From Pectobacterium polaris (GTDB lineage Bacteria; Pseudomonadota; Gammaproteobacteria; Enterobacterales; Enterobacteriaceae): a stretch of DNA of 64,000 bases. Of this stretch, positions 1 through 64,000 are shown in pieces; the stretch's first letter is position 1; each line of letters opens with the position of its first letter. The stretch is from positions 310,001 through 374,000 of the forward strand of contig NZ_CP017481.1 in NCBI RefSeq assembly GCF_002307355.1, in the 5' to 3' direction. Under the pieces are notes generated by a model. That model was not told the origin of the DNA and ran no database searches. It worked only from the letters and a program-made list of their open reading frames with translations. The position numbers were made by a program, and so were the translations under genes.

Positions 1-1
1 A

Positions 2-1231
2 TCCACCATCGGTACGGCACAGTCCGCCTTTGAGAACGGCTTTGCCGCATCATGGTCGGTGATTGGCGCCGCCATCGGTTTCCCGCTGTTTGGTATGATT
101 CTGGTGAAGAAGATTTATAACACCGGGAAAATCACCATCTCCGGCGCGATTGCCGAGAAATACGGTACCAGCACCAAGAACATCATTTCGATCATCATGA
201 TCTATGCGCTGTTGCTGGTTAACGTGGGCAACTACGTCAGCGGCGCGGCAGCCATCGCCACGGTGTTGAAAGTCTCCCTGCCTGTCGCCGCGCTGATCAC
301 TGCCATCGTCAGTACTTTCTACTACTATTTCGGTGGCTTGAAAGGAACGGCCTACATCACGCTGATCCACAGTGCCGTGAAGTACGCTGGCGTCATGATC
401 ATTCTGTTTGTGGCATTGAAAATGACCGGCGGCTTTAAGCCAATGATCGAACAAATGCCGGATTACTACTGGACGTGGGACGGTAAGCTCGGTGCCAGCA
501 CCATCTTCGCCTGGCTGATCGGGACTATCGGTTCTATCTTCTGTACGCAGTTCGTGATTCAGGCAATTTCGTCAACGAAAGATGCCACCAGCGCTAAACG
601 TGCTACCTGGGTTGCCTTCTTCTTCTGTATGCCGATTGCGCTGGCTATCGCGGTCATCGGTGTTGCAGCGAAGTTTGCCCACCCTGAAATCAACAGCCTG
701 TACGCAATGCCAGTCTTCTTGCAAGACATGAACCCATGGCTCGCTGGTCTGGTCACCACGTCACTGGTCGCGTCTATCTTCATCAGCGTGAGTATGGTGG
801 CACTGGCTATCGTTTCCCTGCTGATTAAGGATTTCTACGTTCCTTACTGGAAACCGACGCCAGAAAAAGAAATGAAAATGACCCGGATCCTCTCGCTTGT
901 CGTAGGTTTCGCGCCGCTCATCTTCGTTCTGTTCGTCCCTGAAATCCTGAAGCTGTCATTCTTTACGCGCGCCATTCGACTGTCGATTTCCGTGGTTGCC
1001 GTCATTGCGTTCTACCTGCCGTTCTTCGGCAGCGCTCGCGGTGCAAACGCCAGCCTGATCTCCGCCTGCGTGGCCACCTCTGTTTGGTATATTCTCGGCA
1101 ACCCATACGGCATTGATAACATGTATGTCGCGTTGGTTACCCCTGCTGTCGTCATACTGATCGACCGCATGATTCCGAACAAAGCGAACAAAATCAAAAC
1201 CTCTCCAACTGAAAATAAATCGGGAGCCTGA
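2..1231 (+). CDS. Sodium:solute symporter (SSS family), 5' end cut by window
   Basis: The reading frame is open from base 2, so the gene starts outside the window; about 409 residues are visible. The product is an inner-membrane protein with many hydrophobic helices and a short charged tail. The early stretch STIGTAQSAF, followed by alternating helices and the YYYFGGLKGTAYITLIH segment, is typical of sodium/solute symporters, which use the sodium gradient to import small organic solutes. The substrate cannot be read from the sequence. The stop overlaps the ribosome site (GGGAG) of the next gene, which starts 3 bases later, so the two are very probably co-transcribed. The neighbours (Asp-box protein, YhcH family) suggest a sugar acid or sialic-acid-like substrate; that is inference. 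Confidence 0.85.
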   Translation, partial: STIGTAQSAFENGFAASWSVIGAAIGFPLFGMILVKKIYNTGKITISGAIAEKYGTSTKNIISIIMIYALLLVNVGNYVSGAAAIATVLKVSLPVAALITAIVSTFYYYFGGLKGTAYITLIHSAVKYAGVMIILFVALKMTGGFKPMIEQMPDYYWTWDGKLGASTIFAWLIGTIGSIFCTQFVIQAISSTKDATSAKRATWVAFFFCMPIALAIAVIGVAAKFAHPEINSLYAMPVFLQDMNPWLAGLVTTSLVASIFISVSMVALAIVSLLIKDFYVPYWKPTPEKEMKMTRILSLVVGFAPLIFVLFVPEILKLSFFTRAIRLSISVVAVIAFYLPFFGSARGANASLISACVATSVWYILGNPYGIDNMYVALVTPAVVILIDRMIPNKANKIKTSPTENKSGA

Positions 1232-1234
1232 GTC

Positions 1235-2422
1235 ATGAGTAGCGAAATCATTACTGTGGAACGTAGCGGAAAAGTTCATCACGCAGAAGGCGATGCCGCG
1301 CGTCTGGATGCCTACATTCCATCGGAATGCCCGCAGAATCATGCGGCCAACCTGCTCCATCTGCCGAACGGCGATGTGCTGTGTGTCTGGTTTGGCGGTA
1401 CCCAAGAAGGGATTGCAGATATCTCTATCTACATGTCTCGCCTGGTGAAAGGCAGCGATAACTGGAGTCAAGCCGTTAAGCTGTCTGAAGATGCTACGCG
1501 TTCTGAGCAGAACCCAGTTCTGTTCCTCGCACCGGACAACGTGCTCTGGCTGCTGTACACCGCGCAGAAATCCGGTAATCAGGACACTGCGATTGTGCGC
1601 TACCGCCAGTCTACGGATTTGGGTGTGACCTGGGGCGAGATCGGCACGTTGCTCGATCAGCCGGGCACCTTCATCCGCCAGCCCATCACTGTGCTGAAAA
1701 ACGGCGACTGGCTGCTGCCGGTGTTCTACTGCCGCGTTCAGCCGGGTGAGAAATGGGTCGGCAACGATGATGACAGCGCCGTAAAAATTTCCAGCGATCA
1801 GGGGAAAACCTGGCAGGAATACCCGGTGCCAAACAGCACGGGCTGCGTGCATATGAACATCACCCCGTTGCACGACGGCACGCTGCTGGCGCTGTACCGC
1901 AGTCGCTGGGCTGATTTCATCTACCAAAGCCGTTCAACGGATGGCGGTAAAACCTGGTCGGATCCCGTGCCGACCGATTTGCCGAACAATAACTCGTCCA
2001 TTCAGGTGACGACGCTGGAGAATGGCCATCTGGCGCTGGTGTTCAACCATATGAGCGCCGCCGATGCCACCGAACGCCGTCTGTCGCTGTACGATGAAAT
2101 CGAGGATGAAGAAGACAAAGCCAGCGATGCCAAAATACCGGAAGTACAAGCTGGTGGCCGTAGCGCCTTCTGGGGTGCTCCACGCGCCCCGATGACGCTC
2201 GCCATTTCGGAAGACGGCGGTAAAAGCTGGCCGTGGCAGCGTAATATCGAAGTGGGTGACGGTTACTGCATGACCAATAACTCCACGGAGAAGCTGAACC
2301 GCGAGTTCTCTTACCCCAGCGTCAAACAAGCGCAAGACGGTAAGCTGCACGTAGCGTTCACCTACTTCCGTCAGGCGATCAAGCACGTCGTGGTGAGTGA
2401 AGAGTGGGTCAAAGCGAACTAA
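1235..2422 (+). CDS. Sialidase-like Asp-box (BNR repeat) protein
   Basis: A 395-residue protein with four Asp-box motifs (S-x-D-x-G-x-T/S-W) at residues 126-133, 186-193, 234-241 and 325-332. Their spacing fits a beta-propeller of the sialidase superfamily (BNR_2-like). There is no signal peptide or membrane segment, so the product should be cytoplasmic. A canonical sialidase F/Y-R-I-P motif is absent; the nearest match is FIRQP at 146-150. An acidic insert (about 287-299, rich in D/E) interrupts the propeller. It starts 3 bases after the symporter stop with a GGGAG ribosome site. A glycosidase or lyase acting on an imported sugar acid is plausible, but neither activity nor substrate can be established here. 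Confidence 0.8.
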   Translation: MSSEIITVERSGKVHHAEGDAARLDAYIPSECPQNHAANLLHLPNGDVLCVWFGGTQEGIADISIYMSRLVKGSDNWSQAVKLSEDATRSEQNPVLFLAPDNVLWLLYTAQKSGNQDTAIVRYRQSTDLGVTWGEIGTLLDQPGTFIRQPITVLKNGDWLLPVFYCRVQPGEKWVGNDDDSAVKISSDQGKTWQEYPVPNSTGCVHMNITPLHDGTLLALYRSRWADFIYQSRSTDGGKTWSDPVPTDLPNNNSSIQVTTLENGHLALVFNHMSAADATERRLSLYDEIEDEEDKASDAKIPEVQAGGRSAFWGAPRAPMTLAISEDGGKSWPWQRNIEVGDGYCMTNNSTEKLNREFSYPSVKQAQDGKLHVAFTYFRQAIKHVVVSEEWVKAN

Positions 2423-2466
2423 ACCGCGCTGCTTTTTCTCTTTGTCAGCGGGGGTTCTCCCCCGCA

Positions 2467-2591
<125 letters not shown>

Positions 2592-2608
2592 ATCTTCAGG
2601 ATACTATT

Positions 2609-3076
2609 ATGATTGCAGGAAACCTCAACGCCCTCAAACTCGCTACGCTGCCCGATGCACTGTGGGCGATTCTGTCCGCACCGGGCATGTCGCTGGCTGA
2701 ACTGAATGCGCTGCCCGAAGGCCGTTACCAGCCGGAAGGTGCCGACTGGTTCTACAACATCGGCACCGTGAACACCGCACCGCGTGCCACGAGACATACC
2801 GAATTTCACAGCAACTACCTCGATATTCAACTGATTCTGGAAGGTGAGGAGATTATCGGTTACGGTCTGAATGATGTGCATGGTCAGCCCGCGACTGAAC
2901 GTAAGCCGGACCTCTACATTCTGGATAATCCTCAGGTGCCGCATCAGATCCACCTTCGGGCAGGCGACTTCGTCACGTTCTATCCGGGTGAAGCCCATCA
3001 GGCGCTGTGTGCGATTAACGACAGCCCTGCTCCGGTCAAAAAAGCCGTGTTTAAAATCCCCGTCACGTTATTGTAA
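2609..3076 (+). CDS. YhcH/YjgK/YiaL family protein
   Basis: A 155-residue protein of the YhcH/YjgK/YiaL (DUF386, EbgC-like) family, a cupin-like fold. The family pattern ATRHTEFHSNYLDIQLILEGEE and the later PGEAHQAL are present; their His and Glu residues line the presumed metal/sugar pocket. E. coli relatives lie in the nan (sialic acid) and yia sugar clusters and are thought to handle sugar anomers or epimers. An AGGA ribosome site lies 8 bases before the ATG. The gene is downstream of the symporter and Asp-box genes across the ERIC element, which supports a shared sugar pathway. Confidence 0.88.
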   Translation: MIAGNLNALKLATLPDALWAILSAPGMSLAELNALPEGRYQPEGADWFYNIGTVNTAPRATRHTEFHSNYLDIQLILEGEEIIGYGLNDVHGQPATERKPDLYILDNPQVPHQIHLRAGDFVTFYPGEAHQALCAINDSPAPVKKAVFKIPVTLL

Positions 3077-3122
3077 TTAAGAATGGTTGCATCAAAGCCG
3101 TTAAGTTTGATTAAGGAGACAC

Positions 3123-3812
3123 ATGTCAACGACAGCCCCTAAACACGCCCTGATTACCGGTAGCAGCTCAGGGATCGGTGCCGCCATCACACAAAAATTA
3201 CTGGCGGAAGGCTGGCGGGTAACCGGCCTGTCACGCAAGCCGGGTGACTATTCACATCCACACTTTACCCACCGCGCGGTGGATATCATGGATACGCCCG
3301 CGCTGACGGCTATTCTGGACGAGATTACGCAGGTTGATGCCGTGATCCATGCCGCTGGCATCATGAAAGCGGCCCCGCTCGGTCAGCTTTCGCTGGAAGA
3401 CGGTGAAACGCTGTGGCGATTGCATATCAACGCGGCGCAGGTGCTTGCCGACCGTCTGGTCGATAAGCTGCCGCAGGGTGGCCGGATTGTACTGCTGGGC
3501 AGCCGCACGTCGAGCGGTTCAGCAGGACGCAGCCAGTACGTCACCACCAAATCCGCAATGATCGGCATGGCAAGAAGCTGGGCAGCGGAACTGGCTCCGC
3601 GCGGCATTACGGTAAACATCGTCGCGCCGGGCGCAACGGAAACGCCGATGCTGACGATGCCGGGCCGCCAGAGTTCTCCGCCGAAGCTGCCACCGATTGG
3701 GCGCTTCATCCAGCCACAGGAAGTGGCAGATTTGGTGGGTTATCTGCTCTCCCCATCTGCCGCAGCCATTACCGGGCAGCAGTTGGTGATGTGCGGTGGC
3801 GCATCGCTGTAA
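3123..3812 (+). CDS. Short-chain dehydrogenase/reductase (SDR)
   Basis: A 229-residue classical SDR. The Rossmann nucleotide motif TGSSSGIG is at residues 12-19, a HAAG variant of the NNAG structural motif at 77-80, and the catalytic YxxxK as Y139-V-T-T-K143 with Ser residues just before it. The PGATETPM stretch follows the active site as usual. It should be a cytoplasmic NAD(P)-dependent oxidoreductase of a sugar or hydroxy acid. An AAGGAG ribosome site lies 5 bases before the ATG. It is the last gene of the apparent symporter/Asp-box/YhcH operon, which ends at a long hairpin shared with the convergent regulator. The substrate is unknown. Confidence 0.88.
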   Translation: MSTTAPKHALITGSSSGIGAAITQKLLAEGWRVTGLSRKPGDYSHPHFTHRAVDIMDTPALTAILDEITQVDAVIHAAGIMKAAPLGQLSLEDGETLWRLHINAAQVLADRLVDKLPQGGRIVLLGSRTSSGSAGRSQYVTTKSAMIGMARSWAAELAPRGITVNIVAPGATETPMLTMPGRQSSPPKLPPIGRFIQPQEVADLVGYLLSPSAAAITGQQLVMCGGASL

Positions 3813-3826
3813 GCCATCACGATTTC

Positions 3827-3861
3827 CTAGCCAAACTGGCCCCACAGGCCGGTTTGGCTAG
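3827..3861. terminator. Bidirectional hairpin between convergent genes
   Basis: A 15-bp inverted repeat (arms 3827-3841 and 3847-3861, one G-U pair, five-base loop) lies exactly between the SDR gene and the convergent regulator, and includes the regulator's TAG stop codon. There is no clear T-tract on either strand, so termination is inferred from stem strength and position. Confidence 0.55.
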
Positions 3862-5048
3862 CTGCTGGCGCGCGGCTCAAAGATGAATTTCACCTTTTCC
3901 TGTACGGGGGGATGCTCGTCGTTGTCCATCATGGCGAGCACCAAACGCCCAACCTCCGCCCCCAGCTTTTCATAGTCCAGTCGCATCGCGGTCAGCGCTG
4001 GGAACGTGTGCTCACATTGTTCAGAACCATCCAGACAGGCAATCGCTAGATCGTAAGGGACTTTCATCAGGCGGCGCTGGCATTCAAAGAGCGCGCCCAG
4101 CGCTATTTCCTCATGACTACAGATAATCGCATCCAGCTCCGGCTGGTTTTGTAGCAGTTCCGTCATGGCATAGCGGCCAAATTGCAGACTCGGTGCCTCC
4201 GGGATAGTAATTTTCAAATCCGCATTGTGATAATGCGCCAGCATGGCTTTATTCCAACCGTTCAACTGCTGTTTTTGCAAACGGTTATCCGTATGAGCGC
4301 CGATATAAGCCACGTGGCGATACCCCTTTTCCAGCAGCGACATCGTCAGTTGCTCCGCCGCTTCGGCAAGGGCGATATCAATATTGATGTTCGCACTCAG
4401 CACATCAGCACCGGAAACGTTCACCGTAATGACGTTACTGGCCTGAATAATATCTCGGGTTCGCTGTGAGAGTTGCGCGCTGAATAACACCAACGCCGCT
4501 GGCCGCTGTTGCAGGAGTTTTTCGACCATGCCCGCTTCGGTATGCTGGCGATATTCATGGCAGCCCATGATTAACGGAACGTTATGTTTACCGACTGCCT
4601 GTTGCAGCGCCTGCACAAAACGCACGCTGGCGCGATCTTGCTGAAAAGGATAAAGCACTGCGATAGCAGGCTGATAGGCTGATGCCAGCGCGCCTGCGGC
4701 CTGATTCGGTACATAGCCCAGCGTTTTTATCGCATCATTGATTTTCTTCTGTGTCGCATCAGAAACCAACCCTGGCTCCCGCAACGCACGGGACACCGTC
4801 ATCGCGCCGACACCGGCATGGCTCGCAATGTCCTGTAGCGTCACGCGACTCGTACTCTCGGTGAGCTGGCTGGCCTCTTGATTGGGTTCATAGCCTAATG
4901 CTCTGGCGGCCAGTTCCACTTTGCTGCGTAACTTTTCAGAGACCAGATCGGGTTTGCGCATCACGCGCGATACCGTCATCGTCCCTACGCCCGCGTAGTC
5001 GGCGACATCCTGTAGCGTAACCTTACCGGTACTGCGACGCTTACGCAT
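3858..5048 (-). CDS. LacI/GntR-type transcriptional regulator with two tandem HTH domains
   Basis: A 396-residue repressor. The start is taken at the ATG at 5048 because GGAGAGGAAG lies just upstream; an in-frame ATG 11 codons earlier has no such site. Two complete LacI-type helix-turn-helix domains are visible: residues 11-57 (TLQDVADYAGVGTMTVSR...) and 70-116 (TLQDIASHAGVGAMTVSR...), followed by one hinge (AAGALAS) and one periplasmic-binding-like effector domain. A normal member has a single N-terminal domain and about 330-340 residues. The G-x-MTVSR-x-M/L-R-x-P type of HTH resembles GntR/IdnR gluconate repressors. It is divergent from the PTS/aldolase genes and is probably their regulator. 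Confidence 0.9.
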   Translation of the reverse strand: MRKRRSTGKVTLQDVADYAGVGTMTVSRVMRKPDLVSEKLRSKVELAARALGYEPNQEASQLTESTSRVTLQDIASHAGVGAMTVSRALREPGLVSDATQKKINDAIKTLGYVPNQAAGALASAYQPAIAVLYPFQQDRASVRFVQALQQAVGKHNVPLIMGCHEYRQHTEAGMVEKLLQQRPAALVLFSAQLSQRTRDIIQASNVITVNVSGADVLSANINIDIALAEAAEQLTMSLLEKGYRHVAYIGAHTDNRLQKQQLNGWNKAMLAHYHNADLKITIPEAPSLQFGRYAMTELLQNQPELDAIICSHEEIALGALFECQRRLMKVPYDLAIACLDGSEQCEHTFPALTAMRLDYEKLGAEVGRLVLAMMDNDEHPPVQEKVKFIFEPRASS

Positions 5049-5094
5049 GCTCACTTCCTCTCCATTCGTCATTTTTCTCATCGCACGGTCGCGA

Positions 5095-5107
5095 TAACAG
5101 CCTGTTA
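5095..5107. promoter_or_regulatory. Candidate operator in the regulator/PTS intergenic region
   Basis: TAACAGCCTGTTA is a perfect 6+1+6 inverted repeat about 47 bases upstream of the regulator start, within the 315-base gap (5049-5363) separating it from the divergent PTS genes. It resembles the ...GTTA/TAAC... ends of GntR-type operators. The rest of the gap is AT-rich near the PTS genes and holds no convincing gene. Assignment to this regulator is inference. Confidence 0.3.
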
Positions 5108-5363
5108 CGTCATTGCCTTCAGGCTAGCGTGAAGGGGTAGGCAACGTGAGAACACCCGATTTCCCGACTCATTCACGCCGTGTTATCGCCGTTCATAGTG
5201 TGCCTGTGACAACACGGGGGAACAAATAATGGCCCCGCTTGTGCTAAGCAGGTCACAGTTAATGATAGTCATATCAGTTAGCGCTATCTTTTTAGATGTT
5301 AATCACATTATTTTCGAGGCCGGCACACTATCCTGCGTTCAGAATGATACAGAGGTGACTCTA

Positions 5364-5807
5364 ATGCTTAACACTTTACTAACACCAGACGTTGTTCAGA
5401 TTTTACCTGCCTGTGATGACTGGCGTCACGCTATCGCCTTGTCCTGTAAGCCTTTACTGGATAACGGTTCGATTGAACCCACTTATGTTGAGGCGATCTA
5501 CCGCTCTCATGAGGCCATCGGTCCTTACTATGTCGTCGGCCCGGGAATTGCCATGCCGCATGCGCGCCCGGAAGACGGCGTAAACCAACTCGCCGTCAGC
5601 CTGACGCTGATTCGCGACGGCGTGGTTTTCCATTCCGAAGACAACGATCCTGTGCATTTACTGATTGTTCTGGCCGCCACAGACAGCAACAGCCATATCG
5701 ATATTATTTCACAGCTCGCGCAGTTGTTCGACACGCCTGATGACGTCGCCGCGTTAATTAACGCGACGGAAGTCGAACAGGTGCTTTCCGTTATTTCTCG
5801 TTATTAA
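5364..5807 (+). CDS. PTS EIIA component, ascorbate/fructose type
   Basis: A 147-residue PTS EIIA domain (mannitol/fructose/Ula type). The start is placed at the ATG at 5364, preceded by AGAGGTGA; a longer open frame reaching 5229 has no ribosome site and an untypical sequence. The phosphorylated histidine is H66 in GIAMPHARPEDG, the hallmark of this family. The length is close to E. coli UlaC. It accepts phosphate from HPr and passes it to the EIIB encoded next. It is the first gene of an operon with EIIB, EIIC and an aldolase, divergent from the double-HTH regulator. Confidence 0.88.
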   Translation: MLNTLLTPDVVQILPACDDWRHAIALSCKPLLDNGSIEPTYVEAIYRSHEAIGPYYVVGPGIAMPHARPEDGVNQLAVSLTLIRDGVVFHSEDNDPVHLLIVLAATDSNSHIDIISQLAQLFDTPDDVAALINATEVEQVLSVISRY

Positions 5808-5829
5808 TTGCCACCAGAGGACACAGATT

Positions 5830-6117
5830 ATGAAAATTACAGTCGTATGCGGTAACGGCCTGGGTACCAGCCTGATGATGGAAATGAGCATTAAAAACAT
5901 CGTTAAAGAACTCGGCGTGGTTGCTGACGTGGATCACGTAGATTTAGGCTCGGCGAAAGGCACGGACAGCGACATCTTTGTCGGTACAAAGGATATTGCC
6001 GATCAGCTCGTCGCGCAGGCAGTCGGGGGGAAAATTGTGTCCCTGAGCAACATGATCGATAAAGTGGCGATGAAAGAGCGCCTGTCGGTCGCCCTGACAG
6101 AACTTGGCGCATTATAA
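5830..6117 (+). CDS. PTS EIIB component, ascorbate (Ula/Sga) type
   Basis: A 95-residue EIIB with the phospho-cysteine loop at the N terminus (VVCGNGLGTSLMM, active C7), typical of the lactose/ascorbate EIIB fold and similar in length to UlaB. It relays phosphate from EIIA to the sugar during uptake through the EIIC encoded 14 bases downstream. Ribosome site CAGAGGA. The sugar is not identifiable from the sequence. Confidence 0.88.
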   Translation: MKITVVCGNGLGTSLMMEMSIKNIVKELGVVADVDHVDLGSAKGTDSDIFVGTKDIADQLVAQAVGGKIVSLSNMIDKVAMKERLSVALTELGAL

Positions 6118-6131
6118 GCGAGGGATCAAAA

Positions 6132-7391
6132 ATGGAATTCTTCCGTTTTTTAATGAGTGATGTGCTGTCTGAACCGTCCATATTGGTCGGTTTGATTGCG
6201 CTTATCGGCCTGATTGCACAGAAAAAACCGGTTACGGAATGCATCAAGGGCACGGTGAAAACCGTCATGGGTTTCCTGATCCTCGGGGCGGGCGCGAGCC
6301 TGATCGTGTCCTCGCTGGGAGATTTCGCCCAGATTTTCCACCATGCATTTGGTATCGCCGGTGTGGTGCCGAACAATGAAGCCATTGTCGCGGTAGCACA
6401 GAAGAACTTCGGCACCGAGATGGCGATGATCATGTTCTTCGCGATGGTCATCAATATCGCGATTGCCCGCTTTACGCCGTGGAAATACATTTTCCTGACC
6501 GGCCACCACACGCTGTTTATGTCGATGATGGTTGCCGTGATTCTGGCGACCGCAGGCATGAAAGGCGTGCTGCTGATTACCGTTGGGTCGCTGGTCGTTG
6601 GGGTATCAATGGTGCTGTTCCCTGCCATTATTCACCCGTATATGAAGAAAGTCACAGGCTCGGATGACGTCGCCTTTGGTCACTTCTCGGCGATATCACA
6701 GCTGCTGTCAGCGTTTATCGGCAGCAAGTTTGGTAATAAAGAGAAATCAACGGAGGACATGGAAGTACCAAAGAGCCTGCTGTTCCTGCGTGATACGCCG
6801 GTTGCCATCGCCTTTACCATGTTTTTCATCTTCATTTTCACCTGCCTGTTTGCCGGCCCTGAAGCGGTGAAAACGATGAACGCCGGTGGGAAAAACTGGT
6901 TCATGTTTTCGCTGATCCAATCCATTACCTTTGCCGCTGGCGTATACATCGTGCTGCAAGGCGTGCGGATGGTGATTGCGGAAATCGTGCCTGCGTTTAA
7001 AGGCATTTCTGACAAACTGGTTCCCAACGCTAAACCAGCATTAGATTGCCCCGTGGTCTTCCCGTATGCCCCGAATGCCGTTCTGGTCGGCTTCCTGAGC
7101 AGCTTTGCGGCTGGGGTGATCGGTATGGTCCTGCTCTACCTGATGGGATTAACGGTGATCATTCCCGGCGTGGTGCCGCACTTCTTCGTCGGCGCAGCGG
7201 CTGGCGTTTTCGGTAACGCCACCGGCGGACGTCGCGGTGCAATTTTAGGTTCTTTTGCCAACGGACTGCTGATTACCTTCCTGCCTGTTTTCCTGCTGCC
7301 AGTGCTGGGCAGTATCGGACTGGCGAACACCACGTTCAGCGATTCTGATTTCGGCGCAGTGGGGATTCTACTGGGCATTATCGTGCGCTAA
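6132..7391 (+). CDS. PTS EIIC permease, SgaT/UlaA family
   Basis: A 419-residue polytopic membrane protein of the SgaT/UlaA PTS permease family. Recognisable segments are VMGFLILGAGASLIVSSL, FTPWKYIFLTGHHTLFMSMM, and the C-terminal PHFFVGAAAGVFGNATGGRRG with FANGLLITFLPVFLL. E. coli UlaA is somewhat longer (about 465). It forms the sugar channel and works with the preceding EIIA and EIIB. The pairing with a fructose-6-phosphate aldolase-like enzyme instead of the Ula lactonase/decarboxylase set argues that the substrate is not ascorbate, or that the pathway differs. Confidence 0.88.
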   Translation: MEFFRFLMSDVLSEPSILVGLIALIGLIAQKKPVTECIKGTVKTVMGFLILGAGASLIVSSLGDFAQIFHHAFGIAGVVPNNEAIVAVAQKNFGTEMAMIMFFAMVINIAIARFTPWKYIFLTGHHTLFMSMMVAVILATAGMKGVLLITVGSLVVGVSMVLFPAIIHPYMKKVTGSDDVAFGHFSAISQLLSAFIGSKFGNKEKSTEDMEVPKSLLFLRDTPVAIAFTMFFIFIFTCLFAGPEAVKTMNAGGKNWFMFSLIQSITFAAGVYIVLQGVRMVIAEIVPAFKGISDKLVPNAKPALDCPVVFPYAPNAVLVGFLSSFAAGVIGMVLLYLMGLTVIIPGVVPHFFVGAAAGVFGNATGGRRGAILGSFANGLLITFLPVFLLPVLGSIGLANTTFSDSDFGAVGILLGIIVR

Positions 7392-7444
7392 GCCCGCATG
7401 ATGAATGTCATCCGACAGACCAGTTTTAGTTAACGGGGGAAATG

Positions 7445-8110
7445 ATGGAATTCTATTTAGATACGGCGGATGTCGCCGCAGTAGAACGACTCGCTGGCGT
7501 GTTGCCGATTAAAGGCGTGACCACCAATCCGAGCATTGTCGCACGCGGAAAATCCGATATTTATAGCGTGCTGCGGGACATGCAGGCCCTTATCGGCACG
7601 GAAGGACAGCTGTTCGCTCAGGTGATGTCGCGCGATCCTGACGTGATGGTGGGAGAGGCATTGAAGCTCAGAGATGTGATTCCTTCTCTGGTCGTCAAAG
7701 TGCCGGTGACGCATGCGGGTTTGAGTGCCATCAGGCAATTGACGGCGCTGGATATTCCCACCCTCGGCACCGCCGTATACGGTGCAGGGCAAGGGTTTTA
7801 TGCCGCGCTGGCTGGCGCTCGCTATATCGCGCCTTACGTCAACCGCATTGATGCGCAGGGTGGCGATGGGATTGCGATCGTGAAAGAGCTGCAAACCCTG
7901 ATTAACCTGCACAGCCCGCAGACTCAGGTACTGGCAGCCAGTTTTCGCACGCCGCGTCAGGTGCTGGACTGCCTGCTGGCGGGGTGTCGGGCGATTACCG
8001 TCGACCCTGCCGTTGCTGAACTGTTCCTGCAAGATCCTGCGGTTGAAGATGCGCTTAACCGGTTCGATCATGACTGGCAAGCACGCTTTGGTCATGCCGA
8101 TCTTGGTTGA
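7445..8110 (+). CDS. fsa: Fructose-6-phosphate aldolase (transaldolase-like)
   Basis: A 221-residue class I aldolase of the TalB/Fsa subfamily. Key FsaA positions are kept: Schiff-base K85 (VVKVPVT), Q59 (LFAQV) and Y131 ([12 protein letters not shown]). The KGVTTNPS and [10 protein letters not shown] motifs also match, and the length equals E. coli FsaA (about 220). The ATG at 7445 fits the MEFYLDT family start and lies 5 bases after GGGGG, better than the ATG at 7442. The enzyme cleaves or forms fructose 6-phosphate from dihydroxyacetone and glyceraldehyde 3-phosphate in vitro. Its place after EIIABC suggests it splits the phosphorylated product of that transporter. Confidence 0.9.
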
Positions 8111-8119
8111 TTGATGGAC

Positions 8120-8146
8120 AACACCACTCGCTCGCCGGGTGGTGTT
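8120..8146 (+). terminator. Hairpin after the PTS/aldolase operon
   Basis: Arms AACACCAC (8120-8127) and GTGGTGTT (8139-8146) form an 8-bp stem 9 bases after the aldolase stop. There is no T-tract, so this is a probable but not classic terminator. Confidence 0.45.
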
Positions 8147-9252
<1,106 letters not shown>

Positions 9253-9258
9253 AAAACG

Positions 9259-9938
9259 ATGTCATCACAAGACATGATAAACATCTATTATTTCTTGTTT
9301 GAAGGTGTCAAGTACACGCTCATCGTCACATTTACGTGTTTTTCATCAGCCTTGGTTATTGGATTAACCGTCGCCGTGTTACGGCGACTGGTTTTTCCCC
9401 CAGTGAAGAACATACTGGATATTCTGGTCTTCATTTTTCGTGGTATTCCCGTTTTAATCGCTGTCTTCCTCGTTTATTTCGGCCTTCCTGCAATAGGCCT
9501 GAGCATTCCCCCCTGCTTGCCATGAACATTAGCATTGGCTTAATCAGCGGGAGTTATCTTGCGGAAGTGTTCCGTGGTGCGCTTCAATTGGTTGATCCGT
9601 CAGAGATTACCGCCGCCAAGACCGCAGGTTTAGGGAAATTACAAATTATAAGATACATCGAGCTACCGCAAATGCTCCGCTTTTCTGTTCCTGGGGTAGC
9701 CAACGAATTCTCATCGGTATTAAAAGCCACACCTTTTGCCTACACCGTGGGTATACCAGAAATCACCAAGCAGGCCATGTCCCTGACCGCAGTCACGATG
9801 AACGGTCTGGTCATTTATACGCTGGCGGCAATCCTTTATTTTCTCATTTACAAATTATCTATTATTGCCGTAAGGCGGCTTGAAATGAGATTTCAGGTAA
9901 CGGGCGATGGCTTGAAAAATCAGGGTGGCAATAGATGA
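9259..9938 (+). pseudogene. ABC transporter permease (HisM/GlnP type), frameshifted
   Basis: Two overlapping frames together make one permease. Residues from 9259 to the C run read SSALVIGLTVAV... to FRGIPVLIAVFLVYFGLPAIGLSIPP. The rest (NISIGLISGSYLAEVFRGAL, the EAA-like loop with AAKTAGLGKLQIIRYIELPQ) continues one base out of phase to 9938. The break is at the six-C run 9508-9513: one extra C restores GLSIPPLLAMNIS and a protein of 226 residues, the normal size. Unless suppressed by slippage or caused by a sequencing error, the gene is inactive. Its end overlaps the ATPase gene as ATGA. Confidence 0.88.
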
Positions 9939-10660
9939 CGTTAATAGAATTACGCGAGGTCAGTAAGACGCTCGGTAGCAAAAAGGTGCTGGATAATCTT
10001 AATTTACAGATTGAGCATGGCGAAATAAAAATCGTCATGGGCCCATCAGGCTGTGGCAAAACGACGCTGCTGCGCTGTCTGGCTCAGCTTGAAAGCCCAG
10101 ATACGGGTAATATATTTTTTCATGGTCAGAACGTTACCGATAAAAAATTTAATATTCTCGATTTCAGGAAAAAAATTGGATTCGTTTTTCAGAACTACGC
10201 GCTATATCGCCATCTGAACGTTATGGACAATATTACTCTGGCGCTGCGTAAAGTCTTTAACGTCTCCGAACGTGATGCCAGAACTAAAGCCTTATATGAA
10301 CTGGAAAGGCTGGGGATGGAGGAGCACGGTATGAAATACCCTTCACAGCTCTCTGGCGGCCAGCAACAGCGCGTTGCTCTCATCCGTGCTCTGGTTACCG
10401 ATCCTGAAATCATTGTATTTGATGAGCCAACATCCGCCCTCGATCCACTCATGACCCGTGAAGTGGGTTCGCTCATAAAGCAACTTCACCGGCGGAAAGT
10501 CACCATATTATGTGTCACCCACGATATACGTCTGGCTAAACAGCTTTGTGACAGAGTGACCTTCCTAAATTATGGCAGGATCCGGGCCGAAGGATCTTTC
10601 GCAGAGCTGTCAGCCCTCAATGGCGAACCGGACATTCATTATTTTTTTGGAGAAAAGTAA
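9935..10660 (+). CDS. ABC transporter ATP-binding protein, amino acid (GlnQ/HisP type)
   Basis: A 241-residue ATPase. Walker A GPSGCGKTT is at 36-44, the Q-loop at FVFQNYAL, signature LSGGQQQR at 139-146, Walker B IIVFDEPTSALD at 159-170 and the switch histidine in VTHD. This is the polar amino acid subfamily and energises the importer formed with the two permeases. The ATG overlaps the upstream permease stop (ATGA), implying translational coupling, so the upstream frameshift may lower its expression. Confidence 0.92.
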   Translation: MTLIELREVSKTLGSKKVLDNLNLQIEHGEIKIVMGPSGCGKTTLLRCLAQLESPDTGNIFFHGQNVTDKKFNILDFRKKIGFVFQNYALYRHLNVMDNITLALRKVFNVSERDARTKALYELERLGMEEHGMKYPSQLSGGQQQRVALIRALVTDPEIIVFDEPTSALDPLMTREVGSLIKQLHRRKVTILCVTHDIRLAKQLCDRVTFLNYGRIRAEGSFAELSALNGEPDIHYFFGEK

Positions 10661-10661
10661 T

Positions 10662-11336
10662 ATGCTTGCCGGATGGATGAGTTTTTATCACGAGCTGATA
10701 GATCAGCTTCCTCTGGTGCTTGATGGAATCAGCGAGACAGTAAAGCTGGCGACAGTGGTTTCTCTCACGGGCTTTTTCTGGGGCATTGTTATTTTTTTTC
10801 TGAGTATCAGCAACCGACCTGCCGTTAAAAAGCTAACAGAAATGTATATGGACTTCTTTATCGGCACGCCATTAATTCTTATTTTATTTGTCATGTATTA
10901 CGGCTTGCCACAAACCGGTATTAACTTATCGCCTTTCGCTGTCGCGGTAACGGGATTTACCCTGAATATCGGGGCTTATAACGCCGCCTATATGACAACC
11001 ACTTACAATTCCCTGAACAAGTACGAGGCGGAAGCGGCCGTCGTACAAGGGTTTAGTCAATGGCAAATATTTCGCTTAATGATATTGCCTCAGGTATTAA
11101 TCACCTCAGTGCCCGCACTGACTAATCAGGTCATTAATAATATCAAAGACAGCACCATTGCTTTCCTCATCCAGTACACTGAATTTTTTTCCCGCATTCA
11201 GGAAGTCGCGGCAACTAACTTTGAGTTTTTCAGTGCCTACCTGTTCGCCGCGCTGGTTTACTTAGTGCTGATTTCTTTTATTGTGCTGCTGTCCAGAATC
11301 ATTGAACGAAAGCTGCTTGTCCTCACTCAGGCCTAG
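10662..11336 (+). CDS. ABC transporter permease, amino acid (HisQ/HisM type)
   Basis: A 224-residue membrane protein with the start at 10662 (GGAGAAAAG ribosome site; longer open frames overlap the ATPase gene without a site). Typical features are FIGTPLILILFVMYYGLPQTGI, LNIGAYNAAYMTTTYNSL and the coupling loop EAAVVQGFSQWQIFRLMILPQ. It pairs with the frameshifted permease as a heterodimer in related transporters. It is the last gene of the cassette and converges on yacL. Confidence 0.9.
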   Translation: MLAGWMSFYHELIDQLPLVLDGISETVKLATVVSLTGFFWGIVIFFLSISNRPAVKKLTEMYMDFFIGTPLILILFVMYYGLPQTGINLSPFAVAVTGFTLNIGAYNAAYMTTTYNSLNKYEAEAAVVQGFSQWQIFRLMILPQVLITSVPALTNQVINNIKDSTIAFLIQYTEFFSRIQEVAATNFEFFSAYLFAALVYLVLISFIVLLSRIIERKLLVLTQA

Positions 11337-11421
11337 CCTGACAGTGAGCGATGATTGATGCAGATAACGGTCAAAGGTTCCCCGCGTACTGACTCCAGCA
11401 CGCTTTTCCTTCACCGTTCTG

Positions 11422-11781
11422 TCAATGCAGGACGAATTCGCGGTACTTTTCCACCAGCGTCAGAAAATCATCCAGACCGCATAAAGACAGGCTCTCTTCG
11501 TCGTAATAACTCATGCCCTCTTCCAGCTCATCCGTGGTGAAAGACAGCTGATTTGCCTGCACCATCACTTCTTCTTCATCCAGCGACAGCGTGTATTCAT
11601 GCCCCACGCGCCGCCACTGCCGCTCGCTGCCTGCGACGGAACGCGCGCCATCTTCGACGTCATTCAATATCGTCAGTTGGCCTTTCACTTCTTCATTGAA
11701 CCAGTGCCCGATCGCTTCATGTCCCATCGACATACGAACGATGACCTGGCCCGTCACATCCCGCAAAAATTCATAGTCCAT
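11422..11781 (-). CDS. yacL: UPF0231 family protein YacL
   Basis: A 119-residue acidic protein matching E. coli YacL over its whole length (start [13 protein letters not shown], end [10 protein letters not shown]). Its function is not established. As in E. coli it lies downstream of acnB on the same strand, but an intrinsic terminator separates the two genes here. In E. coli speD follows yacL; here the ABC cassette adjoins instead, marking a junction between core and accessory DNA. Confidence 0.92.
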
Positions 11782-11932
11782 GATGCCATCCTCACTGTTA
11801 TGTTTCTTTTGTTCAGTTTAGTCGCCTCTGCCCCCTATCGTCGTGATACACCTTCACCTTTCATGCTGCAAAGGCACGATGCCAACCGCCAATGCACAGG
11901 CAACGTGAGGTATGACGCGTATAAAACGGGCA

Positions 11933-11959
11933 GAAAAAAAGGAGGCACAAGGCCTCCTT
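11933..11959 (-). terminator. Rho-independent terminator of acnB
   Basis: Arms 11939-11946 and 11952-11959 (AAGGAGGC/GCCTCCTT) are followed on the minus strand by a run of seven T (A-run 11934-11940 on the plus strand). It sits 28 bases after the acnB stop. Confidence 0.85.
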
Positions 11960-11986
11960 CGATGTAGAGATGCGAACTATAGCGAG

Positions 11987-14584
11987 TTAGACCGCCGTCT
12001 GGAAGATCACGCTATCCGCTTTCTCGGTATATTGACCTAACTGGTCAAAATTCAGATAGCGATAGGTGTCCTGCGCGGTTTTATCCACCTGCGACATGTA
12101 GGTCTGGTACTCTTCTGACGTCGGCAAGCGACCCAGCAATGAGGCAACCGCAGCCAGTTCGGCAGAGGCCAGATACACATTAGCGCCGGTTCCCAAACGG
12201 TTCGGGAAGTTACGCGTCGAGGTAGAAACGACCGTCGCACCATCCGCTACGCGCGCCTGATTACCCATACACAGCGAGCAGCCTGGGATCTCGATACGCG
12301 CTCCGCTCTTACCAAACACGCTGTAGTAGCCTTCTTCGGTCAGCTGTGCCGCATCCATCTTGGTCGGCGGCGCAACCCACAGGCGGGTCGGCAGCTGGCC
12401 TTTGTGGCTATCCAGCAGTTTACCTGCCGCACGGAAGTGACCGATGTTGGTCATACAGGAACCGATGAAGACTTCATCAATCTTCTCGCCCTGCACGTCA
12501 GACAACCAGCGCGCATCGTCTGGATCGTTCGGCGCACACAGGATCGGCTCTTTGATGTCGGCCAGATCGATGTCGATCACCGCCGCGTACTCGGCATCGG
12601 CATCCGCTTCCAGCAGTTGTGGATCGGCCAGCCATTTTTCCATGCCCTGAATACGACGCTCCAGCGTACGACGATCGCCGTAGCCTTCGGAGATCATCCA
12701 CTTCAACAGCACGATGTTGGAGCTCAGATACTCGATGATTGGCGCTTTATCCAGCTTGATCGTACAGCCAGCCGCAGAACGTTCCGCCGAGGCGTCGGTC
12801 AGTTCAAACGCCTGCTCGACTTTCAGATCTGGCAGACCTTCGATTTCCAGAATACGACCAGAGAAGATGTTCTTCTTGCCTTTCTTCTCAACGGTCAACA
12901 GGCCTTGCTTGATGGCGTACAGCGGAATGGCGTGAACCAGATCGCGCAGGGTAATGCCCGGCTGCATTTTGCCTTTGAAGCGCACCAGAACGGATTCCGG
13001 CATATCCAGCGGCATCACGCCCGTCGCGGCAGCAAATGCCACCAGACCGGAGCCCGCAGGGAAAGAGATACCGATTGGGAAACGGGTGTGAGAGTCACCA
13101 CCTGTACCGACGGTATCCGGCAGCAGCATACGGTTCAGCCAGGAGTGGATAACACCATCGCCCGGACGCAGCGATACGCCGCCACGGTTCATGATGAAAT
13201 CAGGCAGTGTGTGGTGCGTGGTCACGTCAACCGGCTTCGGATAGGCCGCGGTGTGACAGAACGACTGCATCACCAAATCAGCAGAGAAGCCCAGACAGGC
13301 CAGATCTTTCAGCTCGTCACGGGTCATCGGCCCGGTGGTGTCCTGTGAACCTACAGACGTCATCTTCGGTTCGCAGTATTCGTCAGGGCGAATACCCGCG
13401 ACGCCACAGGCACGTCCTACCATTTTCTGCGCCAGCGAGAAGCCTTTTTTGCTGGCTTCAACCGCTTTGGAAATACGGAAGATATCGCTGTGCGGCAAGC
13501 CCAGTGATTCGCGCGCTTTGGACGTCAGTCCACGGCCGATAATCAGCGGAATACGGCCACCAGCGCGAACTTCATCCAGCAAGACGTCGGTCTTCAGTGC
13601 AAACGTCGCCAGCACTTCATTGGTGTCATGACGACGGACTTCACCTTCATACGGGTAGATATCAATCACATCGCCCATATTCAGATCGTTCACATCGACT
13701 TCGATCGGCAGCGCACCAGCATCTTCCATCGTGTTGAAGAAGATCGGGGCGATCTTGCCGCCCAGCACCACACCACCGCCGCGTTTGTTCGGGACGTGAG
13801 GGATATCATCCCCCATGAACCACAGCACGGAGTTGGTTGCCGATTTACGCGATGAACCGGTACCGACAACGTCACCGACGTAAGCCAGCGGGAAGCCTTT
13901 CTTGTTCAGTTCTTCGATCTGTTTGATCGGGCCCACGGCGCCAGGTTGATCGGGATCGATGCCTTCACGGGCGTTTTTCAGCATCGCCAGCGCGTGCAGC
14001 GGGATGTCAGGGCGTGACCAGGCATCAGGTGCCGGAGACAGGTCATCCGTGTTGGTTTCACCAGTGACTTTAAAGACGGTAACGGTAATTTTTTCCGCCA
14101 GTTTCGGGCGGGACAGGAACCACTCGGCATCAGCCCAGGATTGAATTACTTTCTTGGCGTGCGCATTGCCTGCTTTCGCCTTTTCTTCTACATCGTAGAA
14201 GTTATCAAACATCAGCAGCGTGTGGGACAGCGCTTCGGCGGCAATCGGTGCCAGCTTGTCGTTGTCTAACGCATCAATCAGCGGATGAATGTTGTAGCCC
14301 CCTTGCATGGTACCCAGCAGCTCAATCGCTTTTTCCTGAGTGACCAGTGGGGAAGTGGCTTCGCCTTTGGCGACGGCAGCCAGAAAACCGGCCTTCACGT
14401 AGGCGGCTTCATCAACGCCGGGGGGGACACGGTTAATCAGCAGGTCAAGCAATACTTCTTCTTCGCCCGCCGGGGGATTCTTGAGTGACTCAACCAGCGC
14501 GGCCATCTGCGTGGCATCTAACGGTTTAGGAACAATCCCCTGCGCAGCCCGGTCGGCTACGTGCTTACGATATTCTTCTAGCAC
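11987..14584 (-). CDS. acnB: Aconitate hydratase B / 2-methylisocitrate dehydratase
   Basis: An 865-residue protein, the same length as E. coli AcnB when started at the GTG at 14584 (MLEEYRKHV), which has GAGGAG 6 bases upstream. The open frame continues upstream but is not AcnB-like there. It interconverts citrate and isocitrate in the TCA cycle with a [4Fe-4S] cluster. The cluster cysteines lie in [12 protein letters not shown] and [11 protein letters not shown]. The N-terminal HEAT-like domain ([18 protein letters not shown]) of the AcnB class is present. It is in the E. coli order with yacL but far from lpdA because of the accessory insertion. Confidence 0.97.
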
Positions 14585-15029
14585 GACGTTCTCCTCGCTC
14601 TCATTGTCTTCATTATGCCCGGCGCTCTTGTTCCCGCTTGTGGTGTCCATGCCTGGGTGCCAGCGTGTGGATGTAAGGTAGTAGAGTGTCCGGTCCAGCC
14701 TCGTCAGCATATCAGGATTTGAATTGATTGTTAATTCGTTCACATAATAGCAACATTAATTTTTATTCAACTATGCTATGTGCCCAATTTCACTATCACT
14801 GAAAAATGCCGACATCAGCAGAATAGCATGTCCCTGACGGCGCACACTAACTATGCTGAGTTAACCACATAATAGGTAAGTTTTTAACAACATAGCGCGA
14901 TTAATCATCGTTTGGTGGCGTAGTGATAATCAGAATGTTCGCAATAGAGTCGGGAAAAGTGTTAACAGATGATAGGTGCCTTCACGGCAACGATGCCGGA
15001 TGACCTCTTTGATCACAGGAAAAAATGCC
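14585..15029. other. acnB/DUF3060 divergent intergenic region
   Basis: About 445 bases between divergent genes, AT-rich (14745-14960), presumably holding the acnB promoter on the minus strand and the promoter of the secreted DUF3060 protein on the plus strand. I see no clear operator, RNA gene or repeat. Open frames crossing it are extensions of the two genes without ribosome sites. Confidence 0.5.
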
Positions 15030-15536
15030 ATGAAGATAAAACGGTATCTGCCAATGGTTTTCGCTACTGCTTTCGCGTTCACTGCATCCGTCTATGCCGC
15101 CCCTATCGAGCTGGAGGGGATCGGTTTAACGCGCGATATTCCCTGTAATGGCAATGATGTCACTATTTCAGGCAACGGCAATCACATCGTACTGACCGGA
15201 AAATGTGCCGATATTTCCGTCTCGGGCTCTGAGCACAACATCACGTTCGATACCGCAACATCGCTTACCGTAACCGGTTCAGAGATTGCCGCCACAGGTC
15301 AATCGACAGGTGACTTGACTGTCGCCGCGTATAAAAACACCATCCGCACGCACATCCTTGCCGAGGATAAACCAGCGAAGGTGAATGTGACGGGTACGGA
15401 ACATCATCTCGATCTGGATTTTAAGGGCCCCGCCGTTGTTTCCTTTAATGGCATCAGCAACCGCCTCTCATGGGGAGGAACAGAGCCGAAACTCTCTTCC
15501 AGCGGTGCTAATAACGTCATCAAACAAAAACCATAA
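15030..15536 (+). CDS. Secreted DUF3060 domain protein
   Basis: A 168-residue protein starting at 15030 (AGGAAA ribosome site). It has a clear signal peptide (MKIKRYLPMVFATAFAFTASVYA|APIE) followed by short repeated strands such as NDVTISGNGNHIVLTG, ADISVSGSEHNITFD and NTIRTHI, which look like turns of a right-handed beta-helix (DUF3060). Two Cys (in DIPCNGND and GKCADIS) could form a disulfide. It should be periplasmic or surface-exposed. Function is unknown. It is followed by a strong terminator and is monocistronic. Confidence 0.8.
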   Translation: MKIKRYLPMVFATAFAFTASVYAAPIELEGIGLTRDIPCNGNDVTISGNGNHIVLTGKCADISVSGSEHNITFDTATSLTVTGSEIAATGQSTGDLTVAAYKNTIRTHILAEDKPAKVNVTGTEHHLDLDFKGPAVVSFNGISNRLSWGGTEPKLSSSGANNVIKQKP

Positions 15537-15596
15537 TTTGCTGCGTTTATTCCTCTGAGAGATGCCCGATAAATGGATTCCGGCAACGAAGAACAC

Positions 15597-15635
15597 ACGA
15601 CCCAATCGACAGCTCGCCGATTGGGTCGTCATTTT
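15597..15635 (+). terminator. Rho-independent terminator of the DUF3060 gene
   Basis: A 12-bp perfect stem (15597-15608 with 15618-15629, nine-base loop) followed by TCATTTTTAG. It lies between the DUF3060 gene and the convergent RtcB-like gene. Confidence 0.8.
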
Positions 15636-15679
15636 TAGTACAAAGACTATCGAATCAATTCCCGCTAGAGCGGGTCACA

Positions 15680-17080
15680 TCAGGCCTTAAACGTCAGCCA
15701 CGGGCGCAGCCGTGCCACGGGTTGAATCAGCCCTGACTGCGCCTGAATATCAATCACAGGCGCAACGGGTTTATAGGCCGCGGGCGCTTCTTCACGCAGG
15801 CGTTCGTCTTTCAGTGTGATGCATTGCCAGGGCAACGTATCTGCCTGCTTCGCCGTATCGACCTTGTTACGCATACTTTGCCGACGTTCGGCACGCCCTG
15901 CGCCGTGTGAACACGACCACAGCCAATCGGGATTGCCCTTCCCTGTAACGAGATAAGAGTAATCACCCATTGAACCGGGAATCAGCGCAAACTCCCCGGC
16001 TTTGGCGGGTGTCGCGCCTTTGCGATGCAGGTTCATCCCGTGTTCCGGCAGAATAATGTTATGCGACAGATCGACCACCAGCTTGCTCGTATCCCGCGTA
16101 AACACCTGCTTCCAGGAAGCGCGAATCAGTTCAGTCAGCACGATCCGGTTGATCCACGCATAGCGTGCGGCGACGCCCATGACTTCCATATACTCCGTCG
16201 CCTGCTCATCAACCAGACCAAACAGGCCGGACTCCGGATATTTTTCGCCCGCGGGCCAGCAGGCTCGCGCTTTATCGATCCCACGCTGGCCGACATAAAA
16301 ACCCACGTCTCGTGAACCAGTGTGAATCATCACCACAACTTCGCCTTCCTGCACCCCAGCCTGATACGCCGCGTGCCTGTCCAACACGGCATCGACAATT
16401 TGCAGCTCAACGAAATGGTTACCCGACCCTACCGTGCCCAGACTGGAGGGTCGAAGTATCTCGCGAGGCGCAAAAAACGGCTCAGGCGCATGTCGACTAT
16501 TGGCATGAACCGCATCGGTTCCGGCGATGGAGCCGAGTTCCGCCGACAGCCGTCGGAAGTCCACCTCCTGCCAAAGCCCCTGCTGAGGCAGTGCCGCCAG
16601 CCACGCTGGCAACCCTTCATCAAAGAGCGCGGAAAACGAATCTGGCGTAACGGGAACATCACGCCGATCCAGCAGTAACGTGTTTTTGAGCGCCTGAATC
16701 AGCGCGGGTTTGTGCTCATCAGCATCCGTATGATGCACGCCCGTTGTCAGCAAGCGCATGCCACAATTGATATCCGTCCCAATCGCCGCAGGGATAACGA
16801 AGTTCTCCGTTGTGGCAACAATGCTGCCGACAGGCGCAAGCGTACCGGGATGGAAATCCGGCGTCGCGCGAGCAGCACAGACGCGTGCATCGCTGCCCGG
16901 TAGGTGAACCGAGGCGAAATCCAGCAGTTGCTGAACCGCCTTTTCTTCCAGCGGCAACGTGTCCGGCAACAGAATCTGCGCTTCTGCGTTCTGCCTGCGG
17001 AGATGATAAATAGAATGTTGGTAATCGGTGTCTATCCCCAAACGGGATAAACGTTTTTGTAAGCGAGTAAATGTAGACAT
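15680..17080 (-). CDS. RtcB-like RNA-splicing/repair ligase
   Basis: A 466-residue RtcB-family protein. Conserved pieces are GTDINCGMR (D103, C106, Mn site), GSGNHFVE (218-225), HTGSRD (253-258), DLSHN (337-341), HRKGATPA (352-359), PGSMG (368-372) and SHGAGR (391-396), whose His (H392) is the GMP-attachment residue. The family joins RNA 2',3'-cyclic phosphate or 3'-phosphate ends to 5'-OH using GTP. It is longer than E. coli RtcB (408) and diverged at the N terminus. No rtcA, rtcR or prfH is nearby, so this is a stand-alone copy. The start has a modest AGGT site 7 bases upstream. Confidence 0.9.
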   Translation of the reverse strand: MSTFTRLQKRLSRLGIDTDYQHSIYHLRRQNAEAQILLPDTLPLEEKAVQQLLDFASVHLPGSDARVCAARATPDFHPGTLAPVGSIVATTENFVIPAAIGTDINCGMRLLTTGVHHTDADEHKPALIQALKNTLLLDRRDVPVTPDSFSALFDEGLPAWLAALPQQGLWQEVDFRRLSAELGSIAGTDAVHANSRHAPEPFFAPREILRPSSLGTVGSGNHFVELQIVDAVLDRHAAYQAGVQEGEVVVMIHTGSRDVGFYVGQRGIDKARACWPAGEKYPESGLFGLVDEQATEYMEVMGVAARYAWINRIVLTELIRASWKQVFTRDTSKLVVDLSHNIILPEHGMNLHRKGATPAKAGEFALIPGSMGDYSYLVTGKGNPDWLWSCSHGAGRAERRQSMRNKVDTAKQADTLPWQCITLKDERLREEAPAAYKPVAPVIDIQAQSGLIQPVARLRPWLTFKA

Positions 17081-17340
17081 GGTGCTACCTAGAAAAACAA
17101 AAAATCGCTCCTCCCGTTTCGGAGAGAAGGTTGTTTTTCCTGCAGCAGCAGATTCAGGAAAGGATGTCGGGCTATTCTAGGGAGGAACGCCTCTATTGTA
17201 AACCGCAGGTCGCATCGAGCTGGGTCCGTTATTAACGGTTTTATCGATGTCAGTCATTATCCTCGCTCATGGCCGAGGGTATGATAAGCTCAATACATTA
17301 GGCATCACTAAATTAGTCAGTTGCGCAGGATGGTAGGAAC

Positions 17341-17652
17341 ATGGCGTTGAGCAATTCGGATCGAGAATTCATGCAGGACGGTGCGGCAAAAGCCGCAGCG
17401 ATGCTGCGCGCGATTGGCAACGAGAACAGACTACTGGTGCTTTGCCTGCTTATCGAGCACGGTGAAATGTCGGTTGGCACGCTGCTTGAACACATCCCGC
17501 TCAGCCAGTCCGCCCTCTCGCAGCATCTGGCGAAAATGCGTGAAGAAGGGTTGATTAGCTACCGGCGCGAATCGCAAACGCTATACTACCGCATCGAAAA
17601 TCAGGACGTGGAAAAAATCGTCGCCACCTTAAAAGGCATTTTCTGTCCCTGA
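17341..17652 (+). CDS. ArsR/SmtB regulator, YgaV/BigR-like
   Basis: A 103-residue winged-helix repressor with the ArsR helix-turn-helix LSQSALSQHLAKMREEGLI. The metal motif ELCVCDL is absent. Instead two cysteines, C35 (LLVLCLLIEHG) and C102 (GIFCP), sit where YgaV/BigR/SqrR persulfide sensors have theirs. So it may sense sulfide/persulfide or redox state; this is inference from the family. It is divergent from the RtcB-like gene across a 260-base gap and ends at a terminator shared with the receptor gene, so its target may be the RtcB-like gene or itself. Confidence 0.85.
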   Translation: MALSNSDREFMQDGAAKAAAMLRAIGNENRLLVLCLLIEHGEMSVGTLLEHIPLSQSALSQHLAKMREEGLISYRRESQTLYYRIENQDVEKIVATLKGIFCP

Positions 17653-17669
17653 TCGCGGCAACGGCACGC

Positions 17670-17706
17670 CATAAAAAACGCCACGGCACAATAGCACCGT
17701 GGCGTT
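17670..17706 (-). terminator. Terminator of the TonB-dependent receptor gene (bidirectional)
   Basis: A 10-bp perfect stem (17677-17686 with 17697-17706, AACGCCACGG/CCGTGGCGTT) followed on the minus strand by TTTTAT. It lies between the convergent ArsR and receptor genes and may also stop the arsR transcript. Confidence 0.8.
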
Positions 17707-17733
17707 CGCGATTCAGTATGACGGATATAAAGC

Positions 17734-20028
17734 TTAGAACGACGTATTCACGCTAACAAAGAAAGTCCGTCCCGGTTCGTTATAGGTTGCCGCACCAGCA
17801 CCCGCGATGGTAACCACGTTATTGTTCACCACATCCTGCGCATTACCCGCACGGAACAGGCGTTTATCAAACAGGTTATCAACCCCACCGGTCACGCTCA
17901 GGTTCTTGTTAAACTTATAGGTACTGCTTAACCCGAACAGCGCATAAGGGCTTAACTCATTGGTTGCGCTACCCGTTACGCGCTCACCTTTGTAGTTATA
18001 TTTCTTCGGCTTCTGGCGACCATACCAGGTCACATCGGCCAGGAAGGAAAGGCTCTCCGTCGCCTGCCAGTCTACCGATGAATTCAGGGTAAACTCCGGC
18101 GTAATCGAGAGGTAATCTCCCGTGGTTTTATTTTTCGATTCCAGCATCCAGGTCAGGTTGTTACGCCAGTTGATGGTCTCCGTGACGGGAACGGTCAGGT
18201 TACCTTCCAGCCCCTGAATAACGGCTTTCGGTACATTGCCCCACTGGAAGATATTGGCGTTGGCATATTGGGCATTGGTGCCGCCCACCGCTTTGCCGAT
18301 GACATTGTTGCCTGCTTCAATCTTGTTACGGTAATCGTTATGGAAGTAAGTGATACCCGCGATCAACCCATCACGGTGAAACTCCAGACCAATCTCTTTA
18401 TTCAGGCTGGTTTCCGCCTTCAGGTCTTCATTACCGATCAGGTAGCAGGACGTGCCGCCAGCACAACCCTGTCCACGGCTATAAAGGAGATAATTCTCGT
18501 TAGTCTGATACAAGTTCGGCGCTTTGTAAGCACGAGCGATACCTAACTTCAGCGTGTAGTCGTCACCCAGTTCCTGCGACAGGTTGAGCGACGGGCTCCA
18601 GTTGGTGCCGGCCGTGCTGTGATGATCGACACGCAGTGCCGGCGTCAGCATGGTGCTGTCCGTCAGTTGGACGTTATCTTCCACGAAGGCAGAAGCCAGA
18701 CGAGCAGCGGATTTCTCACTGCGGCCACTGCTGCTCAGCGAACCCACACTGCCCGCTTCGGTTGTCGTCTGCAAGTTCGAAACCGGATCTTTCATCTTCT
18801 GCTCGTTCCACTCAACCCCGAACGTGAGCACCTGATCGACCCAGACATTTAGTGGAATATTCACTTCGTTATGCGCAGTGAAATTATCCAGCTTGATCGT
18901 GCCATATTGGTTCGGACTCGTCGTATCAAAAATCCCTTCTAAACCGCCAGACAGTCCCTCAAGGATACGGGTATTGTGCGTGCGCTCGTATTGCAGATAC
19001 GACGTAGAGCTAACGCCGCTGTCCCAGTAGCCGCGATGCGTGACCGCAAAGTTCTGGCGGTACATGCGGTTGGTTTCCTTGCCATAATTACTCACGACAA
19101 GCGGGTTGGTGTTGGTATTTTGCGAATCGCCCGCATAGATATTGCCCTGACGGCTGGAACCCGCTTCGAACTCCAACGCCTGCTGCTTGGTCATATCCCA
19201 GCGCAACAGGCCGTTGATATCTTTATTACGCACGCCTTCACGCCCGGAAGGCAGTGAAGCTGACTGATTGCCCGCGCGTGCGGACTGATGCCCTTCGTTA
19301 ATATCGCGTGCATCAGCCTGGGTTTTATTCAGGTTACCGTACAGACGGAAGCTCAGACTGTCAGTCAGTCCGCCCATCAGGCTGAAATCGGTACGTTTGG
19401 TGGCGCCTTCTGCACTATGCTCCGGCGCATTCAGGAAAGTGTTCCAGGTGCCATGCCATTCCTGACTTGGCTGCTTGGTGATGATGTTAACCACGCCGCC
19501 CGCTGCGCCGTTACCATAGCGCGCCGCCGCAGGGCCGCGCAGCACTTCAATGCGCTCGACCATATCGGCAGGCACCCAGTTGGTGTCACCACGGGTATCG
19601 CGCTCGCCGCGCCAGCCGTAACGTACTGCCGTACGGCTCGACACGGGCTTGCCATCCACCAAAATCAACGTGTTTTCCGGTCCCATGCCACGGATATCGA
19701 TCTGGCGGTTGTTACCGCGCTGGCCGCTGGTTGAGTTACCGGACAAATTGACGCCCGGCATGGTGCGAATCAGATCGGACAGATCGTTAGCAGGCGGACG
19801 CTTACTGATATCTTCGGCCGTAATCACCGACACGCCCGGAGCCTGACGGGTTTGCTCAGCGGCCGTCACCACCATCGTGTCGCCCGATGTTTTACTTTCG
19901 GCCTGATTCTGCACCTGAGGGGCAGGTTCTGTTGCAGGCGAGGTCTGCGCAGCGCTCAGAAACGACGTCATCCCGCAGCTAACGCCAATGAGCGTCGCCA
20001 GATAACGACGCGATTGTGGTAGTTTCAT
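17734..20028 (-). CDS. TonB-dependent catecholate siderophore receptor, FepA/PfeA type
   Basis: A 764-residue outer-membrane receptor (start ATG at 20028; AGGA 8 bases upstream). A signal peptide is followed by a TonB box-like segment (GDTMVVTA), the plug domain (RPPANDLSDLIRTMPGVNL, RQIDIRGMGPENTLILVDGK, WRGERDTRGDTNWVP, RGPAAARYGNGAAGGVVNI) and a beta-barrel ending in a C-terminal Phe (FFVSVNTSF). The plug is nearly FepA-like, so ferric enterobactin or a related catecholate is the likely ligand. It is not next to fes/ent genes but is divergent from an AraC-type regulator, as in PfeR- or PchR-like systems. Confidence 0.92.
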   Translation of the reverse strand: MKLPQSRRYLATLIGVSCGMTSFLSAAQTSPATEPAPQVQNQAESKTSGDTMVVTAAEQTRQAPGVSVITAEDISKRPPANDLSDLIRTMPGVNLSGNSTSGQRGNNRQIDIRGMGPENTLILVDGKPVSSRTAVRYGWRGERDTRGDTNWVPADMVERIEVLRGPAAARYGNGAAGGVVNIITKQPSQEWHGTWNTFLNAPEHSAEGATKRTDFSLMGGLTDSLSFRLYGNLNKTQADARDINEGHQSARAGNQSASLPSGREGVRNKDINGLLRWDMTKQQALEFEAGSSRQGNIYAGDSQNTNTNPLVVSNYGKETNRMYRQNFAVTHRGYWDSGVSSTSYLQYERTHNTRILEGLSGGLEGIFDTTSPNQYGTIKLDNFTAHNEVNIPLNVWVDQVLTFGVEWNEQKMKDPVSNLQTTTEAGSVGSLSSSGRSEKSAARLASAFVEDNVQLTDSTMLTPALRVDHHSTAGTNWSPSLNLSQELGDDYTLKLGIARAYKAPNLYQTNENYLLYSRGQGCAGGTSCYLIGNEDLKAETSLNKEIGLEFHRDGLIAGITYFHNDYRNKIEAGNNVIGKAVGGTNAQYANANIFQWGNVPKAVIQGLEGNLTVPVTETINWRNNLTWMLESKNKTTGDYLSITPEFTLNSSVDWQATESLSFLADVTWYGRQKPKKYNYKGERVTGSATNELSPYALFGLSSTYKFNKNLSVTGGVDNLFDKRLFRAGNAQDVVNNNVVTIAGAGAATYNEPGRTFFVSVNTSF

Positions 20029-20308
20029 CAAAATTATCCTGCCCTGTAAGAAATGAATAAGTAGCCTGAAAAAGGATCAACATCGCAGCCGGTACAGCGA
20101 CACCTAACGACAATCAGCAAAACGCTGAATAACGGCGGAGATAAAACGCGCAAACGTGGCGGTTATCGGGGAGAAGCGTCATGCCAATGGCATCACGTCG
20201 TGTTGTTATGAAATGCTGTGTGTAATCAATCAGCCCTTTTCTCCGCATTGCCGGAAATGGAAAATGCATTTATCGTGCAATGTGATGTTCTCAACGAAAA
20301 ATGCTATT

Positions 20309-20327
20309 GAGAAGTATTTGCATTACC
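20309..20327. promoter_or_regulatory. Candidate Fur box in the receptor/AraC intergenic region
   Basis: GAGAAGTATTTGCATTACC matches the 19-bp Fur consensus at 12 positions. It lies in the 422-base gap (20029-20450) between the receptor and regulator genes, where iron control is expected. The rest of the gap is AT-rich with no convincing gene. Confidence 0.35.
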
Positions 20328-20450
20328 ATTTTGGCGCGGTCATTGTTACATTTGTTATTCAGGACGGGGTTTGCTCTAGCAGCAAAATGTTTTGCCAAAG
20401 CATCAAAATGGAAGGCGCAGGTCGAAGGGTTTAATCAGGTAGGTAATCAC

Positions 20451-21434
20451 GTGCGCAGCTTCACTCAGTCATCAAAGCCGATCTATAAAGATCACATCGT
20501 TCAGCAATCGAGTCTGGTCGCGAATGACTACCGTTTTATCGGGCCCCGGCTAATCGATAACACGCCAGTGCTATTCGGGTCGTTCACTGTCGTGCAGCTC
20601 AATCCGCATCTGATCCTGCATACCGCGGATGTGATTAATCGCCACAACATGAAAACCCAAAACCTGCTGGATGGCGCAATCAAGCTGGCCATCGTGGTCA
20701 GTGGCAATGCGCACATCTCATTTGGTCATCAGGAACTGCATCTGGGAGAGAGCCAGCCCGCTTCGCTGATTGCGCTGACGGAGCCGACGATGTTTACCCG
20801 CATCGGCAAGCGTGATGAATATGAGCGCACCATTACGCTGACATTCGACAGGGAATGGCTGTACGGCAATATGATGGACACCGTTGGCGACTGGCAAGCC
20901 ATCCACGATTTCACGCAGACGCATCTGGCGACACACCTGTGGACACCGTCCCGACAGGCGCTGGCGATTGCCTTACAAACGCTGGATGCAGAGCCTTGCC
21001 AAACGCCGCTCCAGCGCCTTTATCTGGAAATGCAGTGTATGAGCCTGATTATCGAGGCCTTTACTTCATTGACCGCCAGCGTGGCGCAGGACAAAAGCAG
21101 CGGCGTTACTCTGCGCAGCTACCACCGTATTCAACAGGTCAGAGACATGCTGGAAAGCGGCAGCGCCGACCATCTTTCGATGAGTGAGATCGCTAAAAGC
21201 GTCAACATGAGTGAAAGCACGCTACAGCGCCATTTTCGCCAGACGTTCAATATGAGCGTGTTTGAATACCTGCGTAACTGCCGTTTGCAGCGCGCCATGC
21301 TGGCCTTGCAGAAAGATGGCATCGGCATTGCGCAGGCGGCCAGCATCGCCGGTTACAACAGCCCCGCCAACTTTGCCACCGCCCTGCGCCGTGCATTCGG
21401 TATTACGCCGGGACAGCTAAAAGACCGCTTCTGA
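20451..21434 (+). CDS. AraC-family regulator, probable activator of the siderophore receptor
   Basis: A 327-residue regulator. The GTG at 20451 is preceded by AGGTAGG with good spacing; the longer frame from 20301 is hydrophobic and lacks a site. The C terminus has two AraC helix-turn-helix motifs: SMSEIAKSVNMSESTLQRHFRQTF and GIAQAASIAGYNSPANFATALRRAFGITP. The N-terminal part is a PchR-like effector domain. Members of this group bind ferric siderophores and activate the adjacent receptor. The divergent position relative to the FepA-type gene supports this role; a Fur-like site lies between them. Confidence 0.88.
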   Translation: MRSFTQSSKPIYKDHIVQQSSLVANDYRFIGPRLIDNTPVLFGSFTVVQLNPHLILHTADVINRHNMKTQNLLDGAIKLAIVVSGNAHISFGHQELHLGESQPASLIALTEPTMFTRIGKRDEYERTITLTFDREWLYGNMMDTVGDWQAIHDFTQTHLATHLWTPSRQALAIALQTLDAEPCQTPLQRLYLEMQCMSLIIEAFTSLTASVAQDKSSGVTLRSYHRIQQVRDMLESGSADHLSMSEIAKSVNMSESTLQRHFRQTFNMSVFEYLRNCRLQRAMLALQKDGIGIAQAASIAGYNSPANFATALRRAFGITPGQLKDRF

Positions 21435-21446
21435 TTCTGAACCACT

Positions 21447-21485
21447 AATAACCAAATGGAATTTGTTATTCCGTTTGGTTATTAA
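21447..21485 (+). terminator. Long hairpin after the AraC-type gene
   Basis: A 16-bp inverted repeat with one G-U pair (21447-21462 with 21470-21485), AT-rich at the base and ending TTGGTTATTA. It probably ends transcription of the regulator gene before the PrpD-family gene. Confidence 0.6.
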
Positions 21486-21541
21486 TCGCTATTCAGCGAT
21501 GCACAGTAAATTAGTATTTTTCTGCCAGCACATGACTATCC

Positions 21542-22870
21542 ATGACCAATCAGACTGATATCACCGCAACGCTTGCCCACCACATCATCCATAGCGAACC
21601 TAATCGAGAAGCGATAGAGGCCGCCCGCGACGGGGTGACTGACTTCGTTTCCACCGCACTTCCCATCGCACAGGGAGCGATTGCCGATAGCGGGCTCGCG
21701 CCGTTAAAGCAGGTCTTCAGCGGCACGGACAGCCTGACGCGCAGTCTGATCCTGGGTTATGCCGGTCACGTACTGGACTTTGACGATTATCATCCGGCGT
21801 TTCGCGGTCACCCCAGCACCGTCATTCTGCCTGCCCTGTTTGCCCTGGCTGCAGAAGATTCCTCCGTCACGGAAGAAGCATTTTTAACGGCGTATGTGAT
21901 CGGCGTGGAAGCCGCAGGCAGAATCGGGCTGGCATGCGGCCCGCGTCATTACAGCCTCGGCTACCACAACACGGCTACGCTCGGTGCTATCGCCGCTGCC
22001 GCAGCCGCCGCACGTCTGGCTGGTGCTTCGGTAGAACAGACGCAAACCATTCTTGGACTGGCTGCCACACAGGCCGCAGGACTGCGGGCGCAGTTTGGTT
22101 CAGCGGTCAAACCGCTACATGCCGGGCTTTCCGCCAGAGCGGGGTTAACCGCCATCAAGCTGGGCTTAGCGGGCTTCGAGGGCAACAAACAGCAGGTGAT
22201 TGACGCCTTTCTTGCCGCGCATGGCGATCAAAAACAGCAGCCGGAGCTGCTGGTTGAAAACTGGGGCGCGCCGTGGCGCATGCTGTCTCCCGGTCTGGAG
22301 TTCAAGCGCTACCCAACCTGTGGCGGCACCCACAGCGCTGCCGAGGCAGCTTTTGCACTGCGGGAGCAATGGCATAAGCAGAATGGTGCAGATGCCTATC
22401 TGGCCGATGCCATCGAACAGATCACGGTGACTTTCCCACCGGGTGGCGATGTTGCCCCCTTTATCCGTAACGCCACAAACGGCGTAGAAGCACGGTTCAG
22501 TCTGGAATATGTGATTGCGGCGGCGCTGATTGAAGGGGAACTGAAGCTGGCACATTTCTCGGAAGCCCCGGTTGAAACCACGATCTCGGCGCTGGCGAAT
22601 CGCGTCATACGCCGCGCCGATGAAACCGCGCCACCCGATGAGCTTGACCCAGAGGCACGTTTTCATGAGGTTACGCTGCACCTGCGTAACGGCAGCACGC
22701 TAATCCATCGCACCACACGTCAGGAAACCTCAGCGCGCCCCACCGATCTCCGTGCCAAGCTGCAGCAAACCATCGGCTCGCTGACACATCTTGACAGCAG
22801 CCAGATCGCCGACCGCTGCGCATTACGGCAGGAAGGCGATCTACGCTATTTGCTTGGGCTACTGTTTTAA
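21542..22870 (+). CDS. MmgE/PrpD family protein
   Basis: A 442-residue member of the MmgE/PrpD (2-methylcitrate dehydratase-like) family. Family traits are the all-helical N-terminal domain with LGYAGHVLDFDDYHPAFRGHPS, the SAVKPLHAGLSARAGLTAIKLGLAGFEG segment, and FKRYPTCGGTHSAAEAA. Members dehydrate 2-methylcitrate or act on itaconate-type or cyclohexane-carboxylate substrates. No prpB, prpC or acs is nearby, so a role in propionate metabolism cannot be assumed. It appears monocistronic and ends in a cluster of short repeats and a hairpin. The ATG has no strong ribosome site (TATCC just upstream). Confidence 0.87.
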   Translation: MTNQTDITATLAHHIIHSEPNREAIEAARDGVTDFVSTALPIAQGAIADSGLAPLKQVFSGTDSLTRSLILGYAGHVLDFDDYHPAFRGHPSTVILPALFALAAEDSSVTEEAFLTAYVIGVEAAGRIGLACGPRHYSLGYHNTATLGAIAAAAAAARLAGASVEQTQTILGLAATQAAGLRAQFGSAVKPLHAGLSARAGLTAIKLGLAGFEGNKQQVIDAFLAAHGDQKQQPELLVENWGAPWRMLSPGLEFKRYPTCGGTHSAAEAAFALREQWHKQNGADAYLADAIEQITVTFPPGGDVAPFIRNATNGVEARFSLEYVIAAALIEGELKLAHFSEAPVETTISALANRVIRRADETAPPDELDPEARFHEVTLHLRNGSTLIHRTTRQETSARPTDLRAKLQQTIGSLTHLDSSQIADRCALRQEGDLRYLLGLLF

Positions 22871-22913
22871 CAAGATGCTGGTTTAACAAAATACGGGTTT
22901 AACGAGATGCGAG
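22866..22913 (+). repeat. Three imperfect 16-bp tandem repeats at the end of the PrpD-family gene
   Basis: Units tttaacaagatgctgg, tttaacaaaatacggg and tttaacgagatgcgag run head to tail from the stop codon of the gene. Each unit carries a TAA, so the first unit supplies the stop. No function is evident. Confidence 0.7.
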
Positions 22914-22945
22914 GTGCTGTCGATAACCGCCATTATCGACAGCAC
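22914..22945. terminator. Hairpin between convergent genes
   Basis: A perfect 13-bp stem (22914-22926 with 22933-22945, six-base loop) between the PrpD-family gene and the convergent lipoprotein gene. The stem is strong but no T-tract follows on either strand. Confidence 0.6.
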
Positions 22946-22993
22946 GATTACTGGCAATACCATTACCGACAACCACCACGCTGTCAGATCGAA

Positions 22994-24706
22994 TTAGTCT
23001 TTCTGATGGGAAAGCCATTTCCCTTTTTCATCAAATACCGTCACGCCTGGCACTCTGGAGTAACTCCCTTCTCCCTCTGATTTATAGTGGGTCGCCAGTA
23101 TGTGGGGAGAGCGATAGTCAAAGTTGAAATAGCCATCATCAGGATTCTTGACGATCAGCTTGCCCGTGCTGTCGATGAGACCTTCTTCTACCTTGAAGTA
23201 GCGATTATCAAGGTTGTTTTTAAAAGACGTCGCTTCACCATACGTAAACAGGTTCTTTTTCTCTTGCGCGGAAATAGCTGGGAATCGCGTCACATCAAGC
23301 TGACGTAATACATGCAGGAACATCAGACGTTCCAGTGGCGTTCCTGCATCTTTCGGGACTAAAAATTGTAATGTGAGTCCACTTCCCACATTCACATCGT
23401 ATTCATAGCCGACAAACGCGCTGTCGCCATAAATAAAGATGTTATCAATTTCTTTACCTTCAGGGACGATCTCTTTGGTTTCAGCCATGAGTTCAGGAAT
23501 CGACTGAGGAGCGACCTTAAAATAAACATCGTACTTAAACACTTCCGACGGGAATTTTATTTTAATGCGCGTTTTTGACATGCTCCGTTTAATAAAGCGC
23601 TCAGGCTTTTCCATGCGCTGTTCGAGTGCTTTCCAGATAGCCTGATGCATTTCTGCGATCTTAAATTCATCAGCGATCTTTACGCCATACTTCGCTTCCA
23701 ATTCCGGCTGAGATAATGCCAGATCGTACATCGACAATGCCTGCTCGCCGCGGTAACGTTCGTCCATCGTACGCAGCACAGCAAATGCGTTGGCTAACGA
23801 GACGACATCTTCAGCATTCGCTAACCCAATAAAATAGCGCTGCTTAGCCTCATCATATTGAAAATAGGCGGCTTCCAATTTTCCTTGTTGGTTATCGTAT
23901 GCCGCACCGTTTTCCGACTGGAATAACACGCCCTTTTGCCCTTTCAGCCACAAAGCCAGATTAAAATCCTCTTTTGCCGCGCTAACGGTAAACAAGTCAA
24001 CGTCGGTGTTATTCTGCTTATCCCGATAGGTGTAGATCTGCGTGTCTTTATTTTCCCGGTCGATGAGTAGACGCCCCATCCTGCGAATATACATCCCGTG
24101 CTCTCGTAGGCTCAGCTTGTCGTACATGCTAAACGGCAGCTTAATCGTAAAATATTCTTCGGGATAAAAGGGAATACCGGGAAAATCATCCATCGGCGCG
24201 CGGTTAAATGCCTCTTTCTCTTCAAGAAGCTGCGCCTGATAGGCTTTTTTGCGTTCTTCAAAACGCTGCTGGATTTTGAGTAAATCGGGTGACTGTGCTT
24301 TTGTCTTTTTCAATACCATGGTGATTTCACAGTAATAAAATGCACAGGCTGATTTTTTATCTGACACAAAATGAACCGTGTTCTTTCCATCGATTTTTAA
24401 CGTGTGCAACATACCGTTTATCTGCACTCGGTTATCTTTGATCTCCCTGGTATATTCGCCATCCGAAGTAGTGTAAATCACCTGCGTCGGCGTCAGACTG
24501 AAGTAGATATCGTCTTTAATGCCTTTGAAGCTTTGTGTGATATTTTCCTGAAGCTCATCTCTGTTTTTATTGGCTTCAGGATGTTTACTGTTATCAAACA
24601 CAACGCGAACATCCTCAACCAGATATTTTCCCTCGCTCAGTGTTTCCTCTCCATTACAGCCCGACAGCCATAGCGCCATCATGATAATACCCAGATATTT
24701 CCTCAT
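22994..24706 (-). CDS. Large lipoprotein of unknown function
   Basis: A 570-residue protein started at the ATG at 24706 (AGGGA 7 bases upstream; the frame also has a GTG one codon earlier). A lipoprotein signal peptide with lipobox LSGC (C17) is clear, so it should be anchored to a membrane from the periplasmic side; N18 follows the Cys. The rest is hydrophilic and lysine/glutamate-rich, with a charged, probably helical stretch (LLKIQQRFEERKKAYQAQLL) around 145-165. I recognise no domain. It is monocistronic, bounded by terminators. Its base composition is lower in GC than core genes, consistent with accessory DNA. Confidence 0.75.
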   Translation of the reverse strand: MRKYLGIIMMALWLSGCNGEETLSEGKYLVEDVRVVFDNSKHPEANKNRDELQENITQSFKGIKDDIYFSLTPTQVIYTTSDGEYTREIKDNRVQINGMLHTLKIDGKNTVHFVSDKKSACAFYYCEITMVLKKTKAQSPDLLKIQQRFEERKKAYQAQLLEEKEAFNRAPMDDFPGIPFYPEEYFTIKLPFSMYDKLSLREHGMYIRRMGRLLIDRENKDTQIYTYRDKQNNTDVDLFTVSAAKEDFNLALWLKGQKGVLFQSENGAAYDNQQGKLEAAYFQYDEAKQRYFIGLANAEDVVSLANAFAVLRTMDERYRGEQALSMYDLALSQPELEAKYGVKIADEFKIAEMHQAIWKALEQRMEKPERFIKRSMSKTRIKIKFPSEVFKYDVYFKVAPQSIPELMAETKEIVPEGKEIDNIFIYGDSAFVGYEYDVNVGSGLTLQFLVPKDAGTPLERLMFLHVLRQLDVTRFPAISAQEKKNLFTYGEATSFKNNLDNRYFKVEEGLIDSTGKLIVKNPDDGYFNFDYRSPHILATHYKSEGEGSYSRVPGVTVFDEKGKWLSHQKD

Positions 24707-24725
24707 CACTTCGTCCCTGTAAAAT

Positions 24726-24759
24726 TAAAAAGCCTCTGAATGCCGCGGCACGCAGAGGC
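24726..24759 (-). terminator. Rho-independent terminator of the esterase gene
   Basis: Arms GCCTCTG/CAGAGGC (24732-24738 and 24753-24759) enclose a second palindrome TGCCGCGGCA; the minus strand continues into TTTTTAATTTT. It separates the esterase gene from the lipoprotein gene downstream. Confidence 0.85.
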
Positions 24760-24819
24760 GAGTCATGCATCAGTAAGCTGATGTTATCAAAAAACTTATT
24801 ATAATTCAGGCACTGACGG

Positions 24820-26001
24820 CTAGGGCTTTAGCCATTGGTCTAAAAAGCTAAAGACTTCTTCCTGCTGTTCCTGATAGAAAACGTGCCCCAGCTCAGGCCA
24901 GATTTTGGTTTGCAGCTTGCTGTCCGCCCGCTGGGATTGCCACACCTTGTGCATTTTGGCGTAAGCATCTTCAACGGATTGCGTCGGGAACAGTTTGTCT
25001 TGACCACCGTTAAATAGCAGCATCGGTTTTGGCGCGGCGACGCTCGCCACATCAGGGAAATCAAAGCGCGTCGGTTGCCCCGGATGCAGCATGTAGAATG
25101 CCGACTGCCCTCTCAGCACATTGTTGCCCGGCGTCATCAGGCCGTCATACGTGCCAATCCAAGATACCGCTGCCGTTGCCGCGACCTTGTCGGATAGCGC
25201 GGCGAGCTGCCAGGCACGATAGGCGCCCATCGAGAAACCTACGACGCCAATACGTTGCTTATCAACCTGTTCAAGCGATGCCAGAAAGTCCGTCGCCCGC
25301 ATGTCTTCGTAGGCCATCAGACCCGCGAGTGAGCGCCCCAGATTAAAGAAATTGCTCGCCAGCGCCTGCTGCTGCTCATATTTAATTGGCCCGCGCGAGC
25401 CCCAACCTAGCGCATCGACCGCCAGCACCACATAGCCCCGCTTCGCCAGTTCATCCCCGACAAAACGGCCGGTGAAGAACTTATCGGCCCACGCCTGTGC
25501 AGAATCGAGCTGCTTGTCATTGCCCCACGGTTTGATCATCTTCTCTTTGCCGATATCAAACTTCGCGCCGTGATCGTGTAGCAGGATCACCGCAGGATGC
25601 GGCCCCGCGCTTTTTGGCGTCAAAAGCAACGCGTCTACGCGGCTTTCATCGGTCAGGTTAAAGGCGACCTTCTCCGCCGTATAGCTGCCGCGATCCTGTT
25701 TTTCCATCGTCTGCGGGGCAAAGTCTTTGGTGGAATCCGGCGTCAGGAGCAGCGAACGCAGCGTTTTTCTCGACTGGGTTTGCCATTCGCTAAAATCCGT
25801 AAAATTCCCCGATAGCCAAGAGTCCGAGTAGGTCATCTGCTGTTTAAGCTGCGGATAAAATGAAGGCAGTCCTTCATCCGTCACCGCCTGATCTGTCGCG
25901 GGTTGAATCGTAGGGTTCATATCGTTCGCCATCAGTGAAGGACTGGTCAGCAAAGCCGCCAGTAGCCAGACAGAGGAGCGTAAGGTATTAAGATTCATCA
26001 T
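24820..26001 (-). CDS. Exported alpha/beta-hydrolase, acetyl-esterase/dienelactone hydrolase-like
   Basis: A 393-residue protein with a signal peptide (SSVWLLAALLTSPSLMA|NDMNP), hence periplasmic or secreted. The alpha/beta-hydrolase triad can be placed as S257 in GFSMG, D335 in GGQDKLFP and H373 in LGHVFY. A LLHDHGAKFD oxyanion-loop region precedes them. The architecture is like AXE1/DLH-type esterases with an N-terminal extension. A second ATG three bases in (25998) fits the GAGG site slightly better. The neighbouring rhamnogalacturonan lyase suggests deacetylation of plant polysaccharide, but this is only context. Confidence 0.8.
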   Translation of the reverse strand: MMNLNTLRSSVWLLAALLTSPSLMANDMNPTIQPATDQAVTDEGLPSFYPQLKQQMTYSDSWLSGNFTDFSEWQTQSRKTLRSLLLTPDSTKDFAPQTMEKQDRGSYTAEKVAFNLTDESRVDALLLTPKSAGPHPAVILLHDHGAKFDIGKEKMIKPWGNDKQLDSAQAWADKFFTGRFVGDELAKRGYVVLAVDALGWGSRGPIKYEQQQALASNFFNLGRSLAGLMAYEDMRATDFLASLEQVDKQRIGVVGFSMGAYRAWQLAALSDKVAATAAVSWIGTYDGLMTPGNNVLRGQSAFYMLHPGQPTRFDFPDVASVAAPKPMLLFNGGQDKLFPTQSVEDAYAKMHKVWQSQRADSKLQTKIWPELGHVFYQEQQEEVFSFLDQWLKP

Positions 26002-26222
26002 AACCTCAAAAATAAAACGTCGTTTCTTTTTGAGGTTTGATTGTAATTGACGCCGCTAAAAATAAACGGACGGAACGCGCATTCTGCGAAGCGACTGGCA
26101 AAAAAGGTTCGTCGCAACAGCGTAGGCGCAGAGGGGAATACCACACACGTCAGCGATCAGAGTGTTCAATTTATTGCATAATAACGATTTGAAATCGCTT
26201 AACGTCTCAGAGCAGAACGACA

Positions 26223-26933
26223 TCAGGCGGCTGATTCGTCTCGTTTGCGTTCAGCCACCAGCACAACTCCTTTTCGCGATTCATTAGGCGCAAGGCTCCA
26301 TATATCGCTTTCGGGAATGCTGCGACCATCGTATCGAATCCGTTCTCCGTCATACGGCCAGAAAGTACGTTGTTCTGAGTCGAACACAAATACCTCAATG
26401 CCAACCTCTTTACGTGCCATACGCGCCCACAACGCCTTCCCACCAGGAAATTGAACGTTATCACTAACCAGCACGATACCGTCGTTAATGAGCGCCTTAT
26501 ACATAGCGCTGGCGACATTGGCGTTTCGTTCACGCTTAGTGACAATCACGCCTTCAACCTGAGTAAGGTAGTCACTCACCGGTTGCAGGTTCTCGTAATA
26601 ACCTATGACAGCCAAAATAGTTTCGGCTTCGTCGTCGCTGTTACGGGATTTCAGATCAATCTTTGCGACAACAACATGCCGTAAATCACCGTTAACGTCA
26701 TCAGGCTCTCCATATATGGCAACGGCATGATGCCGCTCATTATGGATATAAATATCCACGGCGCGACCATTCACGCTCGTTTCGCCAATTTTCCGATATT
26801 CCCGCGCCATAGTGGCGGGGCTATATGACATTGGAAGAATCGCCATATCAAAACTCCCGCTATCGTTGAGGACTGGTGACATTATAAGCATAGCCTGTTG
26901 CACTTCGTTGGGGTCTATAATACCAAACATCAT
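26223..26933 (-). CDS. Hypothetical protein, weakly acetyltransferase-like
   Basis: A 236-residue soluble protein with no signal peptide or membrane segment. I do not recognise the family with confidence. The stretch ASAMYKALINDGIVLVSDNVQFPGGKALWARMAR recalls the C-terminal half of GNAT-like proteins found in some phages; this is only a resemblance. The start codon is preceded by a poor ribosome site (AATAAACACGC). Isolated between the esterase and the broken lyase, with 200-base gaps on each side that hold no gene. It may be a leftover of mobile DNA. Confidence 0.6.
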   Translation of the reverse strand: MMFGIIDPNEVQQAMLIMSPVLNDSGSFDMAILPMSYSPATMAREYRKIGETSVNGRAVDIYIHNERHHAVAIYGEPDDVNGDLRHVVVAKIDLKSRNSDDEAETILAVIGYYENLQPVSDYLTQVEGVIVTKRERNANVASAMYKALINDGIVLVSDNVQFPGGKALWARMARKEVGIEVFVFDSEQRTFWPYDGERIRYDGRSIPESDIWSLAPNESRKGVVLVAERKRDESAA

Positions 26934-27054
26934 GCGTGTTTATTAGCCAATTTTCGCAACAGCATTATCCTCGCTAACCTTGAGCCGGGCAGAACCAGGA
27001 ATCATTTAGTTCGCACTAATCCGTGATACACCCCCAGATAACCCGATACGTTGG

Positions 27055-27085
27055 AAGAAAATCGGCACGATCGTCATCGTGCCGA
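27055..27085 (-). terminator. Rho-independent terminator of the rhamnogalacturonan lyase gene
   Basis: A perfect 10-bp stem (27062-27071 with 27076-27085, loop CGTC) followed on the minus strand by ATTTTCTT, just after the lyase stop. Confidence 0.85.
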
Positions 27086-27092
27086 GAAAACA

Positions 27093-28999
27093 TTACTTAG
27101 GTACGGTATAAACACTTTCCCATTTCACCGGAAATGTCATTCCTTCACCAAGATAGAAGCTGGTATGCGGCGGCTGGTTATAGCCCGCATTCTGAGCCGC
27201 GACTTGTGTCCGATAGGCCGGGTCGTGCATCAACGTTGACATACGGTATGTAGTTTCCGACGTCGTGCTGAAAATCTGTAGTTCGCTACTGTCAGACTTG
27301 GGAATAATGAACTCTTCACGCCAGTCGCCAAACAGATCGGCACTCAGAACGGGTGTCGCTTTCGTCCCATTTATCCACGTCCCCGAATTGTAGGTATAAG
27401 CGCTGAATACCCGCTCGGTTTTCTCTTTAGCCGGTATCCATTTATCAATCGTCGCGCGATCCCATGTCTCACGCAGCAGATCGCCATCCCACCAGATAGC
27501 AAAATTGATTTGCGATGGTTTTTTATCGGAAATCCGCTCGCCTTTCGCATTAAACAACCCACCTTGCGAAGACCAGCATTCCACCCCTAAGTGAGCGGGA
27601 TCGACATCCATACAGACGCCGCGCCCATTATCACCACCCGAACCGTTACTGTATCCCCAAAGGATCTTGCCCGTGGCGGCATCGTGCATCTCCATCGCGT
27701 TATTACCATACTGGTTCGCGGACTCATGTACCATAAACACCTGTTTACCAGCACGCGAAGGATCGAGAACGCTAAAGTGCAGCGCATCGCCATGCCCCAG
27801 ACCAGTGGAATTCAATAGCTTGCCATTGCTGCCAATCGTTGCTGCGCCAAAGATAATGTCGTCTTTCCCATCCGCATCCGCATCGCCAGTACGAAGGTGG
27901 TGCGCACCTTGTCCATACGCCGTGTTCAGCACATCACCAGCCGTTCCGCTGTCATACGTCCAACGCTTCGTCAACTTGCCATTACGCCAGTCCCACGCGA
28001 CAATCACCGCGCGCCGATAGTAGCCGCGTGAAAAAACCGCGCTCGGTCTTTCGCCATCAAGGTAGGCAACCCCCGCGAGAAAGCGATCAACGCGATTACC
28101 ATAGCAATCACCCCAGTCGCATACATCACCGCGCTCGGGATATAATCCACCGTCGCCATTGCTTTCCCGGTTTGACCACTAAACACCGTCAGGTATTCTG
28201 GCCCAGAGAGAACATAACCATTGCCATTGCGATAATCCGCCTGACTATCACCAATGACATTTCCTTCGCCATCGATTGTCCCATCGGCGGTTTTCAGCAT
28301 CACTTCGGCTTTACCGTCACCATCCAGGTCGTACACAATAAAGTCGTTGTAATGGGGGCCAGACCTGAGGTTTTTACCCAAATCAATACGCCAGAGGCGC
28401 GTTCCATCCTCTTTATAGGCATCAATATAAGTATTGCCGGTATAGCCAGCGTGCGAATTATCTTTTGAGTTACTCGGCGCCCACTTAATTACATATTCGT
28501 ATTGACGGTCACCATCCAAATCACCAACGGATCCATCGTTCACCCCATAGGAATACACATCTCCTTTTGGTGTCACACCATCGGCAGGTTTCTTCAAGGG
28601 AATCGACTGATAACGTTGACCACTCAGTACAGATTTAGCGACATCTTCTTTTCCTTCGACGCCCTTAATGACCGGGCGTATCGCATAAGTAGAATCGGCT
28701 TTACCATCCGGATCGATAAAGTTAGTCGTTGTACTCAGAGGGGAAGGATTGATGAGTTGACCATCTCGATAGAGATTAAAAGCAATATTTTCAGGGTCAG
28801 TAGCAAACAGCCGCCAGCTTAAGAAAACATGTTTCGATGATTTGAATGCAAACAGTCCGCGATCCAGCAATTCAATTTGCTTACTTTTTCCTGCTGCATA
28901 AGCCGACGTCATCAGCCCATCCTGCCCACCGCCCATCAGTGTAGCAAGCAATGTAACAGCAATGACGCCTGCTCGCGGCGTTGATAAATAGCGTTTCAT
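27093..28999 (-). pseudogene. Rhamnogalacturonan lyase (PL11 family), frameshifted
   Basis: The N-terminal part (28999 to about 28133) has a signal peptide ending SAYA|AGK, then the PL11 start (IELLDRGLFAFK, VFLSWRLFATDP), Ca-binding-type repeats (GDLDGDRQYEYVIKW, YDLDGDGKAEVMLKTADGT) and FSGQTGKAMATVDYIPS. The C-terminal part continues one base out of phase with RGDVCDWGDCYGNRVDRFLA and VIVAWDWRNGKLTKRW down to the stop at 27093. Restoring one base near 28131-28137 (for example AGCGCGG to AGCCGCGG) gives about 635 residues, the usual PL11 length. The intact enzyme would cleave the rhamnogalacturonan I backbone of pectin outside the cytoplasm. No KdgR-type operator was seen upstream (29000-29195). 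Confidence 0.9.
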
Positions 29000-29195
29000 T
29001 TTCTCTCCTTGATTACGTGAAGAATGCCCTTACTCCCGTTGTACAAATTGCATACAGGCATATCCACGCCAGATTAGTACAGCAGCGTAATTATCAATCA
29101 CGAAAACAAGGCAAGAAATCATGACGTCTATGTATGATAAATAAACAATTTATTGCGCTATAAAAGTCACAGATAAAAAACCGTCATCTGGCACT

Positions 29196-30380
29196 CTACC
29201 GTCGCGTTACAGGGAAGCCGTGTTGTCTGGCAGACCACACCACAACGAACGTAATCAATAACAGCACCAACAGCACCGGAGAGAAGGCAGCAACGCCGAG
29301 GCGCTCCAGCAGAACACCACCGATGATACCTCCCCCTGCAATAGCCACGTTCCAGGCGGTAACCAACATAGACTGCGCCACATCGGTCCCCCCTTTCGCC
29401 GTTCTGACGAGAGCCGTCTGGAATAGCGTTGCCGCACCGCCGAAGGCTAATCCCCAGACGGCCACGGCCGCATAGACCACAGCCAATACATCACCTGCCA
29501 CGCCAAGCGCCAGTACGGACAGACAGAACAATGCCGAGCAGGCGAGCGTCAGAGCGCGCAAATAACGGTCAATCAGCACGCCAACGATCCAGATGCCCAG
29601 CAGTGATGTAACGCCGAATACCAGCAGCACCAAACCAGTCTGCGCAACCATGCCCACCGCCGCGAGAAACGACGCAATGTAGGTGTAGAGAATGTTATGC
29701 GCCAGCACAAAGGCCAGCACGGCACATAGCACGGGCCGCACGCCTGCCATGGTGAACACCTGCCCCAGAGATAGCCTCCTGCCTGTTGATTGCCCAGCGA
29801 AATCCGGTACCTGAATACGTACCCACAACATCAGTATTAAGGCCAAACCACTCATCATACCGAAACACATTCGCCAGCCGATCGCGTTGCCAAGAAAGGT
29901 TCCCGCGGGCACACCCAGCGACAAGGCTAATGGCGTGCCGACCATCGCTATCGCAATAGCCCGTCCCTTCTGGTGTTCAGGCACCATACGGGCCGCATAG
30001 CCCGCCAGCAGCGCCCACAGCAGCCCAGCTGAAACACCCGCCAGAAAACGCGCCGCCATCGTTAGCACGTAGCTACCGGAAAATGCCGTAATAGCATTGG
30101 CGACAGCGAAACCTGCAATGGCTGACAGTAGCAGCGGGCGGCGACGCACACCTTGCGTCGCGGCGGTTAACGGGATCGCGGCCGCCAAAGAACCTACGGC
30201 ATAGATAGTGACGGTTTGCCCGACCCAGGCTTCGGACACCGCCAGACCTTGCGCCATTTGCGGCAACAAGCCCGCTGGCAGCGCTTCAGTCAGGATAGTG
30301 ATGAACGCTGCCGTGGCTAATGCCAGCAATGAGGCAATGGGCAGTCTGTCACGGTGTATATCGGTCAGTGAGGCAGTCAT
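29196..30380 (-). CDS. MFS transporter (DHA1/AraJ-like efflux type)
   Basis: A 394-residue twelve-helix transporter started at the ATG at 30380, which overlaps the stop of the upstream hydrolase gene (ATGA), implying coupling. Motif A-like loops (ATQGVRRRPLLLSA) and the helix 4-5 segment RFLAGVSAGLLWALLAGYAARMVP are typical of the AraJ/YdhP group exporting sugars or drugs. A longer open frame upstream lies inside the hydrolase gene. The two genes form an operon divergent from a LysR regulator, so the transporter is probably induced by a small molecule. Confidence 0.88.
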   Translation of the reverse strand: MTASLTDIHRDRLPIASLLALATAAFITILTEALPAGLLPQMAQGLAVSEAWVGQTVTIYAVGSLAAAIPLTAATQGVRRRPLLLSAIAGFAVANAITAFSGSYVLTMAARFLAGVSAGLLWALLAGYAARMVPEHQKGRAIAIAMVGTPLALSLGVPAGTFLGNAIGWRMCFGMMSGLALILMLWVRIQVPDFAGQSTGRRLSLGQVFTMAGVRPVLCAVLAFVLAHNILYTYIASFLAAVGMVAQTGLVLLVFGVTSLLGIWIVGVLIDRYLRALTLACSALFCLSVLALGVAGDVLAVVYAAVAVWGLAFGGAATLFQTALVRTAKGGTDVAQSMLVTAWNVAIAGGGIIGGVLLERLGVAAFSPVLLVLLLITFVVVWSARQHGFPVTRR

Positions 30381-31588
30381 CGTGCAGCCTCCAACTCGCC
30401 ATACACGGCATCGCGCAGTTCGGTGACAAAACGCCCCGACATCCCCTCGTACATCGTGTTGGTGAAGGCCACGACGCTCAAACCTTGTGTTCGATCGACA
30501 AACCATGAATGACCGTAGGCGCCCCCCCAGCGCCAGGTGCCTGATGATTCGGGTGACTCGGCTAACAGCGGATCGCGTAAGACCGAGAAGCCGAGGCCAA
30601 AACCGCAGCCCGGTGCATTGGACAGTTCCAGCCCCTGAGTCTGATCGCGTCCCATCTCCTCGATCAGCGCGTCGGGCAGCGGAACGCCGCCCCCTTTACG
30701 CAGGGCTTCCAGCAGGCGTAACAGATCCCAGGCAGTACCCGCCATGCCAGCACCACCAGATGGAAAGGCCTGAGGATCAAAGATGCGCGCAGGGCTGTAC
30801 GCAATACCAATTGCTCCTTCAAAGGGAGAAACCGTTTCACCTTCGGTCAGGCGATGCGGCTGCGGGGTGTCGTTCACGTAAGCAGTAGTCAGGCGCGATG
30901 GGTCACGTATAACGAAGTCGGTATCGTGCATGCCCAGTGGGTCGGTCACCAGTTGGCGAACCGCCTCGTTCAATGACGTACCGTGGATGCATTCGATCAA
31001 GGCTCCCAATACATCGGTTGCCAGCGAATAACCCCAAGCCTCTCCCGGCACGTATTGCAGGGGAACGCTGGCGATACGCCGCAGGTTCTCATTCAGGCTG
31101 ATGCCGGAAGCATCCATACCGTCTGAGACACCCGCCTGTGCATAGGGGCCGTCCGCATGGGTTTCGAAAAAGCGGTAGCCCAAACCCGCGGTGTGGCTAA
31201 GCAGTTGCCGCACGGTAACGCGAGCAGGGTTGCCGTCGGCCAGCCGGAGCTGAAACGTCGGCATCCAGCGAGTGATATCCTCATCCAGATCGAGCCGACC
31301 TTGCGCCACCAGTACCAGTGCCGCAACCGACACGATGGGCTTGCTGACAGAAGCCAGCCGGAAGATGGCATCCAGCGCCATAGGGCGGGCGCTTTCCCGG
31401 TCAGCCCATCCTGCGGCCTGCTGATGAATCAATTCTCCGTTGCGCGCGACCAGCACGACAGCACCGACCAAACGCCCATCGTCCAGCGCCTGTTGAACGA
31501 CGGCCTGAATTCGGGGAGAGATAGGGGCTGCTGAGGCACCGGTATCCAGAGGAAATACGGGAGTTATCACGGGTGTTCCTTTTATCAA
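30377..31588 (-). CDS. Serine hydrolase, class C beta-lactamase/esterase family
   Basis: A 403-residue protein of the serine beta-lactamase-like superfamily. The nucleophile motif SVSK is at 80-83 with FRLAS before it, VRQLLSHTAGLGY at 126-138 is a family signature, and Y187 (GYSLATDVLG) is the likely general base. There is no signal peptide, so it is more likely a cytoplasmic esterase or amide hydrolase than a beta-lactamase. Its stop overlaps the start of the MFS gene. Divergent from the LysR gene, whose protein probably regulates it. Confidence 0.87.
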   Translation of the reverse strand: MIKGTPVITPVFPLDTGASAAPISPRIQAVVQQALDDGRLVGAVVLVARNGELIHQQAAGWADRESARPMALDAIFRLASVSKPIVSVAALVLVAQGRLDLDEDITRWMPTFQLRLADGNPARVTVRQLLSHTAGLGYRFFETHADGPYAQAGVSDGMDASGISLNENLRRIASVPLQYVPGEAWGYSLATDVLGALIECIHGTSLNEAVRQLVTDPLGMHDTDFVIRDPSRLTTAYVNDTPQPHRLTEGETVSPFEGAIGIAYSPARIFDPQAFPSGGAGMAGTAWDLLRLLEALRKGGGVPLPDALIEEMGRDQTQGLELSNAPGCGFGLGFSVLRDPLLAESPESSGTWRWGGAYGHSWFVDRTQGLSVVAFTNTMYEGMSGRFVTELRDAVYGELEAAR

Positions 31589-31685
31589 TGAGTGTTCCCG
31601 TTACGATAGAAAATCGACAATTAAAGAAAAAGTAGGCTACTGTTCCTTAATATACGGAACAAACTGTCCGCAATAGAGAGGGAGT

Positions 31686-32582
31686 ATGGATAGCCTGAAT
31701 GGCTTAGCGGTATTTGTGCAGGTGGCCGAAACACGCAGTTTCATTGCCGCTGGCCGACTGCTGGGCGTGTCAGCGTCTGCGGTAGGCAAAAGCATCGCTC
31801 GGCTTGAAGAAAAATTGGGTGTGAGGCTATTTCACCGCAGTACGCGCAGCATCACATTGACCGCCGAAGGCTCACTATTTCTGGCGCGTAGTCGGCGAGT
31901 TCTGGCTGAAATCGAGGCAGCAGAACTGGAACTCTCGCAGACCAGCGCCGTACCGCGCGGACGCCTGCGTGTGAGTCTTCCGTTGGTCAGTTCACTGGTG
32001 TTGCCCGTACTCGGAGAATTCATGCGCGAATACCCTGAGATCGAACTGGATTTGGACTTCACCGACCGAATGGTGGACGTCATTGAGGAAGGTTTTGATG
32101 CTGTGGTACGGACAGGAGACCCCGTTGACTCACGCCTCACCGCTCGGAGGCTGGGCGCCTTCCGTTCTCTGCTAGTCGCTGCGCCAGACTACCTTACCCG
32201 GCGTGGCACCCCTCAGATACCTGTCGATCTGATGCAGCACGCCTGTCTGCACTACCGCTTTCCCAACAGCGGCAAGCTGGAGCCGTGGGCGCTACGACTT
32301 CCCCCCGGCGACCCAGAGTTACCATTACCCACCTCGATGGTCTGCAACAACATCGAAACGCGCCTCTGTTTCGCACTGCAAGGGTTGGGGATCGCCTACC
32401 TGCCAGACTTCTCCATCCGTGAACCGCTGGCCAGCGGCCATCTACAGCCGATCCTGACCGACTATGTGGAACGCAGCGGCGTCTTCTATGTGTTGTGGCC
32501 TGCCAGCAAACACCCGTCACCAAAAGTGCGGGCACTCGTCGATTTTCTCTGCGCGCGAGTATTTCCCGCCTCTGATACGTAA
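31686..32582 (+). CDS. LysR-family transcriptional regulator
   Basis: A 298-residue LysR regulator. The N-terminal helix-turn-helix (FVQVAETRSFIAAGRLLGVSASAVGKSIARLEEKLGVRLFHRSTR) is followed by a periplasmic-binding-like effector domain. The RSTRSITLTAEG pattern places it in the large group that regulates divergent neighbours. Ribosome site GAGGGAG. The 97-base gap to the hydrolase gene (31589-31685) should contain the shared operator; no T-N11-A site was assigned. Confidence 0.9.
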   Translation: MDSLNGLAVFVQVAETRSFIAAGRLLGVSASAVGKSIARLEEKLGVRLFHRSTRSITLTAEGSLFLARSRRVLAEIEAAELELSQTSAVPRGRLRVSLPLVSSLVLPVLGEFMREYPEIELDLDFTDRMVDVIEEGFDAVVRTGDPVDSRLTARRLGAFRSLLVAAPDYLTRRGTPQIPVDLMQHACLHYRFPNSGKLEPWALRLPPGDPELPLPTSMVCNNIETRLCFALQGLGIAYLPDFSIREPLASGHLQPILTDYVERSGVFYVLWPASKHPSPKVRALVDFLCARVFPASDT

Positions 32583-32614
32583 AAAAAATCCGGCACCTGT
32601 AAAGGTGCCGGATT
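32581..32614 (-). terminator. Rho-independent terminator of lpdA
   Basis: A perfect 11-bp stem (32587-32597 with 32604-32614) followed on the minus strand by eight T. It overlaps the last base pairs of the convergent LysR gene (stop at 32582). Confidence 0.92.
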
Positions 32615-32643
32615 GAATTCACGCTATTCGAACCTGAGCGAAC

Positions 32644-34068
32644 TTACTTCTTCTTCGCTTTCGGGTTCGGCAGGTCAGTGATGCTGCCTTCAAAGATTTC
32701 AGCTGCCAGACCAACAGACTCATGCAGCGTTGGGTGCGCATGGATGGTCAGTGCGATATCTTCTGCATCACAGCCCATCTCGATCGCCAGACCGATTTCA
32801 CCTAACAGTTCACCACCGTTAGTACCGACAATCGCACCACCGATAACACGGTGAGTTTCTTTGTCGAAAATCAGTTTGGTCATACCGTCAGCGCAGTCAG
32901 ACGCGATAGCACGGCCAGACGCTGCCCATGGGAAGGTCGCGGTTTCGTAGCTGATGCCTTTCTCTTTCGCTTCTTTCTCGGTCAGACCTACCCAGGCCAC
33001 TTCCGGTTCGGTATAGGCGATAGAAGGAATCACTTTCGGATCGAAGTAGTGTTTCTTACCGGAGATCACTTCGGCAGCAACGTGGCCTTCATGCACACCT
33101 TTGTGCGCCAGCATCGGCTGACCGACGATGTCGCCGATAGCATAGATGTGCGGCACGTTGGTGCGCATTTGCTTATCAACGTGGATGAAGCCGCGATCGT
33201 CAACTTCCACGCCCGCTTTGCCTGCATCCAGGTTTTTGCCGTTCGGTACACGACCGATAGCAACCAGAACCGCATCGTAACGCTGTGGCTCGGCTGGCGC
33301 TTTTTTGCCTTCCATCGTCACATAGATGCCGTCTTCTTTGGCTTCTACTGCCGTCACTTTGGTTTCCAGCATCAGGTTGAACTGCTTGCTGATACGCTTG
33401 GTGAAGACCTTAACAACATCTTTGTCAGCAGCCGGGATAACCTGATCGAACATTTCAACAACGTCGATCTGTGAACCCAGAGCATGGTAAACGGTACCCA
33501 TTTCCAGACCGATGATACCGCCGCCCATAACCAGCAGACGTCCTGGGACGTTTTTCAGCTCCAGCGCATCGGTAGAATCCCATACGCGCGGGTCATCATG
33601 AGGAATGAAAGGCAGTTGGATTGGACGTGAACCCGCCGCGATAATCGCGTTATCGAAGTTGATCGTCGTTTTGCCGTTTTCGCCGTCAACTTCCAGCGTG
33701 TTGGCACCTGTGAATTTGCCCAGACCGTTAACCACTTTAACTTTACGGCCTTTCGCCATGCCAGCCAGACCACCGGTCAGTTGGGTGATGACTTTTTCTT
33801 TCCACAGACGGATTTTATCAATGTCGGTTTTAGGTTCACCGAACACGATACCGTGTTCTGCCAGTGCTTTGGCTTCTTCTATGACTTTAGCAACGTGCAG
33901 CAGGGCTTTGGAAGGGATACAACCCACATTCAGACACACCCCACCCAACGTGGCGTAGCGCTCTACCAGTACAGTTTCCAGACCCAAATCCGCCGCGCGG
34001 AATGCAGCAGAGTAACCCGCGGGGCCGGCACCAAGTACCACTACCTGAGCTTTAATTTCAGTACTCAT
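32644..34068 (-). CDS. lpdA: Dihydrolipoyl dehydrogenase (E3)
   Basis: A 474-residue FAD enzyme, identical in length to E. coli LpdA if started at the second ATG (34068, MSTEIKAQ), which has GAGG at better spacing than the ATG at 34071. The redox-active disulfide is GGVCLNVGCIPSK, the FAD motif VLGAGPAGYSAAFRAADLG, and the His-Glu base HAHPTLHES near the end. It re-oxidises lipoyl groups of pyruvate and 2-oxoglutarate dehydrogenases and the glycine cleavage system. A 210-base gap and a terminator separate it from aceF, so it must have its own promoter as in E. coli. Confidence 0.98.
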   Translation of the reverse strand: MSTEIKAQVVVLGAGPAGYSAAFRAADLGLETVLVERYATLGGVCLNVGCIPSKALLHVAKVIEEAKALAEHGIVFGEPKTDIDKIRLWKEKVITQLTGGLAGMAKGRKVKVVNGLGKFTGANTLEVDGENGKTTINFDNAIIAAGSRPIQLPFIPHDDPRVWDSTDALELKNVPGRLLVMGGGIIGLEMGTVYHALGSQIDVVEMFDQVIPAADKDVVKVFTKRISKQFNLMLETKVTAVEAKEDGIYVTMEGKKAPAEPQRYDAVLVAIGRVPNGKNLDAGKAGVEVDDRGFIHVDKQMRTNVPHIYAIGDIVGQPMLAHKGVHEGHVAAEVISGKKHYFDPKVIPSIAYTEPEVAWVGLTEKEAKEKGISYETATFPWAASGRAIASDCADGMTKLIFDKETHRVIGGAIVGTNGGELLGEIGLAIEMGCDAEDIALTIHAHPTLHESVGLAAEIFEGSITDLPNPKAKKK

Positions 34069-34253
34069 CATGACCTCTTAATTGATTTCCGGCGGGTCTG
34101 TGACGTCATTGTTATTGAGTCTTAACGCCCTCTTCCACCGGGACGTGTCTTTGCCGCTGTAGTTTACAAAATCGTTAACAATTTTGAAACAACAAGCGAC
34201 TAACGATTTGTCCTTGATCACTGACAGCTGTAACAAATAACAGCTTATCAGAA

Positions 34254-34279
34254 AAAAGCCGGCCGTCAGGCCGGCTTTT
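34254..34279 (-). terminator. Rho-independent terminator of aceF
   Basis: An 11-bp stem (AAAAGCCGGCC/GGCCGGCTTTT) with loop GTCA, just after the aceF stop; on the minus strand it ends in six T. The region 34072-34253 is the presumed lpdA promoter region and contains no gene. Confidence 0.88.
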
Positions 34280-34282
34280 CGA

Positions 34283-36169
34283 TTACATCACCAGACGGCG
34301 GATGTCAGACAACGTATTGTTAATGATGGTAATGAAGCGAGCACCATCAGCACCGTCAATGACACGGTGGTCGAAGGACAGAGACATCGGCATTATCAGA
34401 CGCGGAGTGAACTCTTTACCATTCCAGACCGGTTCCATCGCGGACTTAGACACACCAAGAATAGCGACTTCCGGCGCGTTGACGATCGGCGCAAAGTGCG
34501 TAGTCCCGATGCCGCCCAGGCTGGAGATCGTGAAGCATCCGCCCTGCATTTCGCCTGCAGTCAGTTTACCGTCACGGGCTTTCTTGGAGATCGCCATCAG
34601 TTCGCGAGACAGCTCAGTGATGCTCTTCTTGTTCACGTCTTTGAACACCGGAACCACCAGACCATTCGGGGTATCAACCGCAACACCGATGTTGATGTAT
34701 TTCTTCAGCGTCAGACGTTGCGCGTCTTCAGACAGGGAACTGTTGAAGCGTGGCATCTGCTCAAGCGCAGCGGCAACGGCTTTCATGATGAAGACAACTG
34801 GGGTGAATTTCACATCCAGTCTGCGCTTCTCAGCTTCGGCATTCTGCTGTTTACGGAACGCTTCCAGATCGGTGATATCCGTTTTATCGAAGTGCGTAAC
34901 GTGCGGGATCATCACCCAGTTACGGCTCAGGTTAGCACCAGAGATTTTCTGGATGCGGCCCAGTTCCACTTCTTCCACTTCACCAAACTTGCTGAAATCA
35001 ACTTTCGGCCATGGCAGCATGCCTGGCAGACCGCCGCCAGCGGCAGCCGCTGGCGCAGACTCAGCGCGTTTCACTGCATCTTTCACGTAAGCCTGAACGT
35101 CTTCGCGCAGGATACGGCCTTTACGACCAGAACCCTTCACTTTCGCCAGATTCACGCCGAATTCACGAGCCAGACGACGGATAACCGGCGTTGCGTGAAT
35201 GTAAGCATCATTCTCAGCGAACTCGCTCTTACCTTCTGCTTTCGCAGCTGGCGCAGCAGCAGGTTTGGCCGCTGGAGCAGGTGCAGCAGCCGCTTCTTGC
35301 TTGGCCGCTGGAGCCGCCGCAGGTGCAGCACCTTCCACTTCGAAGACCATGATCAGTGAACCGGTTTTAACTTTGTCGCCGGTGCTGATTTTGATTTCTT
35401 TAACCGTACCCGCGAATGGTGCAGGGACTTCCATTGAAGCTTTGTCGCCTTCAACGGTGATCAGTGATTGCTCAGCCGCGACTTTATCGCCAACTTTAAC
35501 CATCACTTCAGTCACTTCAACTTCGTCACCGCCGATATCCGGTACGTTGACTTCTTTCGCCGCAGAAGCCGCTGGTGCAGCAGCAGGTGCCGCTTCAGCT
35601 TTCGCTGCTGAGGCTGCAGGTGCGCTGCCAGCCACTTCGAATACCATGATCAGAGAACCGGTAGAGACTTTATCGCCGGTGCTGATTTTGATCTCTTTAA
35701 CCGTACCTGCGAAAGGTGCCGGGACTTCCATAGACGCTTTGTCGCCTTCTACGGTGATCAGAGATTGTTCAGCAGCAACGGTGTCGCCCACTTTAACCAG
35801 TACTTCGGTCACTTCAACTTCGTCACCGCCGATATCCGGCACGCTGACGTCTTTCGTCGCAGATGCTGCTGGTGCAGCAGCCGGAGCGGCTTCTTTCTTC
35901 TCTTCTGCCTTAGCAGGTGCAGCGTCAGCTGCACCGTCGGCGGAATCGAAAATCATGATCAGTTTGCCAGTTTCAACTTTGTCACCGACAGAGACTTTAA
36001 TCTCTTTCACGACACCAGCCTGCGGAGAAGGGACTTCCATAGAAGCCTTATCACCTTCAACCGTGATCAGCGACTGATCAGCTTCAACTTTGTCGCCAAC
36101 CTTCACCAGCACTTCGGTGACTTCAACTTCATCTGCACCGATGTCCGGTACGTTGATTTCGATAGCCAT
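34283..36169 (-). CDS. aceF: Dihydrolipoyl acetyltransferase (E2 of pyruvate dehydrogenase)
   Basis: A 628-residue E2 with three N-terminal lipoyl domains (lipoylated K41, K144 and K243, each in GDKASMEVP), joined by Ala/Pro-rich linkers, then the E1/E3-binding domain ([21 protein letters not shown], about 325-362) and the catalytic acetyltransferase domain with SFDHRVIDG near the C terminus. Lipoyl domains 2 and 3 are nearly identical in protein and DNA, which suggests gene conversion between them. It transfers acetyl from E1 to CoA. It begins 14 bases after aceE and ends at a terminator. Confidence 0.98.
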
Positions 36170-36183
36170 GTAATCTTTACCTC

Positions 36184-38847
36184 TTATGCCAGACGCGGGT
36201 TAACTTTATCTGCATCGATGTTGAATTTAGTGATGGCATCAGCAACCACTTTCTTATCGATTTCACCGCGTTTAGCCAGTTCACCCAGAGCCGCAACCAC
36301 GACGTAAGACGCATCCACTTCGAAGTGGTGACGCAGGTTCTCACGGCTGTCAGAACGACCGAAACCGTCAGTACCCAGTACGCGGTAATCGCTAGCTGGG
36401 ATGAAGTTACGGATTTGCTCAGCAAACAGCTTCATGTAGTCAGTAGATGCAACCGCTGGCGCATCGCTCAGTACCTGAGCCACGTAAGGTACGCGCGGCG
36501 TTTCGGTCGGATGCAGCATGTTCCAACGCTCACAATCCTGGCCTTCGCGTGCCAGTTCAGTGAAGGACGTTACGCTGAATACGTCAGAACCGATACCGTA
36601 GTCTGTCGCCAGAATCTGAGCCGCTTCACGTACGTGACGCAGGATAGAACCTGAACCCAGCAGTTGAACTTTACCTTTGCTACCTTCAACCGTTTCCAGC
36701 TTGTAGATACCCTTACGGATACCTTCTTCCGCACCCTGCGGCATCGCAGGCATGTGGTAGTTTTCGTTCAGCGTAGTGATGTAGTAGTAAATGTTTTCCT
36801 GCGCTTCACCGTACATGCGGTGCAGACCGTCATGCATGATGACAGCAACTTCGTAGGCAAATGCCGGATCGTAGGAAATACAGTTCGGGATAGTCAGAGA
36901 CTGAATATGGCTGTGACCATCTTCGTGCTGCAGACCTTCGCCGTTCAGCGTCGTACGACCTGAAGTACCACCGATCAGGAAGCCACGTGCCTGTTGGTCA
37001 CCCGCTGCCCAGCACAGGTCGCCGATACGTTGGAAACCGAACATGGAGTAATAGATGTAGAACGGGATCATCGGCAGGTTATTGGTGCTGTAAGACGTTG
37101 CCGCCGCCAGCCAGGAAGAACCTGCGCCCAGCTCGTTGATACCTTCCTGCAGAATCTGACCTTTCTGGTCTTCTTTGTAGTAAGCAACCTGCTCACGGTC
37201 CTGCGGAGTGTACTGCTGGCCTTTCGGGCTATAAATACCGATCTGGCGGAACAGACCTTCCATACCGAAGGTGCGCGCTTCGTCAGCGATGATCGGAACC
37301 AAACGATCTTTGATAGATTGGTTCTTCAGCATCACGTTCAGTGCACGTACAAACGCAATAGTGGTAGAGATTTCTTTATTCTGCTCTTCCAGCAGAGTGC
37401 GGAAATCTTCCAGCGTTGGCAGTTCCAGTTTTTCGCTGAAGTTAGGCTGACGAGAAGGCAGGTAGCCACCCAGCGCCTGACGACGCTCGTGCAGGTACTT
37501 GTACTCTTCAGACTCTTTATCGAAAGTGATGTACGGCAGTTTTTCGATGTCGGCATCAGACACTGGCACGTTGAAGCGGTCGCGGAAGTAACGCACGCCA
37601 TCCATGTTAACTTTCTTAACCTGGTGCGCGATGTTCTTACCTTCAGCCGCGTCGCCCATACCATAACCTTTAATGGTATGCGCCAGAATAACGGTTGGTT
37701 TGCCTTTGGTGTCCTGCGCTTTTTTCAGTGCAGCGTAGACTTTCTTCGGATCGTGACCACCACGGTTCAGTGCCCAAATTTGATCGTCGGTCCAGTCTTT
37801 AACCAGTTCTGCCGTCTCCGGGTATTTACCGAAGAAGTGCTCACGCACATAGGCACCGTTTTTGGATTTGAAGGTCTGGTAGTCACCGTCGACGGTTTCT
37901 TCCATCAGTTGGATCAGTTTACCGCTGGTGTCTTTACGCAGCAGTTCGTCCCAACGGTCGCCCCACATGACTTTGATCACATCCCAGCCAGCGCCGCTGA
38001 AGATACCTTCCAGCTCGTTGATGATCTTACCATTACCGGTAACAGGACCATCCAGACGTTGCAGGTTACAGTTGATGACGAACACCAGGTTGTCCAGTTT
38101 TTCACGGGTCGCGATAGTGATCGCACCTTTGGATTCTGGTTCGTCCATTTCACCGTCGCCCAGGAAGGCATAAACGGTTTGCTTAGAGGTATCTTTCAGA
38201 CCACGGTTTTCCAGATACTTCAGGAATTTAGCCTGGTAGATAGCACCGATCGGGCCCAGACCCATAGATACGGTCGGGAACTGCCAGAAGTCCGGCATCA
38301 GTTTAGGGTGCGGATAAGAAGACAGACCGTTACCGTGAACTTCCTGACGGAAGTTGTTCATCTGGTCTTCAGTCAGACGGCCTTCAAGGAAGGCACGAGC
38401 GTAAACGCCCGGAGAAATGTGGCCCTGGAAGTAGACCAGGTCGCCGCCGTCCTGCGCAGTGCGAGCACGGAAGAAGTGGTTAAAGCACACTTCATAGAAA
38501 GTGGCGGAAGACTGGAAAGAAGCCATGTGGCCGCCCAGATCCAGATCCTTTTTAGAAGCACGCAGTACTGTCATGATCGCGTTCCAGCGGATTGCTGAGC
38601 GAATACGACGTTCCAGATCCAGATTACCAGGGTATTCCGGCTCGTCTTCCACTGCGATGGTGTTGATGTATTGACGTGCAGCTGTACCAGCAGCAACGCT
38701 GACACCGCCTTTACGTGCTTCACTCAGAACCTGATCAATCAGGAACTGGGCGCGTTCAACACCCTCTTCACGGATGACCGATTCGATCGCCTGCAGCCAG
38801 TCGCGGGTTTCGATCGGATCCACGTCATTATTTAAACGATCTGACAT
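36184..38847 (-). CDS. aceE: Pyruvate dehydrogenase E1 component
   Basis: An 887-residue thiamine-diphosphate enzyme, identical in length to E. coli AceE. The ThDP motif is [13 protein letters not shown] with downstream NCNLQ; the N-terminal start [24 protein letters not shown] is standard. It decarboxylates pyruvate and acetylates the lipoyl groups of AceF in the cytoplasmic complex. It lies in the pdhR-aceE-aceF operon; the 141-base gap to pdhR contains a large hairpin. Confidence 0.98.
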
Positions 38848-38883
38848 GGTTATTCCTTATCTTCTCTAATCAGTTAGTTTATG

Positions 38884-38946
38884 GAGCCTGTCTTCCTGCA
38901 TTCTGAGTTAGGTTTCGTCCTAAGCAAAACGCATGAAGACAGGCTC
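38884..38946 (-). repeat. Large inverted repeat in the pdhR-aceE intergenic region
   Basis: A perfect 12-bp outer stem (38884-38895 with 38935-38946, GAGCCTGTCTTC/GAAGACAGGCTC) encloses an inner stem TTAGG/CCTAA around TTTCGT. In the pdhR-aceE mRNA this would form an elongated hairpin about 36 bases before the aceE start. No T-tract follows. It may be an RNA processing or stability element, or a small mobile repeat. Confidence 0.75.
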
Positions 38947-38988
38947 ATCGTCGTCATTACCGCATTCAGAGCCCCAAATTACGGATGC

Positions 38989-39753
38989 TCAATCCCTGCG
39001 TTGCTGGAGCCGACGCAGCGATCTCTCGCGCCGACTATGTTCCCGGTTAAGATCCAGCAATACTTCCTCAATAAACGCCAGATGACGGTGTGATGCTTCG
39101 CGCGCCTTTTCCGGCTCACGGGCAACAATCGCCTCAAAAATGCTGGCGCGATGAATGCTAACCTGAGCCAGCACTTCACGGCTCAAATAAAGCAATTCAA
39201 AATTCTGCCTCACGTTCTGTTCGAGCAGCGGCCCCATACAGCGCACCAAATGCAGCAACACCACATTATGCGTGGCTTCTGTTACAGCAACCTGATACTG
39301 CATAACGGCTTCTGATTCGGCGTCCAGATCGCCCGCTTCCCTCGCCTTCTCAATCACGGCATGACAATCCCGGATACGTTGCAGATCCGACTCTGTGCCA
39401 CGCAACGCAGCATAGTAGGCAGCAATGCCTTCCAGCGCATGACGCGTTTCCAGAAGATCGAACTGTGATTCGGGATGTGTGCTCAGTAATTCTGCCAGCG
39501 GATCGCTGACGCTTTGCCATAGATTGGCTTGAACGAAGGTACCACCACCCTGACGGCGCAAAAGGAGACCTTTGGCTTCCAGGCGTTGAATGGCTTCTCT
39601 CAGAGAAGGGCGGGAAACATCGAACTGTTTTGCCAGTTCGCGCTCCGGTGGGAGCTTCTCGCCGGGGCGCAAGGTTCCCTCAAGAATCAGAAACTCCAGC
39701 TGCTGTTCAATCACATCTGACAGTTTGGGCTGACGGATCTTGCTGTATGCCAT
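38989..39753 (-). CDS. pdhR: Pyruvate dehydrogenase complex repressor
   Basis: A 254-residue GntR-family (FadR subfamily) regulator, same length as E. coli PdhR. The winged helix-turn-helix is at the N terminus ([47 protein letters not shown]) and an all-helical pyruvate-binding domain follows. It represses its own operon and respiratory genes until pyruvate accumulates. A perfect PdhR operator lies 33-49 bases upstream of its start. Confidence 0.97.
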
Positions 39754-39785
39754 AATGAATTCTTCTCTGCGAATGGCGCGGAGTC

Positions 39786-39802
39786 AATTGGTAATACCAA
39801 TT
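39786..39802 (-). promoter_or_regulatory. PdhR operator
   Basis: AATTGGTAATACCAATT is a perfect palindrome about one central base and matches the known PdhR site of the pdh operon (ATTGGTnnnACCAAT). It lies immediately upstream of pdhR, so autoregulation is expected. A second, weaker core (TGGTATTACCA) is at 39930-39940. Confidence 0.88.
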
Positions 39803-40342
39803 TCAAAAACGTGACGCTAAAGTAACAAAGTATTCACCTTCTGTCCATAAGGACCTTGAGCTAAATCACCAATCCCACCAGATTTTAACAAATGCACGAG
39901 AAACATGCGGCAAAGTGATAGCCCGCCTGTGGTATTACCATTAATCCCCTCTGTCTATATTTTAACTTTTTTGAAACGAAAAGCAGGCATTGCTGAACCG
40001 TTTAAATACGAAAATAGTGAATTTTAATTCAAAAAATAAGAATTTTTATTCTCAAAGGAAAAACATAATCCTCGGTAACGCCACATTGTGGTAAGCACGC
40101 TTTTTACAGCAGGGATAAAGAGATAATAAAAGGGAGTAAACCTAAAGGGGTAACAACCCCTTCTCATCCTAAAAAACCTCTCGCGATTTTCTTGTCATCA
40201 GGCTCTTAATAAAAGAAGGGTGAAAATTTTGATGTAGCGATAGTTTTTAATTATCAGACTATAAGAAATCAGTGCAATCTTGCGCACTTACCACTATTCT
40301 CTGGCAAACGGTAGCGGTTTCATTATTTAAAGAAACACCACC
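39803..40342. other. pdhR/aroP divergent intergenic region
   Basis: Long AT-rich gap between divergent genes with no supportable open frame. It contains the pdh promoter side, the second PdhR-like core at 39930-39940, and a small AAGGGG/CCCCTT hairpin at 40145-40162. The aroP control sites follow at 40343-40382. Confidence 0.5.
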
Positions 40343-40382
40343 CGTAAAAATAAAATTACACAAACGTACAGTCACTAATACG
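40343..40382 (+). promoter_or_regulatory. Candidate pair of TyrR boxes upstream of aroP
   Basis: CGTAAAAATAAAATTACA (40343-40360) matches TGTAAA-N6-TTTACA at 10 of 12 positions. A weaker box (CGTACA-N6-AATACG, 40365-40382) follows with a four-base gap. A strong plus a weak box in tandem is the arrangement used by TyrR to repress E. coli aroP. Confidence 0.45.
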
Positions 40383-40434
40383 CGTGTTCGTTCACACCGT
40401 GTTTTTTACTTGCACTGGCAGAGGGTTAAATTTG

Positions 40435-41793
40435 ATGGATAATCAACAAACGGACGGCACGCTAAAGCGTGGTTTGAAAAACCGTCATATTCAGTTGATT
40501 GCCTTGGGTGGCGCGGTAGGTACTGGCCTCTTTCTTGGTATTGCGCAGACAATCAAAATGGCCGGGCCATCGGTCCTGTTAGGCTATGCAATTGGCGGCC
40601 TGATCGCGTTTCTCATTATGCGCCAACTGGGCGAGATGGTGGTTGAAGAGCCGGTAGCCGGATCGTTCAGCCACTTTGCTTATAAATACTGGGGCGATTT
40701 CGCGGGCTTCGCATCGGGATGGAACTACTGGGTGCTGTATGTGCTGGTCGCCATGGCTGAGCTTAGCGCCGTGGGGATTTACGTCCAGTACTGGTGGCCA
40801 GATATTCCGACTTGGGTATCCGCCGCCGTCTTCTTCCTGCTGATTAACGCCATCAATCTGGCGAACGTCAAAGTCTACGGTGAGATGGAATTCTGGTTTG
40901 CCATCATCAAAGTCGTCGCGATTATTGGCATGATCGTCTTCGGTGGCTGGCTGCTGCTCAGCGGTACGGGCGGGCCGGAAGCAACCGTAACCAACCTGTG
41001 GGCGCAGGGCGGGTTCTTCCCGAACGGCGTGCTCGGTCTGGTGATGGCGATGGCCGTGATCATGTTCTCATTTGGCGGGCTGGAACTGGTGGGGATTACC
41101 GCGGCAGAAGCGGATGACCCAGAGAAAAGCATTCCACGCGCGACCAATCAGGTTATCTACCGCATCCTGATTTTCTACATCGGTTCACTCGCTATCCTGC
41201 TGTCACTGTACCCGTGGGGCAAGGTCGTGGAAGGCGGTAGCCCGTTCGTCATGATTTTCCATGAACTGAACAGCAACGTCGTAGCAACGGTGCTGAACAT
41301 CGTGGTACTGACCGCTGCGCTGTCTGTTTACAACAGCTGTGTTTATTGCAACAGCCGTATGCTGTTCGGTCTGGCGAAACAGGGTAACGGACCAAAAGTA
41401 CTGAAAACTGTCGATGCTCGTGGTGTTCCGGTTGTTGCTATCGGTATCTCCGCGCTGGCAACGGCGCTGTGCGTGCTGATCAACTACCTCATTCCCGGCA
41501 AAGCGTTCGAGCTATTGATGGCGCTGGTTGTGTCTGCTCTTGTGATTAACTGGGCGATGATCAGTCTGGCACACCTGAAGTTCCGTTCACAGAAGGATAA
41601 AGAAGGTACGGTGACCAAGTTTAAAGCGCTGCTTTATCCGCTGGGTAACTACATCTGTCTGCTGTTCCTGGCGGGTATATTGGTCATCATGTTCCTGACG
41701 CCGGGCATTCAGATTTCCGTCATGCTGATTCCGGTCTGGCTGGTTATTCTGGGCGTGGGCTACTTTATCAAAAAGAAAAATCTGGCGAAGTAA
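40435..41793 (+). CDS. aroP: Aromatic amino acid permease
   Basis: A 452-residue twelve-helix APC transporter, very close to E. coli AroP (457) from LKRGLKNRHIQLIALGGAVGTGLFLG through VVEEPVAGSFSHFAYKYWG and SFGGLELVGITAAEA. It imports Phe, Tyr and Trp by proton symport. The ATG at 40435 follows GAGGG; upstream frame extension to 40384 has no family similarity. It is divergent from pdhR as in E. coli, and TyrR-type boxes are visible in the leader. PheP is a close alternative, but the location fits AroP. Confidence 0.95.
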   Translation: MDNQQTDGTLKRGLKNRHIQLIALGGAVGTGLFLGIAQTIKMAGPSVLLGYAIGGLIAFLIMRQLGEMVVEEPVAGSFSHFAYKYWGDFAGFASGWNYWVLYVLVAMAELSAVGIYVQYWWPDIPTWVSAAVFFLLINAINLANVKVYGEMEFWFAIIKVVAIIGMIVFGGWLLLSGTGGPEATVTNLWAQGGFFPNGVLGLVMAMAVIMFSFGGLELVGITAAEADDPEKSIPRATNQVIYRILIFYIGSLAILLSLYPWGKVVEGGSPFVMIFHELNSNVVATVLNIVVLTAALSVYNSCVYCNSRMLFGLAKQGNGPKVLKTVDARGVPVVAIGISALATALCVLINYLIPGKAFELLMALVVSALVINWAMISLAHLKFRSQKDKEGTVTKFKALLYPLGNYICLLFLAGILVIMFLTPGIQISVMLIPVWLVILGVGYFIKKKNLAK

Positions 41794-41820
41794 GCCTCAG
41801 CGTTCACCCCATCCTTTTTC

Positions 41821-41845
41821 ATGGCCGACTCTGTCGGCCATTTTC
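41821..41845 (+). terminator. Rho-independent terminator of aroP
   Basis: An 8-bp stem ATGGCCGA/TCGGCCAT (41821-41828 with 41834-41841) followed by TTTC, 27 bases after the aroP stop. Confidence 0.82.
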
Positions 41846-41942
41846 ATATTTGTAGCCTCCATCACACTTTGCCCCACCCGACCCGTTTGTCCATTTTTGC
41901 AACCGATTTCATACGCTCTTTTATCCCTATCGAGGGAATAAT

Positions 41943-41954
41943 CGTGTTTACACG
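41943..41954 (+). promoter_or_regulatory. Candidate operator before the GPH symporter gene
   Basis: CGTGTTTACACG (arms CGTGT/ACACG, two-base centre) lies 21 bases upstream of the symporter ATG, where a repressor would block transcription. No regulator gene adjoins, so the binding protein is unknown. Confidence 0.3.
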
Positions 41955-41975
41955 TTAAGCACAGGAGTCGTATTC

Positions 41976-43409
41976 ATGAAGAACAACGCACTGTCCGTTA
42001 AAGAAAAGATTGGCTACGGAATGGGTGACGCAGGATGCAACATGATTGGCGGGGCCATCATGCTATTTCTGAGCTATTTCTACACCGATATCTACGGGCT
42101 CTCGCCTGCCTTGGTCGGCACCCTACTACTCTCCATTCGCGTCATCGATGCCGTCACGGACCCGATTATGGGCGCGATCGCCGATCGCACCCAAAGCCGC
42201 TGGGGTCGTTTTCGGCCTTATCTGCTTTGGGTCTGCGTGCCCTACGTTCTGTTCAGCGTACTCATGTTTACCACACCGGATTGGAGCTATAACGGCAAAG
42301 TTATCTACGCTTTCGTCACCTATTTTCTGATGTCGCTGACTTATACCGCTATCAACATCCCCTACTGCTCACTTGGCGGCGTGATCACCGCAGACCCGCA
42401 TGAACGGGTATCCTGTCAGTCATACCGTTTCATTATGGTCGGTATCGCTACGCTCATCCTCTCTTCGACGCTGCTGCCTATGGCAGAGTGGTTCGGCGGC
42501 GAGGACAAAGCGCGCGGCTACCAAATGTCGATGGGCGTGATGGCGATCATTGCCCTATTCATGTTTCTGTTTTGCTTTGCCACCGTTCAGGAGCGAATTA
42601 AGCCCGCCATCCCCACCAACGATGCGCTGAAAGCAGACTTGCGAGACGTCTGGAAAAACGACCAATGGCCGCGCATTCTGCTGTTAACCCTGTGTAACGT
42701 CTGCCCTGGATTTATCCGCATGGCGGCCACGATGTACTACGTCACCTGGGTGATGGAAAAGTCCGTCTCATTCGCCAGCCTGTTTATCAGCCTCGGCGTG
42801 GTCGGCATGATGTTCGGCAGCGCATTGGCGAAACCGCTGACCGACCGTTTCTGCAAGCTGAAAGTATTTTTCTGGGTCAACATCGCACTGGCGATCTTCT
42901 CCAGCGCCTTCTACTTCTTCAACCCTCACCTGACCAGCTTTATTCTGGTGATGTACTTCCTGCTGAATGTTCTGCATCAAATCCCTTCCCCGCTACACTG
43001 GTCGCTGATGGCCGATGTGGATGACTACGGCGAGTGGAAAACCGGCAAGCGAATCACCGGGATCAGCTTTTCAGGCAATCTGTTCTTCCTGAAAGTCGGG
43101 CTGGCGATTGCGGGTGCGATGGTCGGCTTCCTGCTGTCCTACTATGGTTATGATGCCAATGCCCCACAGCAAAATGCCGAAGCCATGAACGGCATCATTA
43201 TGTTGTTCACCCTTATTCCCGGCGTAGGCTATTTGATTACCGCAGGCGTTGTGCGTTTGCTGAAGGTCGATCGCCAACTCATGCAGCAAATACAAATTGA
43301 TCTGGAAAAACGCCGTAATAACTATCGGGAACTGAGCGAGAGCCGCGACAGCCAATCACCCAACGTCAAAAGAGGAGGAGAGAATGATGAACCCACATCA
43401 ATGGCCTAA
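41976..43409 (+). CDS. GPH-family sugar:cation symporter (MelB/XynB/YicJ-like)
   Basis: A 477-residue symporter of the glycoside-pentoside-hexuronide family. Typical are EKIGYGMGDAGCNMIGGAIMLFLSYFYTDIYG, the DPIMGAIADRTQSRWGRFRPY cation motif with its Asp residues, and Y-T-A-INIPYCSLGGVIT. It should import short plant oligosaccharides, probably arabino- or xylo-oligosaccharides, using protons or sodium. Ribosome site AGGAG. The 3' end overlaps the GH43 gene by 26 bases, so both form one uptake-and-hydrolysis operon inserted between aroP and ampE. Confidence 0.92.
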   Translation: MKNNALSVKEKIGYGMGDAGCNMIGGAIMLFLSYFYTDIYGLSPALVGTLLLSIRVIDAVTDPIMGAIADRTQSRWGRFRPYLLWVCVPYVLFSVLMFTTPDWSYNGKVIYAFVTYFLMSLTYTAINIPYCSLGGVITADPHERVSCQSYRFIMVGIATLILSSTLLPMAEWFGGEDKARGYQMSMGVMAIIALFMFLFCFATVQERIKPAIPTNDALKADLRDVWKNDQWPRILLLTLCNVCPGFIRMAATMYYVTWVMEKSVSFASLFISLGVVGMMFGSALAKPLTDRFCKLKVFFWVNIALAIFSSAFYFFNPHLTSFILVMYFLLNVLHQIPSPLHWSLMADVDDYGEWKTGKRITGISFSGNLFFLKVGLAIAGAMVGFLLSYYGYDANAPQQNAEAMNGIIMLFTLIPGVGYLITAGVVRLLKVDRQLMQQIQIDLEKRRNNYRELSESRDSQSPNVKRGGENDEPTSMA

Positions 43410-44343
43410 CCCACTGATTGAACAACGGGCAGATCCTTTCATTCTTCGCCACACGGATGGACAGTACTATTTTATTGCCTCGGTACCTGAATACAATCGG
43501 CTCGAAATTCGCCGGGCCAGTTCGCTGGAGGCCCTTGCCCACGCGACCCCGGTGACGATCTGGCGTAAGCATGAACGCGGCCCGTTAAGTGCGCTGATTT
43601 GGGCGCCGGAACTGCACGTGATTAATGGCAAATGGTATGTCTATTTCGCCGCGGCACCGACGGAAGACATCAAAGACGGTTTATTCCAGCACCGCATGTT
43701 TGCGCTGGAATGTGCAGACAGCGACCCGCTAAAAGGCAACTGGGTTGAAAGAGGCCGGATTTATACGCAATTCGATACCTTCTCGCTGGATGCCACCCAC
43801 TTTGAACATAAAGGCAAACGCTACTATCTGTGGGCGCAAAAAGATCCCGCTATTGCGGGCAATTCGAATCTGTATCTGGCGGAAATGGAAAATCCGTGGA
43901 CGCTGAAAGGCACGCCGGTCATGTTGAGCAAGCCGGAATTACCGTGGGAAGTGATTGGTTTTAAAGTCAACGAAGGACCCGCGGTCATTAAGCACGGCGA
44001 ACGTCTCTTCATCACCTATTCCGCCAGCGCCACCGATGAAAATTACTGTATCGGCTTACTGTGGGCGAATGCAGGCAGCGATCTGTTGAACCCGACAAGC
44101 TGGCATAAATTGCAGCAACCAGTCTTTACCACCAGCTGGGAAAACCGGCAATTTGGGCCGGGCCATAACAGCTTTACTCAAACAGAAACGGGCGAAGACG
44201 TTCTGGTTTACCATGCCCGCAACTACACGGAGATAGAAGGCGATCCGCTGTATGACCCGAATCGCCATACGCGGATTAAAACGTTCACCTGGGATCGTGA
44301 CGGTATGCCCGTGTTCGGCGAACCGCCCGCTGACAGGCAATAA
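43384..44343 (+). CDS. Glycoside hydrolase family 43, arabinofuranosidase-like
   Basis: A 319-residue five-bladed propeller enzyme of GH43. Catalytic acids can be placed as the Asp in QRADPFI (base), the Asp in SLDATHF (pKa modulator) and the Glu in NEGPAV (acid). No signal peptide, so it acts in the cytoplasm on sugars brought in by the symporter whose gene overlaps it. AGGAGG lies just upstream; a second ATG at 43387 is possible. Likely an exo-acting alpha-L-arabinofuranosidase; a xylosidase remains possible. Confidence 0.9.
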   Translation: MMNPHQWPNPLIEQRADPFILRHTDGQYYFIASVPEYNRLEIRRASSLEALAHATPVTIWRKHERGPLSALIWAPELHVINGKWYVYFAAAPTEDIKDGLFQHRMFALECADSDPLKGNWVERGRIYTQFDTFSLDATHFEHKGKRYYLWAQKDPAIAGNSNLYLAEMENPWTLKGTPVMLSKPELPWEVIGFKVNEGPAVIKHGERLFITYSASATDENYCIGLLWANAGSDLLNPTSWHKLQQPVFTTSWENRQFGPGHNSFTQTETGEDVLVYHARNYTEIEGDPLYDPNRHTRIKTFTWDRDGMPVFGEPPADRQ

Positions 44344-44379
44344 GCGAGAAATGGGTGCGCTGGGACGTACATTTAGAAA

Positions 44380-45234
44380 TTAAACCAGCGCACCGTATAT
44401 CGTCAGGAGCGCAACGACGACCACTAATGCCAGCGTCACCTTTTTCGCCAGCGTCACGGCGGCTTTAGGCGTCTCCACAGGCTCAACGTGGGATTCACGC
44501 GCGAGAGAAAACTGGGCCAGTTGAGTCAACACCCAATACTGTGAACTGCGAGAATCCCCCAGCGAGGCGAACCAGGCAGGCAGCGCTTTCTCGCCGTGCC
44601 CCAGCAATGCATAAGCGGCGCCGACCAAGCGGGCGGGAATCCAATCAAGCCAATGCAGTAAACTATCGACGCCAGACTGCGCGCGCTCCAGCGGGGTGTG
44701 GTGGCGGGCAAGCCAGGTCTGTCTGGCGCGTAAAAACGCGTACCCCATCAGCGCAATTGGCCCGTAGGGTCCGGCAACGATAAACCAGAACAGCGGCGCT
44801 AAATAAAACCGGAAATTTATCCACAGCAGCGCATTTTGCAACTCTTTCAATTGCTCGCTTTCGCCTGTGCCAACGGGCAGACCGTGAATCAGCGCCAGCT
44901 CTGCTGCCATTTCCCGGCTGGCATCCGCCTCACCGCGCTGTGCAGCCTGCAAATAGCGTCGATAGTGCTGACGAATTTCACCCGCACCAATGCACATCAG
45001 GCTGATGATAATCCACAGCAAAAGAGAAATTAGGCCGAATAGAATACCGCTCGTGAGCCACAGCAAGCCCGCCACGATGCCCATGCTGCAGAGCGTCAGG
45101 AACAGCGTTTGCAATAAAGACGGAGCTGGTACGTGCCGGAATACAACCTCAAGCCGATGATCGATCTGCCAGTGCTCGCCCTGTTTGAACAAGCGCTCCC
45201 ATGCCAGCGTAAGCAACAGTGTAAACAGCGTCAT
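44380..45234 (-). CDS. ampE: Regulatory signalling membrane protein AmpE
   Basis: A 284-residue inner-membrane protein (E. coli AmpE 284) with several hydrophobic helices, including [25 protein letters not shown] and a C-terminal [15 protein letters not shown] helix. It is conserved with ampD; its precise job is unclear, though it was named for an effect on beta-lactamase induction. Its ATG overlaps the ampD stop (TAATG), giving tight coupling. Confidence 0.95.
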
Positions 45235-45806
45235 TAATCCAGACTCCCTTTGTTCTCTGTCCAGTTTTCTTGTAGCAGACGATGATAGCCGTCCCAGTCA
45301 AATGCCGGTCCGGGGTCGGTTTTACGGCCCGGCGCGATGTTGCTGTGTCCGGTAATGCGCGACGGCGTAATAGGATAGGCCCGCATTAATAGGCGCGTAA
45401 TCGCCACCAGCGAGTGATACTGCTGCGCGGTAAAAGGCAGCGTATCCGTCCCTTCCAACTCAATGCCAATAGAGAAATCATTACAGCGTTCCCGGCCTTC
45501 AAACACCGACACACCAGCATGCCAGGCGCGTTGATCGAAAGGCACATACTGTGTGATTTTCCCATCGCGGCGAATCAGGCAGTGTGCCGCGACGCGTAAA
45601 TGGGAAATGTCGGCGAAATAAGGATGCGCAGTGGGATCCAACGTCGCCGTAAACAGTTGATCAATATACGGACCGCCAAACTCGCCGGGCGGCAGACTGA
45701 TATTGTGGATCACCAGTAGGGAAGGCACCTCATCATTCGGGCGACCATCATAATGCGGTGAAGGCGTGTGTGTAATGTCGGATAACCAGCCATTTTCCAA
45801 AAGCAT
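45234..45806 (-). CDS. ampD: 1,6-anhydro-N-acetylmuramyl-L-alanine amidase
   Basis: A 190-residue cytoplasmic zinc amidase that recycles anhydro-muropeptides and so keeps AmpR-controlled beta-lactamase silent. Zinc ligands H34, H154 and D164 and catalytic E116 fall at exactly the E. coli positions when the ATG at 45806 is used ([10 protein letters not shown]). A longer open frame of 27 codons upstream lacks family similarity. GAGG lies upstream of 45806. Confidence 0.96.
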
Positions 45807-46044
45807 CGGCGATAACCTCGCATCGTATCGTTTGCCGGCTGAATCAGGCGAAAAATCAATTTCAGGAGTAAAAACAATTGTAGCCAAAAGGTCCTTGCAT
45901 CCAAGATACCATGTTTCACGCCGTGCTATCTATTCAACTGGGTATCAATAGGTTTTACCGTTCGTTTTGTGATATTCCCGTCGCTTTCCTGCCTGAATGC
46001 AATCCCGATACTTTTTTAGTAAGGTGAAATTCCTAACACCATTA

Positions 46045-46060
46045 TGTGATTAAAATCACA
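46045..46060 (+). promoter_or_regulatory. CRP (cAMP receptor protein) site upstream of tsx
   Basis: TGTGATTAAAATCACA is a perfect TGTGA-N6-TCACA site, about 165 bases before the tsx start, in the 419-base gap 45807-46225. E. coli tsx is activated by CRP and repressed by CytR/DeoR. The rest of the gap is AT-rich and has no gene. Confidence 0.85.
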
Positions 46061-46225
46061 TTACAAATGTAATAGCATAATAAAAGGCAATCGTTTTCGT
46101 GCATTGCGTCTATTTTTACTTAAAATGCATGACAAAATTATCTTCTGATTTTTTTAGATATTACCAAAACTTATTTTGCGGTCTTACGTACGACGCACAT
46201 GACGTCTAACACTATGGTACTTAAC

Positions 46226-47086
46226 ATGAAAAAAACTTTCGCCGCAGGCGCGTTGCTCGCACTGTCATGCTCAATGCCTGTTCTTGCTGACAGCAATAAA
46301 GCCGAATACCTGTCCGACTGGTGGCACCAGAGCATTAACGTCGTCGGTAGCGCCCACACCCGTTTCGGACCGCAACTGAACAGCACGACTTACCTGGAAT
46401 ACGAAGCATTTGCGCGTAAAGACTGGTTCGATTTCTACGGTTACGCCGATGCGCCTAAGTTTTTTGGTGGCGATCCCGACAGCCGTGGCATTTGGGACAA
46501 AGGCTCTCCGCTGTTTGTCGAGATCGAACCACGCTTCTCTATTGATAAGCTGACGGGAGCTGACCTGAGCTTTGGTCCGTTTAAAGAGTGGTACATCGCC
46601 AATAACGTTATTTACGATCAGGGTCGCAACAGCGGTTCACGCCAAAGTACCTGGTACATGGGCTTAGGTACCGATATTGATACCGGCACCAATCTGTCTC
46701 TGTCAGTGAACGGCTATGCCAAATACCAATGGCAGAACTACGGCGCTGCTAACGAAAATGAGTGGGACGGCTACCGTGTAAAAGTGAAATACTCTTACCC
46801 ACTGGGTTCGATGCTGGGCGGCAACGTCTCGTACATCAGCTTCACCAATTTCGATTTTGGCTCAGAACTGCGTGACAAATCGAACTCAAGCCGCACTAAC
46901 AACTCCATTGCCTCCAGCCATATTCTGGCGCTGGGCTACGACCACTGGCACTACTCTTTCGTCGCTCGTTATTTCCACAACGGCGGCCAATGGGCTGATG
47001 GCGCAGAACTCAATTTCGGCAAAGGCCCGTTTGAAGTGAAATCTACCGGCTGGGGCTACTACCTGGTCGTTGGTTACAACTTCTAA
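46226..47086 (+). CDS. tsx: Nucleoside-specific outer-membrane channel Tsx
   Basis: A 286-residue porin with signal peptide ([24 protein letters not shown]) and strong full-length similarity to E. coli Tsx: [49 protein letters not shown] and the C-terminal [14 protein letters not shown]. It lets nucleosides cross the outer membrane. The ATG at 46226 starts the signal peptide; an upstream in-frame start at 46199 would add nine non-signal residues. It sits between ampD and nadC, where E. coli has nothing. Confidence 0.96.
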
Positions 47087-47099
47087 AATCGCCTCCTCT

Positions 47100-47127
47100 T
47101 TCCGGCGACCACGGATGTTCGCCGGAA
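47100..47127 (+). terminator. Hairpin after tsx
   Basis: A 9-bp stem TTCCGGCGA/TCGCCGGAA (47100-47108 with 47119-47127), 13 bases after the stop. No T-tract follows, so the assignment is moderate. Confidence 0.55.
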
Positions 47128-47182
47128 GATTAATAACAGTAACAGTTTGAATTGTAATAATTATTCATTCTGGATGTCCTGA

Positions 47183-48121
<939 letters not shown>

Positions 48122-48142
48122 CCGCTTCTCTATTTCTACCAG

Positions 48143-48164
48143 CGAGGTGCCATTTCGCACCTCG
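48143..48164 (+). terminator. Terminator after nadC
   Basis: An 8-bp stem CGAGGTGC/GCACCTCG (48143-48150 with 48157-48164) followed by TTCACC. It separates nadC from the pilin genes. Confidence 0.65.
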
Positions 48165-48264
48165 TTCACCTATCAATATTCCATCCTCTCGCACATCATC
48201 ATAACAACACACACTACAAATCCTGCGCGAACGTCCTGTCCCGACGTCCCGACAGCGTGAAAAT

Positions 48265-48280
48265 TGCGTCTCTGCTCGCA
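48265..48280 (+). promoter_or_regulatory. CRP-S (Sxy-dependent) site upstream of ppdD
   Basis: TGCGTCTCTGCTCGCA fits TGCGA-N6-TCGCA with one mismatch and is flanked by A/T runs (AAAT before, AAAAAA after). This is the non-canonical CRP site used by the competence regulator Sxy/TfoX; ppdD is a known member of that regulon in E. coli. It lies 160 bases before the ppdD ATG, in the 318-base gap 48122-48439, which holds no gene. Confidence 0.7.
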
Positions 48281-48439
48281 AAAAATTTTCAATCCTCTGC
48301 AAGTCGCTAAAAACATGTCGTAGCGCTTTCCTGTTTCGCCTTTCCCTGCTCGTCAGCCTTCGCTCCCTTTTCTATGCTGCCGGCCGTACACATAGATTTA
48401 TGCGCCACAATATTTATGCGCCACAACAGGGAAATCAAC

Positions 48440-48886
48440 ATGACAACACAACAAGGATTTACGCTGATTGAGCTGATGATTGTTATTGCGATCGTCGCCA
48501 TCCTCAGCGCTATTGGCGTACCGGCTTATCAAGGCTATCTGCAAAAAGCAGCGCTAACGGACATGCTTCAGACGATGGTGTCTTATAAAACGCCCGTCGA
48601 TCTCTGTGGTCTGGAAAATGCCGCTTTTACGGCCTGCAATACCGGTAGTCAGGGAATTCCGGGTAGCAAATCTTCACGTTATGTCAGCGCCGTTAGCGTC
48701 GCCCAAGGGGTAATCACGCTGACTGGTCAATCCACTCTGCAAGGGCTGCGCGTTATTCTGACGCCAACGTGGGATACCGAAATCGGCGCTTCACGTTGGA
48801 CAAAAAACTGTGCCACGGACGACAGCACAGAGAGCCTGCAATCTGCCTGTCAGGACGTTTTCCGTTTCGATAACACGGCGGGTTAG
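48440..48886 (+). CDS. ppdD: Type IV major prepilin PpdD
   Basis: A 148-residue prepilin (E. coli PpdD 146). The start at 48440 gives the short leader MTTQQG followed by FTLIELMIVIAIVAILSAIG; PilD would cut between G6 and F7, and E11 is the conserved Glu at mature position 5. Two Cys pairs in the C-terminal half could form disulfides. It assembles into type IV pili. AGGGAAA precedes the ATG. hofB starts 3 bases after its stop. Longer upstream frame is not part of the protein. Confidence 0.94.
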   Translation: MTTQQGFTLIELMIVIAIVAILSAIGVPAYQGYLQKAALTDMLQTMVSYKTPVDLCGLENAAFTACNTGSQGIPGSKSSRYVSAVSVAQGVITLTGQSTLQGLRVILTPTWDTEIGASRWTKNCATDDSTESLQSACQDVFRFDNTAG

Positions 48887-48888
48887 TC

Positions 48889-50385
48889 ATGACGGACTCC
48901 TCCTTCTCCTCCGAGCATACGCTCAACGAGTTGCAGACGCTGTGCCGACGTTATCAGGCATTGTTGCTCAGTCTCGATGAACAAACGCTGTCGGTCGCCG
49001 TCACGGCGTCCCCTTCTGCGGAGATGATTGCCGCGCTGCGTTTCGCCAGCAATCGCCGAATTATGGTGGAACAATGGCCACAGGCCAGAATGGAACAGCA
49101 GCTTAATCCGGTGAACGCCGTTGCCGAGCCTGCAGAAACCTATCAGGCCAGCACTTATGCCAACACTCACAACAAGACTCAGAGCAACAGCGCCGAGCAA
49201 CAGGATCATGACGATGACTCCCCTGTTGCACAATTTATCCATCAAACGCTACGCCTCGCCGTTCAGCGGCGCGCCTCTGATATCCACTTTGAGCCGTTGC
49301 TAGACAGCTATCGCGTACGCCTACGCATTGACGGTGTGCTACAGGCCATATCCGCACCGCCGCCTGAACTGACAAACCGTATTACCGCGCGGCTGAAAAT
49401 CATGGGTAAGTTGAACATCGCTGAGCGGCGATTGCCGCAGGACGGCCAGTTCAGCCTGACGCTGGATCAACAAGCCTATTCGTTGCGCATTGCTACGCTG
49501 CCCGTACAACAGGGCGAAAAAGTCGTACTGCGTATTTTGCAAACGCATCAGCAGGAGCTGGCACTGGATAAACTTGGGCTCACCGCAAAGGCGTTACAGC
49601 AGGTGATTAGCGTGCTGAGCGCCTCACAGGGGATGCTGTTAGTCACGGGTCCAACGGGCAGTGGCAAAACCGTCACGCTTTACAGCGCGATACGCTGGCT
49701 GAACGAGTGCAGCCGCAATATCTGTAGCGTGGAAGATCCGGTCGAAATTCCCTTGCAGGGCATCAACCAAACAGCAATCAATCCCAAAGCCGAACTGGGC
49801 TTTGGCCGAATTTTACGAGCGCTGCTGAGACAGGATCCAGACGTCATTATGATCGGTGAAATCCGTGACGCTGAAACCGCAGAAATTGCGGTAAAAGCTG
49901 CACAAACCGGCCATCTGGTCATGTCCACGCTGCATACCAACTCTGCCGTAGAAACGTTAACTCGCCTCAGTCATCTGGGCATCCCCGGTTACCTGTTAGC
50001 CGCAGCGCTCAAACTCATTATTGCCCAACGCCTTGTACGTCGGTTATGCCCGCACTGTAAAACCCCAGAAGAACCGCTACTTTCACTGCCAAATGACGTA
50101 TGGCAAGGGCCACTGCAACATTGGCAAGCCCGCGGCTGTAGCCACTGTTTTTCTGGCTACTATGGCCGCGTCGCGCTCTATGAATTGTTGCCTATCACGC
50201 CAGATTTTCAGGCCGCGCTAGCGGGAAACGCCAGCACAGGGGAATTATCTGCACTGTCTCGCCGTTCAGGTTTTCCAACGTTGCTGGCCGCAGGGCTTGA
50301 GCTGGTCAACGACGGCATGACCTCACTTGCTGAAGTCTACCGTGTGGTGGGCGATGAGCGGTCAATGAATCAGGAGGAAAAATGA
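48889..50385 (+). CDS. hofB: Type IV pilus assembly ATPase (GspE/PilB-like)
   Basis: A 498-residue cytoplasmic ATPase. Walker A GPTGSGKT is at 254-261, Asp box and Walker B region DPDVIMIGEIRDAETAEIA, the His box GHLVMSTLHTNSAVETL, and a C-terminal CxxC zinc pair (CPHC ... CSHC). It powers pilin polymerisation with HofC as the platform protein. Slightly longer than E. coli HofB (461) at the N terminus. Its stop overlaps the hofC start as ATGA. Confidence 0.93.
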   Translation: MTDSSFSSEHTLNELQTLCRRYQALLLSLDEQTLSVAVTASPSAEMIAALRFASNRRIMVEQWPQARMEQQLNPVNAVAEPAETYQASTYANTHNKTQSNSAEQQDHDDDSPVAQFIHQTLRLAVQRRASDIHFEPLLDSYRVRLRIDGVLQAISAPPPELTNRITARLKIMGKLNIAERRLPQDGQFSLTLDQQAYSLRIATLPVQQGEKVVLRILQTHQQELALDKLGLTAKALQQVISVLSASQGMLLVTGPTGSGKTVTLYSAIRWLNECSRNICSVEDPVEIPLQGINQTAINPKAELGFGRILRALLRQDPDVIMIGEIRDAETAEIAVKAAQTGHLVMSTLHTNSAVETLTRLSHLGIPGYLLAAALKLIIAQRLVRRLCPHCKTPEEPLLSLPNDVWQGPLQHWQARGCSHCFSGYYGRVALYELLPITPDFQAALAGNASTGELSALSRRSGFPTLLAAGLELVNDGMTSLAEVYRVVGDERSMNQEEK

Positions 50386-51521
50386 GGCTACAGCGCTTAT
50401 ATCACTGGCAGGCCATCACGTCCGAGGGTGAGTTCATTGATGGAGAACTCATTAGCACACATCGCCAGCACGCCTATGCCAGCCTGATTGCACGGGGCTA
50501 CCAGCCGCTTCTCGTAAAAGCCGGCCATTACCTGTCGCTACGCTACTGGAAACGTGAACAGCTAGGCGAGTTAATCAAACAACTTGCTGCCCTGCTACAA
50601 GCCGGATTACCGCTGCTGGAAGCATTAAAACTCGTGTCGGAACAGCATGAACGCCCCGGCTGGCGCTGCGTATTACGGGATATTCGTACCCATGTTGCTC
50701 AGGGAAGCTCACTGTCTGAAGCATTACATGACTATCCTCATATCTTTCCCGTTCTGTATCAATCCCTCATTGCCGTCGGCGAGCTGACCGGGAAGCTGGA
50801 CGCATGCTGTCTACAGCTCGCTCAGCAGCAAGAAAAACAGTCCAGACTGCAACAGAAAGTCATCAAAGCGTTACGCTATCCCTGCTTTGTTTTGGCCATT
50901 GCCATGCTGGTCAGCATGATGATGTTGACGCTGGTTCTGCCCGAGTTTGCGTCGCTCTATTCCTCATTCGATACGCCGTTGCCGTGGTTTACCCGTCAGT
51001 TGCTCCATCTGGCAGAGATAGTCACTGACTACGGATTTATTGGATTACTGGTGCTCAGTGGTTTGATCGTGGGGTACGCCCGCTTGAGGCAGAAACGACC
51101 ATTGTGGAAAACCCGAGAGCAAGAATGGCTGCTGAAGCTTCCTATCGTATCCAGCCTGTTACGCGGTAAATCGCTGAACCAGATATTTCATATTCTCGCC
51201 ATGACGCAACATGCTGGCTTGACGCTCCCGGAAGGACTGGATGCTGCCGCGACGATCCGTCATCCGCTTTATCAGGCCGCAATTCAACAAATACAAGCGC
51301 AACTGCATCAGGGTACGTCGCTATACCATGCCACACAGCATCACGCCATGCTGTTCCCCGCGCCCTGTCCGCAGCTGATTCGCGTGGGGGAAGAAACCGG
51401 TGCGTTGGATGCGATCTTTACACAGCTGGCAGAATGGCATGAGGGTCGAGTACAGCAGCAGGCGGACATGCTGACGCAAACGCTGGAACCGTTGCTGATG
51501 ATGGTCGTCGGGGAATGGTAG
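50382..51521 (+). CDS. hofC: Type IV pilus platform protein HofC (GspF/PilC-like), 3' frameshift
   Basis: As it stands the frame gives 379 residues ending MMVVGEW. The family would continue: one base later the next frame reads MVGALVIGMYLPIFQLGNVLAGA and stops at 51586. One extra G in the GGGG at 51510-51513 restores VVGGMVGALVIG and a 401-residue protein, matching E. coli HofC (400). So the last transmembrane helix is lost, or the base is a sequencing error. The remainder has the two GspF domains with hydrophobic helices near 170-190 and 215-235. It is an inner-membrane platform for pilus assembly, overlapping hofB. Confidence 0.92.
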   Translation: MRLQRLYHWQAITSEGEFIDGELISTHRQHAYASLIARGYQPLLVKAGHYLSLRYWKREQLGELIKQLAALLQAGLPLLEALKLVSEQHERPGWRCVLRDIRTHVAQGSSLSEALHDYPHIFPVLYQSLIAVGELTGKLDACCLQLAQQQEKQSRLQQKVIKALRYPCFVLAIAMLVSMMMLTLVLPEFASLYSSFDTPLPWFTRQLLHLAEIVTDYGFIGLLVLSGLIVGYARLRQKRPLWKTREQEWLLKLPIVSSLLRGKSLNQIFHILAMTQHAGLTLPEGLDAAATIRHPLYQAAIQQIQAQLHQGTSLYHATQHHAMLFPAPCPQLIRVGEETGALDAIFTQLAEWHEGRVQQQADMLTQTLEPLLMMVVGEW

Positions 51522-51672
51522 GGGCGCTGGTGATTGGCATGTATTTGCCTATCTTCCAGTTGGGGAATGTATTGGCCGGTGCCTGAACCGACCAATACAG
51601 CATACAAACAACCACAAGCTACGTCGTATGCACCGCCGCTAACAGCGGGAAGACGGCGCGTAACGGCGGCAA

Positions 51673-52713
51673 CTACCCGTTGAAAATGCGGTTTTCCTGC
51701 TCGGCCACGCGGATAAACGTTGTACGCTTTGTCAGCTCTTTCAAACGGGATGCACCAACATAAGTACAGGCGGAACGCAGGCCACCAAGAATATCGCGCA
51801 CGGTATTGTCTACCGGACCACGCAGAGGCAATTTCACGGTTTTTCCTTCTGCGGCACGGTACTCTGCCACGCCGCCAACATGACGCTCCATCGCAGATGC
51901 GGAACTCATGCCGTAGAACAGCATCATTTTCTCACCGTTTTCTTCCACGATGGTGCCTTCACATTCATCATGTCCTGCCAACATACCGCCCAGCATGACG
52001 AAATCAGCGCCGCCGCCAAATGCTTTCGCGACATCGCCCGGCATGGCGCACCCGCCGTCGCTCACGATTTGCCCACCGAGACCATGTGCTGCGTCAGCAC
52101 ATTCAATCACAGCAGAAAGCTGAGGGTAACCGACACCCGTTTTAACGCGCGTCGTGCAGACAGAACCGGGGCCAATACCAACTTTCACGATGTCCGCGCC
52201 GGAGAGGATAAGTTCTTCCACCATTTCACCGGTCACGACGTTTCCAGCACAGATAACCTTGTCTGGACAGGCCTCACGCGCTTTTTGCAGGAACGTGACG
52301 AAGTGCTCGGAATAGCCATTAGCTACGTCGATGCAGATGAATTTCAGCTCAGGCGACAGCGCCAAGATTTGCTTTAACTTAATGAAATCAGCCTCAGATG
52401 TCCCGGTCGAGACCATAACATGGCGTAATACCGATGCTGGTGCGCGTTGCACAAACTGAGACCATTGCTCGACAGAATAGTGTTTATGGACAGCCGTCAG
52501 AACATCAAAAGAAGCCAGGACTTCCGCCATACTAAACGTACCCACGGTATCCATATTGGCGGCGATAATCGGTACGCCGGACCAGTTGCCACCGGCATGG
52601 AGGAAGGTGAATTGACGTTCCAGTTCAACGTCAGAGCGGCTTTTCAGCGTCGAACGCTTTGGCCGGATGAGAACGTCTTTAAAGCCTAACTTTAAATCTT
52701 CTTCAATACGCAT
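51673..52713 (-). CDS. guaC: GMP reductase
   Basis: A 346-residue enzyme (E. coli GuaC 347) with catalytic C186 in [11 protein letters not shown] and the IMPDH-like barrel ([48 protein letters not shown]). It converts GMP to IMP with NADPH in purine recycling. It is divergent from coaE as in E. coli. A hairpin lies in its mRNA leader. Confidence 0.97.
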
Positions 52714-52745
52714 GAGGTTCGAGTTCCTGGTTAGTGACGGCGGAA

Positions 52746-52767
52746 TGCTCAGTATCGTTACTGAGCA
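52746..52767 (-). promoter_or_regulatory. Hairpin in the guaC leader
   Basis: A perfect 9-bp stem TGCTCAGTA/TACTGAGCA with loop TCGT, 33-54 bases upstream of the guaC ATG. No T-tract follows. It may stabilise or regulate the guaC mRNA. Confidence 0.5.
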
Positions 52768-53006
52768 TAATCATTTCTGAAAAAATAATGCCCTTTACCA
52801 GTGACGTTATCATACGCATGAATAATCCTGCGGCAAGACTGCGATTTTCACTTTATTTGGGATAAAATCAGAGAAATTTACCTATCACCTAGCAAAGTGA
52901 TAACGTGAAGCACACTGCAGTTGATGCCTGATTGACTTCAGGGGGACGGGAAGATATTCCTCACCCTTGAAAATAGTAGAAATGTTAACTTTTCAACACG
53001 GGTGCA

Positions 53007-53633
53007 ATGACATATATCGTAGCCTTAACGGGCGGTATCGGCAGCGGAAAAAGCACCGTCGCTGATGAATTTGCCAAATTAGGGGCCACTATCGTTGATG
53101 CGGATATCATCGCGCGTCAGGTAGTCGAGCCAGGGGAACCCGCACTGGATGCCATCAGGCTCCGGTTTGGCGACGCTATGCTCAATACCGATGGTTCATT
53201 GAACCGTGCCGCACTACGCCAACGGATTTTTTCCTCACCAGATGAGAAACAGTGGCTGAATAATTTACTCCATCCGCTGATCCATCAGGAAACACAGGCC
53301 CAGTTTCAGGCTGCATCCGCACCGTACATTCTGTGGGTCGTCCCTTTACTGGTGGAGAACGGTTTACAACAGCGAGCACAGCGTGTGCTGGTCGTTGATG
53401 TAAACAAAGAAACACAGCTTGCACGCACGCTGGCTCGCGATGGCATCAGTCGGCAGCAAGCAGAAAACATACTGGCAGCACAGGCTACCCGAGAACAGCG
53501 CCTGGCTTATGCCGATGATATTATTGATAACAGTCGCTGCCCAAACGAGCTGGCTCCACAGGTTGCGGAATTACACCGCCAGTACCTTGAGCTAGCCGCC
53601 TCCGCAGCCGACAGGATGACTAAGAATGAGTGA
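53007..53633 (+). CDS. coaE: Dephospho-CoA kinase
   Basis: A 208-residue P-loop kinase (E. coli CoaE 206) with GGIGSGKST at 9-17 and the [13 protein letters not shown] substrate segment. It catalyses the last step of coenzyme A synthesis. The stop overlaps the zapD start by 8 bases, so they are coupled. The preceding 293-base gap (52714-53006) holds the divergent guaC and coaE promoters. Confidence 0.96.
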
Positions 53634-54378
53634 CGCCCCCTCAACCATTTTATTCGAATACCCGCTGAACGAAAAAACGCGCACCTGGTTGCGTATCGAA
53701 TCGTTATTGCAGCAGTTGCATCAAAACCACTCCCTGACCGATATGGGAGGCGCTCTGACATTTTTTCGTGCCATAGCCGAGCTGCTCGATGTATTGGAAC
53801 GTGGAGATGTACGCACCGAGTTGCTGAAAGAACTGGAGCGGCAACAGCAAAAACTGCTGCAATGGAGTGATGTGCCGGGCGTTGACATGGAACGCATCCA
53901 TACGCTACGCCGTCAGCTAAAAGATTTATCCAGTACGCTGATGGCGGCCCCGCGGATGGGGCAGTTCTTACGGGAAGATCGCCTGATTGGCATGGTACGC
54001 CAGCGGCTCGGTATTCCCGGCGGATGCTGTAGTTTCGACCTGCCTACCCTGCATAGCTGGCTACATCAGCCTCAGGCGCTACGCGAGAAATTAGTTTTCG
54101 GTTGGCTTAACTCCTTGTCACCGCTCAAACAAGCGCTGGATATGATCCTGGAACTGATCCGCCACTCCGGCACGTTCCGCCCGCAGACCAGCCTGAACGG
54201 TTTCTTCCAGGACAATGCCTCCGATGCTGACCTGCTACGTTTGCGCCTTGAACAGGAACATCAGCTCTATCCGCAAATATCCGGCCATAAGACACGCTAT
54301 GCCATCCGTTTCCTGCCATTAGATAGCGAAAACGGCCACATTCCTCCGCGTTTAACATTTGAACTGGCCTGCTGCTAG
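53626..54378 (+). CDS. zapD: Cell division protein ZapD
   Basis: A 250-residue protein of the YacF/ZapD family (E. coli 247), starting [24 protein letters not shown]. It cross-links FtsZ filaments and stabilises the Z ring. Helical N-terminal and beta-sandwich C-terminal domains are conserved. It overlaps coaE and precedes yacG in the same operon. Confidence 0.96.
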
Positions 54379-54453
54379 ACTCAGCCCTGACAAACCAGAA
54401 TGCGTTAAGTAGCAAATATGTGTTAAGTAACAGATAGAGTGAAAAAGAATCTT

Positions 54454-54648
54454 ATGACAACAGAAATTACGACGGTTAAATGCCCAACCTGCAAGCAGGC
54501 AGTCATCTGGGATGAAACCAGCATCTATCGCCCATTTTGCAGCAAACGTTGTCAGCTCATCGATTTGGGTGAATGGGCTGATGAAGAAAAGCGCATTCCA
54601 AGTGATGATATGGTTTCTGATAGTGAAGACTGGAGCGAAACGCAGTAA
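54454..54648 (+). CDS. yacG: DNA gyrase inhibitor YacG
   Basis: A 64-residue zinc protein with four cysteines, CPTC and CSKRC ([22 protein letters not shown]), as in E. coli YacG. It binds GyrB and inhibits gyrase. The ATG at 54454 matches the family start; a GTG five codons upstream is also open but no better placed. It is the third gene of the coaE-zapD-yacG operon and converges on mutT. Confidence 0.93.
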
Positions 54649-54692
54649 CAACCACGTTTCGCGATAGCGGTTTTCAGGCAGGTAACGTTAGA

Positions 54693-55088
54693 TTAAAGCG
54701 ATTTCAGCCAGTGGATCATCTCTGCATTTGCTGGCGGAAATTCTTCCTCACGTAATTCTTCTACGCTCACCCAACGAGATTCCTGACCTTCCCGACCATA
54801 GGGTTCCCCCCGCCACGTTTCAACCAGAAAGAAATGAAGCGTGATGATTCTCTCCGGCGTAGAAAACGTTTTGTCGTTTAGCGGCTGTGGTGCGCTGGCT
54901 TCGATACCCGTTTCTTCACGCAGTTCACGAATCAGCGCCTGCTCTGGCGTTTCACCTTCTTCAACTTTACCGCCAGGAAATTCCCACATCCCTGCCATAT
55001 GCACGCCATCAGGGCGGCGAGCAATGAAATATTGCTGATCCGCATTGCGGATGATGCCTACCGCGACGGATAACTGTTTTTGCGTCAT
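54693..55088 (-). CDS. mutT: 8-oxo-dGTP diphosphatase MutT
   Basis: A 131-residue Nudix hydrolase (E. coli 129) with box G-x5-E-x7-REUxEExGU visible as GGKVEEGETPEQALIRELREETGI. It removes 8-oxo-dGTP from the nucleotide pool and prevents A-to-C errors. The ATG at 55088 follows AGGAAG; 21 upstream codons in the open frame are non-family. It lies downstream of secA as in E. coli, after an intrinsic terminator. Confidence 0.96.
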   Translation of the reverse strand: MTQKQLSVAVGIIRNADQQYFIARRPDGVHMAGMWEFPGGKVEEGETPEQALIRELREETGIEASAPQPLNDKTFSTPERIITLHFFLVETWRGEPYGREGQESRWVSVEELREEEFPPANAEMIHWLKSL

Positions 55089-55116
55089 GACACTTCCTAT
55101 CAGGTTCTTATCAAGT

Positions 55117-55137
55117 AAAAGGCGGTCAATGACCGCC
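55117..55137 (-). terminator. Terminator between secA and mutT
   Basis: The palindrome GGCGGTCA-A-TGACCGCC (55121-55137) is followed on the minus strand by TTTTACTT. It should stop most secA transcripts before mutT. Confidence 0.8.
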
Positions 55138-55178
55138 CTTATACTTATCACATTTTAATCACTGGATTCAGCGGTCAA

Positions 55179-57875
55179 TTATTTCTGTAAACGACCGTGG
55201 CACTGCTTATATTTCTTGCCTGAACCACATGGGCAAGGATCGTTACGTCCAATCTTACGGTCTGCCTGAGCTGGTGAGCCCGTATTCAGGCTATCTTCTT
55301 CCTGATGGCTAAACTGCTGCTGCTGCGCCAAACGCTCAGCTTCTTCACGGCGTTGCAGCTCCAGCGCTTCGATTTCTTCCGGCATTCTCACCTGAACTTT
55401 GCTCAGCGTACTGATCACTTCATATTTCAGTGATTCCAGCATCGCGGCAAACATAGAGAACGACTCACGCTTATATTCTTGCTTCGGATCTTTCTGTGCA
55501 TAGCCACGCAGATGGATACCCTGACGCAGGTAATCCATTGCCGCCAGATGCTCTTTCCACAAGGAATCCAGCGTCTGCAACATCACGCCTTTCTCGAAGT
55601 TGCGCATGACCTCAGTGCCAACCACTTCTTCTTTGCGATGATAAACCTCAAGCGCCTGCTGGAAAATACGCTCACGCAGCGTTTCTTCGTGCAGTTCAGG
55701 CTCTTTATCCAGCCACGCCTTGATCGGCATATCCAGATCGAAGTCGTTCTTCAGACGCTGTTCCAGACCTTCCGTATCCCACATTTCTTCCAGAGATTCC
55801 GGTGGAATATAGCTGTCGATAGTCGCTTTAAACACATCCTCACGAATACTGGTGATGGTTTCGCTGATATCGGACACATCCAGCAGTTCGTTACGCTGTG
55901 TGTAGATCGCACGACGTTGGTCGTTCGCCACATCATCGTATTCCAGCAGCTGTTTACGAATATCAAAGTTACGGCTTTCCACTTTACGCTGTGCGTTAGC
56001 AATCGCCTTGGTGACCCAAGGGTGCTCAATCGCTTCGCCCGGTTTCATACCCAGTTTACGCATCATGTTAGAAACGCGATCGGAGGCAAAAATACGCATC
56101 AGCGCATCTTCCATCGACAGATAGAAGCGTGATGAACCCGCATCCCCCTGACGGCCGGAACGACCACGCAGCTGGTTATCGATACGGCGAGACTCATGGC
56201 GCTCTGTACCGATAATGTGCAAACCACCCGCAGCCAACACTGCATCATGGCGCACTTTCCAGGCCGCTTTGATTTCTGCAATTTGCGCGTCATCCGGGTT
56301 TTCCAGATGTGCGACTTCTGCCTGCCAGCTACCACCCAATACAATGTCCGTACCACGACCGGCCATGTTGGTCGCGATGGTGACGGCACCAGACTGACCC
56401 GCCTGTGCAACGATGTCCGCTTCCATGGCGTGGAATTTCGCATTCAACACATTGTGTTTGATACCCGCTTTTTCCAGCGCCTGAGAAACCACTTCGGATT
56501 TCTCAATGGAGATTGTACCGACCAGAATAGGCTGACCTTTTACTGAGCGGTCTTTGATATCTTCAATGATGGCATCGATTTTTTCCTGTTCGGTCATGTA
56601 GACCAGGTCAGGCAAGTCTTTACGAACCATCGGACGGTTGGTCGGCACCACAATCGTATCCAGCTTATAGATAGAGCTGAATTCGAACGCTTCGGTATCT
56701 GCCGTACCAGTCATCCCTGCCAGTTTTTCATACAGGCGGAAGTAATTCTGGAAGGTAATGGAAGCCAGAGTCTGGTTTTCATTCTGAATGGTCACCTTCT
56801 CTTTCGCTTCCACAGCCTGATGCAGACCATCAGACCAGCGACGTCCCTGCATGGTACGGCCAGTATGTTCGTCGACGATGATCACTTCACCGTCTTTCAC
56901 AATGTAATCGACATCGCGGGTAAACAATACGTGCGCACGCAGCGCGGCGGTCACATGGTGCATCAGCATGATGTTGGTCGGAGAGTACAGCGACTCACCC
57001 TCTTCCATAATGCCTTCTTTCACCAGCAATTCTTCTACCAGAACCAGACCACGTTCGGTGAGGTTAACCTGACGCGCTTTCTCATCAACAGAGAAATGGC
57101 CTTCGCCGAGGAAGGTATCCGAATCGTCTTTCTCCTGACGGATCAGGTGGGGGATGATTTTATTGACGCTGATATAAAGCTCAGAACTGTCTTCAGCCGG
57201 GCCGGAAATGATCAGCGGCGTACGCGCTTCATCGATCAGGATGGAGTCAACCTCATCCACCAGCGCGTAGTACAGTTTACGCTGTACACGTTCTTCTGGG
57301 CTGAACGCCATGTTGTCACGCAGGTAGTCAAAACCGTATTCGTTATTGGTACCGTAGGTGATGTCTGCCGCATAAGCTTCACGCTTCGCCGGAGCAGGCA
57401 TTCCCGGCAGGTTGATACCAACGCTCAGGCCAAGGAATTCAAACAACGGACGGTTATTTTCGGCGTCACGCTGTGCCAGATAATCGTTCACGGTAACCAC
57501 GTGTACGCCGCGACCAGTCAGTGCATTCAGGTACGCAGGCAGCGTTGCCGTCAGCGTTTTACCTTCACCAGTACGCATCTCCGCGATGCAGCGCTCGTTC
57601 AGTACCATACCGCCGATAAGCTGCACGTCGAAGTGACGCATGCCAAATACACGCTTACTGGATTCACGGACTACCGCGAAGGCTTCCGGCAGCAGGTTCT
57701 CCAGCGACTCACCTTTTTCCAGACGGGCACGGAACTCTTGCGTTTTCGCTTGCAGTTCTTCATCTGAAAGTTTCTCCATTTCTGGTTCGAAACGACCGAT
57801 GACATCAACATTTTTACGCATACGACGCAGCGTACGATCGTTACGGCTACCAAAAATTTTGGTTAGGATATTCAT
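55179..57875 (-). CDS. secA: Protein translocase ATPase SecA
   Basis: An 898-residue motor that drives preproteins through SecYEG. Walker A is [20 protein letters not shown], the DEAD-type box [19 protein letters not shown], and the C-terminal zinc/SecB-binding tail [15 protein letters not shown]. The start is placed at [13 protein letters not shown] (57875); an ATG two codons earlier (57881) is equally possible and neither has a good ribosome site, which fits its known dependence on SecM translation. Longer upstream frame is not SecA-like. Confidence 0.97.
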
Positions 57876-57993
57876 GACCATAATAGTTTTAATCTCACAA
57901 GTGCCACGTATCCAGTGGCAACACAACATCGAAAAACTGAGAAACTCAGCAAAAAACGAGAGTAATTTCTTCAGCTAATTATCTACTACACTT

Positions 57994-58518
57994 TCAGCTG
58001 AAAAGATAAGGCCCTGCACGGATGCCGCGGATTTGGGCAAGCCAGATGCCGATTTGATGGTGTGCCTGAGGATAAAAAGTGACGCGCCCAGCATGGGGGG
58101 AGATCACAAAGGGATAGTGGGAATCCTGCGTCAGCAACGCATTTAGCGTATCCAGCAAAACCAGAGAGTGAGGTTGAAGATCGTCAACCTGCTGGGCACT
58201 GGCCGTCTGTGGCGTCGTCAACGCAAAAGAAAGATGACGGATTACCGTGCGAATCGCATGCTGATGCCAGTAGTCAACGCTGTAGGACGAGCGCCGATGC
58301 GCTTCTTTCAGCGCGACCAGATCGGTAAGGTTCAGCGATACGTTATTCTGGCGACTAACGCTGGAGCTTGAATTAGGGAGTGAGGCGATATCCTGTGAGT
58401 CGTTCAGGCTTGTCGGCAGGCCAAGACTCGCCGCGACCATCCCTAATAAGAGATGCGGCCAGAAATAACGTCTGCCAAATTGTCGCCAACGATTTAGAAT
58501 ACCAATCACGAGTAACAT
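57994..58518 (-). CDS. secM: Secretion monitor SecM (arrest peptide)
   Basis: A 174-residue exported regulator whose translation stalls to expose the secA ribosome site. The N-terminal part (RWRQFGRRYFWPHLLLGMVAASLGLP) and YSVDYWHQHAIRTVIRHLSFA match E. coli SecM. The arrest segment IWLAQIRGIRAGP keeps W159 and GIRAGP (165-170) but has Leu instead of Ile after the Trp and His where E. coli has F150. A GTG at 58509 (MIGILNRW) would align exactly with the E. coli start. It lies 118 bases upstream of secA. Confidence 0.94.
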   Translation of the reverse strand: MLLVIGILNRWRQFGRRYFWPHLLLGMVAASLGLPTSLNDSQDIASLPNSSSSVSRQNNVSLNLTDLVALKEAHRRSSYSVDYWHQHAIRTVIRHLSFALTTPQTASAQQVDDLQPHSLVLLDTLNALLTQDSHYPFVISPHAGRVTFYPQAHHQIGIWLAQIRGIRAGPYLFS

Positions 58519-58535
58519 CCACCGGAGCCAGGTCT

Positions 58536-59063
58536 ATGCGTGATAGCCGCCCACAATCACTGGAATTTCTGTTTGATAGCGCATCCATGTCGGGTAAAGG
58601 CCCGCTACAAGATGTGCAACAGCGCGCTATCGCCTTATTAAAACTCAACCGTGCCGTACGCGGGTTATTGCCTGCACCGTTGCACCCATGGTGCCGCGTC
58701 GCTAATTACCGGCAAGGTTTACTGATACTGGAAACCGCCAACGCCAGTTGGCTGATGCGGTTACGTTACGAACAACCTGCGCTGCTCTCTGCATTGCGCG
58801 CACAAATACTACCATCATTGGCTTCAATCGACATCAGGATTAATCCAACGCTTGCCGCAAAAGGGCATGAAATCGTGAAAAATAGTGACATTACGCCGAC
58901 GGAAAATACCGATGACAAACCGTTGCGTCAGTTGAGTGAACAAAGTGCGGAGACATTGAGGACGTTAGCAGGCAATAGCCCGGAAAAACTCAGAAAGATA
59001 TTAGAACGACTGGCTTCGCTGGCCGGAGAGAGTACCAGTAAAACCAGTCGTAATAAGAAGTGA
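58536..59063 (+). CDS. DUF721 (DciA-like) protein
   Basis: A 175-residue protein. The N-terminal 95 residues form a DUF721 domain (LQDVQQRAIALLKLNRAVRGLLP, HPWCRVANYRQGLLILETANASWLMRLRYEQPALL). The C-terminal third is Lys/Ser/Thr-rich, probably flexible, with a short helical repeat (LRKILERLASLAGES). DUF721 includes DciA, the replicative helicase loader of many bacteria that lack DnaC. E. coli has no gene here. GGAG and AGG precede the ATG at 58536; longer frame overlaps secM antisense. It is divergent from secM with only 17 bases between. Confidence 0.82.
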   Translation: MRDSRPQSLEFLFDSASMSGKGPLQDVQQRAIALLKLNRAVRGLLPAPLHPWCRVANYRQGLLILETANASWLMRLRYEQPALLSALRAQILPSLASIDIRINPTLAAKGHEIVKNSDITPTENTDDKPLRQLSEQSAETLRTLAGNSPEKLRKILERLASLAGESTSKTSRNKK

Positions 59064-59081
59064 TTACTTCAAGTTCAAGCG

Positions 59082-60032
<951 letters not shown>

Positions 60033-60103
60033 CTAGTATACACCAGGCTCGGTGGCACAGTTTAGCACAAAGAGCGGAGATTCCAACGTTATCTGGCAGC
60101 AAG

Positions 60104-61255
60104 TTAGTCTGCCTGCTTACGCAGAAACGCCGGGATATCCAGATAGTCTGGCTCTTTATTCGTCTGCGGATTCTGGTCATTAACCACTTTGGCCGCCGGT
60201 TTTTCCTGCGCCAGTGGCGTCATACCGTGTTGCTGATAACGATGATCCATCACAGGCTGGCTGGCCTGCTTGTTCGTCACAAGAGTAATCTCAGGACGTT
60301 TGTCCATGCCGATACCCGTCGCAACAACCGTGACACGCAGTTCATCATTCATTTCCGGGTCAAGCGATGTACCGATTACAACTGTCGCATTATCGGATGC
60401 AAATGCACGGATGGTGTTACCTACCGTCTCGAACTCATCCAGACGCAGGTCAAAGCCCGCAGTGATGTTGACCAATACGCCACGTGCGCCGGACAGATCA
60501 ATGTCTTCCAACAGTGGACTGGAGATCGCCATTTCAGCGGCTTCTTCTGCACGGTCTTCACCACGCGCAACACCGGAACCCATCATGGCATAACCCATTT
60601 CGGACATCACGGTACGCACGTCTGCAAAGTCGACGTTCATCAGACCCGGACGTGTGATCAGCTCGGCAATACCCTGCACCGCGCCTTTCAGTACATCGTT
60701 TGCTGCGCCAAATGCATCCAGCAGGGAGATACCGCGACCCAGCACTTTCAGCAGTTTGTCGTTTGGAATGGTGATCAGCGAGTCGACGTGCTTAGACAGC
60801 TCGGCGATACCCTGCTCTGCAAACGCCATACGCTTTTTGCCTTCAAAGTTGAAAGGCTTGGTCACCACAGCGACGGTCAGAATGCCCAGGTCTTTTGCGA
60901 CTTCGGCAACAACTGGCGCAGCACCTGTACCTGTACCACCGCCCATACCTGCGGCGATAAACACCATATCCGCACCTTCCAGTGCTGAACGCAGTGCTTC
61001 ACGATCTTCTTCAGCCGAATTACGGCCGACTTCTGGGTTAGCGCCTGCACCCAGACCTTTAGTGATGCCACTGCCAATCTGAATCGTCTGGCCAACAGCC
61101 GTTTTGCGTAATGCCTGTGCATCCGTGTTGACCGCGAAGAATTCGACGCCTTCGATGCGCTCACGCACCATGTGTTCGACGGCATTACCACCGCCGCCAC
61201 CGACGCCGATGACTTTAATCACCGCGTCGTTGGTTAATTCCATTGGTTCAAACAT
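60104..61255 (-). CDS. ftsZ: Cell division protein FtsZ
   Basis: A 383-residue tubulin-like GTPase, same length as in E. coli. The GTP signature is [11 protein letters not shown]; the T7 loop and the C-terminal conserved peptide [14 protein letters not shown], which binds FtsA and ZipA, are present. It polymerises into the division ring. It lies 68 bases downstream of ftsA. Confidence 0.98.
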
Positions 61256-61323
61256 AATTTCTCTCCGTTTGTGCCTGTAACTGCGAGATCATAAAACTGT
61301 GCCAGGTGATCTCTTTGATAACA

Positions 61324-62580
61324 TTAAAATTCTTTCCTCAACCAGCTGTTGATTCTCTTGAACCAGTTGCTCACTGAGGTACGTTTTTCGACTTCATGCT
61401 CACCACCCAGATGAGATTCTTTTCCGTAATGCAACAACCCAACCGCCGTTGAGTAATAAGGCTCTTGGGCATAATCCGTCAGCCCTGTTATATTCATTGG
61501 TTGTCCAATACGCACCTGTGTATGGAACACACGCTGCGCACAGGCCGCCAGGCCGTCTATTTGCGCGGCACCGCCCGTCAGCACGATCCCTGCCGCCAGA
61601 TGGTGTTTCACGCCTTGTTGACGCAACTGCTCCTGCAACTGTAAAAGTTCATCGTTCACCAAGTTCAACAGCTCGGTGTAACGTGGTTCAATCACTTCCG
61701 CCAATGTCTGTCTTTGCAGACTGCGGGGTGGACGTCCTCCAACGCTCGGGACTTCCACATTCTCATCTTTGCCAACAATCGCGCCTAATGCACAACCGTG
61801 GCGTACCTTGATCGCTTCGGCATCCGTCGGCGGCGTACCAAATGCGTAAGCAATATCGCTGGTAACCACATTGCCCGCATACGGAATCACTTTAGTGTGT
61901 CGCAATGCGCCGCCGGTATAGACCGCAATGTCCATTGTACCGCCGCCGATATCCACTACGCACACGCCCAGCTCACGTTCGTCTTCAGTCAGAACCGCAT
62001 AACTGGAAGCCAGTCCCGCAAAAATCAGCTGGTCGACTTTTAAGCCGCAGCGTTCAACGGCTTTAACAATGTTCTTCGCCATATCGTTATGGCAGGTTAT
62101 CAGGTGGACTTTCGCCTGCATGCGCACGCCAGATAAGCCAACCGGGTTTTTAATCCCTTCCTGATAATCGATCGCGTACTCCTGTGGAATCACATGGAGA
62201 ACACGGTGTTCATCACGCACGCGCACGGATTTAGCGGTATGCACCACGCTTTCCACGTCATCCTGCGTAACCTCTTCTTCTGAAATAGGCACCATCCCTA
62301 TTTCATTCTGGCAACTGATGTGTTTTCCCGAGAGCGCCAGATACACGGAAGAGATCTGGCAGTCTGCCATCAACTCAGCCTGATCAATAGCGCGCTGAAC
62401 ACATTTAACGACCGATTCCAGATCGTTTACGCCGCCTTTATCCATACCGCGTGACGGGCAACTGCCTACGCCAATAATGTTGACCATGCCATCGGGCAGA
62501 ACTTCCCCTACCAGCGCAGCCACTTTTGCTGTACCGATTTCCAGCCCAACTACCAGTTTTCTGTCCGTCGACTTGATCAT
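61324..62580 (-). CDS. ftsA: Cell division protein FtsA
   Basis: A 418-residue actin-like protein (E. coli 420) that tethers FtsZ to the membrane through its C-terminal amphipathic helix (VSNWFKRINSWLRKEF). Nucleotide-binding segments VGLEIGTAKVAALVGE, VCVVDIGGGTMDIAVYTGG and IVLTGGAAQIDGL are present. Its ATG overlaps the original end of ftsQ (ATGA), a coupling now broken by an earlier stop in ftsQ. Confidence 0.97.
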   Translation of the reverse strand: MIKSTDRKLVVGLEIGTAKVAALVGEVLPDGMVNIIGVGSCPSRGMDKGGVNDLESVVKCVQRAIDQAELMADCQISSVYLALSGKHISCQNEIGMVPISEEEVTQDDVESVVHTAKSVRVRDEHRVLHVIPQEYAIDYQEGIKNPVGLSGVRMQAKVHLITCHNDMAKNIVKAVERCGLKVDQLIFAGLASSYAVLTEDERELGVCVVDIGGGTMDIAVYTGGALRHTKVIPYAGNVVTSDIAYAFGTPPTDAEAIKVRHGCALGAIVGKDENVEVPSVGGRPPRSLQRQTLAEVIEPRYTELLNLVNDELLQLQEQLRQQGVKHHLAAGIVLTGGAAQIDGLAACAQRVFHTQVRIGQPMNITGLTDYAQEPYYSTAVGLLHYGKESHLGGEHEVEKRTSVSNWFKRINSWLRKEF

Positions 62581-62633
62581 TGTTGTTTAGCCTGTGCCTG
62601 TTTCTGGTTACTGTTCTGTTGCTGATCAATGTC

Positions 62634-63476
62634 TTAGTGCTGACCAACTCGTTGCCGATCACCGTGTTGTGGTTGATCACCCTGTTGTTGATCAAGCAAA
62701 GCTGGAGCCCAGCCTATCGCGGCCCCGCTGTCGTACCGCAAGTCCACATGGCTGATACGTTTGTTTTCGCTCTGAGCCTGCCGCTGCAACAGCGGATACA
62801 GCTCGATAAAGCGTTGCAGACGTTTGGCCCTATCGTCCCGCCCCAATTCAAGGCGAGTATCATCGTCTAATCCTAGTTGCCACGAATGCCGCGCACTCAT
62901 CGCCACCATTTTTAACGTAAACTTCCCGGCGGCCAGCGTCTGATTCATTGCGCGATAGCCTTCCAGCACTTCTGCTTCACTGCCTTCCGGGCCATACAGC
63001 AGCGGCATCTTGCGATTGCCAATACGCTCGGCAGGTACACTGAACGAATTTCCTTCTGCATCAACCATTAGCTGATCATTCCAACGCGCTACCGGAACAT
63101 ATTCAACCAGATGAATCTTTAATTCGTCCGGCCACTGCTTGCGCACGCTGGCCTGTTTTATCCACGACAGACGCTCGATCTGCTGCTGGATCACGTTCAC
63201 ATCCTGTGTCATGAACGTTCCCGGCGACCCCAACGACAAAATAGCCTGACGGATATCGTCGTTGGTGGTGTACTGCCTTTCCCCTGTCACTGCCATGCGG
63301 GAGAGCGGTAAGCGGCTGGCATCTTTCATCCACCCCACGACCATCCAACTTCCCCAGACGATCGTCCCTATCACCATCAGCAGGAAAATCATTCCTGCCA
63401 ATTGGCCTCCATTACTGCGACGTGTTCCTTTCGTTTCAGGCTCTCGTCCGCGTGTATTCAGCGCTGCCTGCGACAT
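62634..63476 (-). CDS. ftsQ: Cell division protein FtsQ, C-terminally shortened
   Basis: A 280-residue bitopic protein linking the early and late divisome. A cytoplasmic N terminus, one membrane helix ([21 protein letters not shown]), the POTRA domain ([29 protein letters not shown]) and the beta domain to [15 protein letters not shown] are intact. After [19 protein letters not shown] a TAA (62634-62636) stops translation. The same frame continues for 18 Gln-rich codons to a TGA that overlaps the ftsA ATG, the usual enterobacterial junction. The lost tail is not well conserved, so function is probably kept. Confidence 0.95.
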
Positions 63477-63477
63477 A

Positions 63478-64000
63478 TCAGCCAGCGAGCCCTAAAATTT
63501 TCACGACCAGTTGCGAGAAAGTCAGCCCACGTTGGCGCGCCGCCATAGGAACCAGGCTGTGGCTCGTCATCCCCGGAGACGTATTCACCTCAAGCAGATA
63601 GAAAGCGCCGTCGCTATCCAGCATAAAATCGACGCGTCCCCATCCGCTGCAATCCACCGCACGATACGCTGCCATTGCCAGTCCAGCTAACGCCTGCTCT
63701 TGCTCGTCCGATAAACCACTCGGACAGAAATACTGCGTATCATCCGACAAATACTTCGCTTCATAATCGTAAAACGTACCCGCAGGCTGAATACGAATAG
63801 AAGGCAACACGTCATCACCCAGGATAGCAACCGTATACTCTGGGCCAGTCAGCCATTTCTCGACCAGAACATCATCATCGTGACGAAATGCTTCTTCCAG
63901 TGCCGCAGGCAGTTCGCTAAGCGTATTCACTTTGCTCATGCCGACGCTGGAACCTTCACGGCTTGGCTTGACGATCAACGGCAGCCCGAGATGAGCGAAC
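63478..64000 (-). CDS. ddlB: D-alanine--D-alanine ligase B, 5' part outside window
   Basis: The frame is open to the window edge; about 173 C-terminal residues are visible. ATP-grasp features of D-Ala-D-Ala ligase are clear: [70 protein letters not shown]. It makes the D-Ala-D-Ala dipeptide for peptidoglycan. The TGA is one base before the ftsQ ATG, so the genes are coupled. Confidence 0.96.

Follow-up and report, generated by a model that had tools for sequence, protein, structure and literature searches.

Repressors of the LacI/PurR/CcpA type join a LacI helix-turn-helix (HTH) domain through a hinge to a Peripla_BP sensor, bind an even palindrome with a central CG and have a divergent local target. 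LacI itself is the textbook repressor, and it comes close to being a rule of the family that paired hinge helices open a central CpG. One HTH per chain is usual in the family without being its defining trait. In LacI proteins a hinge leucine is described as inserting into the central CG with support from a nearby alanine (PMC2978694), and the hinge leucine of CcpA is given as L56 (PMC5809078). A central CG is reported for 1173 of 1303 LacI-family motifs, with a different pair in 49 and a degenerate centre in 29 (PMC4052901).

The regulator studied here is encoded in a 64,000-nucleotide stretch of the Pectobacterium polaris genome (contig NZ_CP017481.1, positions 310,001 to 374,000), called the window. 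It resembles LacI, PurR and CcpA in its LacI-type HTH, hinge, Peripla_BP sensor and divergent local target, and in an even palindrome with a central CG (op2), but differs from them in having two HTH modules per chain and a second palindrome from which the central CG is missing. Its best NCBIfam match is the GntR (gluconate) subgroup NF052440, which makes GntR the nearest subgroup, as the LacI/GntR-type label of a preliminary description implied; the score of 286 bits nevertheless falls below the equivalog cut-off of 400 bits, the neighbouring genes are an ascorbate-type PTS operon, and identity with the gluconate repressor is rejected. CytR of E. coli has one HTH, and CytR identity was likewise rejected (NF008269, 137.6 bits; equivalog cut-off 436). 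This LacI-family protein is described as binding mostly between two CRP sites, an arrangement of which the CRP-like sites found here are reminiscent, and as tolerating different half-site spacings (PMC3454398); CytR has a flexible linker, whereas the half-site spacing of our regulator is fixed and only the centre of op1 is free. AraC-type regulators carry two HTH motifs in one chain but belong to a different family, in which a domain of ~60 residues, rather than two LacI heads, is said to hold both motifs (PMC5882156). Xre-RES of Pseudomonas putida has more than one dimeric DNA-binding unit and binds asymmetrically, but is presented as a 4:2 complex of separate chains with no duplicated domain in one chain (PMC12204516). 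No description of a double-HTH LacI protein was found in the titles and abstract openings of the open-licence literature; the operator strings of the locus do occur in that literature, in no case, judged by title, in a paper on this regulator.

Two HTH modules in one LacI-family chain

The regulator gene and its parts are as follows.

3858..5048, minus strand: LacI-family regulator gene, 396 aa, with two HTH modules and a Peripla_BP sensor
4881..5018, minus strand: HTH module 1, N-terminal, RKRR arm kept, recognition motif GVGTMTVSR (PF00356, 66.2 bits; dN/dS 0.053)
4854..4883, minus strand: hinge-like segment of module 1, NQEASQLTES, residues 56-65, with an acid at LacI position 52
4704..4841, minus strand: HTH module 2, recognition motif GVGAMTVSR (PF00356, 65.8 bits; dN/dS 0.078)
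4677..4706, minus strand: canonical LacI hinge NQAAGALASA, between module 2 and the sensor

Both modules exceed the PF00356 cut-off of 27 bits. Two complete LacI-type modules within residues 11-116 (5018-4701, counted from the ATG at 5048) had been proposed at a spacing of 59 residues, and the coordinates, residue numbers and spacing are all confirmed. Homologues begin at the MRKRR of 5048 (396 aa), and the ORF list places the start at 5081 (407 aa). The whole genome holds 21 PF00356 matches in 20 open frames, the double match being found in the regulator frame alone. Module 1 takes the N-terminal place of a single HTH, with its RKRR arm, and module 2 retains the normal junction to hinge and sensor; the two share 28 of 50 residues and 91 of 150 bases. 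The sensor, of which there is one, as had been claimed, is a normal Peripla_BP domain (PF13377, 91.4 bits; cut-off 26.5), and the solved structure nearest by sequence, 3d8u, is itself a sensor domain (E 9e-57). Among the 60 PDB matches listed, of 69 in all, no sequence matched the regulator in two separate stretches. With two modules per chain, the protein departs from the canonical layout of one HTH per chain and two heads per dimer, and is a conserved, old domain-layout variant within the LacI family.

The preliminary description counted one hinge, which understates the repeat: as part of the repeat unit, module 1 is followed by a hinge-like segment of its own that is altered but still present. 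Among distinct hinge strings, an acid occupies LacI position 52, which we take to be a hinge-hinge contact, in 24 of 36 from module 1, 0 of 32 from module 2 and 0 of 10 from single-HTH proteins (drawn from the best 80 of 508 loci and from loci found in genome searches); an acid anywhere at positions 50-58 occurs in 32/36, 5/32 and 0/10, respectively. The module 2 hinge, adjoining the sensor, is normal, with A53 and L56 each in 31/32 distinct strings. Module 1 keeps Ala53 in 35/36 and Leu56 in 25/36 of its distinct strings and, since these residues are partly kept, its hinge may not be dead. Both modules share the recognition motif G-[VI]-G-x-M-T-[VA]-S-R, with one module 2 exception (DVSPMTVSR) among 66. 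At x, which is LacI position 17, the two modules carry different residues in 66 of 66 distinct proteins: T, A, I or V in module 1 and P, A, V, Q or S in module 2. As such, an equal half-site preference is not assured, and the heads appear alike but not identical, as though each were adapted to half-sites of slightly different sequence.

The preliminary description proposed a search for homologues with the same layout across soft-rot genomes, and the layout proves common to 32 protein clusters (P0001-P0031 and P0036, within the best 120 of 2640 homologues), whose named members belong to Pectobacterium, Samsonia, Brenneria izbisi, Erwinia and Winslowiella; P0032, a 324-aa partial sequence, stands outside the tandem counts. 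A query with residues 1-118 recovers the same 32 clusters at 132-230 bits, the next protein scoring 81 bits (best 120 of 376 listed), and a query with the most distant tandem member again places these 32 on top, followed by a drop to 62 bits. The tandem regulator is present end to end and free of internal stops in 21 of 25 Pectobacterium genomes. Together, the recurrence of the layout in 32 clusters and the intact frame in 21 genomes leave an assembly or annotation artefact with a negligible chance of explaining the double HTH. The other four Pectobacterium genomes (G012, G015, G018, G023) have neither a close match to the regulator nor an exact composite operator. Nine Brenneria genomes comprise one with the tandem form, five with a single-HTH form and three with no match; among 118 relatives of genome G143, 15 carry the tandem form, all from one genus (Erwinia group), and a sixteenth match is single-HTH. 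Pantoea coffeiphila (L048) carries the tandem form as well. Among 369 class-level genomes, a query with residues 1-118 at E 1e-15 matched the own genome alone; among 398 at phylum level it matched 10, three of them own-genus at 215-238 bits and seven at 63-78 bits along a portion of the query. Because such searches reach only relatives sharing short words, unrelated double-HTH LacI proteins may exist.

Over 21 Pectobacterium genes, dN/dS is 0.053 for module 1, 0.078 for module 2 and 0.044 for the sensor, and both modules are under purifying selection. In a tree of the sensor only (105 rows), all 39 tandem rows fall on one side of a branch with support 100/100, the placement of long rows such as P0036 being unsure. 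This grouping indicates a single origin of the tandem form, and the match between protein and operator described below therefore represents one evolutionary event, not many. The diverged modules, their dN/dS values and the one tandem origin bear out the earlier view of an old duplication held by selection. Average identity to single HTHs is 66% for module 1 and 64% for module 2, marking neither as the parent copy; a module-parent tree of 46 columns was poorly supported and included one wrongly cut outgroup row (P0214).

Putative operators of the divergent PTS operon

The regulator shares its upstream region with a PTS operon, and the features of the region and the operon are listed below.

5242..5257: op0 position, TGCTAAGCAGGTCA, overlapping the CRP-like distal site TGCTAAGCAGGTCACA (TCACA in 37/37 tandem sequences)
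5263..5276: op1, TGATA-GTCA-TATCA, half-sites kept and central GCGC lost (exact composite match at 5263-5283)
5277..5288: op2, GTTAGCGCTATC, central CpG kept, centre 13 bp from the op1 centre
5292..5307: CRP-like proximal site, TTAGATGTTAATCACA, 50 bp from the distal site (TCACA in 37/37 tandem sequences)
5364..5807, plus strand: PTS IIA-like gene, first of the divergent operon (best NCBIfam match 110.6 bits, below its cut-off of 192)
5830..6117, plus strand: PTS IIB-like gene (50.9 bits to an ascorbate IIBC model, below cut-off)
6132..7391, plus strand: PTS IIC gene, ascorbate (Ula)-type family (NF006919, 619.1 bits; cut-off 380)
7442..8110, plus strand: fructose-6-phosphate aldolase-like gene (TIGR00875, 260.8 bits; cut-off 245.95)

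The start of the IIA-like gene at 5364 was chosen from a conserved GAGGTGAC upstream, the ORF list giving an earlier ATG at 5229. Regulator and PTS IIA, IIB and IIC genes lie within reach of each other at 132 of 133 orthologue loci, divergently at 132/132; at nine paralogue loci (L022-L030) no IIA was seen. Single-HTH orthologues occupy the same spot in Yersinia, Buttiauxella, other Brenneria, Photorhabdus, Providencia, Proteus and others. A simple promoter scan found no promoter, and one terminator-like site lies on the minus strand at 5252-5234, where 0.3 would be expected. In Yersinia rohdei (L086) the frame of the single-HTH orthologue ends after 46 residues, while the PTS genes and three palindromes remain; this sequence is counted as single-HTH for the operators and stands outside the hinge counts.

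Loci of the single-HTH Yersinia, Buttiauxella and Brenneria type contain op0, op1 and op2 of the form TGATAGCGCTATCA, with centres 21 and 13 bp apart, and those of Photorhabdus, Proteus and Providencia contain op0 and op2 only, 34 bp apart. Tandem genomes use the same register, with the central CpG regularly kept at op2 only. Operators were counted over distinct 84-bp stretches (37 tandem, from 56 loci and with L046 included in the reading, and 29 single-HTH with op1 in register), since one genome may appear as two loci. The single-HTH set was picked by the left half of op1 alone and not by its centre; a further 31 single-HTH sequences without op1 in register, sometimes anchored on op0, are left out of the counts. 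In the tandem set, the left half of op1 is TGATA in 37/37 and the right half TA[TAC]C in 37/37, while the centre is GCGC in 0/37 and takes 20 different 4-mers. The central CG of the LacI-family palindrome is found at op2 in 37/37 tandem sequences and at op1 in only one (L136, TGATAACGCTAACA). Tandem op0 has the central CG in 0/37 and a left TGATA in 14/37. In the single-HTH set, by contrast, GCGC occupies the centre of both op1 and op2 in 29/29, and op0 has a central CG in 27/29. The same difference is seen within Brenneria, where the tandem locus L124 has op1 as TGATATCTATATCA, with an open centre, and the single-HTH loci L116 and L125-L128 keep GCGC in 5/5. At three other single-HTH loci, from Klebsiella sp. 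BIGb0407, an uncultured Enterobacteriaceae and Cedecea (L078, L080, L087), three full palindromes lie ~22 bp apart instead of at 21 and 13 bp.

Identity between the Pectobacterium-type (22) and Erwinia-type (15) tandem sequences is 1.00 for the left half of op1, 0.76 for its right half and 0.33 for its centre. For op2 it is 1.00 (TAGC) and 0.80 (GCTA), with 0.87 for the six bases that follow; for op0 it is 0.76 (left), 0.62 (centre) and 0.84 (right), and the spacer between op0 and op1 has 0.78. The CRP-like site gives 0.90, 0.41 and 1.00 for its left, middle and right parts, and outside the block identity is 0.45 over five bases upstream and 0.50 over 13 downstream. By these values, identity within the well-kept block is lowest at the centre of op1 and complete across the op1 left half; the op1 right half stands out less, at a level no higher than that of the op0-op1 spacer.

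The operators lie between two TCACA blocks at a distance of 50 bp from each other in 37/37 tandem sequences and in 27 of the 29 single-HTH sequences with op1 in register; both blocks resemble the CRP consensus and are candidate CRP sites. The exact composite operator occurs once in each of the 21 Pectobacterium genomes with the regulator and in 0/4 without it, as for a local regulator. Elsewhere in the 25 genomes, the composite pattern gave eight inexact hits with two mismatches, the same number as in a backwards control, and a second target was rejected. A scan of the own genome with GATAGCGCTATC found 28 places against 27 in the control, and is uninformative because the count is so close to the control.

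A probable reading of op1 and op2

A reading of the paired palindromes that we consider probable, from the matching differences in protein and operator, is that of a four-headed dimer in which module 2 and its hinge grip op2 and module 1 reads op1 without a hinge. The regulator would be a local repressor of the divergent PTS operon, its dimer presenting four heads and only one normal hinge-helix pair. Module 2, connected by a normal hinge to the sensor, would bind op2 in the usual kinked, sugar-controlled way, and module 1, with its closely similar recognition helix, would read the op1 half-sites TGATA-N4-TATCA/TAACA without hinge insertion, thereby leaving the op1 centre free. The parts fit, as the four HTHs and one good hinge pair of a dimer would face the four half-sites and one CpG of op1 and op2. 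The composite or double-length operator suggested in the preliminary description gains support from comparative sequence, in that the adjacent second palindrome keeps half-sites for an extra HTH pair but has no hinge-binding centre. With two CRP-like sites flanking the operators, the repressor may block CRP-dependent activation.

Crude B-DNA distances are 26-40 A from op2L to op1R, 47-52 A from op2L to op1L and 52-59 A from op2R to op1R, in an estimate that ignores domain offsets and compares with a reach of ~50 A for the 13-residue linker. On this model three heads would bind comfortably and four would be at the limit of linker reach, making occupancy of both palindromes by all four heads of one dimer possible but geometrically tight. 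Counting against the four-headed reading, op0 has lost its centre too and keeps only a weaker left half, the central CG is present in one tandem op1 (L136), and other nearby stretches are also held. Free or different centres are, moreover, reported within the family (49 different and 29 degenerate of 1303; PMC4052901).

Module 1 might instead be a retained spacer or dimerisation element, with op1 read by module 2 of a second dimer under a relaxed need for the hinge, or in alternation with op2. Single-HTH genomes have the same 13 bp between the op1 and op2 centres, and there the dimers must share or alternate; module 1, moreover, partly keeps Ala53 and Leu56. We nonetheless regard this explanation as unlikely: dN/dS shows no weaker constraint on module 1 than on module 2 (0.053 versus 0.078), module 1 keeps its recognition motif, and a spacer role by itself offers no reason why, among in-register loci, the op1 centre is free only where a second HTH is present. 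It is rather improbable that the op1 half-sites are kept for another factor, such as CRP or a second regulator, with op1 a decaying operator of the regulator itself. Such decay would suit the CRP-like TCACA blocks on both sides (37/37 tandem), the fairly well kept spacer before op1 (0.78) and the tandem op0, which also lacks the central GCGC and keeps mainly its CRP-like TCACA; the bases kept in op1, however, match the half-sites of the single-HTH operator in identity and in register.

The preliminary description had also raised the bridging of two sites without tetramerisation. Four heads would permit looping between distant sites in principle, but the exact composite operator is single in each of 21 of 25 genomes, at the regulator locus, and its inexact matches equal the control (8 versus 8) in a scan that would miss sites of quite different sequence. 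With op0 34 bp from op2, probably beyond the reach of the 13-residue linker, bridging finds no support and is very improbable.

The four-headed reading admits a further division of labour, doubtful but conceivable, in which a hinge-free module 1 would hold op1 with or without sugar and the inducer would free only module 2 from op2. If so, the protein would stay tethered at the promoter when induced, allowing fast re-repression, and one dimer would read a kinked and an unkinked palindrome. No natural LacI protein with such a split between anchor and switch was found described in the titles and abstract openings of the open-licence literature. The locus amounts to a natural experiment, in which the same gene and promoter occur with one head or two and the operator differs to match. 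It offers a way to test whether added heads make hinge insertion dispensable, how composite operators arise once a DNA-binding domain is duplicated and whether anchoring is separable from allosteric release, and could inform the design of four-headed regulators in laboratory reporter systems.

Flanking genes

The aldolase-like gene lies 3′ of the PTS genes in Pectobacterium (L031-L041, L045, L046) and is absent after them in Yersinia (L050), Erwinia rhapontici (L043) and Brenneria (L074); because it does not accompany all loci, the sugar pathway may differ among them. On the other side, the regulator adjoins a sialic-acid-type cluster at 59-3812 (symporter, sialidase-like, YhcH-like and SDR genes, named by eye). 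Within 3 kb on this side, L036-L039 and L041 show neither the SDR nor the YhcH gene, and in L032 and L040 these genes are displaced, which makes this flank variable. At 9259-9938, the frame of an ABC transporter permease, also named by eye, appears broken: ORFs 9259-9525 and 9336-9938 overlap and each covers a part of it, a pattern that resembles a frameshift, whether of the gene itself or of its sequence.
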